From: Moringa oleifera
Lineage: Eukaryota > Streptophyta > Magnoliopsida > Brassicales > Moringaceae
DNA length: 64,000 nt
NCBI GenBank assembly: GCA_021397835.1
Contig: JAJFZO010000731.1
Span: 744,001-808,000 of the forward strand
Direction of reading: 5' to 3'
Part shown: piece by piece, positions 1 to 64,000 of the stretch
Layout: each line of letters opens with the position of its first letter
Numbering within the stretch: the stretch's first letter is position 1
Notes under the pieces: model-generated
Told to the model about the DNA's origin: nothing
Database searches by the model: none
The model's input: the letters and a program-made list of their open reading frames with translations, nothing else
Made by a program: the position numbers and the translations under genes

Positions 1-821
1 ACAGAAACAGTAAGGAAAAAGCTAGATAAAGTTTTTGGACACGAGAGCTAATCACGTACAAGAGTATCCATACTTAAATTACGATGTGAAGCATCCCCTC
101 CTCATGCTTTACAAGAGACTGTCAAAGTAGTTTGGTGGCCACAACCTCAAGTCCTAGAATTACCAGTTTTGAGGCATCAACATGAACATAATGTGCATGT
201 TCCATTCTCAACCATTTTAGACAATAATAAAGTGGAGGAAAAGATACACTGATAAAAATGCATTCTTTTACATGATATATTTTTATCTTACAAAAATGCA
301 TTTCCTGTGAATAAGACATAATCTTACAAAGGGAATGAACTTGTAAGCTTAGCCCGAGGACTCTGAACTTACCTAGTGAACTACTACTACATCAGCATTC
401 AACTGAGTTGCTGTTAGGCCATCTTGCACTCTTCACTTTCGTTGCTAGCGTTTCTCGCTCACTCCTATGCTAGCATGTAGCATCCACAAGATAGAGCAAT
501 TTGATTGCTTCATCATAGATTCACTAAGCAAAACAAATTTAGTAAATGGAAATAAACAAATAAATATCACAGGTTGGGTAGGTGGAGTTTTGGATCCCTG
601 GTTTTCTTTGACTGATATTATAAATCAACAGGGGCCATTACAACTTAGATAATTAACAAAATTAAACTTTTGTAAGCCAGACATTCACAAAAAGAGCTTA
701 CAACTTGTCTTACTACCATATCAAAAGAGGATTCCTGCTTGCCCCATTCACAAAGTCAAGTTATGTCACCGAGAGAAGTGGTTCATCCAAGCTCCGTCAC
801 CGAGAGAACTGGTTCATCAAA
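1..821. other. Region downstream of UNG; no gene seen
   Basis: Only short open frames without recognisable domains occur here. The part next to 822 probably contains the UNG 3' UTR, since UNG is transcribed leftward and ends at 822. I see no RNA gene or mobile-element ends. Confidence 0.5.
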
Positions 822-2513
822 TCAAAGCTGCCAATCTATGGGGAGAATTCCCATTTTCTCCAAAAGCTGGTTTGTGCGAGAAAAATGCCTGCCCATGTCA
901 GCAACTAAAGCATAAATGTGAAGTTTCTAGCATTCACAACAAACTTAATCTGGTCTGCCTGGATTATGAATTAATGTGGAACCAAAACTGAACATGTCAA
1001 AGGTATGTTTTTCCAGCAGAACAGAAGACAGAAGGAAAGTAATCAACTTAAAGCACAAACCATTACATTAGGAATACAGATCAAAATATCATTTCTCTTG
1101 ATTGTACCATTAATTGCCTATATCCTGCATCAGCCAATCACAATGCGCTTCAAATTGAATGTGTAGTTACCATATGCTTAGTTCCCTAATGCACAAACAT
1201 ACTTCAATTATAGATACATTTCATGGTCATACTTATTGATCAGTTTACAGATGAGATCAAAACTGATCAACTCGGGAATTAGAAATCACTTCTGGACAAC
1301 TGACATGAGGAAAGATATTAACAACTGTCAAGGCACAAACCACTTCTTAAAACCATGAAAAACACTGGAATATCTAATACAGTAATCTGAGAAAATTTTC
1401 ATATCTTCATGGAACTATATCATTCTTGTCTTTCAAGTAACTAGTAAATGAACTTCAAAACTTCTAGACAACTTTGCCACATAATCCTGCCCCAAAACTT
1501 TTTTTTTTTTTTTTGCCTCTGTTGAAACAGTGAACATTAACACTCTCGCCTACAAGACGCAATCTAAACTGACATTTTTGAGAAATGCTGGATGGTATGG
1601 GACCGCAGAGGTGCAGAACCGCCATTATATACACAACACAAAATATTAGATATTTAGTTTCTGTTCTATCCTACTCATACAACTCAGGAAGAGCCAATAA
1701 CTACTGATCGACATTATTTTCCCAAGGCTTCTCCTGCTAAAGTTTTATATGTGAGTACGATAGAAAAGGATAATCCGAGTAACAACTATAATTGACTTAT
1801 CAACTTAATCCAAGTCAGCTATCAAGGTATAAATGAATATTCTCCATAGCCTGCATGTATCCTTTTGTGTTTGCAAGTGAACATATGTTTCTCATTTAGA
1901 TGACTAACCTGCAGCCAAAAAAACCTCTGTTTGCAGACAAACCAGAAGGATGTGCTGCTTTGAGTATATGATGTTTTTTCTCATTAATCAACCTGCAAAA
2001 CATCTTCCTCATAAGTACAGTCACCATATACAGCCCTCAAATATCCATCATGAAAATCAAATCTTTTCAAAGGATAATTGGATAATTAATAAATTGATTC
2101 CCATGTCTATGCCACAATTTCTCCATATTATTCACGATATTTGTTGCGTTTTTGCGCAACACAAATTTTAAGTTAGCTTTTCCTAAACTGCCAGAAAGCT
2201 ACAACAAAGTGGAACCGGCAAATAGTATCCTGAAGGATTTGACATACAAAAAACTTACACGATAGGCCTAAAATTTACTGCATTTGTTTCTTTCTGATTA
2301 AGTACTTGTTAGGCCAACCTATATTACTTGCTTGGTACCAGTGTTGAGCATGGGTATGTGCCAACCAGTGGGCTCATCCACTTGCTGTAGATTTTTCCAT
2401 TGATATGTAGTGTATGGTAGCACTAACCTTCTGAATGTAACGAAGTGAAAAGTCTAAATGACACAAAGGCCATGCATATGCAAGCAAAGAACAAAAACAT
2501 GCTAATGTTCTGA

Positions 2514-2552
<39 letters not shown>

Positions 2553-3146
2553 ACGAGAGAGATGTTTCTTGATGGAAATTTTATAATTTTCTGGACAATT
2601 AGGGATCCATCCATAGTATTTAGCACCCATAAAACTTCATCCCGCAGAAAACCGAGCTCAAAAGAACAGATAAACCTGCATTTTTCTTGAGCAGAATTTC
2701 CCCAAAGGAGGAAAACAACTCCTTCCCTCTTTTCTGAAATACTTGCAATAACAGCATTAGTAAATTGCTCCCATCCTTTCTTCGCATGAGAGTTAGCCTG
2801 GTGATTCCTAACTGAAAAATAAAAACTGAATAGTTTACAATAATTGTAGATTGGAATCAAAGGAAAACTTTGCTACCCTAGAAGCAACAGTAAATGGAAC
2901 AGCATAAAAGCACGAAGCCCCTTTTGGCCACCAAACCACCACCTTAAATTTTAGTATGATATCACTGCTATCCTCAAAGAGAAGATTCTCTGCAAAACAA
3001 TATTATTGATACACAATATGATCCCACCAGATGCTTTGCTTACATCCAACATCTAATTCTTGAGTAACCACTCTTCAAACAAATTTACTTAAAATAATCA
3101 GGAAGGCAATAACAAGTAGTTAGAACATTTTTCTCCAGTGATCTGC

Positions 3147-3179
<33 letters not shown>

Positions 3180-6100
3180 GTGCTAATCAGTGTTAACATA
3201 CTAATCACTAAGGGGGAGGAGGTATTCTTACTCCTTATAACCATTAGTAGGTATCATTTCTTTGTCATTCCTAAATGCAAGCATGAGGTAAATACCCATG
3301 AGAAGCCTCACAGGTGTCCACTCATGGACTGAGCATTCCAAGATTTGTTACCACGTCACACAACAAATCACTTATCACTTAAGTATCTGAGAGAGCTTGG
3401 AAGCCGTTTTGGAATCACTAAAACAGGGAAGATGAAGTGCAAGTCAAGAGAAGTGAAAAAAAGGCAGAAACTGACAAGAACATATAGATTTTTATGTCAA
3501 GATGGAGACCAGCTGTTTCACACCAATTACAGAGATCAATTTACTGCATTACAAATTTGAGATAAAATTCTTAACAATTATTTTCAGTGGACAAACATTT
3601 CAAGCACTTTATGGAATTGGTTTGAACTATTTTCTGAAAACATGGCTCTTTAAGCGACCTGTGTCTTGTGATAAAATACTGAAATTATATATGGAAAGTT
3701 TCAATCTACCAGGTACGGTCCATACTAAATTAAAAAGGAGCAAGTTGCTAGGTGCATTGCTCTTCTGCAACTTTGACATGATCCTCAAAGATGTTGAGGT
3801 TTAGCATGGCATAGACAATACTAGGATTTAGGAACGCCACACGTTAACTAATCAGATTTCTAGGCTACATAGGACAAGGATAAGAACTTGCATTCATCCT
3901 CGATGATCAGAGGTTTGAATACACCACAGTATTCCAAGAAGTGGTTTGACTTTTAGATCCTTTGAGTCAACTCTTTATGGAAATTCCAATACACCATGCA
4001 CAGGCACGCAACTGGAAATATGCTTTTTTTCTTTTTTCTTTGCACCAATTAGAGTTTTAGTCCACTAAGTTAGCCCAGAGCAAATACTCATTAACTTTTA
4101 GAGCCATGAGGGACCTATGTACAAAACAAACCCTCAACGACCCAGGCAACGTGGAATCAAATGTTTATGCATTATTACTTTTGACAAATTAGAGATTTAA
4201 ATCCATTGATTTGCTCTCAATGAGTATCGTGATTTCAAAGTCATAGATACGTAGCTGACTCTGAGTAATTCTACTATGTGATGCATAAAGTGGAATCAAA
4301 TCAATAATAATATTGATAGCCAAAATTCAGACTTTGACTACTAAAGAAAATGAAGAAAAGAAAACATACAATTGCCCTTCAAGTGCGAAGTTATAAATGA
4401 TATATCAGCTAGGCTCTAACTACTAGAACCCACTTAAGAAGAAAGGATACAAGTGGGATTAACCATGCCCAATTCTGCCTAATTGATTAGAAGTTAATTT
4501 AATCTTAATAATAAAAATTTTATCTTACACTTGATAACTTAAAAGTTTCATTCCATTTGTAAGAAGAACAGCTAATAACTTGTTCAGAATTCAGAATTTT
4601 AAATCATAGTGGCTTCTCTGTAAAGAATTCCACATGATGTAAAACTTCAGAAAACATGAGTATAGCATTACTTGAGAGACCCATACTCTTACTATTTCAG
4701 GTTTCAGCTTAATATAGGAGAGATGGAATACACATAATTAAATTTACCAAACTACACCAAACTGCTGCCAAAGGAAAGGTCAAACATACTCCCAATAACA
4801 AAAAGTTTCATAACACTAATAACTCCACAGCTTCATGTAGGCCAAAGCCCAGAAGGTTACTCAAACCCAGTTAGTATCAATCAAGAAACAAACAAGGTGC
4901 AAAAGCAGTGTCAGTGAGGCACTTGATTCCACAAGACAATAATCAAATATCCAAAACAGTTTATCTGTAATTTTCAGTGAGGGTGTTGCAATAATTTTGT
5001 CAGATCTGGGATGTAAAACTAATGAGCTGAACTTAATGTTTTCTTTGGCCAGATTAGCAACTTATTGTGAGTATACTGATTCAAAAACAAATTGAAAAGT
5101 GGAGCTCCTTGTCTTCTCTAAATGTTTAGGGTTTTATTCCTGTCAAACATTTTATCTCCCCCCTCCTCTTCATTCATAATTCGATCAACTTCGTTGAAGC
5201 ACATGAAAGCCTCCAATTCCCTTTTTTGTTGTATAATGGTCAAGAGTTGCTAGAGACTTCAATATTCTTGATTCCTAGATAAGGAACTTTGGGCTTTATA
5301 TTAATATTATAATTTCCCAGGAGTTTCTGGACTTAATCTAGTAAATCTATTCAGATACCTGCTATCAAATCAAACTTTATTAAATCTGAACACAACATGT
5401 TACATAAAATAGACTACATTCTGATTGCTATAATGCTTCTCTACTTAGGAATTCTTATGTTCTTTAGAGCTCTATCAGCTATTTTATATTCACTGGTTGT
5501 TTCTGATAATTCTGGTTTGGATGCCCCTTTTCATTTTCCTAATCTGCTCCACATATCTCTTAATCAGATTATTTCATATGTGTATTAGGCGTAAAGCTTA
5601 TAGATAACTCTCTTTGCAACATAAGAGTATAACTGCCAGCAACTTATTCAAATCTGATTTCTCATACTAGTTTCAGCAACTTATCAGCAAAAGGCTAATT
5701 CTTATAAATTTGTTCTTTGACAGGGAAACTTTTTAAAAACCTGAGCTTCAATAGTGTATCAACTTCAAAAACCTAGAAGAAAAGTAAATAAGCTCCAACT
5801 ATAAGCTGGCTCAAAAGGAGAAGCATAAAATTTTCTTGTTGCTTCTAAAGTTGATGAAAGATACCTGTAAGAACAGTGTTGAGCAAGAGAACACCCTACA
5901 ACAAAGTAAGCTTTACATCAGCCAACATGTAAAGAAGGAAGAAAAGAAGCATCTCAACTAATCCTATTATATATCCTATATTCAATAAAGTTGCCTCTTA
6001 GAATAGCTCCAGCATAAAACCAAACGAAATTGAAAATGAAGGATGTTGACTGCATATGCTAATTCAAGAAGGTACTAATTTTATGAAACATCTTCTAAAG

Positions 6101-7575
6101 CCTGCATAATCTAAGGCTTGTATACATTGGAAGAACTTAAATGTTATGCAGGAAGAAACATCTTCTAGTCTTTCTTGCCAATTGTCACCATGCTACCCTA
6201 TACAGCAAAACAATCAAGAGGAGTAAGAAGCTTGCTTATGTAAACCCTTGAGTTCTCACCCTTCTCTTCAAAGGCAACACCTGTAAACTTGGGTGCTTCA
6301 AAAGCCTTGCATCCACAGAAGAAAACTTAAAAGTTGCCTGGTAAAGAACATCTAGAATTAAGAAAGACACTAATTTTACCGTGCTCCCCATTTAGCTGGA
6401 AAAGTTAGAGACTTAAGCTTCTGGCCTCCCACTAACTTAAAACGTCTGCCATCTCTTCAAGGGCAATAGTTTTTGCATGATTCTCAATTAAAGCAGAAAC
6501 ATGCATTCTCTTGTCTGATGGTAAAATCATTGAATTAACAAGCAAAAAGCGCATGCTCATATCTTGGGGCACACGCTTCATGCAAATACCAGAGGCAGGA
6601 CCTAGACCATCTTCCAAGACCTCAATTTGGTGGGACCATAATTTGGAAGTGCTCCTTCACCTAATTGAAACACTGTTGTCCATAAGTAGTTGCTAAAGTG
6701 TGATCCCGACCTCCCAATCGTTCCTTAGGGTAAGTTCATGACTACTAAAAATAGAATTTACTTGGTAAGTTTAATCATGAGATATGCAGTAGCTTTGCCA
6801 TAGGGACAGGAACAAGCCAAGGTAAGCTTTATCAACATTCAAACTCAGCCCCACTTAAAGATAAAAAGTTCAAGCTTGATGAACATTCAGACACTTTTTT
6901 GAATGAAACTAAAATAGATGTAGTGAGTACCAGTTAGAAAGATGAGGAAAGAGGGATACACAGTCGTGTCCTCAAAAACTGCATGTTTCTAGCAACTTTA
7001 CATTAGGTCTATTGCTCAATAACTGAAGAACATAGCAGCAGCAGATATCATAACGGTTAAGAACAATGCAACCAATGAGACCGAACAACCTAAATAGACA
7101 TTTTTAGACTCCACAGAATTTTTCTTTTGTGTTCCCCTAATTGACATCATATATACAAAATTATTATAACAATTTTAACATGATTAGGAGCAGGAAGCAT
7201 AATAAAAATATTTTGCTAAAAAAGAAATCCAATCTTTTCAAGATCAACATAGACAATGTAGAATCAAGCTAGCAACAGCTTTGTTTAGGTAAAATATATA
7301 TTTTGCTTATAAATCATTGCTCATATAATTTTTAGAGAAATAACAGAAGTAGAAAAAAAAAAATTGGGGCAAGAAGAATATTATGTTCAAATGATTATCG
7401 AACAAAAGGAATACGATATAATTCCATCATTTAAATAGGATGAACTTTCACCTGTACAGCCCATTTCTCTAGATTTCCATGAGATGGAATGGAACAGCCA
7501 AGATCTTGCTTAAGTTCCTTAAATATATTCATCAGACTAGGAGGTAGCTTCACTCCTTCTGGCACAGAAAATGAC

Positions 7576-7612
<37 letters not shown>

Positions 7613-8821
7613 ACCAGAAAAAAATAATAATAATAATAAATAGAAGGATGCAGAGATAGGTATCTAACAAGGAACCAAAGGAAACAGAACAAAGAAAAGG
7701 AACTAAGCATTGAATAGCACCTCCAATCTCGAGCAACAGAGAAAACTAGACTTGAAACAAAGGGATGCTTATCTTGGAATTTTCATACAGAAGTACAGAT
7801 TTACAAGCATATACCCACTATGATATAAAATGTTGTGAAGCTTTTAAATGACTGAATATGGAACCAAATAAACATTTAACTCAGCCACAGGAAAGCTCCT
7901 CTAGTTACTTAGACATACTACAACTAACAATTGGAGTATTTCTCCATTCAATAGAATGTAGATCCACTAGTTTCTATACCCTTTCCTTTTTCAAATAAAA
8001 ATGAAGATAACCCCAGTTTAACCTTTTTCTGGCTTCTCTGACCAAACAAACAAATAAACAGAGGGGAGGAACAAAAAGAGCCAAAAAAAAAAAAAAGGCC
8101 GCCAAACAAACACCTGTCCAAGAATAACAGCCTTAACTCTGTCAAATGGGGTAGCATTGAGAGCATTGAAAATCAAATGCTGTGGTGGATATATCGGCAC
8201 ACCACCACTGCATATTTCCGTTTCCACGAACTTGCTCAAGTTCTTCGCATACTCCTTATGCAGCTCTCCCGGTAGCGCTTGCAGCCATGTCTCCTCAACC
8301 AACAGCTCCTCTAGTCTCACATACCCAGCTCCCTCATCTACAAAGCATATCACAACTTCCAGTTGTTTCAAAAGAAAGCTAACCAGAAACGAAAGAAAGA
8401 GAAGAAAGCACACAGCAAGAAACGGAAAACCCTAGAAATGAGAATGAAGACCTTTGGCCTTGGAGATTCTTTGACGACAGATACTGAGATTTCGCTTCGC
8501 TTTGGCAAGAAACTTGTTGAATTCGATGCGCGATATTTGGTCAGGGCTGAGGGCGGAAGGGTCGGAGTCAGGTGTGGCGGAGATGATGGTTTTCGACAGC
8601 AGCGATGAAACCTTGGTGTCCGAGGAGGGCGATAGTTTGGGGCGCTTGGCCGGTTGGAAGATGTCTGTTAGGGTTCTGAAGGAAGCCATTAGGACTCTGC
8701 TGCCTCCGGCAAACAGGTTTTTTGGCGGGAAAAGATCAGAGGAAGCGAAAGAAAGCTGTCCTATGCAGCAGCTCCTCTTGGCGGGACTGGAGGGAACACG
8801 AACGAACCCCGAGGCCATCAT
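822..8821 (-). CDS. UNG: Uracil-DNA glycosylase, family 1 (UNG), seven exons
   Basis: Removes uracil from DNA to start base-excision repair; plant UNG acts in organelles and/or the nucleus. Exons read 8821-8452, 8337-8114, 7610-7452, 5895-5865, 2811-2676, 1992-1909 and 888-822. All junctions are GT-AG, the phases agree, and the total is 1071 nt (356 aa). Family motifs in order: water-activating [18 protein letters not shown] (Asp199, just after the exon 2/3 junction), [10 protein letters not shown] (about 256-263), [22 protein letters not shown], and the DNA-clamping [13 protein letters not shown] (His321), ending in IDWQL. The first 100 residues are poorly conserved, Ser/Arg/Phe-rich and lack a globular motif, fitting an organelle-targeting leader. 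I chose the first of two adjacent Met codons; the second is equally possible. Intron 4, between 2812 and 5864, is over 3 kb. MULE-A sits 488 bp upstream of the start codon. Confidence 0.93.
2514..2550. repeat. Compound microsatellite (GT)n(GA)n in a UNG intron
   Basis: An uninterrupted run of GT dinucleotides passes into GA dinucleotides. It lies in the UNG intron between the 2676-2811 and 1909-1992 exons. Likely length-polymorphic. Confidence 0.9.
3147..3171. repeat. (AT)n microsatellite in the largest UNG intron
   Basis: A pure AT dinucleotide run inside the roughly 3-kb UNG intron 4. Confidence 0.9.
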
Positions 8822-9300
8822 TTGGTAGGACCGAAGGACCTGCTTCTTGTTATGTCACATATTAATGGTTTAAAAATTTTATTAATATTATAAATTATTA
8901 AAGTATTTAAACAAATATTTTTTAAAAAATAAATAATTATTTTAAAATATATTTTAATTGTAAATTAAATTTTATTATTTAAAAATGATAAAATAAATTT
9001 TAGTTTTTTATTAATATCAAAATAAACTTCCAAACTTGATCGCAAAAAATCAATGTTAAAGTCATAATAATATTTTTTTACAGAAAAAGAAATTAATTTT
9101 CTATTTCCATATTTTTATACTTTTTTAAAGGTCAAAACTTTTCAGTTTTTCTCTTTTATTATTATTTTTTTGCTTGTTAATAGTCTAATAACTAAGTTAA
9201 TCAATGACACCAAGACTAAGCTTAAAAGAAGAAGCACGTAGCTTTGGAGCACCATGAGAAGGCAGAGCATTTGCTTGTCGTAGCATGAGGAGCTTTTGAG
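8822..9300. promoter_or_regulatory. Remaining UNG upstream region, AT-rich
   Basis: Between the UNG start codon and the MULE-A target duplication. The first tens of bases are of mixed composition and probably include the UNG 5' UTR; from about 8870 it becomes strongly AT-rich. I see no clear TATA box and no open frame of interest. The promoter is inferred from position only. Confidence 0.35.
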
Positions 9301-9309
9301 AAGAACTTA
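9301..9309. repeat. Left 9-bp target-site duplication of MULE-A
   Basis: Reads AAGAACTTA, directly before the element's GAGGAAATT end. It matches AAGAAGCTA at 17312-17320 at 7 of 9 positions. Nine base pairs is the duplication length typical of Mutator-like elements, and the two mismatches fit an old insertion. Confidence 0.75.
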
Positions 9310-9784
9310 GAGGAAATTATTAAAATTGACATCCTGCCACATTTTTTTTACAAAAATATTTTTTTTATTAAGTTAGTTTTTTTAGCATTTATATGTATTG
9401 GAGAGACAAAAATATCTTTGTAAAAGATAATGACACACTTAAAATTAAAATAACTTAAAATTTGAGGAGATTTATCTGAATATTCCCTTTTTGAGGTCTT
9501 TCTCTTTTCGAGCTCTGTCTTTTTTCACTCTTTGTTTTAGTTTTTTTCTTCCCACTTTTGTATCCAAAATCCAAAGAAGAAATCGAAGGTAGTCATTGAT
9601 ATTTTTGCCTAATTATCCTGAACAGAGAAGAAAGCTTGTGTTTTTCATAGCATATTTCTCAAGCTCATATTTTTTACAACATATTTGTCTTCAAAATCAG
9701 AACGTGCTCAAATGGATGAAAAAGGTGACAAGTATACCTTTGAACAACAATATAGCTTAAATATAATTTGTACCCTCCGTTATA

Positions 9785-9935
9785 TATGTGAATATATGTG
9801 TTTGAAAATCGTGTCTTACTTGGTTTATCGTAACATCATTGTGAAACTCACACCTTATCTTATAAAATCATGACAAGTTTATAAAATCGTGCTAATAAAA
9901 TTGTAACAAGTTTATGTAATTGTGCTTGGTAATTT
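9785..9935 (+). repeat. Phased AATCGTG/TCGTAAC motif cluster before the MULE-A transposase
   Basis: Several copies of a core resembling AATCGTG or TCGTAAC, partly decayed to ATTGTAAC or AATCATGAC, lie about 20 bp apart on the plus strand. They end just upstream of the TTGCAG that precedes the transposase ATG at 9961, so the cluster probably lies in the leader intron or promoter. The matching cluster in MULE-B is at 29285-29480 on the opposite strand. Confidence 0.6.
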
Positions 9936-9960
9936 GAAATGTTTTCTACGGCATTGCAGA

Positions 9961-12643
9961 ATGCGGATAATTATAACTTACAATGGTGAGTGGTCTGAGT
10001 TCAGTGGTAGTTTTAAGTATATTGGCAAAGTTATCAAAACCAAAGGATATGTTGTTCGAAAGGGTTTGACATATGTGCAGTTGTTGGATTTGGTTAAATA
10101 TTGTGTGGAGGCTGATTTCTCTAATACTAATATTATACTGCATACCATAGTAAGTTCTGAAAAAAAACTGCTGTCAAAATTGAGTTAATGAATGATGATG
10201 ATGTTGAGTTTATATTGTACGATAACAGCATAGTTTTTCATGTGATTGTTGATTTAATGGAGAGAAATTTTGTTGAGAATAGACAAAGTTCATGTGAAGA
10301 ACAAATCAATCCTCTTAATTCTTGTTTTGGGAGTAATCTAACTACCAAATTAGATGTTCATGCCATCGAACCATTCTTCCATAGTGATACTCTCCTTGAC
10401 ACTCAGCATACTAATGAGATCCATACAAATGAGAACAACTTGAATGAACGGATGGACTATGATATTGGGTATGAAGACCCAATCATGAAAACTCAACCTA
10501 CTGAACCTACCAGTGAAGATCATTGTAAACCTATTCCAGAAGCAGAACCTGATAATGAAGAATTGAATGAGAACTTATGTCCTGTCCCACCTTATGTCTC
10601 AATTACATGTCTGAAAGTACATGATAATTTAACTGATGGTATTGTCAGATAGTATAGTATGTTAGGTGCTGAATTATACGATCTAGCATCAACTTCTACT
10701 GTGACTCCAATTAACACCCTTGCTAGAGGCAGTTTTTCCCAAACAAAAAAAAGTTGAAGTAATTTCTAGGTGTGCTTGCTTTAACTGAGAACTTTAAATT
10801 TAGAGTCGTTAGGTCTAACAAATTAATATTTGAGATTGCTTGTAGAGAAAAAAAATTTTATATGAAAGATTCGTGCTATGAGAGTTACATAAGGACAATT
10901 CTTCCAAATTAGAAGGTGTGATTTGACACACACTTGCACAGTTGAAGAGTTGCATCAACGGCATCGACAAGCAAGTTCTACCGTTATTAAAGAAATTATG
11001 GCTCAAAGGTTGTCTAATAATGCTAGAATTATTAAGCTAAAAGACATCATAAGTGATATGAAAGAACTCTAAGGCATACAAATTTTATATAATAAAGCTT
11101 GGAAGGCTAAAGAGTATACATTGTCTCTTACATATGGTGACCCAACTGAGTCATATCAATAATTACCATCATACTGCAGCATTTTACAAACAATTAATCC
11201 GAGAACTAAGACTCACATATGCATTGAAGATGAAATTAATCGATTTAAGTATTTTTTTTATGGTTCTTGGACAATCATTGAGGGGGTTTCATTTAATAAT
11301 CAAACCAGTCATTGCTATCGATGCTACTCACCTAAAAGGAAAGTTTCACGGTATAATGTTTGTAGTGGTGTGCAAAGATGGGAATGAACAGATATATCCA
11401 CTAGCATTCGGTTATGGTAACTCTAAGAACTATGAAGCATGGGAGTGATTCTTACGACAGCTAAAAGAAGCTGTAGGTTTGGTTAAGAACTTGGTTATTA
11501 TATCAGATCATCATGCCAGTATTGTAAATGGCATCGCAAAGGTCTTTCCTAATTTTTGTCATGGTTTATGTTTGTAGCATATGACCCAAAATATAAAGAA
11601 TAAATTTAAGAGGGAAGAGGCATGTAAGATATTTTATCATGCAGTTAAAGCATATCGAGAATTTTAATTTAATAAATTGATGACTGAGTTATAGGCTAAT
11701 CACCCTAAAGCCTTCGAATATATCATGAAGAAAGATCCGAGAAAATGGTCACTTGTATATTGTCCTCGAAGACGATATCAACTCATGACCACTAATATAG
11801 CCGAGAGCTTGAATTCGTGTCTCCGATTTGCTCGCGAGTTGCCTGTGAATACTCTATTGAAATTCATTCGAGACATGATGCAACATTGATTTTTTGATCG
11901 ACTCAAGAAAGCTAAAGTTTGGAGGCCACAACTAACAAAATGGGTTCACTTATTAATGACTGAGAGACAAAAAGTTTCATTATGAATGACAGCTTTCCAA
12001 TGTTGATTGAAATGTATTTTCAGTTAAGCACAAGTGGCAATTGTGAATCTTATTGAACGTACTTGCACTTATAGGGAGTTTTAAGCTGATCTTTTGTCAT
12101 GTACACATGCACTAGCAGCTTCAAGATGACATTAATTGCTTTGTTGGTAATATTCTTATTATTTGTTATGATTTCTTGCATTAACTTCACAAATTATGTA
12201 TTTTTTACAAGGAACGTAATATTAACTTCATCACTCTTTGCTCTAACTACTACAAATAGGATCAATTAGTAGCAGCATATGCTAAGTCGATATATCCAGT
12301 TAATGATAAGTTTGATTGGGATGTACCTGAAGAAGTCAGAAGAGTTGTGGTATTACCATCAAATAATGGTAAGTCAGCAGGGCATTCGAAAAAACGGAGA
12401 ATATCCTCTGGTGGGGAAAAGACGTGCCAAAAGAAATGCTCTAGATGCATGTAATATGGACATAATCAATTAACGTGCTTTAATCCACAGTATTATGATG
12501 GAGTTAGCCATTCTTGATCGTCTAATGTGCCTGATCAGTTACGTCATAAATGTAATAATTGTGATGAAATCGGGCATAATTAACAAACTTGTTTAATACC
12601 TCTCAATTCAAATTTACTAAATGATGACACAATTAACTTATGA
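9961..12643 (+). pseudogene. Degenerate MuDR-type transposase of MULE-A
   Basis: Collinear with the transposase of MULE-B from the first codons (MRIIITYNGEWSE) through the DDE region (VIAIDATHLKGKFHG near 11310), the SWIM zinc-finger remnant (near 12055) and the second exon with zinc-knuckle remnants (12440-12600). It is disabled by many in-frame stops, for example TAA at 11160 (Gln in MULE-B), TGA at 11446 (Trp) and TAG at 11575 (Trp), plus small frameshifts. Most changes are G:C to A:T transitions. The donor of the last intron is also lost (GT to AT near 12127). The stop equivalent to that of MULE-B is at 12641-12643. Confidence 0.88.
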
Positions 12644-12769
12644 TAATCATAATGTTTTTGATTATATTGTTGATTTTAAACTTATTTTTTATTACTGATT
12701 GGTATACAATTTGAGAAACTTTTAAGTTTTTATATGGTCTTAATTGTCGTGTGCATGTCAATTTATATA

Positions 12770-13200
12770 ATGTTGGCAATGTTGGCAATGCATTTCACGC
12801 CCTAAATAGTAAATTGTGCATTCAATTCGCGTCTTTAACAATAAATCATACCATTAATTCGTGCCTTCATTTTGCACTTTCGATAGTGAATCGTGCATTC
12901 AATTCGCGCTTTTAAAATAAATCATATCTTTAATTCGTGCCTTCATTTCACACGTTATAATAGTGAACCATGCAGTAAATTCGTGATTCAATAGTAATTC
13001 GTACCCTTAATTCTCGCCTTTATTCACAACTTCAATGATGAATCATGTAGTAAATTTGCGTCTTTAATAGGAATTCATACCTTTAATTTGTACCTTTATT
13101 CGCACTTTCAATAGTGAATCATGGAGTAAATTCGCGCCTTTAATAAGAAATCGTACATTGATTGATTTCATATCTTTAATTCACAACAGTAAATTCTAAG
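12770..13200 (+). repeat. Phased TTCGTGCC/TTCGCGCC motif cluster, MULE-A
   Basis: Downstream of the transposase remnant and before the end of the converging ULP1-like pseudogene. Repeats of about 20 bp with a TCGTGCC, TCGCGCC or TCGTACC core, many decayed at the CpG (CATACC, TTGTACC). The motif reads in the direction of the transposase gene. It corresponds to 25835-26430 in MULE-B. Confidence 0.7.
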
Positions 13201-13333
13201 CACGAGTTAGATGATCAAACAGACAGTATAACAAATTTTATTTTTATTAACAAAAAGGAACAGTATATATAATTTTTAAATATATATATAGAAATAATAC
13301 ATTGTATGAAAAGAATAAAAAAATAACAAATTA

Positions 13334-16300
13334 TCAATTATCATCTATAATGGAATTGGCAAATATATGTATTGCCATATGATTTTGTATATTTGGCATA
13401 TCTTTGTCTCTATACTTTAATTGTTTATTCAAGAGTAAGTGCTCCATTATATACAGCATGTGAGATCCGTAATTACCACTTAAAAAAATGTAATTAAAAA
13501 AATAGACATTAAATAGAAACTTTTAGATAATAACAATAACAATAACTTATTAAAAAAAATACTTACCTTTTTATCCACTGAGGGACCTTGGTCTTTGGCT
13601 CTAATGTGCATGAGAGTGGAATATTTGACTTTTTAACATCTGGTTTTTGCTTAATGTATCCTCCACTGTCCATATTACTAAGTAGTATAAATCTCAGTAG
13701 ATTTTGTTGTCAAACACGCACCTCAACTGGTATCTCTTGCAGAAAAAAGTTAAAAATTCTTAATAAAAACTTCTACAGATATACCATTACTAGCAGCTAA
13801 TGAGATCCCTCAACATGGCATGAAACCATTAGCTGGATTGAAAATATTATTTATATGTCAATAATGAGTTCACGTAATATTGCAAGAATATAATTAAAGA
13901 AAATGAAAAGATAAATCACCTTATTCACAGTGTGCCAAGCTAGACACTGAGGACAAAATTTGCCTCTCACACAATCTAGGAAGTCTAGTTCTCATTTATG
14001 TGCTTTAAAATTAACGTGTGAAAAAGGACAATCAGCATCTGGATCACTTTGATATTCACTATAAATGTAAAAAAATGTTGTCTGCAAATTTGAACAAAAA
14101 AAGTCAATAAAAAATATATAATAATAAAAAATTATCTAAACATTTAATGACCAATAAGCTTATATAAAGTCATGGATCACAGATGCAAATATCTTGTGCA
14201 TATTGTCCAGGAAGCTTCCTCTACATTCTTCGAAAGAGATTAAGATATGCTTCAATATGCTGATTAAGACACAAGAAAAACAATAATATAGTATTAAATC
14301 ACTGTATGAAATAAAGGCACGAATGTTAATTCTAAGTATAAATATAGAGAATAATGTAAAATAATCAACTTACCAAGTCATCAACCCACTCATCATTGTC
14401 TTTGAAAACTTTGAACCACTCCACACTGAATGAATGACCAATACCTACATCACGGCTATAAAAAATGAAAACAAAGTATAAGAATAAAGTAAAAAATATT
14501 TATAATTCAGTATAATGGTTCCTCAAAAATAAATAACTTACTATGATTGTCATTCACGAACTCGTTGAATGCAATGAGGATTTTGTCGCTGAATTTGGAC
14601 TTTGCACTTACCATGTGAAGGTACTTGGCTTTCTTAATCCTAGTGTTAAGGTTGACATATGGGCTGCACAGTTGTCTTGACTGTTTACGAGTCCTAACAA
14701 CCGGTAGCACATTGTCGGTTACCTCAACTAGGATAATAGCCAAGTCCCTTAGTTCCTCATTGCATGGACTTGCTGCAGTGGCCATTTCCTCGTCCATTGG
14801 CCCTGCAGCAACCATTTCCTCAGTAATTGGCCCTACAGTGGTTTCTTGTTCATACAACTACCCTACAGGAGCCAACACTTCCAAGGTGGAGTCTTCAGAC
14901 TTTCCAGATTTCTCAACGATAGGATTATGTGATGTGGAGCCTACATTAACACCCTAGGGAAATGAAAAGAATTACAGACGTAATCTCATGCATAAATTGC
15001 ATAAAATCTAAAATTATGATACAATATAGATATATATTACTTACATCATTAGGAACTGGATCTGACATTGTATGGGAAGGATTTTGTCACTATATCCAAA
15101 TCCTTGTAAAGAGAGCTGGATGGATTTCAAGAGAGCCATTTGCTCTTGATGGCATCTTTCATTTTGAGAATCCATTTGATTTATCTTTGCCTCAAGGAGA
15201 TCTAATTTCGCATCCATAACAATGAAGCGATGGTAAACATCTGGATCTTCTGTAGTCCTTTCAATGCCAAATGCCTCCATCTCAACATCATCATCCCTCT
15301 GCCACTCGACAAGAAGAAAGACAACTCGTCACTGCAAGTACTAGAAGTTGTTGATTATAAAATACAAAAACAAAACTCATATAATATATGAAGAGTACAT
15401 ACCTGTATTACTTTCGTGAAGAAGACGAAAAATTTGTGGAGTTCTTTCGGATGAGACCTTCGACTGTGTCATCCTTGCTCGATCGTGTAGCAGGCATATT
15501 GGCCTGAGTAAGTGGCTGCAACAGGACGACGATGTCTTCAACTCCAACAAAGTAAAGGGATTAGTGCTCAACAGTTGTTGGATTCAATTCTAGCTTAGTC
15601 CCTATCTGAAAATACAAAATGATGGTAAGGATAATCCTTTAGAAAAAAAATATACGAAACGAGAAATATAGATACGAAATTCAGAATATCGATACTAAAT
15701 AAAAAATGTAGATACGAAATTTAGAATGCAGATGCAAAATAAAAAATGTAGATGCGAAATTTAGAATATAGATACGAAATCAAGGTACGAATGAAGAATG
15801 TAGGTACGAAATAGAAATGAAGATACGAAATTGAGAATATTGGCACGAAATGAAGACACAAAATTAAAAACTTCAGTACAAAATGAAAATAAAAAAATAA
15901 AATAGAGAATATTGATACAAAATTGAGAATAGAGGTACGAAATGAAAATGAAAATACGAAATTGATAATGTTGGTACAAATAAAAGTGTTGACACGACAT
16001 TAATAATGGAGGTACGAATTTGAGAATGGAGATACGAAATGAAGATACAAAATGAAGACACAAAATTGATAACGGAGGTATAAATTTAAGAATAAAGATA
16101 CGAAATAAAAATGTAGATACGATAAAGAAAATATATGTACGAAATGAAAATGCGATATTGCTTACAGTGTTTGTGAAGTTCTTCTTACAATCTGCGTTAT
16201 GTGACTTTCAATGGAACCTCTATCGGTAAATTAGCGGCAATGGCAGGTTAGAGCTTAACAACCTACTACCGTGCATGTTGGTAGTAGGAATCACATCGAA

Positions 16301-16605
16301 AGTAAATATCTATGGAAATAGAAAATCAAGTTATGCTTCATGAAGATAAAATTAAATCCATTAAAACTAAAAAAACTAAAAATTAATTAAAAAGATTATG
16401 GACTATAATTCTAAAGAAGTTAAAATCTATGTACACATGTAGGAAATGCCCTAGACAGGTCCTTCCAAACTTCTCCTTCTGAGAGTCATCTAAAATTTCT
16501 TTTAAAGTGGGATGACATCATTGTTGTAGTGTTTCATTATCTTTCCCATTTTTCAAGACTCTTTGGGATCACATAGGGCTTATGAGAAGTAAAGCTGGTT
16601 GCCAT
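13334..16605 (-). pseudogene. Degenerate DUF1985/ULP1-like gene of MULE-A
   Basis: Minus-strand counterpart of the MULE-B gene at 21749-25496. The start-codon region at 16605 keeps the MATSF-like context. The coiled-coil segment is recognisable at about 15080-15260 (KLDLLEAKINQMDSQNE), and the acidic/basic middle exon at about 14500-14860 with RTRKQSRQLCSPYVNL. The protease exons lie at about 13340-13870. The protease is dead: the residue after the catalytic His is a stop (SH*LL, near 13835), and the catalytic Cys codon is TAC (Tyr) at 13469-13471 within SGNYGSHML. The DUF1985 exon is largely missing or unrecognisable, and part of the region is taken up by a TACGAAAT repeat cluster. Confidence 0.82.
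15655..16165 (-). repeat. GATACGAAAT repeat cluster in an intron of the MULE-A ULP1-like pseudogene
   Basis: On the plus strand it reads as repeated GATACGAAAT or GGTACGAAAT; on the minus strand the core is TTTCGTATC/TTTCGTACC. From 15675 to 15775 six units occur at exactly 20-bp steps (two with a decayed core). Afterwards steps of 19-20 bp alternate with a few of 13 bp. The position matches the intron cluster at 22728-23165 in MULE-B. Confidence 0.8.
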
Positions 16606-16624
16606 CTACAATTGACTAAAAAAA

Positions 16625-16770
16625 CATGTCAAAATTCGAGCAAACAGTATACGATTTTAAAAATTAGGTACGATTAATTATAATTTCTAAAACTTGGTAC
16701 AATTTATCAAAATAGGTAGAAATTTTTAAAATTAGTTACTTTTGACCTAACATGGTACGAATATAGTGAA
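16625..16770 (-). repeat. Short TACGATT cluster upstream of the MULE-A ULP1-like pseudogene
   Basis: A few spaced copies of TACGATTTT or GGTACGATTA lie just beyond the remnant start codon, the place of the 21465-21715 cluster in MULE-B. On the minus strand they read AATCGTACC, in the gene's own direction. Confidence 0.6.
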
Positions 16771-17311
16771 CCGATGCACATAGATGTACGCAAAGCAAGA
16801 AATTAGTACACACAGACACCAAAGAATAAAAATAAGTAATATTTGCTCAAACTAATTTTTTGATTTTAATGTATCAAAAGAAAAATTAAAAAATGCACAG
16901 CAGCATGAGGGGAGGATTTCATTCGTGGGCATTCAACAAAAAGGAATGAAGAATTTGAGCTGATAAATTTTATTTAAAATCATACCGCTATTGATTTCTT
17001 AATGATTCAGTAGCTTACGGATAATCTTCAAAGGTCGATTTACAATGAAAGCGAAAAAAAGAAACAAACACTAAATGTAGAAAGACGAAGCTAAATGATG
17101 AAGTTTAGCGCCACAGTTAGAAGAGAGGGAAAAAAAGACGTTTGAGATGTTTGACTTTTGGGATTTTATATTTGGACAAGTAATTGCACATGTTGCACAA
17201 AGAGTATTTTTGTCTTAAAGTATTTAAAAAGTGCTAAAAACATATACATTACCAATGTTAGTTATTTACACAAATACCCTTATACGGACGACTACAAAAA
17301 AAAATTTCCTC

Positions 17312-17320
17312 AAGAAGCTA
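17312..17320. repeat. Right 9-bp target-site duplication of MULE-A
   Basis: Reads AAGAAGCTA directly after the element end (TTTCCTC at 17305-17311) and pairs with AAGAACTTA at 9301-9309 (7/9). Confidence 0.75.
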
Positions 17321-17584
17321 AGCATACCTTAAAGTTAATATGTTTAAAACTCAAGCATTCCTTTAAATAACGCATGTCCAAAACTTAAGCATGTCAAATT
17401 GGCTTTGATGGGAGTACTCTTAATAACTAGATGGGGATTTCAAATTAGTTTATGGTTCCCACGATAAAACTGTAGTTTGCCAAACTCCATTAATGCTAAC
17501 CTTTGTTCTTTTCAATTCAAATTATAAAAATTGCATACGTAAAACCTCTTATAAAAAATGGAAAGAGCCAATTGAAAAATAAAA

Positions 17585-18440
17585 AGATGGATCTCTGGTC
17601 AAGTTGATTAACATCAGATGCCGGCAAGGTCACCTTAATAGGACTCATAACAGTTCTTTCGTTTGCTCTATGCTTAGGGTACCCATGCTACCTAAGGACA
17701 CATATAAATCACGATCCTTCTTGAATTGATCATTGATTGATGTTTGTCAAATTGGTGAATCTGTTTCATAGGCTCATGCTGCGAATACCATGAAAAATAT
17801 ATTACCATTCCTAAGGTTCAATAAATCTTCGCTGAAGAAAGGATCATAATGGTTATGATCAATCTCTTTGACTATAGAATTTTGTTGGTTTCTAAGGAAT
17901 CAGCGGCAAAGTGCTTGTAAAATCTCACTGTGAGCAACAAAAACTTATAAATAGGTTTTGTTATTTCAAAAAATGATCAATTTAGATTTCATGGAAGTCT
18001 TTTAGTTTCCTTCTCAAGTTGGCTTCTATCCTTAAATCTAAATCATTTAATACAGAACAAGCAACTGCATATCAACTTCTTATCTAGTTTGAAACTCAAC
18101 AAAAATGAAGAAACTGATGGGTGACATAGGGTGCATTCATCTGCTCATCAAAATCAAGTAGTGCGAGCAAAGTTGTTACATAAGCAATTTTTAGTTTGAT
18201 TATCCGATTACTTAACCCAAGTCCATGAGACACTTCCAAGAAATATGTTATTTCTTGTTTGGCATCTATATCTTCAAGTAAGAAATATAAGAAGTTGATG
18301 ATTTCATACGAGGTAATCAAGTATCTCAAGAAACTTACAGAGATGGACATCTTTGCTGTTAAGAAACTACTAGAGTGTTTGGAAAAAAGGAAACTAAAAA
18401 GTTTGTTTAGACAAAATAAAAGGTTAAAAACTAAAACACA
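17585..18440 (+). pseudogene. ARM-repeat protein pseudogene fragment
   Basis: Pieces of a plant armadillo-repeat protein (the U-box/ARM-like family with a C-terminal YLKKLTEMDIPGAKKLLERLE-type motif) can be followed in order across frames. DVCQIGESVS is near 17740, AHAANTMKNI near 17775, then FAEERIIMVMINL, SKESAAKCL*NLTVSNKNL near 17910, KLMGDIGCIHLLIKI near 18115, and SKKYVISCLASISSSKKYKKLMISYEVIKYLKKLTEMD to 18430. In-frame stops and frameshifts break it. No introns are visible, as is usual for this family. The 5' limit is uncertain, with weak similarity back to about 17585. It is not part of either MULE, because it lies outside both target duplications. Confidence 0.72.
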
Positions 18441-20921
18441 AATCTCTTTTTTTGTGCAATGCTTTCCCTTCCCCTAAGCCTGCATATGATCAATATTTTG
18501 TTAACTACAAGCAAAAAACATAATCAAGTTATATATACCGTAGATTCAAGAGTGCTAATCCATACAAATCCATGTTTATTTATAAACGTACAAGAATTAA
18601 TTATGTTTATCTTCTTATTTGTGTTGAAACTGATTTCATTCCCTATTAAAATTTTAAACTTTTATTGAAATGGATTATGTTCTCTTCCTTTAATGCTAAA
18701 AGGTTCTTAACCATAACTCATTTCAAATAACTCAAAATTAAATGAAAACTTTAAAGATTATTAAATAGGTAAAATAGGCATCCACTAATCACCTAGCATG
18801 ACTCTGAGTTGATTTGAGAAGCAATTTTTCATATTAAGTTCACAGCTTTTCTAATAGCCATATGGTTCAGCAATACTTGGTGTCATGATGTTCTTTGTCT
18901 AAATAGATTGAATGTTTAGTAACCCTCATGCATGCATGGAATCAATACTAAACAATATCGCTTTGATCTTTCTTTTTTATGAGCATTTTCTCTTTCTTTC
19001 TCAATGGGTCATCTATAATATTTGGACATTATAGCTGAGCAATATCACTAACAAAAGAAAAAGAAACAAAAAGAAAAAAGAAAAAATATTATTTTGTGAT
19101 TTTGTATTAAGAATTTTTAAAAAGCACAAATAAGCTATTCTTTAAAATTTAATTATGGTTAACGGATCAAATTTTGCGTTAACAAAGAGTTTGATTTGAT
19201 TGGATATGAAAGTTTAAGATTCGTATTGATATTTTTTAAAAATTGAGATTTAATTTGCTGTTGAAAATGTACTTTATAATTTTTTAAGATATTTATCCAA
19301 AAATCAAATAAATTATATATTTAATTTTCACTCATTTGTTAATTTTAAAAATTTTAACTTATTAATTATTTTTAATTTTTTTGATAATATAAAATAATAT
19401 ATATTATTAATATTAAAAAATTTAATTTTTTATGATAGAATGATCATTTTATTTTATATTTATTAAAAATTTTAAATCAAATTTATTGTATAAAATTATT
19501 AGTTTGAGTATTTTAATTTTTAAAATTTTTAATAAATTTTAAATTAAATCAAATCAAAATATTAAATTTAAAATTAAATCAAATTAAAATGTTAAATATA
19601 AAATTGAACCAAATGAAATTTGATTATGTTTAAATTAAAATAGAGGTAAAATTGAAAGGTTTTTTTTTTTTTGTTACTTAAAATCAACTCAAAATCAAAT
19701 TAAAACAAAAATTTACTTCATATGGGTTTATCTTCTTAAATCGATTTTTTTCAATATTAATATTATTAAACTTTAATAAATATGTTAAAAATGGCTTATG
19801 ACCAACTTCATTCTTTCTCTTCATATTGCTAATTTGCTATTGGATGATTACGGAGAAATATGATTACAGAAAACTATTCCAACTTGTTTGCTTGTTATAA
19901 ACATTCAATTATTTTTATTTTATTTCTTAAAAAAGAAATATTTTCAAATATCAAAATTACACTCAATAAAAAAATTATTTTCTAAAAACTTCACCTTACA
20001 ACTAAGTAATTATTTAGGAATATGTGATCTTCCACCATTACATTATTTAAGCTATAGTATAGATTAATAGAAAGTTAAGATTTATGCAAAGAAGTAAAAT
20101 AAATGCTTATTCCTAAATGTAATAAAAGAAATCATGTTACTATAAATATATGATGAACAAGAAGCCGTGAAGGTGAATTAACTTTTATTTAATAAATCTA
20201 TTAATAAAAATTTAGATTTTTTAATATATTCAATTAATTTTAAGTTTAATTGATTATTACATTTTTAATCCTAAGGAGCCCATCAAAAAGTTCATTTAGA
20301 AAAGTATTACTCGGAAAAGTATCGAAAATAATAAGTAACAAAATCAAATTAACTAGAGCTAAAATTAATGATTAGTTGGATTGATATTTTGCTTATGGAC
20401 CAAGTTTACGAATTAGATAATAAATTTCTTTTCATTCTTTTATATAATTTTATTAATTAAGATATTGATGATAATTTACATAATAAAGAAGACAAATTTA
20501 ATACCGAACATTATCAAAACGAATAACAATCTTAATAAATCGTGAAAACAATATTATTATATTGCTTTATTTTCATGATTATGTTATTTCAGTGCACTTA
20601 AAGAATACTTATATATGAATACTTGGGTTAGCAATACTGGAAAAGCACTTGGCAGAGTAAGAAAATTGATTAATTAATAAGGCTTACTAAACTTGGATAG
20701 AGTAAAAATATAAAAATATAAAAAAATTAAATTAAAATAAGACTCAATTTCCAACCTGAAAATTCGTTAGGATGTTTTAACATTTTGGCTATCAAAATTG
20801 AAATATTTAACCTCCGTCTGTTGAAATGTTCCTGTAAGCGGGCAAGCTGAGATGTACTTTTCATTTATTAATGAATATTTATATGCAAAAAGAAAAACCA
20901 CTGGAAAAGAGAAAATGGTAA
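18441..20921. other. AT-rich spacer between ARM pseudogene and MULE-B; no gene seen
   Basis: Highly AT-rich, especially 19080-19780. Only short frames without recognisable domains are present. I see no terminal repeats that would define another element. Confidence 0.5.
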
Positions 20922-20930
20922 AAATCCAAA
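20922..20930. repeat. Left 9-bp target-site duplication of MULE-B
   Basis: AAATCCAAA, identical to 29996-30004. It lies immediately before the element's GGGGTATTT end. Confidence 0.92.
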
Positions 20931-21464
20931 GGGGTATTTTTTTCTGTAGCCGTCCGTACAAGGATATTTGCGTAAATAATCAAAATTAGTAATGTATTTG
21001 TTTTTAGCACCTTTTTGACATTTAAGACAAAATTATCCTTTCTCTAACATGTGCAATTACTTATTTGTCCAAACAGAGAATTTGAGAAGTCAAACAAATC
21101 AAACGTTTCCCTTTCCCTCTCTTATTACTCTGGCGCTAAACTTCATCACTTAGTTTCGTCCCTCTACATTCGGTGTTTGTTCATTTCTTCTCTTTCGTTG
21201 TAAACCGACCTTTGAAGAATATCCGCAAGCTACTGAGTCAGAAGAAAATCAATAGCAGTATGTTTCTTAACAATATTTTCAACTCAAATTCTTCATTCCT
21301 TTCTGCTGAATATCGACTTAGTTTCATCCCTTGTTTTTCATTCATTGTTTTTTTAATATTTTTGAGTTTGGTTTATGGGTATAATAACTTGAATACACAT
21401 TTTGTTTAATATTTTTGGGCTTTGCTATTAGTTTTCCAATCTGCGATGTTTGGGTGAAAAATCG

Positions 21465-21715
21465 CAGTGTAGTTTTGCATGAGTTTATCAGATTCGTACC
21501 ATGTTAGGGCAAATCGTTCATAGTTTTAGGAATCGCACTAATTAATCGTACCTAGTTTCATAAATCGTACCTAATTTTACAGAATCGTACCTAATTTCGG
21601 TAAATCGTACCTAATTTCGGTAAATCGTACCTTATTTTTTGTAAATCGTACCTAGTTTTGGTAAATCGTACCAATTTATCGTATCAAGTTTTTTAAATCG
21701 TATCTTATTATTGTT
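21465..21715 (+). repeat. 20-bp phased TCGTACC array upstream of the MULE-B ULP1-like gene
   Basis: Seven exact TCGTACC cores start at 21546, 21565, 21585, 21605, 21625, 21646 and 21666, i.e. steps of 19, 20, 20, 20, 21 and 20 bp, usually preceded by TAAA. Weaker copies flank them. The array lies between a possible donor (GTATGT at 21258) and the acceptor CTGTAG directly before the ATG at 21749, so it probably sits in a leader intron. Confidence 0.9.
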
Positions 21716-21748
21716 TACTCTAATTTTGATGTTTTTTCGCCCCTGTAG

Positions 21749-24700
21749 ATGGCAACCAGCTCTACTTCTCAGAAGCCATACGTGATCCCTAGAGAGTCCT
21801 GGAAGACCGAAAAGATTCTAAAACACTGCGACAATGATGTCATCCCTACCTTGAAGGAAATTATGGATGACTCTCAGAAGGAGAAGTTTGAAGGAACCTG
21901 CTTGGGGCATTTTCTACACTTGCACAAAGATTTCAACTTCTCTGGGATTATTGTCTACAATCTTCTGCTGCGAGAGATACAACAAAACCGCGAGGACGAA
22001 ATGTGGTTTAGGCTGGGGCAGAATGAAGTTCGCTTTAGCAAAATCGAATTCTGCCTAATCACTGGCTTGAAGTTTGGCGAGCTACCGGACACAGACAAAA
22101 TTGCAAAAAATCCATCTGGTATTCTCGCTAAATACTTCGGCGGGCGGGGTAACGTCAGCGGTAGTAGCATCAAGACAAGGCTGCTGGAAGGAGAGTTCGA
22201 AGACGAAGATGACAAGCTGAAGTTGGCCTTGCTGTATCTACTAAATGGTTTCATCAAAGGCCATGACGAGCGCCAGTATGTACCCACATGGCAGTTCCAT
22301 TTAGTAGATAACATTGAAGCCTTCAACTGCTTTCCATGGGGCACATGGGTGTACTGCAACTCCTTGCAACATTTTAAGAAGGCAGTTGCGAATCGAGCCA
22401 TGGACGTTAAAAGGGTCAACTACAATGCCTATGGCTTCATATGGGCACTGCAAGTAAGGATCATACCTTTTTTATTTTTTTTTCATTTATTTAATTGAAT
22501 ACATGTTTTATCTTCATGAAGCCTAACTTGATTTTCTCTTCTTTTTCCATAGATTTTTGCCTTCGAAGTGATTCCTGCTACCAACATGCACGGTAGTAGG
22601 TTGTCAGGCTCGAACCTGCCATTGCCTAGAATTTGCCGATGGAGGTTCCATCGGAAGCCACATGCAGCAGATTGCAAGAAGATTTTCACTAACACTGTAA
22701 GTATACTTATCATGTCTTCATTTTCATTTCGTACATACCATTCTGATTTCGTGTCTTCATTTTTCAATTTCGTACCTTCATTCAAATTTTTGTCTCATTT
22801 TTCAAATTCGTACCTTAATTCTCAATTTCGTACCTACATGCATTCTCAATTTCGTGTCTTCAATTTTTTGTTTCGTGTCTATATTCTCAATTTCGTGTCT
22901 TCATTTTTTATCGTACCTTAATTCTCAAATTCGTACCTACATGCATTCTCAATTCGTGTCTTTAATTTTTAATTTCGTGCCTATATTCTCAATTTCGTGC
23001 CTTCATTTTTCAATTTCGTACCTTTTATTCTAAATTTCGTGCCTTTATTTTTCAATTTCGTACCTTTTATTATCAATTTCGTGCCTTTATTTTGTAATTT
23101 CGTACCTTAATTCCTCATTTCGTACCTTCATTCTTCATTTTGTTTCTTCCATTTTCAATTTAGAAGCTTCATTTTGTTTTTTTCAGATGGGGGCTAAGCT
23201 AAAGTTAGAGTCAACAATTGCTGAGAGTCATGCCCCCTATTATGTTGGCGTTGAAGATTCGATCATGCCGTTGCAGCCACATGCTCAATCCAATGTGCCG
23301 GCTACACGATCGAGTGGGGATGAGGACACTGTGGAGGGCCTCATCCAGGACAAGTCAACCAAATTGCCTGCTGCTTTGCCAAGGCAATATAAGGTATGTA
23401 TTCTTCATAATAGAAATGAGTTTTGTTGTTGTGTTTTATCATTAACAACTTATGTTACTTTCAGCGTCGAGTTGGCTTTCTTCCTGTCGAGCGACCGAGG
23501 GATCATGCATCTGATGAAGTCGTCAGTGACAGAAGAGAGCCGAGGCCACAGATGATGGCCCCTGAGGTGCGGGAGTACAACATTGAGGGTGAAGCACCTG
23601 GCGCAGAAAGAAATGCAGATGATTCAGAAGTTTGCCGTCGCCTCACTGCTATGGAGGTGAAATTAGATCTCCTTGAGGCGAGGCTAAACCAAATGGAATC
23701 ACAAAATGAAAGACGCCATGAGGAGCAAATGGCAATCTTAAAATCCATCCAGCTCTCCCTGGATGGATACGGATTTGGTGCTCGAGACCCTCCCCGCCCT
23801 ATGTCAGAACCAGTTCCTAATGATGTAAGTAATGTCGTATGTAACAATTATTTTATATTCAATTTTTAATATTGTACAACTTATTACATAAGGATGAAAT
23901 CTTTAATTGTGTTCTCTTTCTTTCAGGGTGTCAATGCAGGCTCCACATCAAATCTTCCCATCATTGAGGAAGCTGGGGCTTATGCAGAGGAAGTGGCCAC
24001 TGCAGGGCCAATGGATGAGGAAGTGGCCCCTGCAATAGATCCACAAAATGAAGCTGTGGGAGGCTTGGCTATTACCCCAGTTGAGGCAACTGACAGTGTG
24101 CTGCCAGTTGTTAGGACCCGTAAAAGGTCAAGACAACTGTGCAGCCCATATGTCAACCTTAACACTAGGGAAAAAAGAGCCAAGTACTCTCACATGCTGA
24201 GTACAAAGGCCAAATTCTCAGACAATATCCTCAGTGCATTTAACGAGTTCATGAGTGGCCAATCATAGTAAGTCATTTATAGTTACATTTTATGTTTTAT
24301 TAGCTAGATTGAATTTTTATTTTTTAACTTGTACTTACACTCTATTTTCATTTTTTTTAGCCGCAATATAAGTATCGGCCATTCAGTTAGTACAGAGTGA
24401 TTTAAGGCCTTCAAAGACAATGATGAATGGGTCGATGACTCTGTAAGTTAGTTAATTTACAAACTATTGTTCTTTACATTCTTACCATACTCGAATTAGC
24501 ATTCGTGCCTTCACTTCGTATGCTGATTTAATTTTACATTATTATTTTTGTTGTGTCAAACAGCATATTGAAGCATATTTGAGTCTCCTTCGAAGAAGGC
24601 AGAGGGAGTTCCCACAAGAATATGCACAAGATGTTTGCATCTGCGATCCGTGGCTCTATGTAAGTTTTTTGGACTTTAATTGTTTAGATGCTTTATATTC

Positions 24701-25496
24701 AATTTGTTTATTGACTTTGTTTTGCTCAATTTTGTAGACAGCAATGTTTTACATTTACAACGAATATCAAGCGGATCCAGATGCTGATTGTCCTCCTCCA
24801 CACTCCAATTTTGAAGCACACAAATGGGAACCAGACTTCCTGGATCATGTGAGAGGCAACTTCAGTCATGATTGTCCATCTTGGCACACTGTAAATAAGG
24901 TATGTATATCTTCATTGGTTGGAACACAAATTATTTTCTTGCAATATTACTTACACTCTTAACTGACATTTAAATAATATTTTTCAATGTAGTTGATGGT
25001 TCCATGCCACGTAGGGGGATCTCATTGGCTGTTAGTGGTTGTGGATCTGAAGACATTTTCCTTAAGGATTTATGACTCTTCCCGACAAAAGATCCCCAGT
25101 GAGGTGCGTATTCGGCAACAAAATCCCCTCAGATATATGCTACCTAGCTACATGGCTAGCGGGGGATATTTCATGCAGAAACCAGAGGTTAATAAGCCGA
25201 ATATTCCACTCTCCTGCACACTAGAGCCAAAGAACAAGGTCCCCCAGCAGAGAAAAAGGTAAGAGTCTTTTTTTGCTAATTATTATCCTTATTTAGAAGT
25301 TTTATGTTCAATGTTAATTTCTTTTAACTGTGTTGTTTTTTTTTTCAGTGGCAATTGCGGACCTCACATGCTGTACATAATAGAGCATTTGCTAACTGGG
25401 AAGACACTCAAATACACTGACAAAGACATGCCAAAGATACGAAAACATATGACATTACATGTATTTGCTAATTCAATTGTAGATGATAAGGGTTAA
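21749..25496 (+). pseudogene. DUF1985 / ULP1-like (C48) cysteine protease gene of MULE-B, one nonsense codon
   Basis: Ten exons with consistent phases: 21749-22453, 22553-22696, 23187-23393, 23465-23824, 23927-24267, 24361-24442, 24564-24659, 24738-24899, 24993-25258 and 25349-25496 (837 codons). Exon 1 is DUF1985-like (RFSKIEFCLITGLKFGE; LLNGFIKGHD; WGTWVYCNSLQHF). Exon 4 contains a coiled coil (KLDLLEARLNQMESQNERR), and exon 5 acidic repeats and a basic RTRKRSRQ patch. Exons 9-10 form a ULP1/SENP-type protease with His710 (GGSHWLLVVVD), Asp727 (RIYDSS) and Cys791 (SGNCGPHML). Such proteases cleave SUMO or related modifiers. Codon 599 is TGA (24398-24400) where MULE-A has TGG (EWFK), so translation would stop after the DUF1985/coiled-coil part and lose the protease. 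Otherwise the gene looks intact, which is why the break seems recent. Confidence 0.86.
22728..23165 (+). repeat. Long phased TTTCGTACC/TTTCGTGCC array in intron 2 of the MULE-B ULP1-like gene
   Basis: About twenty cores with TTCGTACC, TTCGTGCC or TTCGTGTC. Their CG positions fall near 22730, 22750, 22771, 22809, 22829, 22853, 22874, 22894, 22912, 22932, 22955, 22976, 22996, 23017, 23038, 23059, 23080, 23101 and 23121. Most steps are 20-21 bp and the gap at 22771-22809 is two steps. It fills nearly the whole intron between 22697 and 23186 and reads in the direction of the gene. Confidence 0.9.
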
Positions 25497-25519
25497 AACA
25501 TTTTTATTCTTTTTACATT

Positions 25520-25752
25520 ACATTGTATTCATTTGTATATACATTCAAAAATTGTGTATAATATTTTTTTGCAAATAAAAGAATCATTTACAGTACATTG
25601 TATTCATTTGTATATACATTCAAAAATTGTGTATAATATTTTTTTGCAAATAAAAGAATCATTTACAGTACATTGTATTCATTTGTATACACATTCAAAA
25701 ATTGTGTATAATATTTTTTTGCAAATAAAAGAATCATTTACAGTACATTGTG
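25520..25752 (+). repeat. Three tandem 75-bp units directly after the ULP1-like stop codon
   Basis: Units start at 25520, 25595 and 25670, with the start of a fourth at 25745; they are nearly identical (one visible base difference in unit 3). Each contains AATAAA (in GCAAATAAAAGAATC), so a possible poly(A) signal is present three times beginning about 25 bp after the stop codon at 25496. The 75-bp unit is divisible by three, which makes an accidental open frame; it is not a gene. Confidence 0.92.
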
Positions 25753-25834
25753 CAATCATTTTACTTCTTCTCTAATCTACAAAAAAATTTTCATTATATT
25801 GTTAGTGTTCATTGAAGACTCTTGAATGTGCATG

Positions 25835-26430
25835 AACATTGAAGATACGATTTCACTAATAAAGGTGCGATTTATTTACCATTAAAGGTACGATTTTTCT
25901 ATCAAAGTACGAATTAATGGTACGATATAATACATAAGGTACGATTTTTCCAAAAAAAGGTACGAATTAATGATACGATATAATATATAAGGTACGATTT
26001 CACGGCTAAATGTACGAAATGATTGGGAGATTCAATATTTAAGATACGATTTTTAATGTTGCATTTTTGAAAAAGATGGTATGAATTAAAGGTACGATTT
26101 ATTATTTAAAACATGAATACAATGTACGATTTTACTAATAAACGTACGAATTAAAGGGGTGACATATTATGCAAGGTACAATTTTATGAATAAAGGTGCG
26201 AAATGATGGTGCGATTCAATATTTAAGTTACGATTTTATGAATAAAGGTGCGAAATGATGGTGGTGCGATTCAAAATTTAAGTTACGATTTTATTGTTAC
26301 AAGTGTGAAAATGACCGTGCGAATTGAAGGCACGATTTTTAATTTAAGATATGATTACAATGTACGCTTTCACTAATAAGGTGCGAATTAAAGGTACGAA
26401 TTAAAGGTGCGAATTAAAGGTACGAATTAA
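25835..26430 (-). repeat. GGTACGATT/GGTGCGAAT motif cluster between the two MULE-B genes
   Basis: Plus-strand GGTACGATTT, GGTACGAATT and GGTGCGAAAT cores; on the minus strand AAATCGTACC. The first copies fall at 25848, 25868, 25891, 25910, 25923, 25942, 25963, 25976, 25995 and 26015, a mix of 19-23 and 13-bp steps. The orientation switches relative to the ULP1-gene arrays and follows the transposase, whose stop codon is at 26510. Confidence 0.88.
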
Positions 26431-26509
26431 GAATATCAAAATAATATACCAATCAGTAATGAAAAATAAGTTTGCAAATAATAATAATATAATCAAAACA
26501 TTAGAATTA

Positions 26510-29228
26510 TCATAAACCATTTGTGTCATCATCTAGTGAAGTTGAATTTAGAGGCATTTTACAAGTTTGTGAATTATGCTCAACTATACCACAATTACGA
26601 CATTTACGACGCAACTGATCAGGCACCTTAGACGATCGAGAGTGACTCACTCCATCATAATATTGTGGATTCGAGCACGTCAATCGATTGTGTCCATATT
26701 GCATGCATCTAGAGCACTTCTTTTGGACCGTCCTCTCCCCACCAGAGGGTATTCTCCGTTTTTTAGGACGCCCTGGTGACTTACCATTATTTGGTGGTAA
26801 TACAATAACTCTTCTAACTTCCTCAGGTACATCCCAATCAGACTTATCACCAATTGGATATACCGGCTCAGAGTACGCTGCTACTAGTTGATCCTGCTTA
26901 TAGTAGTTAGAGCAAAGAGTTATGAAGTCAATATTACGTTCCCTGTAAAAAAGGCCAAATTTGTGAAGTTAATACAAGCAATAACAATGAATAATTAAAA
27001 AATAGAGGAAATTGTCAAAATTAGCATCAATGTCACCTGGAAGCTGCTAGTGCATGTGCACATGGCAAGAGATCAGCCTGAAACTCTCTACAAGTGCAAG
27101 TACGTTCAATAAGATTCACAATTACCTCCTTACCCTTCTGCCTAACTAAAAATACATTCCAATCAACATTGGAGGCTGTCATTTGTAATGAAACTTTTTG
27201 TCTCTCAGTCATCAATGAGTGAGCCCATTCTGTTAGTTGTGACCTCCAAACTTTAGCTCTCTCAAGTCGATTATAGAACCAACGTTGCATCATGTCTCGA
27301 ATGAATTCCAATAGAGCTGTCACAGGTAACTCTCGAGCAAATCGCAGACACGAATTCAAGCTCTCAGCTATGTTAGTGGTCATGAGTTGATATCGTCTTT
27401 GGGGGCAATACACACGTGACCATTTTCTCGGATCTTCCTTCATGACATATTCGAATGCTTTAGGGTGATTAGCCTGCAACTCAGTCATCAATTTATTAAA
27501 TTCAGACTCTCGATATACCCTTGCTGCATTATAAAATATCTTAGATATATTTTCCCTCTTGAATTTATTCTTTATATTTTGAGCCATATGCCACGAACAT
27601 AAACCATGACAAGAATTGGGGAAGACCTTTGCGATGGCATTTGCAATACTGACATGACGATCTGATATAATAACCAAGTCCTCAACCGAGCCTATAGCTT
27701 CTTTCAGTTGCCGTAAGAACCACTCCCATGCATCATAGTTCTCGGAGTCACCATAACCGAATGCTAGTGGATATATCTGTTCATTCCCATCTTTGCACGC
27801 CGCTACAAACATTACACCGTGAAACCTTCCTTTTAAGTGAGTGGCATCGATAGCAATGACCGGTCTGATTACTAAATGGAACCCCCTCAATGATTGCCCA
27901 AGAGCCACAAATAAATACTTAAATCGATTAGTTCTATCTTCAATACATATGTGAGCCTTAGTTCCTGGATTAATTGTTTGCAACATGTGGCAGTATGACG
28001 GCAATTGTTGATATGACTCAATTGGGTCACCATATGTAAGAGACAACGCATACTCTTTAGCCTTCCAAGCTTTACTGTATAAAATTTGTATGCCATAGAG
28101 TTCTTTCATATCACCCATGATATCTTTCGGCTTAATGATTCTAGCATTAGTAGACAACCTTTGAGCCATAATTTCTCCAATAATGGCAGAACTTGCTTGT
28201 TGATGCCGTCGATGCAACTCTTCAACTGTGCAAGTGTGTGTCAAATCACACCTTCTAATTTGAAAGAATTGTCCTTGTGCAACTCTCACAGCACGAATCT
28301 TCCATGCACAATTTCTTTCTCTACAAGCAATCTCAAATAATGATTTGTTAGACCTAGTGACTCTAAACTCAAAGTTCTCAGTTAAAGCATGCACACCCAA
28401 AAATCGCTTCAGCTCTTTTTTGTTCGGAAAAAACTGACCTCTAGCAAGGGTGTCAATTGGAGTCACTGATTCCATAGTAGAAGTCGACGTAAGACCGTGT
28501 AATTCAGCACCCAACACACCATACCGTCTGACAACACCATCACTTGGATTATTATGTACTTTCGGGCATGTGACTGGGATATAAGGTGGGACAGGACGTA
28601 GATTCTCATTCAATTCTTCATTGTCATGTTTTGCTTCTGGAATGGGTTCACATTGATCTTCACTGGTGGGTTGAGTAGGATGAGTTTCCATGATTGGGTA
28701 TTTACACCTAATATCATAGTCCACCCGCTCATCCAAGTTGATCACATCGGTATGGATCTCATTAGTATGCTGAGTGTCAATGGGAGTCTCACTATGGATG
28801 AATGGTTCAATTCCATATACATCTAATTCAATAGTTGGATTACTCCCAGAACAACTTATGTTAATAGGATTGACTCGTCTTGAAATTTCACCTTCACATA
28901 AACTTTGTCTATTCTCAACAAAATTTCGCTCCACTAGATCAACAATCACACGAGGAATTATGCTGTCATCGTACAACATAAACTCAACATCGTCATCATT
29001 CACTAACTCAATTTTGCTAGCAGTTTTTTCAGATCTTACTATAGTATGCAGTACAACATCAGTCATAGTGAAATCAACCTCCACACAAGATTTAACCAAA
29101 TCCAGCAACTGCACATATGTCAAACCCCTCCGAACAATATATCCCTTAGTTTTGATATATCTGCCAACATACTCAAAACTACCACTGGACTCAGACCACT
29201 CACCATTCCAAGTTACAATTATCCGCAT
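26510..29228 (-). CDS. MuDR-type MULE transposase, two exons, apparently intact
   Basis: Cuts and inserts the element by recognising its ends. Exons 29228-27037 and 26942-26510 join in phase (874 aa). I chose MRIIVTWNGEW at 29228 because an acceptor-like TTTACAG directly precedes it and MULE-A has the same context; an in-frame Met at 29249 is an alternative. Domains: N-terminal MuDR-type region, DNA-binding region with Cys/His residues at about 295-335 (CAWKIRAV, RRCDLTHTC), DDE transposase core (Asp461 in VIAIDATHLKG, Asp523 in IISDRH, then CSWHMAQN and a downstream Glu), SWIM zinc finger (CTC about 711, CAH about 723). Exon 2 adds two CX2CX4HX4C zinc knuckles (Cys807-Cys820 and Cys845-Cys858). 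No stop or frameshift was found. Confidence 0.93.
27005..27028 (+). repeat. Internal inverted copy of the MULE-B right terminus
   Basis: 24 bp beginning GAGGAAATTGTCAAAATTAG, an exact reverse complement of the element's right end at 29972-29995. It lies inside the 94-bp last intron of the transposase gene, eight bases from the 5' splice site. The equivalent intron of MULE-A shows only weak similarity here. Confidence 0.9.
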
Positions 29229-29284
29229 TCTGTAAAGAAAATATTTCAAATTACAATTGAAAATAATTACTTATAACATAAAAT

Positions 29285-29480
29285 AATGCACGATTTCATA
29301 AACTTGTTACGATTTCATGATAGAAGTTACGAATTATCATAATCATGTTACGATTTACTAAGACATGATTTTCAAACATATATATTTTTTCATATTCTAT
29401 ATATAATCGAATATTTAAGCTACGTTGTTGCGCAAATGCATAATTATGTTACGATTTATCAATTAAGATACGATTTTAAT
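29285..29480 (-). repeat. TTACGATTT motif cluster upstream of the MULE-B transposase
   Basis: Spaced GTTACGATTTC, GTTACGAATT and ATACGATTTT copies. On the minus strand they read AAATCGTAAC, in the direction of the transposase, and sit just upstream of its start codon at 29228, probably in a leader intron. An (AT)n run lies at 29480-29500. Confidence 0.75.
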
Positions 29481-29971
29481 ATATATATATATATATACAT
29501 ATATATACATTCATATATATGGAAGAACACAAATTATATTCAAGCTACATTATTGTTCAAAGGTATACCCGTCACCCTTTTCACCTTCGAGCACGTTCTG
29601 ATTTTGAAGACAAATATGTTGTGAAAACACACGAGATTGAGAAATATGCACTCAAAAATATGAGCTTTCTTCTCTGCAGGACAAATAGTTAAAAATGTTA
29701 GTGACTACCTTCGATTCCTTCTTTGGATCTTGGATACAAAGGAGGGAAGAAAAAACCAAAAGAGAGAGCAAAGAAAAACTCAGACACAAGAAAAAGAGGT
29801 CGGAGAGAGAGAGACAGCTCAAATGAAGAAAGTATTCAGACAAATCTCCTCAATTTTTGAATTATTTTAATTTCAAGGGTATCATTGTCTTTTTTAAGGG
29901 TATTTTTGTCTTTCTGATATATGTAAGTGCTAAAAAAAACAAAAGTTTCTTTTGCAAAAAAATATTGGCGG

Positions 29972-29995
29972 GATGCTAATTTTGACAATTTCCTC
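29972..29995 (-). repeat. MULE-B right terminal sequence
   Basis: The minus strand begins GAGGAAATTGTCAAAATTAG. It aligns with the left end of MULE-A (GAGGAAATTATTAAAATTGA) and is followed by the right target duplication. Confidence 0.9.
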
Positions 29996-30004
29996 AAATC
30001 CAAA
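29996..30004. repeat. Right 9-bp target-site duplication of MULE-B
   Basis: AAATCCAAA, identical to 20922-20930. Confidence 0.92.
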
Positions 30005-30873
30005 TCTGGCATCCGTTGGCAATGGCATTAGTGGCAGTATCGGCAGTCTCAAAAAATTTAGTATCATAACCTCAGTAAATCAAACACTCTTTCACTTAAT
30101 TTCTAACCACCTAGCAAAGCACAGAGAGAATCCCGCAAAAATTCCAATTTGGTCTTTCTTGTCTTCATTTTCTTGGAATCAAGGTACGATTTGATCCATT
30201 TTCCCTAATTTCCCTTTGCGATCTCTCTCTCCCCGTTCCTTTGTGTTTTGCTGATTATCAGTTGATCTACGCTTTTGAAACTGATTATTGGGTCTCAAAG
30301 CAGCTATGAAAGGGATCCTGAACGTGGATCGATCCCAAATATGTTTACCGCGCTTAATTTCTCTGGTCTTTCTTCCCTAACTACATTGAGCGGTCATTCT
30401 CTGTTTGGTTCTAAAAAAAAAATGGGAAGAAATAATGATGAAAGTAAAGAAGAAGAAAGAAAAAACCTGCCTCTACCTTTGAGTTCTTGCTGCTCTCTGG
30501 ATGAATAATGTAACTCAACGGAGCTCTGTTGTCTAAATCGTACAATTAGGTTCAATTTTTAGTGGACTTTATTCATTTCCTGCTGCCTCAATTTAGATCT
30601 CCTTCTCCGCATTTCTTGCTATCTAAAATGATGCACTATCCTTTCCTTCTTGGCTACTTATTATGCTATCAGTTTACTGATTCTCTTGTGTTTGAGACCT
30701 AAAAAGAAGATCATGAACTTAAGCATACTCTGTGGATTCGATTCTAATTTTGCTGCTTTTCCATCACTTTTGCAGGTCAATTTTTCCATTGATATTTTCT
30801 GCTTAAAGATTCATTTCCACTTATAGAGAAAGAAAACAATAGAAAAAAGAACATAGAGTGGTAGTTAGAAGCA
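30005..30873 (+). promoter_or_regulatory. Promoter, 5' UTR and leader intron of the Rgp1-family gene
   Basis: A likely leader exon ends at TCAAG|GTACGA (30183/30184) and resumes after TTTTGCAG (30775/30776), giving a 592-bp leader intron; the ATG follows at 30874. The pyrimidine-rich stretch typical of plant leaders is around 30210-30240. MULE-B ends at 29995, so the whole region from element to candidate donor is only about 190 bp. I see no obvious TATA box. Confidence 0.5.
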
Positions 30874-33800
30874 ATGTTGTCATCTAGGTTTTCTTTTTTT
30901 GGAGGTGGCCTTTCCAACAAGGTTGATAATTCCTCAAATGGTCTTAAAAGTGAGCTCAAGCCAACTCTTAAATTACAAACAGACAAAGATGTTTACAGAC
31001 CTGGTGATTCTGTTTTTGTTACTATCGAAATATGCAATGTTGCCCTTGGGGGTGCCCCACATGGGATTGTGCCTTCCCTTTTGGTTGAAAAGCTTGGCTT
31101 TGAGCTCAAAGGGATTGAGAAGTTGGATATTCAATGGTTTGCCACTCAGAAACCTTTTCCTGGATCGAAGCAAAGAAGAGGTTTGTATTACTTTTCTTTT
31201 TCTTTCTTTTCCCGAGAAAGTCTTTTTTCAAGTTCATTTCCTTTTTCTGTTTAATAAATTGGTTTAGTTAAATGCTAGTTGGTTAGGAAGGAATTAAGGA
31301 AGGGAAAATAATTTTAAAATTTGAGCTTTCTTCTATATTAGTATTGGGAATTTTGTGTCAAGTGATTAGATCAAAGGAACAATTGAAACCCATGGATGGA
31401 GATCTTTAACTTAAAGTGGTTATGTTCTAAGTGAAAACCATGGTTGAAAAAGGAAGGTAATTTGCTTGAACCTGTAACAATAGTAAGAAATGAAAATGAT
31501 TTGCATAATAAGAACTATTTGTTAACTGCTATTTTAAGCTGCCTTTGTTGGAAGATGATTGCAATTTTTGTTGGGCCTTCTTTTCATTTTCTTGTCTATG
31601 GAGAGAACTTACATAAAAAATAAGAAAAAAAGGATTACTTGCTTCCTGTGATGTTTTCTTATTTTTGTTAATAATTTAAGATTGATATGGTCTTATGACA
31701 AGATTTTCAGGTGAACACACATTTTTGAACTGTTCAGCACCATCAATGGTTTCAAATCAGGTGGTGTCTTCTGGTGCCACAAAAACATGTAAGCTCATTC
31801 CTGTTTTCTTTCATTATCTCGTAAGTGTTGGTGAATTCATGTTTCATGATACTTTACAATCTAGCCCTGCTATGTTACCCTTCCATTCTGTTCCCTTTTT
31901 ACAAGATCAACTACAATAAGTGCTATTTTTTTTTAAAAAAAAAAAAATCATGTAGCAAACTCTTGAACCATTATGTAGTTGTTACCGATGATTACATTCC
32001 TTTCTTAAGTAACTCAAAACAGTGTAGTGCTTGATTCCTTGGCGACTTTATGATTTCTTTTGGGTCTTTCGAACTATATTTCATTACTCAACTTATCCTT
32101 GTTGTAGCAATGAAGTTCTGCTGATACCACATTGTTTAGAAATGTCTTCGAAAAGACTTGGTCACTTTTTCTCTCTCATTTTTCTCAATTAGAAAGAACC
32201 TAATTTCGATGAGGAAAAAAATTATATTTCCTGTGCAATAAAATGGTGCTAGGATGAGCTTTTGAGTCAATTATAGGATGAAAGTTTTAGATATTTTTTG
32301 CTATGTTTGCCTGTAATATAAATCAGTAAGTGGTATTACCTGTGAATGGGTTTCCTAGGGATGCAGAGAGATTGTAAAGAAGGGCACTGCTGAGTTTGTA
32401 TTCAACGAATAATTTTTGCTTTTCTCTGGAATTAAACTCGTTGACTGGTTTTGAAACTAGCAGAATACTATGGACTTTTGACAAAAGAAACTGCCGTTGA
32501 AGTGCCTTTGCTATTTTTGATCTTTTGCTTGCTTTTGTTAGCAGAGATCTTCTAATTGAATTCAATATGCTCTTAAAGTTGACCTGTTCATTTATCTCAA
32601 AGATTTCTGAAAAAAAGAAAAGAAAAGAAGTTGTCTTGAAGTTGAAAGAGGATTAAAAAAAAAAAAAAAAAGACAAAGAAAGGAAAAAGATGATGTCCTT
32701 TTGATGGTTCATCACAAGAGAGAGGAGCTCTTTAGAGGTGGGCAAGTAATGTGGTGGATTGTGCTATTTGGTACAGTTATGGAAGAAAGGTGAACTCCTG
32801 AATTTAATGTGGAAGGCTATGTTGTTGTTAAACTCTATTTGTACATTTGCTGTGTATGTCAACCTCTACTTGTTGTTTGTCTTTTTTCATTTTTTAAGGA
32901 AAATATGCTACGTATCTAGACAAAAAGGAAAGGGATGGAAGTCCTTGTACTTCCTTGTACATTGGAAGTTCAACCAAAGGAACTATGTAGGTCAATCCTT
33001 GGAATAAAAAGTCGTAGATGACATGGTTTTCAAGTCATGCTTTATCCAGTCTTCATCTGTAATCCAGAAAAAGTAGGGAAGAATTTGCCTTATATTCGAA
33101 ATTGTAATCCAGCCTTCATCTGTTCTGACGTTAATGTTTGTTGTCGCATATTTTTGATGTGTACTTGTGTGCATAGATCTTTATGTCATGTGGTGAGTGC
33201 TATCTTGTGGCATTCACTATTAAGTTTCTTTGACGATCTTTTTGATTTTAAGCAGATGGGTTTATTTAATTTTATTTGCAGATCTGGTGAGGGCTGTGCT
33301 GCCTGACATTATACCACCTTCTTACAGGGGCACTACTATTCGCTACCTTTACTATGTTAGGAGTACATTATCTGGATGGTGGTTGACACTAGAAAATGGC
33401 CCCTCTTGTAGAGAGTCAAGGAAAGAATTTACTGAAGTGGTTAGTGTACTAGATTCCTTACTTGCTTTAGAGATTGCTGAAATAAATCCGTTTTTTTATT
33501 TAATTCCTATACAGATTGTTTGACTCCACTTAGGGAGCTTCACTTATGCTTTTAAAATTTTTTATATAGTTCTTCTCTACCCCATTATTGACTTTAATAA
33601 TAAGATGTTAGATACTTGAGAACTTCTGTTGCTTCTTTCCTTTTTGGTTCATGAACTTAATTCAGCAAATTGCATATGGTTAAGGAAATCATGGCAACTG
33701 TATCCAACATTTGATTTTAAAAATTTTTTTAGTAAGAAATGATTTCAGCATATTACTCTGTCCTGCCTCTCTACTGTATGCTGCTGAAACTGTGTTTCAC

Positions 33801-36800
33801 GCACAATCCAATACCATAAGGTATTTGCTGTTGCCACTTAATTTCAAACACTAGTATTTCTCCATCATTGAACATGGATACCAAATGCCAAGCTACTTTT
33901 TCTATAAACTGGAAGCATGTCTTGTATATACAGCATATTTAGCATGGCACATATCAAAGCATATAATGTTTGCTTCTTGTTTTTCTTTTTCCATTTTTTT
34001 TTTAAATATGGCTGCTCACTCCATGTCATGGACTGTGTGCTACTCCATGTAGGTGCCTTCCGGCTTAAAAGGAATATAAAAAGTCCCGCCTAACTTTTGA
34101 ATTTGTTTTCTGTCAAGCATTGAACGCTGAAGTTTGATTCTTTGGATTGATCTTTTCTTGCTCCTTCATTGCTCATTTGTTAAAAGCTGTAGGTTTTTTC
34201 TTCTCTTATTCAGTGACATTGGGATGTTTGTTATTAGGGTTCAAAATGCTATTGATTATTCACTGATGTCTATCTATGTTAGGAGAGGATTGATTTTATG
34301 TTTGTTTGAAGGATCTGATGATTTGGTCATTTGAGGTGATTTTTATTTCTTTTTATCTTCTGCTTTGCTCCTTCCTGAAGGTCACAAAAATTGTCAAGTC
34401 TTCTAGTTTTGTGCAGCTTAAAATGCCTTTGATCATATATTATTTATGGTATTTTTCTGCTCTATTTTGCAAATCACACTGTTTCATGCTACTGGCTCTA
34501 AAGACAGATACGTGCCCCCCTCCACAAACAAATGTACATGTAATATGTATGTCTAATCACACATATGCACATATTTAGATATGTCTATATATGTGTGTGT
34601 ACGTATATCATATTTGTATGTTGAAGATATTTTCCTATGGTTTACCTGTGAGCAAAACTCTTACACCATCAGTTAATTATTTGTTTATTCACACATATTT
34701 CTCTGTAAGTTGAAGATAATTTCCCATGGTTTACCTGTGAATAAAACTCTTACACCATCTATCAATTATTTGTTTATTCACATCATACATGCAAATATTT
34801 AAGTACATTAATTGTCTTTAACTAATTCATAAATGCATTAAAATTGTGTGAAAATGAAGTTTAATTTATTGAACTATTATCTGAAGAAGTAATTATGAAT
34901 GTCCATCACATGTGGAATCCGAGTGATATTGCGTGTTTAGAAAATCAGAGAAGATCAGTTAATAGATTATGTGCTGCCAGAGTTGTTACTCACCATTTGT
35001 AACATTATCCTTACTCTGACTGTATGTCATTTGTATTGTGGCTCTTCATTAGCAAACATGTATTTCATGCGTATCACATTCTAGTCCTTGTCTGGCCAAT
35101 CAACTACTTTTTGAATTTTATGAATTTTCTTATAGAGTTGTTGTCTATTTGAACTATTAATCCCAACAGGAAACTCGTATTCCATTACAAATATGGGTAA
35201 CTCAGAAAAGCAATGGTTTGCTACTGGAAGAAAGACAAAGTGATGGTGAGTTTTCTCTGAATCCATCTATTTGTAAATGAATGAATGTAAATATTCCATT
35301 ATCAGGAATTAATTCGATGAGTATATCAAGTTATTCTTGGAAGTTAGCAAATTTTATTTTCAGAATCGCATTTTATGTCCAGTTTTTGTTTCTTTTATGC
35401 TTTTTTTTGCCTAGTGAATTTCCAAAGAAATTGACAGTCTACTTGATTTGTAGTTTTGATATCTTAGGATTATTGCAAGACACCTGAGTGGCTGGTCTTC
35501 TTGAAGATTTGTGTCAAAAGTGTGCCACCATTTGGCAGATAACCTACTGATCATTATTAGCATGTTCTCCAATGGTCATTGTTGAAATAGTAAGAAATTG
35601 TAAACAGGTAGATGGTGTCGCTTAATAATTGATTAAACTTTGAGGCTTAAGTTTGCTGGACATGATTTTCATTGCAGTACCAGTCAATTTCCAGATGGTA
35701 TTTCTTTTTTTTTTTTTTTTTCTCTCCAGTGCTTTCAATGTACCTTTCTTGCCTGCTTGGGTTGCTCCTCCCTTTTCAGTGTTTCCAGTCTTTACAAGTT
35801 TATCACTTGTCAGAAAAATAAAATGATATTCAAATAGCACTTTCTAGGCATTCAAAAGATCATAGTGATCTTTTTTCTTTAAAGAACCTTTTACATCTTT
35901 GGCCAGTGTAGCTAGATATTATTCTAGCAAACTGCAGTTAAATATTGAGGAATTTAGGTACCAATTTTGAGCGCTTTCTGTTGCAAAGTTCTTGTTTATT
36001 CTACTTAGTTTGCTGTGGCAATATTGTGATTTTCTTGTTCATTGATACTAGTGAGATGAGCATGGTTAGGTTGATCCTTGGGGCCAAATTTACTGTTGAA
36101 ATTGATCTGAAATAGTGAAAATCACATCTGACAATTGGATTTCTCGTCACCACTGATGACCATGCAATATATTTAACATGTTAGTCTGATCTTTCGAATG
36201 GATACTAGGCTTGCTTCGCAAACTAAAAAGATGTATGTTGCTGTGTCTGTCACAAAAGGTTAATTCTTTGATGTTCTTGTAACTTGCATGCTAGAGAGAA
36301 GCAGCTTTAAAAAAAAAAGTTTAATATTATACACCATAAACTTTGTGAGAAGCTAACTTGGTCATTCTATATTTAGTATGCTTCTGTATTAGTTATTAAA
36401 AAAAAAAGCATAAGGAATATGTTCTCTTATTTGCAGGGACTGTTCCTGCTACTACCATCCAGACGGATATATACTGGAAAGAGATGGATGGAGACTCAGA
36501 ATGGGTATGCTGCAATAGTGATTATTTATTTTTCTTTCTCATTTTTCTATAATTTTTTCTCCTGTTTGAAGTCATTTAGAACATTTCTCACCACATTTTC
36601 CGGTGAGGCGTTTTCTCACTGTTTGAAGTAAACAATTACTGATTCAATTGAAAACTTTTGGCACAGGCTAGAGCAAATGATATCTATGATGGTGTTGAGG
36701 AAGGATATGAGAGCTCAAGAGATGAGGTCTCATCTGTTTCTTCCTACAATCATGTTAAAGAAAATCTACACAAAGCCTTTGGAAGTTCACTATCATTGCA

Positions 36801-39800
36801 GTCATCTGCAGCAAGGTCTTCAATTAAGGATACTTCATATGTTGAAGGAGAACGTGCAAGTTTATCGTCAAATTTGGTTCTTCCTCAGTTGTCTGTGGCT
36901 GAGGTGTTGTTTTCAAGTGAGGGTAAGTTACATTTATAATTACTTAAGCATGTCACTTGTAAAAAGAAGACCTTATTTTTCTGTGTCAGAATACGATTTT
37001 TCTGAAGTATAGTGTATATTCTAAAGCAGACATGTTATCACCTGGCAAGGCATCAAATGTTGTCTCTCCAAGGCAGCAGCACAAGTATACAAAGCCCATA
37101 TCTCTGGATGGTATTACAGGAGTATCCTCTACATCTGGAGCAGGAGCCAGTGAACGTGTAGCATGTAATTTATCGCACTTTCTTTATCTAACGGATTCTA
37201 GAAATGTCTCATATATTGTTGATCTAGTTCTAACCATTGCTTATCTGAAAAGTGAACTTATTTGATCCAAAATTTTTCTACAGCAGAAGGCTTTATTCGA
37301 GGAAGATCTTACAATATCAGGATGGATGATCAGGTTCTTCTCAGATTTTCTCCGAAGAAGTCTGACTCTACTTATTACTTCAGTGACATGGTAATGACAG
37401 TTTTACATGGCATTTTCAGCCCCTTTGGCAATTAAGTATTAATTGCATTTTCCTCTCTTGTTGGTTTTACTGAACTATTTTGGTAACAGATAGGTGGAAC
37501 TCTCACTTTCTTTCATGAAGAAGGAGTTCGGAGATGTCTTGAGGTAATTCAGAATATAAGTAATATGGATATAGTTCTCTAGATATTTATAATTTATGAA
37601 CTCTTCTTGAGCCCCTTAAAGTTGACTAGAAGGATTATTATCTTGTCTTGTAGGTTTCAATAACACTGGAAACTTCAGAGACTATAAATCGGCATTCTGT
37701 TCATCCTTCTCGGAGAAATTCTCCGACAATTACGAAGGTGTAACTTTCGGTTCTACATGTTATTACTTAAATTGTTGGTTATGAGTGAAAGTTGCGTATA
37801 AAATGCAAAAAATGTTAAACCTAGTGGCATGCCTTGCTAAATTATGTGGTAGGATTCTTGAAGGATAAATTTCTCTTCCACTGTTTGTTTGAGTTAATCT
37901 TTTTAAAAGTAGAAGGTGGAGGCAATGTGATGATGCACATGTTGTTGCAACACTTTATTTTCCCTTTTCAAGTGTAAAACCTATTATCCTTTCTTTAGTA
38001 TAGCTTACAAGTAATGATATTATGACTTGTCTTCAGGATTTTCTTTTGGGACATAATTTTTCTTTCTGGCTGTTAGAATATTGTGATCAATTTTTTACAT
38101 ATATGATCCTAAAATGCTACAAACTCATGATGATCCAAATTGTGTGAAAGATCTTCAAGTGGAGGTTGTTGTGTGATGCTATGATTCAAATGTAGGGTTC
38201 TTGTCATGGATCTTCTTGTTCTCCTTGTCAAGATCATCCTAGAGTGTAGTTGTTTCCAGTTTTCTTCTTTTCTTTTTGTCAAAGATGAACATTAGGGAGA
38301 AGCCTATGAGATTCTACAATCTAGATCCTCTATAAGATTCTGCATCTTGATCTTGATCTTACTTCTTGGATCAACTTCTAGTGGAATCCTACATGATTCT
38401 ACAATTTGGATCTTGAACAAGAATTTATGATCTAGGTCCTGATCCTACTTGTTCTTCATAATATTGCCATCTTTTGATATCTGTGCAATTCTAATATCCA
38501 AATCCCAAATAGGAGTATGATTTGGACCCTTGTTCTCCCGCTTGAATAGGTTTCATCTTTTTTTTTTTCATTTTTTCATTCAGTCCTTGCCGTTAGTTTT
38601 TTAAGTATTAGATGCTGTAAATGAATAATTATTAGCATTTTTTTATTGATCTGTTGTTTGGAAATAATGTGCCTTAGTACATTTGTTGACTACGAATTGC
38701 TCTTTGATGTGTGATTTATGTTTTGGTTTTAGAGAAATTTGCAAGTCAGCAAAAGGAAAAAGAAATTAGAAAGGAAAAAAAATCTTGGATTAGGACTTAC
38801 AGACTAAGGTGAAAGTTGGTTAATTAGTCTTTCTCTTATGTTATTTGTACGAAGAGGATTTGTATGAACATTGTCAATGGAGATATTCTCCTTTAGGGTA
38901 GAAAGGAAGCTCTTGGAGCTCCAAACAATAAGGGAAAGTGACCACTGGCTCAAGTTGGTAGAGCATAGGGAGAAGGATTCACAGTGGTTTGTTGAAGCCA
39001 TGGATGACTTTGATAAATTCGAGGACTTGATTCGAATGGTGGAAGAAATGGAGAAAAGGGAAAAAGTTGATTTTGTTGGAAGCCAAAACTAACGGAGTGG
39101 GGGAGATCTTGTCTGTGGAAAATGAAGTCAGTGGGCGTGAGATCAATATTATTTTTGGGAGGTGGTAATTGTTTCGGGTGGTGGCACAAGATGAGGTCTT
39201 TTGACATGTTGTGAAGCAATGGTAACACCACCACGAAGAAGAATAGTACGGTGAATGGAGTACAGAAGGAGGTGGCAGAAAACTCGAGTCTCAAGGGGAG
39301 TGTCTACCTGAATTGTATGTTTCATTTGGCACCTATGAAAGAGGGAATGTGCAATCAAGAAGGGGGTGAGAGAAATAGGCAGAAATCTTTCAGCGATATA
39401 CTAATGGGTGGAGGAATAAAGGCTGGGAGGAAGGGTTTGCAGAGTCGGGTTTATTGTGGTTGATCGGGTGAGAAAGACGAGATCCAGTGGGTTTAGATTG
39501 GGTTGGAGTTTTGGGCCTGGGTCAAGGATATTCGATCCATGGGGAGACTCAGAATGGGGATGAATGGATTAGGAAAATTGGGCCTTCGGTTAGCCCTATC
39601 CAATTGGATACCAAAGACAATTGGGCTGGGCTGACCAGATTTCCAGATGCGGGTCGGGGTGATGTAACCCGCCTTCTGACCGTGTGGGTAATTTTGACCC
39701 GATAGGTGGGAAATCAGGGTAATTGATCCAATTGTAAATTCTCTTTGAATCAGCAGAAAAGGATTCCATCATTTGTGGTGACAGAGATGGCTGACCACTC

Positions 39801-42800
39801 CTTCTGCCCTTGGGCGTTTGTAAATCAAGGTTGCTTGAGGCCATAATGAGCAATTGAAGGAGAGTGTGTAGGGATAATGAGTTCTTTTGATCTGGGTGTT
39901 GAATTGGCTGTTTTTTAAGGGATGTACATACAAAGGCAGAAGCCATTCAATTCTAGAAAGGGGAAGGGTGTTGAATCAGATTTGTTTGTGAGAAAGCTGT
40001 TGGTGGACAGGGCCAGATGGGGGTGAAAGGGGGCTAAGTCTTTATCTCCTTCTGTAGTGAGTCATTCTTCAAATGTTAAGTATATAGTGATGGCTGGGGT
40101 TGAGAGTCACTGTCTGTTCTCTGTTTTGGGCAGTGGCACATGGAGTTGGATACAAACAAGCAAGGTTCAGGGCTGAGACTGACTAGTGTAGAAGAAAAGG
40201 GGTAAAGGAAGGTAATGGAGGTGGCTTTCAAATATGAGAGAAGAAATAAATGTATGGATAAAGGGGAGGCCAAGATGTTGGAAGTTGTAAACATAATTGG
40301 GATAGAAAGGCAGTAATTCAGGGGGAATGCAATAACTTACCATATGGAAAAAGTCTGGGAAATGGGGTTGGAACAGTTTGGGTGCAGTATAGCTGGGCAG
40401 AGGAAACCAGTGGGCTGTGTGGTAGTGAGCAGTGTGGTGTTGGGCAGGTAGTATTAGGAGAGACACCAGCAAAACAAAAGCAGCAAAGCGGCTGAACTCA
40501 AATGAAAATAAGAGGCACCAAGTTTTGTCAAAGGTAGCCGTGTAGAACCTCGATAGAGTGGGAGATGTTATGGGGGTTTTCTTGTGAGGGTAAAGAGGCT
40601 CGAGCTTATGCTTTGCTTAATGAGATAGAGAGGAGTAGGTGAAGGGTTGAGGAGATATTCCGTGTTTAGAATCTTATCATGGAATGTAAGGGGGATTAAT
40701 AACATAGAAAAAAAGGGTGATAATCAAAAATGCATTGAGAAGATGGAATGCGGATGTGATTTGTCTTCGGGAAACAAAAAATGAAGAGATAAATAATATT
40801 GTGATGACGGGTCTGTGAGGGCTAAGAAGAGTGGAATGGTATAACTCCCAGTTGTTTACTGTGAAGGATTATTGCAGAAACATTATAAACGGTCAAGAGC
40901 AAGGGAGATGGGTCTGCTGCCATGGAAGGTAATATGGAAATTCAATGTATCCCAAAATAGCCTTTTATGCTTGGGAAGCTACTTGGGGGAAACCCCTAAC
41001 TATTGACAATCTGCAGAAGAGAGGAAAACTTCTGGTCAACAGGTGTTTTTTATGTAAAGAAGATGCAGAATCTGTAAGCCATATGTTGCTTTGGTATAAA
41101 TGGATGGGATTGATATGGGATTTTTTTTTTTTTTTTGACCTTGTTGGGATATAGTTGGGTGGTGCTCCGATATTAAAAAAATAAGATTGGGTGTATCAAA
41201 CTGCACCTCCGATATTGTTTTAATATGTCCTTAGGTTCCTTTTGGGATATCATGTGACCTATATTTTTTTATGTATGTTAAATTTTCTGTGCATTTTATA
41301 ACTGAAATTATTGTTGCTCAAGTTTCTACAGGGTTTATGCGACACTGAAAAATTTAGCCATCCCGTGAACTTCAATGAATTCCATATGTGAAGTCTGACT
41401 TGTTTATGTGCATGTGGGCATTTTGACAATTTTATGTTGTGGATTATGTTTGATCATTTTGTAGGTTCAGAGTGACCACCATGAGGTTGTTGCAGATTTG
41501 GTGCAAACCAGCTTTCTTTTTTCAGTTCCCATGGATGGTCCCATGTCCTTTTCCACAACCCAGGTTTCAGTGCAATGGGCTCTAAGATTTGAATTTTTCA
41601 CCACTCCCAAGAATGTGGATTGGACAAGGTATGTTTACGAGTTTAATTGCTAGCTTCTTCCCTTCATTTGACCATATAATTTGTTGGGAAGTATCCTCGA
41701 AGTAAAAATATTTGGTGACCATAGTTGTGTAAGACAGAGAGAGACAAAGAAAGAAATTAAGAACAATGAGAGTTGACAGAAAGATCAATAAAAAAAAGTG
41801 AAGAAAATGAAAAAGAAGGATAGATGGAAAAAGGTGAGCACAGGAAGCTAGACAACAGGGTGCAAGGAATGTTCCAATGCCTATGTTGTGCAGCTTAGTT
41901 GTCATACCTTCAGAAGAGGATGCCTTATATAGGCACCAGGAAAGCCCATATGGGGGAAAAAATAAAATTTGAAAATGCTAAATAAGATTTGTTTAGTTAT
42001 TTTTAATTCAAAAAATAAAAATGTGAAAATGATAAGGCTCGTTGGTTGGTACTCCATAATTCTCTCTTTACTAAAGAGAACTCAAATAGGGATAGTTATA
42101 ATGCAAATACCACTCCAAGGGCTTAAGCTCCATGGCCCTGAAACTCTTATTGAGACATACTTATAGTGTCTAAATCAAGATTACCTTTTCACCTGATAAT
42201 GCATCAAGAAATGTTGCCACAGAATGAAGGAATGATATCATCATCCAAGTCACAGACAATGCATGTTCAATCCCATTTACAAAGTTAGCCCCCTAAGCAA
42301 ATAAATACACATATCGTTCCTGATATTATTTAAAAAAAAAAAAAAAGAATGATGAAGCAAAGAATAGAGTGGATGAGTGAACTTGTAGTTGCACTTTTCT
42401 GATCTGAACTCTATCGTATTTATCACTTTTTTCAGTTGGTATTACAATTTGTTTCCATCCTTGCTTTTTGTTATTGTGAAAAGTATGTCTTCATTCTCTC
42501 TTTGCTCACAAGAGAGGAGTTAACCTATTCTCATTGATAGGAAGAGGGCATCAAACCCCTATTATTAAGGTCCACCAACCTGTCATATCATTCATCCCTG
42601 GGGTGCAACTCTTTACAGGTATACTTAGTTTTAAGTGGTTAAAAATTCTGCAAAGTCTAGCAAATCCTCCTCATTGACAAGGTGTTAACAGCTCTTGTGC
42701 TGATTGAAAGAGTGGGTGGGATTGCCTAAAGTTTGTAAAATGTACTTTTCAGTTTCTGAGTACATACAGATCATATTCGATTGTATTAAAGAGGACTCAA

Positions 42801-43088
42801 CAATGAGAGCAACTATCAACCTTCTTCTTAATGATTACTACGTTGTTTGCAGATCAAGTACAGTATTATGATTGGTTAGTCAGCAACTAATAATATGACA
42901 TAATAATCTCTTTGAGAAATTAACTGAATTTTCCTATCAGGTATGAGCATCCCCTCCTTATAGAGGGCAGAGATAGAAGTGAGTGGGTTCTCCCCATAAC
43001 CGTGCATGCCCCTCCAGCTGGAACTACATCTGCTCAAGCCCGAAACGAGAAGTCTTTTACTTTGGAGCCTTTGTGGGTTAGAACTTGA
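30874..43088 (+). CDS. RGP1: Rgp1-family protein (Ric1-Rgp1 Rab6 GEF subunit), twelve exons
   Basis: In yeast and animals Rgp1 binds Ric1 and activates the Golgi GTPase Ypt6/Rab6; the plant ortholog is inferred to act at the Golgi. Exons: 30874-31180, 31711-31788, 33282-33439, 35170-35245, 36437-36504, 36667-36922, 37030-37164, 37284-37390, 37490-37543, 37654-37737, 41465-41628 and 42941-43088; 1635 nt, 544 aa, phases all consistent. Recognisable Rgp1 stretches are the N-terminal arrestin-like fold (LKLQTDKDVYRPGDSVFVTIEI), LVRAVLPDIIPPSYRGTTIRYLYY, YNIRMDDQVLLRFSPKKSDSTYYFSDMIGG, HEVVADLVQTSFLFSVPM, VQWALRFEF, and the C-terminal HPLLIEGRDRSEWVLPITVHAPP. The middle (about 230-370) is Ser-rich and low complexity, probably disordered. 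Intron 10 (37738-41464) carries LINE debris. Confidence 0.88.
34621..34798 (+). repeat. Diverged 89-bp tandem duplication in an Rgp1 intron
   Basis: TTGAAGATATTTTCC... starting at 34621 recurs from 34710 with several substitutions; both copies include TGGTTTACCTGTGA and AAAACTCTTACACCATC. Purely intronic. Confidence 0.8.
38870..41150 (+). mobile_element. Degenerate L1-clade LINE remnant in Rgp1 intron 10
   Basis: Three pieces in the right order. An ORF1-like segment (FRVERKLLELQTIRESDHW, from 38886) is followed by SFSDILMGG near 39395. The start of ORF2 is the endonuclease (ILSWNVRGINN at about 40670, then after a frameshift ALRRWNADVICLRETKNEE near 40730-40785). The reverse-transcriptase zinc-binding end (PKIAFYAWEATWGKPLTIDNLQKRG...NRCFLC, 40948-41065) then follows almost directly. 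The central reverse-transcriptase domain is missing, so a large internal deletion is inferred. Stops and frameshifts are present. Insertion ends and target duplication were not identified. Confidence 0.75.
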
Positions 43089-46000
43089 AGGTAGAAGTGA
43101 ATTCTGGTTTTAAGGCTGGCTATGCTACAAAATGGATTTATAAACTACTGTAGTGGCTTAATTGAGTGGCGATCTTGTCAGCAGAAATTTTTAGTAGCAT
43201 ATTAGAGACTGAGTTCTTGCCCTCCCTTGTCCAAATATCTAAGAAAATTGGTCTGATGCAGGCACCATGAAATTCATATTTTCAGAGTCCTGGTGTAAAT
43301 GGTTGTTCAAAAAGTATTTTATGGAATGTATTTACTCTGTTTGATTTGTAGTAATAGTTAATGGAAGATATTGTTTATTATTATTGTAGCACAATTTGTT
43401 AAGTTTGGGGATAGAAGTGGTCTTTGGTTCAACTTTTGGACTGTGAACCAAACACTCGTATAAATAAGCATCTCACATTTTGATATGGACTAGTATGTCT
43501 CTGAGGACTAGTTCTCGGGTTTGATTTTTTTATGCTGTTTAATAAGTTTGTGCTTCACATAGTGTTCAGCGAACTCTGAAATCACGTCTTGAGACGAGGA
43601 GTTTGTTATTCCAGGGCACATATGGCTGGTGGTGAAGGAAATACGAGTACATATGCAAGCTTTTGTGGCCTCCTAATGGTGGAGTTCTGCCTAACATATG
43701 CTGGAACTTAAGGTGGTGGCAAAAGACAAGGTCCAGATCCATTTCTTTCAAATTTGCGGCAATACAGTTGTAATTTGTCTAACTTACCAAGAAAAAAGGC
43801 AATTCACGCGCAAGCATATGCATCTGTAGAAGTATAATTCAGTATGATTTATTTCTAGCAAAGCCTGCTTTGTGAATGAGCATTTACAGTAGCCCTGGCA
43901 GCATAGGGTTTGATTGGATAATTTGTATTTGGTGCACTCATTCTGAAGGAGGTAGGTTTTATACTTTTTAAGGTAACGGTTTGAAAGCTGGATTTTTTAT
44001 TTTTATTTTGAAGTACTGCAACCTGTTTTATTCTTTGTGGGATATAAGATATATATATATATATATATATATATGTATTATAGTTGAAACAACTATTTTA
44101 AAAAATTGAAAAAACCAAAAAAAATATGGATGCATTATTACATAATTGAGTGTTCAATTCCTGTGTACCATTAAAGTTATATGTCTATTTAAAATTAAAG
44201 TAAATGTTATATAATGTTTCGATATTTATTTTATGATATTTAATTAATTTAATTTAAATAATTATAAAAATATTAAAAATATTTTTGCTAGTGAAATATT
44301 TTTAAAATATTTAAATGAATTTATATTTTATTTTGAGTGTATATTTTAAACTAAAATAAATTTTAACTCACTGGTTATATTTAAAAATTTTCAATCATTT
44401 ATCTTGTAAAAGTTTTAAAATAATTTTAGTATTAAAAATATTTATAAAATTTTTGAATAAATATTATTTAAAACTTACTAAAATTCTCTCTCTTTTAATT
44501 TTTATATTAAATTTTAAAATATTTTCAAACAGATCATGCTTAGTGAAAAATAGTTATATTATATTTTGTTAAAAAATTTAAATTAAAGATTTTATGAACT
44601 TAAATAATATTTAAACTATTATCATAAAAATTTTAAAATTATTTTTAAAAAAATTTAATAAATAACTTATGAATTAAAAGTTATTCAAAATTAAAAAGAT
44701 TGATTTGAAATAAAATGTAAATTTTATTTATTTAACTTCTAAAAATATTTTAATAATAAAAATACTTAATTTTATTACTATAGTTTGAATTAAAGTTTAA
44801 TTTAATTATTTTTATAAATTCAAGATTTATTTAGATAAATTTTAGATTTCATGGTAAAAATTAAGAGAAAGTATTCTTAAAAATTTTAAAATAATATTTA
44901 TTCAAATTTTATATAATCATAATTTTAAATTTTTTATAAATATAAATATTTTATATTACCTTTATTTTTAAAATTAAGTATCAATTTTTTATTAAATTCA
45001 ATTTGATATGCTATTTCTTTTTTTTACTTTTATAGAAATGTAGGTTTTTGTGATTTAAATATCAGGATATTTTTCACATATTGTGAATTTGTTGTATAAT
45101 TCTCTGAATTTTATATTATTATTTATTTATTTTAAATTATTATTTGTATAATTAAATTCAATTTATTTATTACATTATAATTTTGAAAATCTGACTCAAC
45201 TATGGTTGAATTAAGATCTTTGGACTGTTACTTTATCCAATGTTTAGATTATTGTTAAGTTGGTTTTATAACATTAACAATTATAGATTCTTTTAAATAT
45301 ATATTTTTTTATATTAAATCATATGATATCCTACATTACCCTATTCAAATTGGCTAGGTCACTAAACATATAAAAACTCTTCCTCCTTAGCTGATTTATC
45401 AAAAAATAAACCTTCCATGTAATTAAATTATATTTTTTTGTTGCAGTAATATTGTGAAATTTGGATGCCGATCACTTGAATTTAGATGATAACCGTTCAA
45501 TATGCATTTATTTATTTTCATAGTCCAAATTCAAATTTTTTCCTTACCTTTTTTGCATCACTATGATAATAGGTTCTCATTTTGTAACTAAAATATATTA
45601 AAAAAAAGTAAACAAATCAAATTTTAAATATCAAAAAAACGAAAAAGTAAGTATTATTCTAAATTTCATTTTTTTCAATTAAATTTTAATTTTCAAAATA
45701 TATTTGAATAAAATTGAATTTTATTACAAATTTAAAAAAATTTAAATTAAAAAATTTTATAATAAATTTTGATTTAATTTTTTAAAATATTAAGATATTA
45801 AAATTATCATTCTAAAAAAATTTAAATGTTTTAAATACTAAAATATTTCTTTAAAAATTTATACTAATTTATAAATTTTTAAAGAAATACTTTTATTATA
45901 AATTTAAATGTTTTAAATACTAAAATATTTAAAAATTTAAAAAATTCAAAAAATATTAATTAATAAAAATTATTTAAATAAAAATAAATCAACATAAAAT

Positions 46001-46319
46001 TTATTATTTATTATTTATTATTTTTAAATATTTTAATAATAAAAGTATTATTAATTTTTTAAATAATTTTTAAATAAAATATAATTTAAATAAAATTAAT
46101 AAATTAAAAATTATTTAAATATATTTTAAAAATCAAAATTCAATTGACAAGAAATATTAAAATTTAAGATTTTAATTTACAGATTTTTTTTTCTAAAACT
46201 GACAAATATCTCCGCCTACAGCAATTTTCCTTTTCTGACCGTCACATTTCCCTTTTTATTAAATAAATAAAACGACGATGAAAAGCAGGCTTATCATATG
46301 GGTCCCGCGTTTGTCGTGG
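43089..46319. other. Rgp1 3' flank and very AT-rich intergenic block; no gene seen
   Basis: 43089-44040 is of normal composition and probably includes the Rgp1 3' UTR. From 44049 an (AT)n run (to about 44074) opens more than 2 kb of extremely AT-rich DNA to about 46190, mostly AAATTT, TTAAAA and ATATTT words. No open frames of note or terminal repeats were recognised. Confidence 0.6.
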
Positions 46320-46628
46320 GTCCAAGGGCCAAAACTGTAACTCGAATCATGATCCTGCCCTCTGTGTCAACCAAAATGGACGGCCCAGATGAAACAGTGA
46401 TTCGAGAATAGGCGCGGCTGCAGGTACTCCTACCTGCACTCCACCACCAAAAACCCTAAACCCTCTTTCGTCGCGGCTATAAATAGAGTGGCCGTGAAGC
46501 TCTTTCTCTCACTTCGCTCTCAACCAAAATTATCTCACGAGCTAGGGTTTTTGCAGACTTCGCAGTCTCTGTGGCGAAAGCCCAAGGCCTCTTAACTTTC
46601 TCCTTTGTTTCTTAACTTTCTCGCTCAC
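46320..46628 (+). promoter_or_regulatory. Nucleolin-like gene promoter: TATA box, telo boxes, site II-like element
   Basis: TATAAATA is at 46478-46485, so transcription probably begins near 46510. A telo-box AAACCCTAA is at 46451-46459, with a reverse telo-box (TAGGGTTT) at about 46543 in the 5' UTR. GGCCCA, the complement of the site II core TGGGCC, is near 46383. Telo box plus site II is the classic plant combination for ribosome-biogenesis genes, which fits nucleolin. Confidence 0.8.
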
Positions 46629-49600
46629 ATGGGCAAGTCAAGCAAGAAATCTGCCTCCAAAGTACGTTCTTTTCCAATTTTTTTTTTTGTTAGTGTTATA
46701 GTCCTTTTTTTATTTCTGACTGTGGTTTCGTAAACCTGCAAATTTGCGGAGGCTGGGTTTGTTGATGACTGTTGTTGCTCCTTTCTAGGTTGAAGCAGTT
46801 CCTGCTGTAGCATCTGCAGTCAAGCCTGTCAAAAAAGGTATATAGTTGTTAGTGTTGATGTGCCTTTTTTTCTTGTTTTGGAAATTCTGCGTTGTAATAG
46901 TGTATGTTTCTTATTGCTTGTATTTTGGTTCACTAACTTCGTGTTTGCTATGTCTGGTTTTTACTTTTCTACTATGCTGTTGTGCTTGATGACTTTCGTG
47001 TTGCTTTTTAATTTGCATGTTAACGTACCTTGTGATAATTCATAGCTAATTTTCATGTTTCTTATTGCCATTTACTTTCATGTTTCTTATTGTTTGTACT
47101 TTGTTTTCTTCAAAACTTGCAACACAATAAATTTCAGGCCTTCCAAAAATACGATGAGAAAGTTTCAATATTCTATTTTTGTGGTTACCAATTATCTTTT
47201 GAAAAAATTGGGCCCTGCAGTAGTTGCATTTGCTTGCTTTTTAAGCTAATCTGGCTTTTATCTGTATAAATGGACTAGTTCTGTGAATCTTTAACATGAG
47301 ATGGAGTTGTTGATTCTAGTGTTGATATTTGGGTTGCTTTGCTTTTTAATGGGCTTTTAAGATTTTGAGTTGTTGATTGAAATAACCAAGGTAAGAGAGA
47401 AGCTGAAGATGCTATCGACAAGCAAGTGAGTGCAAAGAAGCAGAAGAGAGATGCGGGGTTGGAGGAAGCTATTCAAAAGGTAAAGGTTGAAGTGAAGACC
47501 CAGAAGAAGAAGAAGAAAGAGGAAACCAGTAGTTCTGATTCTGAGGATTCTTCTTCAGATGAAGTAAGCAGTATACCAAATTTATTTATTTGTTAAAAGA
47601 AGAACAAGGAATACATAGCATGAAGTCACCTGTTTTATCTCAGGAACCTGCTGCTAAAAATAGAAGCGCTCCAGCGGCTAAAAATGGCAGTCTTGGTGCA
47701 GTCACGAAGAAAGGAAAGCCAACTGTTGCTGATGATTCATCGTCTGAGGATGAATCTTCTTCAGATGAGGTGAGCAATATATTAAAATTCTCATTGAGTT
47801 GATATGAATAAATGATTTGTGTTACTTAATAACATTGTTGGATATTTGTTTCAGGAACCTGCTTCCGCAAAGAAACAGCCAGTAGCTGCTAAAAATAGTG
47901 CTGTTGGAGCTCCTCTGAAGAAAGGCGTTCCAGCTGACAGTTCAACTTCTTCAGAAGATGATAGTTCTGATGATGATGAGGTGAGCACTTCTGAGTTTTA
48001 TTGGCTGTGTTCTTCTTGATCTGAATGATCCTTGTGCAGAAAATGGCTAGTTGAGTTTTCTTTAATGGATTTTAGAGACAGAATGTTGCATTTATAAAGT
48101 AATAAGGAAGCACCTAATCTAATGAGTAATTTGTAAATAAGGAGGATACATAGTCATGCTTCATTTTTAACTTAGAGAACTGCTGTTACAAAGAAGCCTC
48201 ATGTTTCTGACGCCCCTGCTAAGAAAGTCAAGTAAGATAGCAGTGAGGAGTCATCCTCTGAGGATGAAACTTCTTCAGATGAAGTAAGTCAGTACATTTA
48301 GTTTGTTATTGATGTTTTTTGCATTTATAATGAGGTATGGAAGGTGGTGCTTATTCATGGTGTTAACATATAATCAGGAATCAGCTGCTACACAGCAGCC
48401 AGTTTTGTTTAAAAGTGGTTCCTTTGTTGCTGAGCTGATTTATTGTTTTCTTCTTGATCCCAGAAATCAGTCTTGCTGATTATAGATAGTAAACCTGCAA
48501 TTTTAATTTAAGAAAGTGAATATGAGAGTACTTACTCATGTTTGCTTTTGACTCAGGAACCTGCTGCTGCAAAGAAACAGCCCGTATCTGCTGCTATTGT
48601 TAAGAAAGGGGAGCAATCTAATAGTGAAGATTCATCTTCTGAGGATGAATCATCTTCAGATGAAGTGAGAATTGCTTTTCTTATTTATTTGTTTTCATTT
48701 GAGAAAATTGAGAAGGTTGTACTTAATCACGTTGCTTGAATTTGTCTCAGGAACCTGCTCCTGCCACCAAGAAAGCAGTGGCTCCTAAAACTGGCTCCGT
48801 TAGTGCCCCTACCAAAGACAAGCCATCTAGGAGATCAGATTCTTCAGATGAAGATGACTCTGATGATGATGAGGTGAGTATACAGGTGAAGCGAGGGGCA
48901 TTATCTTTCTCATATGTATCTGTTCTCATTCAGAGAAGATTGACTGACGAGGATGTTACCACTGTTTTTTGTCATTTGACTCAGAAACCTGCCACAAAGA
49001 AACCAGTAGTGGCTAAAAGTGCCTCTGCTGGTGCTGCTTCTATAAAGAAAGGCAAGCCAGCTAGCAGTTCAGATTCTTCAGATGAAGATGGTTCTGATGA
49101 TGAGGTGATTATACCAGTTCCTTTTTGGCACAACCATGAAAATTGCTGATTCTTTTGACTCTTCTTTTGAATCTGATCAACATTTTTTGTGGTTTTACTT
49201 TTAGGACTCTAAATCTAAGGTAACAGCGTCATCCAAAAAGAATGGTCCACTTGCTGCTTCAAAGGAAAAGGTTGAATCAATTGACAGTTCAGATAGCAGC
49301 TCTGAAGATGATAGCTCCTCGGACGACGATATTGTGAGAACAAAATATTTTGTTTCTTTTTATATTTGTGAGCAATGTAAGTGATGTGGAAGATGAATCT
49401 GATGATTCTTCATAACATATTCAGAAGAAAGGAGCTACTGTAGTACCTACTGCTAAGAATGGCTCAGTTAAGGTCACCAAGAAGGAATCAAGAGATAGTT
49501 CTGATGATGAAAGTTCAGATGATGAGAATGTGAGTATCCTTAGTTGTTGTGCTGTTGGGTTAGCCTTGCTTTCCATTTCTTTCTAGTGAAGGGGACAACA

Positions 49601-52600
49601 TAACTATCTTAGCAAAGTGTTATGTAAAAGAATTATATTTTTGCCTAATTTAGTTCTCCAGGGTTTCGACTGATAAGAAAGTGAGTAGAAACTGTAGGGA
49701 TTTTTGAATTATGCATGTTACTTTCAAGCCAATTGTCCTGAAGGAGGTTGGACAAGGGAATGACTACAGTTATCTGGAATATGTTTTCACAATTATGCTT
49801 TAAAATGATTTTGGTTACTCCTGTTTTGAATGCACATGTTGAAGTGCTTCTAAGAAAATGGACCTTGTTGAATGGTTGGAATTGTTGAGAAGGCATTTTT
49901 TTTTTAATCTTTGGTTGACTTTAAATGAGCATCCTTCATTGATCTCTGTCATAGCTTGCACTTATTCTACTGATGTGAAGCTTGATTTTGGGGTCCAATT
50001 TGTTAAGCTCCAAACTTAGATGTGCAGTGATGTGGAGTTTGATTCTGAGGTCTAATTTGTTGAGTAAGTTTGATGCTCACCCACTTTGCTTTCGGCATCC
50101 ACAGGAGAAAAGTGATGAGGATGATAGCTCAGAAGAAAGTAGCGATGAGCAGCCTCCAAAGAAAAAGGTGAGTTTCTAAATTGTCCAAGTCAATATGTTT
50201 GTATGACTTCCTTAGTACATCACTCTACTTATTCAACTTTATGTACTGCAGTCTAAGGTCCCCTCAAATGCTGGAAAGATTACTGGTAATAATACTGTTA
50301 AAAGGGAAAGTGGTGATGATGACTCTAGTGAAGATTCAGAAGAAGATGAGGAAAGTGACGAAGAAAAAATAACTCCAAAGAAAAAGGTGAAGTTATTTAA
50401 GATATTTGCTTTTGTTGTCTTGTTGTTTGTTGGATGTATGTTGTTATTCATCATTATCAATATAATAATGAGCATCTCTGGATAGTAGCTGAGAAATACT
50501 CCAACAATTCGGATGTTAGCCGCATTTGTTTTTTTTCTAAAATTGATGTATCTGGTCATGTGGTTTGGGTTGCATTGGTACTTGGGTCCTTTGGGTTGGA
50601 TTGCATTGGTACTTTGGTCATTTGGACCTGCTGTCATCTTGAGTTAGTTCATTCAGTGAATTGATTGCTTTAGGTCTCCGTTGTTAATCTTCAGGTAAGG
50701 TTGACTCGTTAAACTGGCTTTGATTATCTTTGAAAAACTTTTGGATCTTTGTTAGTTCTGTGTCCAGTCCCTCTTTGGGTTATGTCATGTTGTGGTTGTT
50801 GGCGGTTCAGGTCATTTTGGTTTTGGGCCAGTCTAGAGATCCTGTTGATTTAACTCTTGGTTGAGTCAGTTTTAAGTCATGTTGTTTTGATATATTTTCA
50901 GATAGGGGTTGGGTTGGGTTTCTGGCATTGTTCAGTATTTAATTACTTGTATGCCTGGCGTTAGAAACCTGAGTGTTCATGTATCAACAAACGTAATTTG
51001 TAATATTCTACTTTATTGTGTTCCCCTGACTTCACTTTTAGATTTTATGCTTTAATATGTTGTTCATATAAGATGGCTTCTACCTAAGTAAACGCTATTT
51101 CTGTGGGAAACAGGACACCGATGTAGAAATGATGGATGCATCACCACGGGCTGATGCAAAATCTGGGAAGAAAGCTGTAAATACATTTTGCCTTGATTCT
51201 TAGCTGTTTATATTTTCAGTTGGCCCTGATATCATGAGGTAATTAGTGTAACATTTCACGCAGCCCAAGACACCTATCACTCCAAAAGTGGAAGCTACTG
51301 GATCAAAGACACTGTTTGTTGGAAACCTGTCTTTTATTGTCGAACAAGCTGATGTGTATGTCTAGCTTCCTTGCTTTGAATCTTGAGGCGTGGCTATGTT
51401 TTTGATCTAATGTACTCTGCTTGTTGCTTTGCAGGGAAAATTTCTTCAAGGATGCTGGTGAAATTGTTGATGTTCGTTTTGCCACAAACGAGCAGGGGCA
51501 ATTTAAGGGCTTTGCACATGTTGAGTTTGCCACTGCGGAGGCTGTACAGAAGGTGAGGACTCCATTCTTATATTTGTAAATCAATCAGTTGAACTTCTGG
51601 ATGATTCCAGCAGTTTTGGATGCAACTGCATTTGAATTTTAGGTCATGTTTGGTTGTGTAATATTGAATTCTAATTGTGTCTTGCCCATGGTTATAGGCG
51701 CTTGAGTTAAACGGTGTAGAACTGCTTAATCGACCTGTTAGACTAGATGTGGCTCTTGAAAGGGGCTCATATACTCCATACAGCGGGTACTGCTTCTCTC
51801 TTATCACCAATTTTACAAGGTTTCTTATTTAGGTCTGACAGTTCAATGGTTTTTGATTGCTGATCTGCAGCAAAGGAAACAACTCATTCCAAAAGGGTGG
51901 TAGAGATCAGGCTCTAACAATATTTGTTAAGGGATTCGATCAATCCCTTGGGGTGGACCAGGTATTGCATAGAAAGATGTGGTGAATCATGGAGTCTAGC
52001 TTTTTGTTAATTGTTTGTATTATCAAAAGTTGTTTTTGCTTTAACTCGAGCAAATCTTACAGATTAGGAGCGCATTGCAAGATCATTTTGGTTCTTGTGG
52101 AGAGATTACCAGGACAGCTATCCCTACTGATTATGAGAGTGGTGCTGTTAAGGGGTTTGTATATTTTTATTTTTCTATTTGGTCTTCATATCGACTTAGT
52201 TCTGCCATTTAACATGCAATATGTACAAGTTTCAATTTACTACCTAGGAGAAATGAAGTGGGCGAAGGACTGTGATGTTATAGTTTGGGCATACCTTCAT
52301 TGTAACAAAAGGGATGAACTTAGATACAGTTTTTTCTTGTGTTGTGGGATCACACTCGGAATTTTTTCCCTTGCAGAATTGCTTACATGGATTTCATGGA
52401 TAAGGAGGGTTTCAACAAAGCCCTAGAACTTAATGGAACTAGTCTTGGAGACGATTACTTGACAGTGGATGAGGCGAAACCAAGAGGTGATAGCCGTGAT
52501 GGAGGAAGAAGTGGTGGCAGAGGTGGTGGAAGAAGTGGAGGTAGAGACGGTGGAGGCCGTTTTGGTGGTAGGGACGGTGGAGGCCGTTTTGGTGGTAGGG

Positions 52601-52903
52601 ACGGTGGAGGCCGTTCTGGTGGTAGGTTTGGTGGTAGAGGTCGTGGTGGTAGGTTTGGTGGTAGAGGACGTGGAACACCCTATAAGCCTAATGTTACTTC
52701 AGCTGCCCAAGGTGTGTATCCATCCATGCTTCCAGGTGTAGAAGTCAATCTAAGCGATACCTTTTTGAATTAATGCCTAGTACCTGCTCTATTGTGTTGA
52801 AAGAACTCAACACTGCTTGCAGTGATGATTGTTTGAGAAACAAATTCTTACGTAATTTTGCATTGTTGCAGGTAAGAAGACTACCTTCAATGATGATGAG
52901 TAA
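46629..52903 (+). CDS. Nucleolin-like protein with expanded acidic exon array, two RRMs and RGG tail
   Basis: Nucleolar protein acting in rDNA chromatin and pre-rRNA processing. Exons: 46629-46661, 46789-46837, 47391-47563, 47644-47769, 47855-47980, 48557-48664, 48751-48873, 48985-49104, 49205-49333, 49425-49529, 50105-50167, 50252-50386, 51114-51176, 51264-51355, 51435-51552, 51698-51786, 51871-51961, 52063-52154, 52377-52711 and 52872-52903; 2202 nt, 733 aa. Residues 1-450 are Lys-rich segments alternating with Ser/Asp/Glu tracts, likely CK2 targets, mostly one unit per exon. RRM1 is about 466-540 (KTLFVGNLSF; GFAHVEFA), RRM2 about 565-645 (LTIFVKGFD; GIAYMDF). Then comes a Gly/Arg RGG region and the terminal GKKTTFNDDE. 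The order matches Arabidopsis NUC-L1/NUC-L2. Two exon-like copies at 48176 and 48378 are left out. Which repeat exons are used in vivo is unknown. Confidence 0.9.
48176..48283 (+). pseudogene. Dead copy of the nucleolin acidic repeat exon
   Basis: Flanked by good splice sites (AACTTAG before, GTAAGT after) and in the same phase as its neighbours. It encodes RTAVTKKPHVSDAPAKKVK, then TAA at 48233-48235, then DSSEESSSEDETSSDE. Including it would truncate the protein before the RRMs, so it is either skipped or creates a nonsense isoform. Confidence 0.8.
48378..48450 (+). pseudogene. Second decayed nucleolin repeat exon
   Basis: Follows an acceptor-like AATCAG and starts GAATCAGCTGCTACACAG, clearly similar to the GAACCTGCTGCT start of the live exons, but the acidic second half and a matching donor are missing. 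The right limit is approximate. Confidence 0.6.
52500..52673 (+). repeat. 27-bp minisatellite encoding the nucleolin RGG tail
   Basis: Units of 27 bp such as GGTAGGGACGGTGGAGGCCG recur at 52537, 52564 and 52591, followed by a variant with GGTAGGTTTGGTGGTAGAGG. Each unit encodes nine residues (GGRDGGGRF or GGRFGGRGR), so unit gain or loss keeps the frame. Confidence 0.9.
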
Positions 52904-55151
52904 AGAGCAGAGCAGAAGTTGAGGAGGCTCTGTTGGTTTAATAGCTGTCACTGTCTATTTAGTTATTTTGGCTGTTTCTGTTGAAGTAAATTCTTAGACT
53001 TAGAACATATATAAGCAGATTTGGTATTTGTCAATTTTGAAATTTCCAACCTTGTTATTGCTTCATGAGAGGTTTTCCTCATTGCTCTCAGAATCAGAGT
53101 ACTTCTCATTTTGTGTTTTTTTTTTTATTTTTCCTTGGAATTTTAATATTTATTAACTTATGGTAACGATTGAATTTAATGTTTTTATAGCCAATGTTGC
53201 AAATTAACTTTCAATGCTTTACTTTTTTTGGTCATTTTATTTTCTCGTATTGAATTGTTGGAAGAAACATGGTAGAAGGAAAAATACATTCTAATTGAAA
53301 ATGCAATGAAGTTGATAATTTTGGTTGATAAGATGTTTTGAGTGCTAATTTCAGCTGGCTTTTATGGTCATCCGACTTATGTCTCATTGTTTTCTTTATG
53401 TTTTTCACCAAGCCCCGTAGAGATTAATTATTGAAGAGGCTATGATAATATATAAAATTGTTAAAAATTGTTGCAGTCGATTTGCCATTTCCATAAAAGA
53501 TATAGTTGACATCTCGTATGTGGCTACTGGGGCATCAGAAGTGAATAACGCCTAAGGCCAAATGATAACAAATTTGACAAGGCCACCTAAATGTTTTCGT
53601 AATACAAAATTCATCCAAAATAAAATCAGTTAATAAATTTTTAATCTCACAAAATACCCTGGAAGTGTTTCTTCAAACAACCAAAATTTGAAACTTCATC
53701 CACAGTCCGTCTAGTCCATCGTTTACCACTGAGACAAGCTTTTGGTGGTGAAGCAAAGTTCTGCCTTAGATTGCCTTAAACTAGCATGCTCATGTTCCAC
53801 TCAAGGAACTGTTGCGACAAAGTGTTGTGGTTAATTCTATGGCTTAATCCACTGCATAATAAACTTTAGGTGGTTCATGTCTCTGTAAACCAAAGACCAA
53901 AATAGGGTAAGATTAGTACAGAATAAATTGCACAAGGCCTTTTGGAAAACTAATTGAAACTTTGGAATAATGAAAGGAATGAAGCTTCTAATAAAACTAG
54001 AAGTTAAAAACGACCTCAGCAGTACGTGAATGAAAGATAACAGAAAACATTACATTGTAATGAGCAACTCAACCAATGAACAGAGAGCATATAAACGCCC
54101 ATGCCAATAGCTCAGCCCCTCCCCTCCCCTCCAAAAATAACATAAATATATAAATGAAAAACTATGAGTGCCGTGCCATACCCATCTTTTTGGTTGGCAC
54201 AATAATATGGATAGCTAATATCACATAATATAACATTTGGATGTAGTAGACAACACCAATGTCAAAGCTACAAGCCCCAGATCAGGGCTTCACAACATAT
54301 GCCTTTGTATTGCTTAAATCTACCTTTGCAAAAGCACCATAACATATTCAATCCCAAATGACGAGAACTGCAGAGGGGGTTTTCCAGCAGGATAAGAAAA
54401 CCATTACTACACCATGCTTCAATACCAACATCACTTTTTTGATAAGCTACACCCGCATCATTGATTTTTCAATTATTCAAGTTGCTGAGCTATTAAACAG
54501 AAGCTACTACAGTGCTCAGAAATTTATTCCAGTAGATCAGGCAACCTGCTGAGGCTATCAATAATTTCACCTCAAATCTTAAAAGACTAATACTCACAAA
54601 ATCTAACTTCCCAATACGCTACAAGCGACTTACAGTAGGTATGAAAGTGAACTCATCAATAACTTTCTCATTTTCAAATACATGAAGACGGCAAATATAA
54701 TTTTAAATATTCTGAAAATCTAATATTAACATAATTTTGATGCAGAAAACTCATGAAAACTGTAAGTTTAATAGATTTTATATCATTGTTAAGTTGAACA
54801 GAAATTGAATTTACACTAATGTAAAAACCAACATAATCTATGTTTTCTTACTATTTAAACAAATATCCTTCGTTTTTAATTTCATTGTTTTATTTTGCTT
54901 CCCCTTTCTATTCTGTTTTCTATTCTCTAAATTTATTGTTATGCTGTACTGAGAAGGAAAATAATCATCCATTGAAATATTCCCCCGCGCCCCCCGTCCC
55001 CCCCCCCCCCCCTCCCCCAACCAGCCTCTCCATTCTCCTGGTCTAGGGCAACTGTTTTTTAGTGAACTGCCAAAAATTTGAGAAAACAAGACATAAAACA
55101 GGTCATTGTTGAAAGCTAAGCATCACCTGTGGTGTTTGGCTTTGGGTCTAT
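52904..55151. other. Convergent intergenic region between nucleolin-like gene and TAF11; no gene seen
   Basis: Holds the 3' UTRs of two convergent genes. 52904-53100 is probably nucleolin 3' UTR. No coding sequence was recognised. The one notable feature is the poly-C tract at 54981-55018. Confidence 0.55.
54981..55018 (-). repeat. C-tract; G-rich on the TAF11 sense strand
   Basis: Nearly pure C on the plus strand (CCCCCGCGCCCCCCGTCCC then a long C run ending CTCCCCC). On the minus strand this gives several G runs in a row about 135 bp after the TAF11 stop codon, probably in its 3' UTR or just beyond. It could form a G-quadruplex in DNA or RNA. An artefact of assembly in the homopolymer length is possible. 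Confidence 0.7.
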
Positions 55152-58100
55152 CTAATGGAAGAGCCTTGGCACAGACCTCCTGGGCACTTTGCCCTCAAGC
55201 TTCAGTCTTCTATATGCTTCTCGAATGTGGCAAGGCCTGATTGGCCCAGATTCCTTCCTCTCCCTCATAACTATTCGAGCTGCAAACAATGGTGAATTTA
55301 AGAAAATAAACAGAAGGCAACTCACATGTAAAGAATGTAATCAAGAAAGCATCACAGCACCACAAAGATTTTGCTGTAGTTCAATATTTAGTTATTCTGT
55401 CTCCAAGTCAATATTTGGCTGGAGAACAGTTACTCTGAGAACAAAAATTAAAAGCAAAATTGATGGATGCAAAGGGACATTTATACCTGCCTCAACGAGT
55501 TCACCAACAAACATTTTTGCTATCCCACATACAACAATTGTCATTGGCAAAGAGATCTTCTGGCTTCCAGTGATGCTCACCAGCAACTGCATCGGACCAG
55601 AAGAGAAAAGTAAACCTCAGTGCATGAATGAGATCTAGGCTGCATCAAAACCACTTGGCAGGTTAACAGCAATAACCAAGCCTGAAGGTAACTCAGGCTA
55701 TGATACATCTTTGCCATAGAGTTCAACTAAAATCAGAAGAGACATACAAAAATGAAGACATAGCATTTTTCTCAACTTGACAAACAGGCAGCAATCACAT
55801 GAGATAAAGTAAAAAAGAACAAGGAAAACACACCCTTCTCATGTTAGACTTCTGAAGTGCAGATCTTCGAAAGGATTCATACCTACTCATCTGTTGCTCT
55901 GTGAACTGTGATAAAATAGCCCTGACAACAAGAAGCTAAGTTACAGTAATTAGATGGACATGTCTCATCATAATCATTGCCATAAATTGTCAAAGGTCCA
56001 AGGGTAGATGGGATATGAAGTTTCAAGTAATAAAAGTTGAGTGGATGGCGAGGTTGCTGTTTGATCTCCCTATCGTAGGTACATAACTTGCCAAGTGAAT
56101 AAGTGAAGAAACAATAACCATTTTATTGTGGTCCACGGTCCTCGTTCCACTTTCAAACCCTTATCCTCTTGCTTTCCAATTACCTTTAAACAATTAACAA
56201 CCATTTTAAAATCTTTTTCCTGAAAAACAGCCCAGCCAACATAAAGATTTCACCCTTCTAACTCTTTTCATATAATTGCTGGTGCACCTACTGAACCAGC
56301 ATGACCCCCAAAGGCAATAGCATGCACAGCAAAGTGGGCTGATTTGCTGATGCTGATGGGGCAAAGCCCCAAGCTTGGGGCACTGATGGCTGCTTAAGCA
56401 CTGTGAGGGATCAGTCAACTGTTGGATCATAACACTCTTTAAAAGACACAAAAGAATACAACAGCAGCCTTAACTCTGGCAAGGCTATCCAGGTAGTAGG
56501 ATTCACTTGGTTTGTCACAGTTTCTTCCCTTTGATCTTGCCTTCAATTAGAAATCTCCAATTAAAAAACAAAATATTATTAGAAATTAGAAAATGTTATG
56601 AACTTGAAACAATTGCTTAAGTTATTAGAGTTTAGTACTACTTCTAACGGGCTGGCTTCTAGTTCATATATAAAGAATAAATGAAAGTGAGCATTGAGTC
56701 ATTGAAAGATCCAATTCAACTTTTCACATTCCAACCACTGACATTCTCCAAATGTAACCACTGACATACTTGGTGAAATGATTACAATCACTTAGTGAAA
56801 ATTAATTACGTTTCACTAATAATTTTTTTTTTTACTAGGATTACTACAACATACTAAACTGCCAAATAAGTTATATTAGTACTTTTAAATAGGACTATAA
56901 GAGTATTAAATAATTCATGAGCCTGTTTACAACATATATACAAACATAACAATTTGTACATTTTGCTCTGCGCTATTTTCGTTCTCCCTATTTCCCAGAT
57001 GACCATAACAGCTGCTACAAGTATACTTCATTTAGTCCAGGCAATAGAAGAACTTTCACAACCCAAGAGAGAAAGAGAGTTACCCTTGTATTTTCATGTC
57101 TAGAAATTCTGCAAATTCATAAAGCATGCTACAAATGTAACATGTAAAATTGTATTCCAACAAATGAAATGCTAGTAATGAGATAATAGAAAATCCATGT
57201 CATCAACTAAGCAAGGCTTAAATATTATTTAATAAAGTAACCGACTGGCTTCTCAAATTAAACATTTCTGTTGTTATTTTAGAATCATTTCTTTGCGCTA
57301 CTACTAATTAATCTAACACAAGATCCTACCAGATTTCTGATTCTCGAATAATGACACTGATATGGTGATTATATCATGCCTGAATTTGCATGGATAGTTT
57401 CCCCCTCATAAAGCTAGTGGAAAGTATAACAGTTAACATATAATGAAGAACCTAAGCTAGTAAAACAAACACCACAAACATCATACTTAGAAGGAACTAG
57501 ATTACCAAAACATATTCCGTTTTTCACTTGTCAAAACAACTTAAAATACATAAATCAGAGAATGGGAAACACCATAAAAGTAAGGAGTCCTGACAACTTC
57601 ATAAAAGGTCTAAAAATAGTTGAACTTCCATGCTTAGAGGTCAAACTTCAATAAATAATTGACAACACTCTTAAACTTTTCTTCCATGCTCTTTTTTTTT
57701 TTTTTTTTTCATGAAATGCACAATTAGTTGTCACATGTGTCAAGTTTGCTGATTAATGTAAGTTTTAAGATAAAAACACAACAGCCAGATTTCTAAATAG
57801 GACGTAAATTGTAAAGCTCAAGGGAAATTTAACTTTGTGATAGAGGAAAGATTGATAGGTACAAGACTGTGTAAGGAAAGTTCACAACAAGGATATGATT
57901 TTTGAAGTGATAGAACAACCAAACTACAGATAAATTTAAGCAAAGAAAGAACAAACACATATTCAAATGCTTAGGGTTTATGGAAGAATGAAGAATAAAA
58001 CACAATTAACTAAAGATTTTGAGGCATATTCCAAGTAGCATAAACAAAGAATCAGAATAACAAATATAACAACAAAAGTCAGTGTGCCAGTATATAACAA

Positions 58101-58561
58101 TAAGCTATCTGTTCTCCATTTTGGCTCCATCAGTAACCAGCTGATATGTGAGGTGAAAATTGAAATCATGCAAGACATAGCAAATATAGGAACAACAAGA
58201 ACAACTTAATTTTTGTTTTCTAATGTTCTACTTACTGCATCTTAGCCATCTTGACAGGATCAGCACTGGAGGGAAACTTTCCAAACTCAACGTCCATGTT
58301 TTCCTCCTCTTCCTCCTCATCTTCATATTTTCTTTTCCCTACTGCTGCGACGGTTGCTGTGGAGCCCAACAAAAGTGTGGATGTCGCCGGGTCAGAGGGA
58401 TTGTTGATAGGGACACTAATATCATTGTCTTCTAGCCCACTAGCATTGTCCTGTCCTGCAGGGGTTTGGCTCTCCAACTCATCAACAGCGACTGGTGAAT
58501 CAGGTGGCGATTCTTCTTGTTCTTCTAATGCAGCTTCAAATGGATCCTTTGATTGCTTCAT
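55152..58561 (-). CDS. TAF11: TAF11, TFIID histone-fold subunit, four exons
   Basis: TFIID component that pairs with TAF13 and contacts TBP/TFIIA at core promoters. Exons 58561-58236, 55921-55834, 55586-55487 and 55279-55152 join in phase (642 nt, 213 aa). The start MKQSKDPFEAALEEQEESPPDSP matches the plant TAF11 N-terminus; the ten in-frame residues upstream are read as leader because an acceptor-like GCAG lies just before. An acidic tract with KRKYEDEEEEEENMDVE (about 85-101) precedes the histone fold: AILSQFTEQQMSRYESFRRS (110-129), ITGSQKISLPMTIVVCGIAKMFVGELVEAAR (about 143-173) and SGPIRPCHIREAYRRLKLEGKVPRRSVPRLF at the end. Intron 1 is about 2.3 kb (55922-58235). Confidence 0.93.
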
Positions 58562-59060
58562 CTTTCTTATCCTCTCTGCATTCATATCCACAATCTTATT
58601 ATTATACCCATGATTATTTGAGATTAACTATGAATTTCACATTGAAACATAAACACATAATGATGAGCTCATACCAACACGGAAACTACCACAAATCTCA
58701 AACTATCGCATAATTAAGAAACATTATCCCATGCAAGTCCAATTTGCAAAAGTAAATATCAACAAGAAAAAAAAAAAAAAGAAGAGCAATTGAGCATTTA
58801 TCAAGCAGTTAAAGGACAATAATACTATGATAAAAATGACCATAAATATAATTAGCATCAAAAAGATGAACAAAAACTAATGAATTAACAAGAGAAATTA
58901 GAAGGAATAGTAAGTTTAAAGGTTAGCGATGAGAGACGAACTGAGTTGGTTAATCTGAAAGCTAAATTGGACTAGAGAAAGCAAAAGAGAGACAATCAGG
59001 GGACACTGTCTATTTGGGCTTCTGCTCCTCTAAGCTCCAACTCCTGGCTCTATTTTTAGT
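58562..59060 (-). promoter_or_regulatory. TAF11 leader and promoter region
   Basis: Read leftward: a CTAAAAATAG TATA-like element (about 59050-59060), an AGCCCA site II-like element (59015-59020), a C/T-rich leader (about 58980-58920), then probably a leader intron ending at GCAG near 58576, just before the start codon at 58561. All are sequence impressions without transcript support. Confidence 0.4.
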
Positions 59061-62000
59061 TCATGATATGGGAGCTTTTTTTACCCTTGTGGGTGCTCTT
59101 TAAGTAAAAAGGTAAACTAATGCGACGTCAGAGGAACAATACAATGGTAGAATATTCTTCAACAAGTAAACAACAATATATTATATCTTAAGGAATAAGA
59201 TCTGATACCTCACAGATGCAAATGTACTATATCTTAAAGACTACAGTTTCATACATTAATCATTAATTAATAAGAAAATCTTAGTGTCATGTCCTTGCAG
59301 GTTTTTGGGATAACATAGAAGCATCAATTGCGTCTTTAACATATCTGCTTTTTCTTCTTCACCTTTCTAGCAGCTTCTGCCCTTTGCTGACATATAAGGG
59401 ATAATTATTCTGCGCAAAGAAAAGGAACTCAATGTTATTGTGTCTGAGAACAATACATATCTATCGATGACACATGCTGACACTATTATGACAAAAGAAA
59501 ACTAAAATGAAAGACAAATCGAAGTTATTTCTTAGTGAACCAGGTTGCAGTCTTAATTGTGAGAGTGTCAACAAGCAGTATCATAAGACTCAGCATTCAA
59601 AGAGACCATACAGATCTAAGTGGAAACTCTTGAGGTTTCCGCCAATATAAATCTCATCTCCCTAATTTCAATGAGATTCAAACAAATGCCATGTGAAACA
59701 AGTAAACAGAAGAAGAAAGTATTATAAGTATGTGTCATTATAAAAATTACTTCAAGACATAATGCACAAAATTAAAGGGAAAAGCTAAAAAAGAAACATG
59801 AAAGATAATAAAATAAGAAGAGAAAAAAAAATTAACGAAAATGAAAGCAGAAGAAAGATGCATTCACACTGCTCAACTAAGAGAGAACTGTAAAGCACAC
59901 GACTAAACAAAAGGCAACACGAAGCCCTTCATTCTCACTTTGTCAAACACTAATCAGTAAAAATAAGCTACCATGAAAAACTTTCAATCTTAGTTCTTCC
60001 TAAGCTAAATACCCAGCAATATTATCATGCCTAGATTTCCCTTCATAACTAGTCCTCTAGTTAACAACTTGTAGCAACTTCAGTAAAATACAGAGAACTT
60101 GCATCCACAAACATCTACTTCCTGGTTCTTAGCACGTACGGCTAACTGAGTATATTAAGTTCCTAAGTTGCATGACTGTCAGGTACAAAGACTCGTCATA
60201 ATATTTCTTTCTCGAAGTTGCTGCTCTATGAAATGGAATTCCGGAATTGAAATGAAAATGCCAGCAAAACATCATAAATAGATGAGCCTCACAGGAACTT
60301 CCATTGTAAAGATCCCTAAAGTCAGCATCTTACAACAGTGACATAATTTAGCAAGAGCAAAGAACGATTAGCCACTAAAAGAAAGTAAGAGCATTTTTGG
60401 GTAAGAAACAGGACAATTAAGTTAAGATCACTAGTCTACCAGACAACCCAACTGGCACAACATTTTCCATCCTATAAGAATCCAAGATGGAACCGTGTGA
60501 CTTTTTTATGCTATTTCAAGACCATGCAACCAAAGTTCACTAATTACCAAAACATTTGTCACCATTACAAATGTCAGAAAGTTGCTCCTTGAGCAAGCAG
60601 AGGGATCAAAGGCACTTCGCAAACTAGAACAAGAATAAAGCAATAATAGTACGTGGATTAGAATTTTATAATAATTAATAAGTTTCAATCAAGAAAGCAA
60701 CTAAGTGAACTTTCTTTTCATCCAAACAGAACCATGCATCCCATGTTTTTTTAATCAGTTGTTTAGATGCGTAATCTGCCATTTTTATGTTTACACATAT
60801 CACATTACAGTATCTTCATAGCATATCCAATTGTTACATCTTATATTCAGCTCTCAGCATGCACTTCCATTTTCTTCATATTCTTTATTACTCAACCTGC
60901 AACATTGCAGAACACATGGCTAACCAGATCTGTCATGTTAACAGATCAGCCGTTGCTTGCTCTTGTAAGCTCATTTCTCCGACCAAACCTGATCCAGTTG
61001 CTCTACTTTTGCTATATACGTAATACATACTATTTAAATGGAAACCTAACATGTTATGCACTATTAACTAAGAAAGAAGATAGTTTCGATTAGCATCCAC
61101 AGAGATACCTACACTATCCCATTAAGCACAGCAAAACAGTGCTATCTATTCATTCAAACAGCCGAATCAGTGATCATTGCGAAGCTACATTATCCAATCA
61201 CTAGGAAAATGGGAACAAGATTTTCCTGGCTTGAAAGGGAAGCAGGGTCTCCATTGACTTGACTAAAGTTTAAAGCATTTTATTGGCTGATCAATAGATA
61301 AGGTTGTTATGTCAGTATCAGACAACAAGCAAGGCACCCATAGACCACCTTGCCCCCAGTTCAAGCAACACATGTTGCCATTACACATGCTTGCCCAACA
61401 ACAAGAAATTTAGGTGATTCCAAAGATTCCACCTAGAAAAAATTATCTCCATTCAAACATGTTTGGAAGACAAATTTATCTGTCAAGACAAAAAAATCAC
61501 ATTGTAGCAGTACATGCTAAAAGACAGACGAAGACATTAGACATGATTTGTGATACATACTGACACCAATTATGACCGTAATGTGATTTGTGGCATCTTC
61601 ATTGTGCGCCTATGATCAAAACAAACAGTATAAAATTATGAAACACTATCAATAATTCTGAACATTAAAAAAACGAAGTTATGAAAAGATGAGTAAAACC
61701 AATAAGAAAAATACAAGATGATTCTACAATGCTTTCACCAACTAGAGAAAGAAGAGGTGTTCATGGCTTTGCCCTATTTTAGTGCAGAACCTTTTATCAG
61801 TATGTCACGTGAATTAGAATAGATTCACACTTTCTCAGGCACATGTATATACATTCATAACATGGAACATTACTGCAGTAAGCTACCAAATAAGACAGAT
61901 CTCTGTATACATACATGTCTAGTTCCTCTTAGAATATTTTGCACTCAGATATAAATTACAAACAAAGAAACAATCCTAAATTTTGATCACAATAAGGTCT

Positions 62001-62188
62001 AATATCATCTTTACAGATGTGAAATCATCCAACAAAATAATGAATATAGAAGAAGTTTTAGATCCTCTGTCATGCATTCATCGACAAAAGGATACAAAAA
62101 AAAACCCACTTTATTGTTTTTCCTAAATTAGTCGGTACAGTTAAAAACGTCCAGAAAAGGGAAAATGATTTACTTGGAATTGAATTAC
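59061..62188. other. No gene resolved; possible introns and 3' part of the gene starting near 62441
   Basis: One exon-like piece on the minus strand at 61609-61561 reads AHNEDATNHITVIIGVS between CATAG and GTATGT. Another at about 59405-59340 reads through AAGCTGCTAGAAAGGTGAAG. I could not join either to the 62441 exon without a stop, so no model is given. The rest has no recognisable coding sequence. Confidence 0.35.
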
Positions 62189-62441
62189 CAAGTGGTTTAG
62201 CTTGGCTTCTGCAAGCGAAGGATCTTATGGGTGCCAGCGAGAAGCTGTTAAAATTCGTGTTTTGAGTGAGAGAAGACGGGTTTTTTAGCTGGAAAGGTGT
62301 AGCTATTTTGGTAGGAGAAGAAGCGAAGAGCAACCTCGGTACAAGCGAAACGAAGAAGCTTCTACGGCCAAATTGGGAAGACGATGGTGGCTGGTCGCTG
62401 GTGGGTTGCAAGTTGCCGGTGGTTGGTGTGGCTCGGGACAA
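62189..62441 (-). CDS. Putative first exon of an unrecognised, possibly organelle-targeted protein
   Basis: The open frame from ATG at 62441 encodes MSRATPTTGNLQPTSDQPPS... then FGRRSFFVSLVPRLLFASSP...SFACRSQAKPLG. It is rich in Ser, Arg and Phe and poor in acidic residues, like a plastid or mitochondrial transit peptide. A donor GTAATT follows CTTG at 62188; a second possible donor GTAAAT lies at 62173. Composition here is GC-richer than around it, as in a 5' exon. Family not recognised, and the downstream exons could not be joined with confidence. Confidence 0.35.
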
Positions 62442-64000
62442 GGAAGAGAAAGGAAGGTACCCTGTTTACCCTGAATGGTGCCCACTTGGCATTTGTCTGT
62501 TGCCGCAAAGTGGCTTCGCTGGCTGAAGAGTTTGCTTTGGACCCAATGCGGAAATAACGCACATTTTGTTAACTTTTCTAGCTTCATTTTGTTCATATAT
62601 TCCCATCATTATCTTCAATCTTTGCCATTAGTCTTACGTCTCACTTAGTTTACAGAAAGCTTGTTTCTTCGACCACCAGCACGTTCACGTCTATGGCCAT
62701 TTAAGGAGGTGGCTCACATGCCTTGTTGAATCTTCGGACGCTTGACTATGTTTCTCTTTGGACATATCTTTCAATTCATATTCTTAATTTCATGTTAGCA
62801 TTATTGTTGTTCAAAGTTGCTAATAGAAAATTATTCCGTCCAAAAGTTTCATTTTCCTAATAAATACATTGTTTTGTATTTTTGTAATTATATTACAATC
62901 ATAGTTAATGTTAGTTACCGTTTTGGAACGAAATGGTGAAATCAAAAATTCTTAAATTTGTTGCATTAAGTTTATAAATTTATAAATGATACAAATTAAA
63001 TATAAAAAGGGTCAACATTATGTTGTAAATATTTGTTATCATGTGAGCTCACGATTTAAATTGGATTATTTCGAAAATTCTGTTCAACTTGAAAAAAGAA
63101 TAATTACAACGATCAAATCAATGTTCAATTTTCAGATGGACATTAAAATAATAATTAAGAGATTTATAGTTTTTTAAAAGTTTTGAGATAAATCTCTGAT
63201 TTTATTTGATAAAAATTCTTGATTTAAAAGCGTCTTATATAAGAGATTTTGATTTTTAAGTGACAGTTAGGATAAAAAAGATATCAAGAGATTTTAAACG
63301 TCGATTATGGCAAAATATACAAAAAACATATGTACCAATATTATTTATTTTTGAATTTATTAGATGCAAGACTATAATTTTTTTAAAGATATTAATTTGA
63401 CTATTTTACTATAAAATCTCAATGTAAGATGAATTAGTATTAAGATTTGAATATAACATATATACATAAAATTTCAAATTTATTGAAACTAAAATAAAAT
63501 TAACAAAATGGCCTAACATGGGTAATAGAGCTAGTTTTTCAGATAAACAAATGCCTAAAAAAGAGAATGTGTACAATGTCTCAAGTATATGACTCCATCC
63601 CTAAAAAAAAAAAGTAATATGACCCATTAATTCCCTTTTCCATTAATGTGAGATAAATAGGTCAATAATCTTTACTTTAGTGTCATTGATAGTCACGTAA
63701 CAATACTTCATTTATATATATAATTATAAAAAAAATAAATTTAATGATAAAACATTTCATCATTTAATTATAAAAGTTTTGTTATTAAAAAATACAATAA
63801 CGATTTAACAATGAAATTAGAAAGCGGTAAAGATACTTATAGCAAAAGGAAGTTTGGTGATAGAATTTCAAGTTTATCATTACCTAATGACAAATCATTG
63901 TCAAAATTAGTAATAGATCTCAATGGTCAGCAACAAAAGAGTTCGTCACTAAGCTTAAAGGTTTGTCATTGAGTCATTGCTCAGATTTCATTTAATCTAA
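62442..64000. other. Intergenic, AT-rich; no gene seen
   Basis: 62442-62700 may include a promoter and 5' UTR for the exon at 62189-62441. Beyond that the DNA is AT-rich with only short unrecognised frames and no clear repeat ends. Confidence 0.5.

Follow-up and report, generated by a model that had tools for sequence, protein, structure and literature searches.

The window analysed here, 64,000 nucleotides of Moringa oleifera DNA, contains two related Mutator-like elements (MULEs) of differing age, element B and MULE-A, which are oppositely oriented and separated by about 3.6 kb (Table 1). Element B is bracketed by the 9-bp TSD AAATCCAAA, and a copy on contig C550 (L043; 98.6-98.8% identity) has identical ends but a different 9-bp TSD, ATTTGAAAT, showing that the ends given in the initial annotation are exact. 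MULE TSDs are typically about 8-11 bp long, and the transposase of element B matches PF10551 (1.4e-21) and PF00872 (5.4e-14) in Pfam. No TIR was found in element B: its ends are identical at 14 of the 30 positions compared, and the score of their local alignment was equalled by 109 of 500 shuffles. Absent or degenerate TIRs are a feature of VANDAL-like non-TIR MULEs, one that element B shares. The second transposase exon is 74% identical to its MULE-A counterpart, and an acceptor-like CAG directly precedes the transposase start. Among the ORFs of at least 80 aa in element B no third gene (VANB or an equivalent) is evident, unlike in Arabidopsis VANDAL21 and VANDAL6, and a smaller or spliced one may be present; the Arabidopsis transposase relatives among our matches mostly carry PF10532, whereas element B carries PF03108.

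Table 1. Coordinates of the elements, genes and motif arrays (window positions unless a contig or locus is named)
Feature	Position	Strand	Remarks
MULE-A, older relative of element B, reversed	9310..17310		ends approximate, taken from matches of gene-less derivatives
Element B, non-TIR Mutator-like element with VANC-type gene	20931..29995		ends from TSD and copy L043
Motif array 1, 10 TCGTRHC sites	21494..21704	+	before VANC-like start codon, in predicted 5'UTR intron; first to last motif start 21494-21698
VANC-like gene, 10 exons	21749..25497	+	9/9 introns GT-AG
VANC-like exons 1-5	21749-22453, 22553-22696, 23187-23393, 23465-23824, 23927-24267	+	
VANC-like exons 6-10	24361-24442, 24564-24659, 24738-24899, 24993-25258, 25349-25497	+	
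Motif array 2, 18 TCGTRHC sites	22749..23126	+	intron 2 of VANC-like gene; first to last motif start 22749-23120
75-bp tandem repeat, 3.2 copies, 98% match	25512..25751		directly after VANC-like stop; TCGTRHC absent
Motif array 3, 14 TCGTRHC sites	25844..26425	-	3' of transposase gene, on its sense strand; first to last motif start 25844-26419
Second transposase exon, zinc-knuckle-like	26510..26968	-	zinc-knuckle matches all below Pfam cut-offs
MULE transposase main exon (DBD_Tnp_Mut, MULE, SWIM)	27033..29228	-	Pfam
Motif array 4, 5 TCGTRHC sites, 4 of them TCGTAAC	29306..29473	-	5' of transposase; first to last motif start 29306-29467
Gene-less derivatives, about 2.1 kb	L044:1279-3397, L045:1379-3494, L046:812-2925		
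Second TCGTGYC arrays of clade F	C3:4134903-4135021, C12:7463740-7463879, C13:176842-177021		

The first gene of element B encodes a protein with DUF1985 within exon 1 (PF09331, 8e-25) and an Ulp1 domain from exon 6 onward. The window copy carries a TGA in exon 6 (24398-24400) and cannot yield a full-length Ulp1 part. In L043 the reading frame is open across 836 aa, and therefore an open copy of the gene exists; the spliced 836-aa protein contains both domains (Peptidase_C48, 1.1e-23), as in the KIU type of gene. Both the DUF1985-like protein and its fusion to an ULP1-type domain, as originally annotated, are thus real. A profile search with the DUF1985 part, built from 14 of 15 database proteins and 11 exon-1 translations (P0009, which lacks DUF1985, was omitted), matched VANC21 with an E value of 5e-17, so the VANC homology that the annotation had proposed to check by profile is present and the protein is of VANC type. 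An alignment with SENP1 shows that the Ulp1 domain has kept H, D and C, along with the PQQ glutamine; these four are the catalytic residues of Ulp1/SENP, and the domain is a putative SUMO protease. The structure model of the protein is mediocre (mean pLDDT 65.9, pTM 0.67). In a protein database comparison that scored the 7995 candidates with most shared words, nine of the 15 matches, the Acer negundo proteins P0001-P0008 and P0011, have the same DUF1985-Ulp1 pair at 28-41% identity. Upstream of the gene, conserved junctions predict a 5'UTR intron (21259-21748) that would contain array 1: an AG-ATG acceptor junction is found in 7/7 loci examined, and a GTATG donor-like site in 5/7.

TCGTACC occurs 33 times in the window, compared with a mean of 1.12 and a maximum of 5 in 100 shuffles; by chance about one per window is expected. 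Element B holds 25 of these sites and MULE-A 7; the remaining one lies at 30183 on the minus strand, about 190 bp beyond the right end of element B. The broader pattern TCGT[AG][ACT]C has 29 plus-strand sites in element B, all of them noncoding. Its minus-strand sites number 21: two are exonic, and the 19 noncoding ones comprise 14 located between the genes and 5 lying upstream of the transposase. The four clusters around both genes are present as described at the outset. TCGTGCC or TCGTAAC, the named variants, are found in clusters 2, 3 and 4, and cluster 4 consists of variants only (TCGTAAC and TCGTATC), without TCGTACC itself. MULE-A has the gene order of element B, a transposase 66-75% identical to that of element B and decayed arrays, in keeping with the claim that the same clusters recur there in a more decayed state: the architecture is the same, reversed.

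We searched the 279.5-Mb assembly (669 contigs). VANC-like exon 1 gave at least 150 scored matches of 62-100% identity (from 813 candidates), and the transposase 61. There are 552 pairs of TCGTACC with a gap of 10-17 bp, versus 45 for the reversed pattern, a control that lacks the CpG. Inspecting the first 100 of the 552 pairs by contig order (C1 to C12), we found 84 inside family copies by coordinates; the other 16 fall into eight loci, all inspected: decayed or partial copies in five cases (L007, L047-L050) and gene-less derivatives in three (L044-L046). For the group at C3:2595851, which has seven pairs, the gene was seen in L007; two of the pairs fall past the edge of the fetched stretch, at the offsets where arrays 2 and 3 usually lie. 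Clusters outside the family, the check suggested by the annotation, thus account for 0 of the 100 listed pairs. The derivatives retain both element ends and both outer arrays, directed inward, and show no match to the VANC-like protein or the transposase. Two have exact 9-bp TSDs, and the third a TSD that is either 8 bp and exact or longer with a mismatch. Most of their middle consists of a repeat, about 370 bp long and widespread in the rest of the genome; genomic matches to the derivative middle comprise three full-length and one partial.

The arrays are strongly polar; neither this polarity, nor the pitch of roughly 20 bp described below, nor the exon-6 TGA figured in the initial annotation. 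On the VANC side of 34 loci (the best 30 of the 150 scored matches, window copy included, plus four picked from the other 120), all 481 occurrences of TCGTACC are on the VANC sense strand, and the wider motif pattern is found 757 times in sense and 7 times in antisense. Sense to antisense counts are 29:1 on the VANC side and 20:0 on the transposase side of element B, and 16:2 and 6:0 in MULE-A, where the two exceptions are transposase-side sites from a doubly counted stretch. All 28 plus-strand sites of L043 lie left of all its 22 minus-strand sites, and among the 73 listed pairs near DUF1985 matches 60 are upstream or in the gene body on the gene strand and 13 are distal on the opposite strand. 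In effect, the arrays are directed inward from both element ends. Since they thereby lie on the sense strand of noncoding stretches that are probably transcribed (intron 2, the predicted 5'UTR intron and the 3' flank of the transposase), the motif could act in RNA, with UCGUACC repeats controlling the splicing or stability of the element's transcripts. We regard this as improbable: the co-encoded protein is homologous to VANC21, which was crystallised on its target DNA, and the gene-less derivatives have kept both outer arrays, a retention that simple inheritance could also explain.

The motifs are mostly spaced 19-21 bp apart, with additional spacings of 13 and 18 bp in subfamily D. Since steps of 13 and 18-19 bp occur in subfamily D and MULE-A arrays, a pitch of two helical turns is not strict. 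Strict helical phasing at 10.25 bp was likewise rejected, being strong in clades E and F and weak in D, G, MULE-A and the transposase side of element B, and we limit our claim to a preferred pitch near 20 bp. Across 72 contexts picked from 187 for their differing spacers, the core, itself set by the search pattern, has flanking WW and a following WW-N-W-TT, most other positions being near background. Changes within TCGT are almost all CpG transitions (TTGTACC 19, TCATACC 53, others 0-2, against 480 TCGTACC); relative to the same 480, position 5 varies to G (84) or C (26) and position 6 to T (71) or A (9).

These regularities bear on the idea, which we hold to be slightly less probable still than an RNA-level role, that the arrays are ordinary tandem repeats or transposase sites which slippage has expanded and the element carries along, with the VANC-like protein uninvolved. 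Tandem repeats are indeed called across the arrays, and Mutator elements often have subterminal repeats. The recurrence of the flanking WW and WTT amid near-background spacer positions (the 72 of 187 contexts) argues against it, as does the position of array 2, intronic and about 1.8 kb from the element end. The one-mismatch neighbours of the core at positions 1 and 4, and the non-CpG ones at 2 and 3 (0-2 each against 480), point the same way, only suggestively because related copies are not independent.

A copy 62% identical to the query, L040, was itself used as query, and by eye count 59 of the 150 matches share at least 75% identity with it. These 59 define clade F; all VANC-like exon-1 copies outside it, including subfamilies D, E and G, are here called clade B. 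By coordinates, clade B takes 94 of the 100 listed TCGTACC pairs and clade F takes none; the other 6 lie in partial copies or derivatives. TCGTGYC pairs 12-14 bp apart (a different gap range from the 10-17 bp of TCGTACC) number 425 versus 6 for the reversed control; of the 100 listed, clade F accounts for 58, every one of them in VANC sense orientation, and clade B for 30, and 12 were left unassigned. The intron-2 array of L040 keeps the 20-21 bp pitch with other spacers and mixes TCGTACC with TCGTGYC, and this copy contains three TCGTACC at 41-bp spacing. The shift between clades is one of preference, without exclusion. That core and pitch outlive the spacers fits the expectation for a candidate binding site. 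Clade F copies contain, in addition, a second dense array of TCGTGYC, whose steps measure about 19 and 21 bp and which lies some 3 kb past the start of the VANC-like gene. A host transcription factor that binds the motif and drives element transcription while the DUF1985 protein acts elsewhere would suit the proximity of arrays 1 and 4 to the two gene starts, but it is very improbable given that all 100 listed TCGTACC pairs (of 552) belong to the family of element B and that the preference at position 5 varies with the DUF1985 clade.

If copies stayed unmethylated, their motif CpGs should decay more slowly, and we looked for such a footprint of protection. Across 24 copies, decay to TG or CA affects 104/639 motif cells and 90/720 exon cells, with 71/519 for other CpGs of the array regions and 28/335 in the 5' distal part; in the nine nearest copies (L009-L016, L030) the values are 12/251 for motifs and 10/270 for exons. 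With decay in motif CpGs no slower than in exon CpGs, the mutations give no sign of protection, and the label 'self-protecting' attached to the element by the initial annotation finds no support here. Old copies are probably silenced anyway, so these data oppose lasting protection rather than transient anti-silencing. An apparent strand asymmetry of decay, TCATACC to TTGTACC being 53:19 by plain count, was rejected on alignment of the 24 copies (55 TG to 49 CA).

We consider the locus best read as an anti-silencing system of VANC type whose motif is its own and centred on a CpG, with a probability of roughly 0.8. The proposal of a VANC-type trans-factor with private cis-motifs is upheld by the homology to VANC21 (5e-17) and by the listed pairs, 0 of 100 of which lie outside the family. 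The DUF1985 part most likely binds the element's own TCGTRYC arrays, direct repeats at about two helical turns; the candidate bound arrays sit in the introns and flanks of both genes, and binding would strip silencing marks from the whole of element B. Acting in trans, the protein would also reach sister copies and gene-less derivatives. We infer both steps, the binding of TCGTRYC by the VANC-like protein and the hypomethylation caused by it, from homology and motif distribution. The Ulp1 domain may in addition remove SUMO near bound chromatin, which is the least supported step, and its link to desumoylation is a conjecture that draws on the residues kept in the SENP1 alignment.

Such a system has clear precedents. 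According to PMC5735166, the site bound by Arabidopsis VANC21 is YAGTATTAY, present as noncoding tandem repeats, and the targets of VANC6 bear AGTTGTCC or AGTTGTAC; VANDAL21/VANC21 and VANDAL6/VANC6 there combine a DUF1985 anti-silencing protein, which the Moringa protein would resemble by homology, with a short motif tandemly repeated in introns and upstream noncoding DNA. Element B differs in its motif, with a CpG at the core, and in the Ulp1 domain of its protein; in our own string comparison TAGTAT (VANC21), TTGTAC (VANC6) and TCGTAC (element B) share T-N-G-T, a resemblance that may be fortuitous. A 2026 review, PMC13317346, describes KIU, VANC genes that carry an Ulp1 domain, reside in non-TIR MULEs and hypomethylate related elements. 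Element B resembles these KIU/Kaonashi elements in its DUF1985-type VANC gene with an Ulp1 domain and in being a non-TIR MULE, and differs in its two genes seen, as against three in that text, and in having its own motif. The Ulp1 fusion that the annotation had singled out is thus real, but as a distinguishing feature it is not new (PMC13317346). Degenerate TIRs, and an overlap of VANC targets with RdDM targets, are described in PMC10398659, a later publication from the same group.

The general system, VANC anti-silencing with motif arrays, is thus already known. Sasaki 2022 (EMBO J) reportedly covers how DUF1985 and Ulp1 were gained and lost, and the helical periodicity of motifs, across eudicots. 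TCGTACC was not found among the papers listed in our literature search on VANC motifs, whose scope excluded the motif list of Sasaki 2022, and novelty may lie in TCGTACC as a private word and in the strict one-directionality. More tentatively, and with the odds rather against it, we hypothesise that the arrays are functional in a specific sense: an asymmetric VANC protein is arranged head to tail, inward from both ends, on a CpG-centred site, methylation is read or blocked by the very act of binding, and protein and motif change in step from clade to clade (TCGTACC in B, TCGTGYC in F) around the T-N-G-T core common to Arabidopsis VANC sites.

The CpG-centred motif raises the question of whether methylation of the site blocks the very protein meant to remove methylation. 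With VANC21 solved on DNA in the PDB, entries 9lnj and 9lnk, and the comparison of clades, it becomes testable what rule governs site choice by DUF1985 proteins. At least 150 scored copies of 62-100% identity, an open copy, gene-less passengers and two clades of differing motif preference provide the material, and they make the Moringa genome a natural test of sequence-specific anti-silencing outside Arabidopsis, where it is proven.
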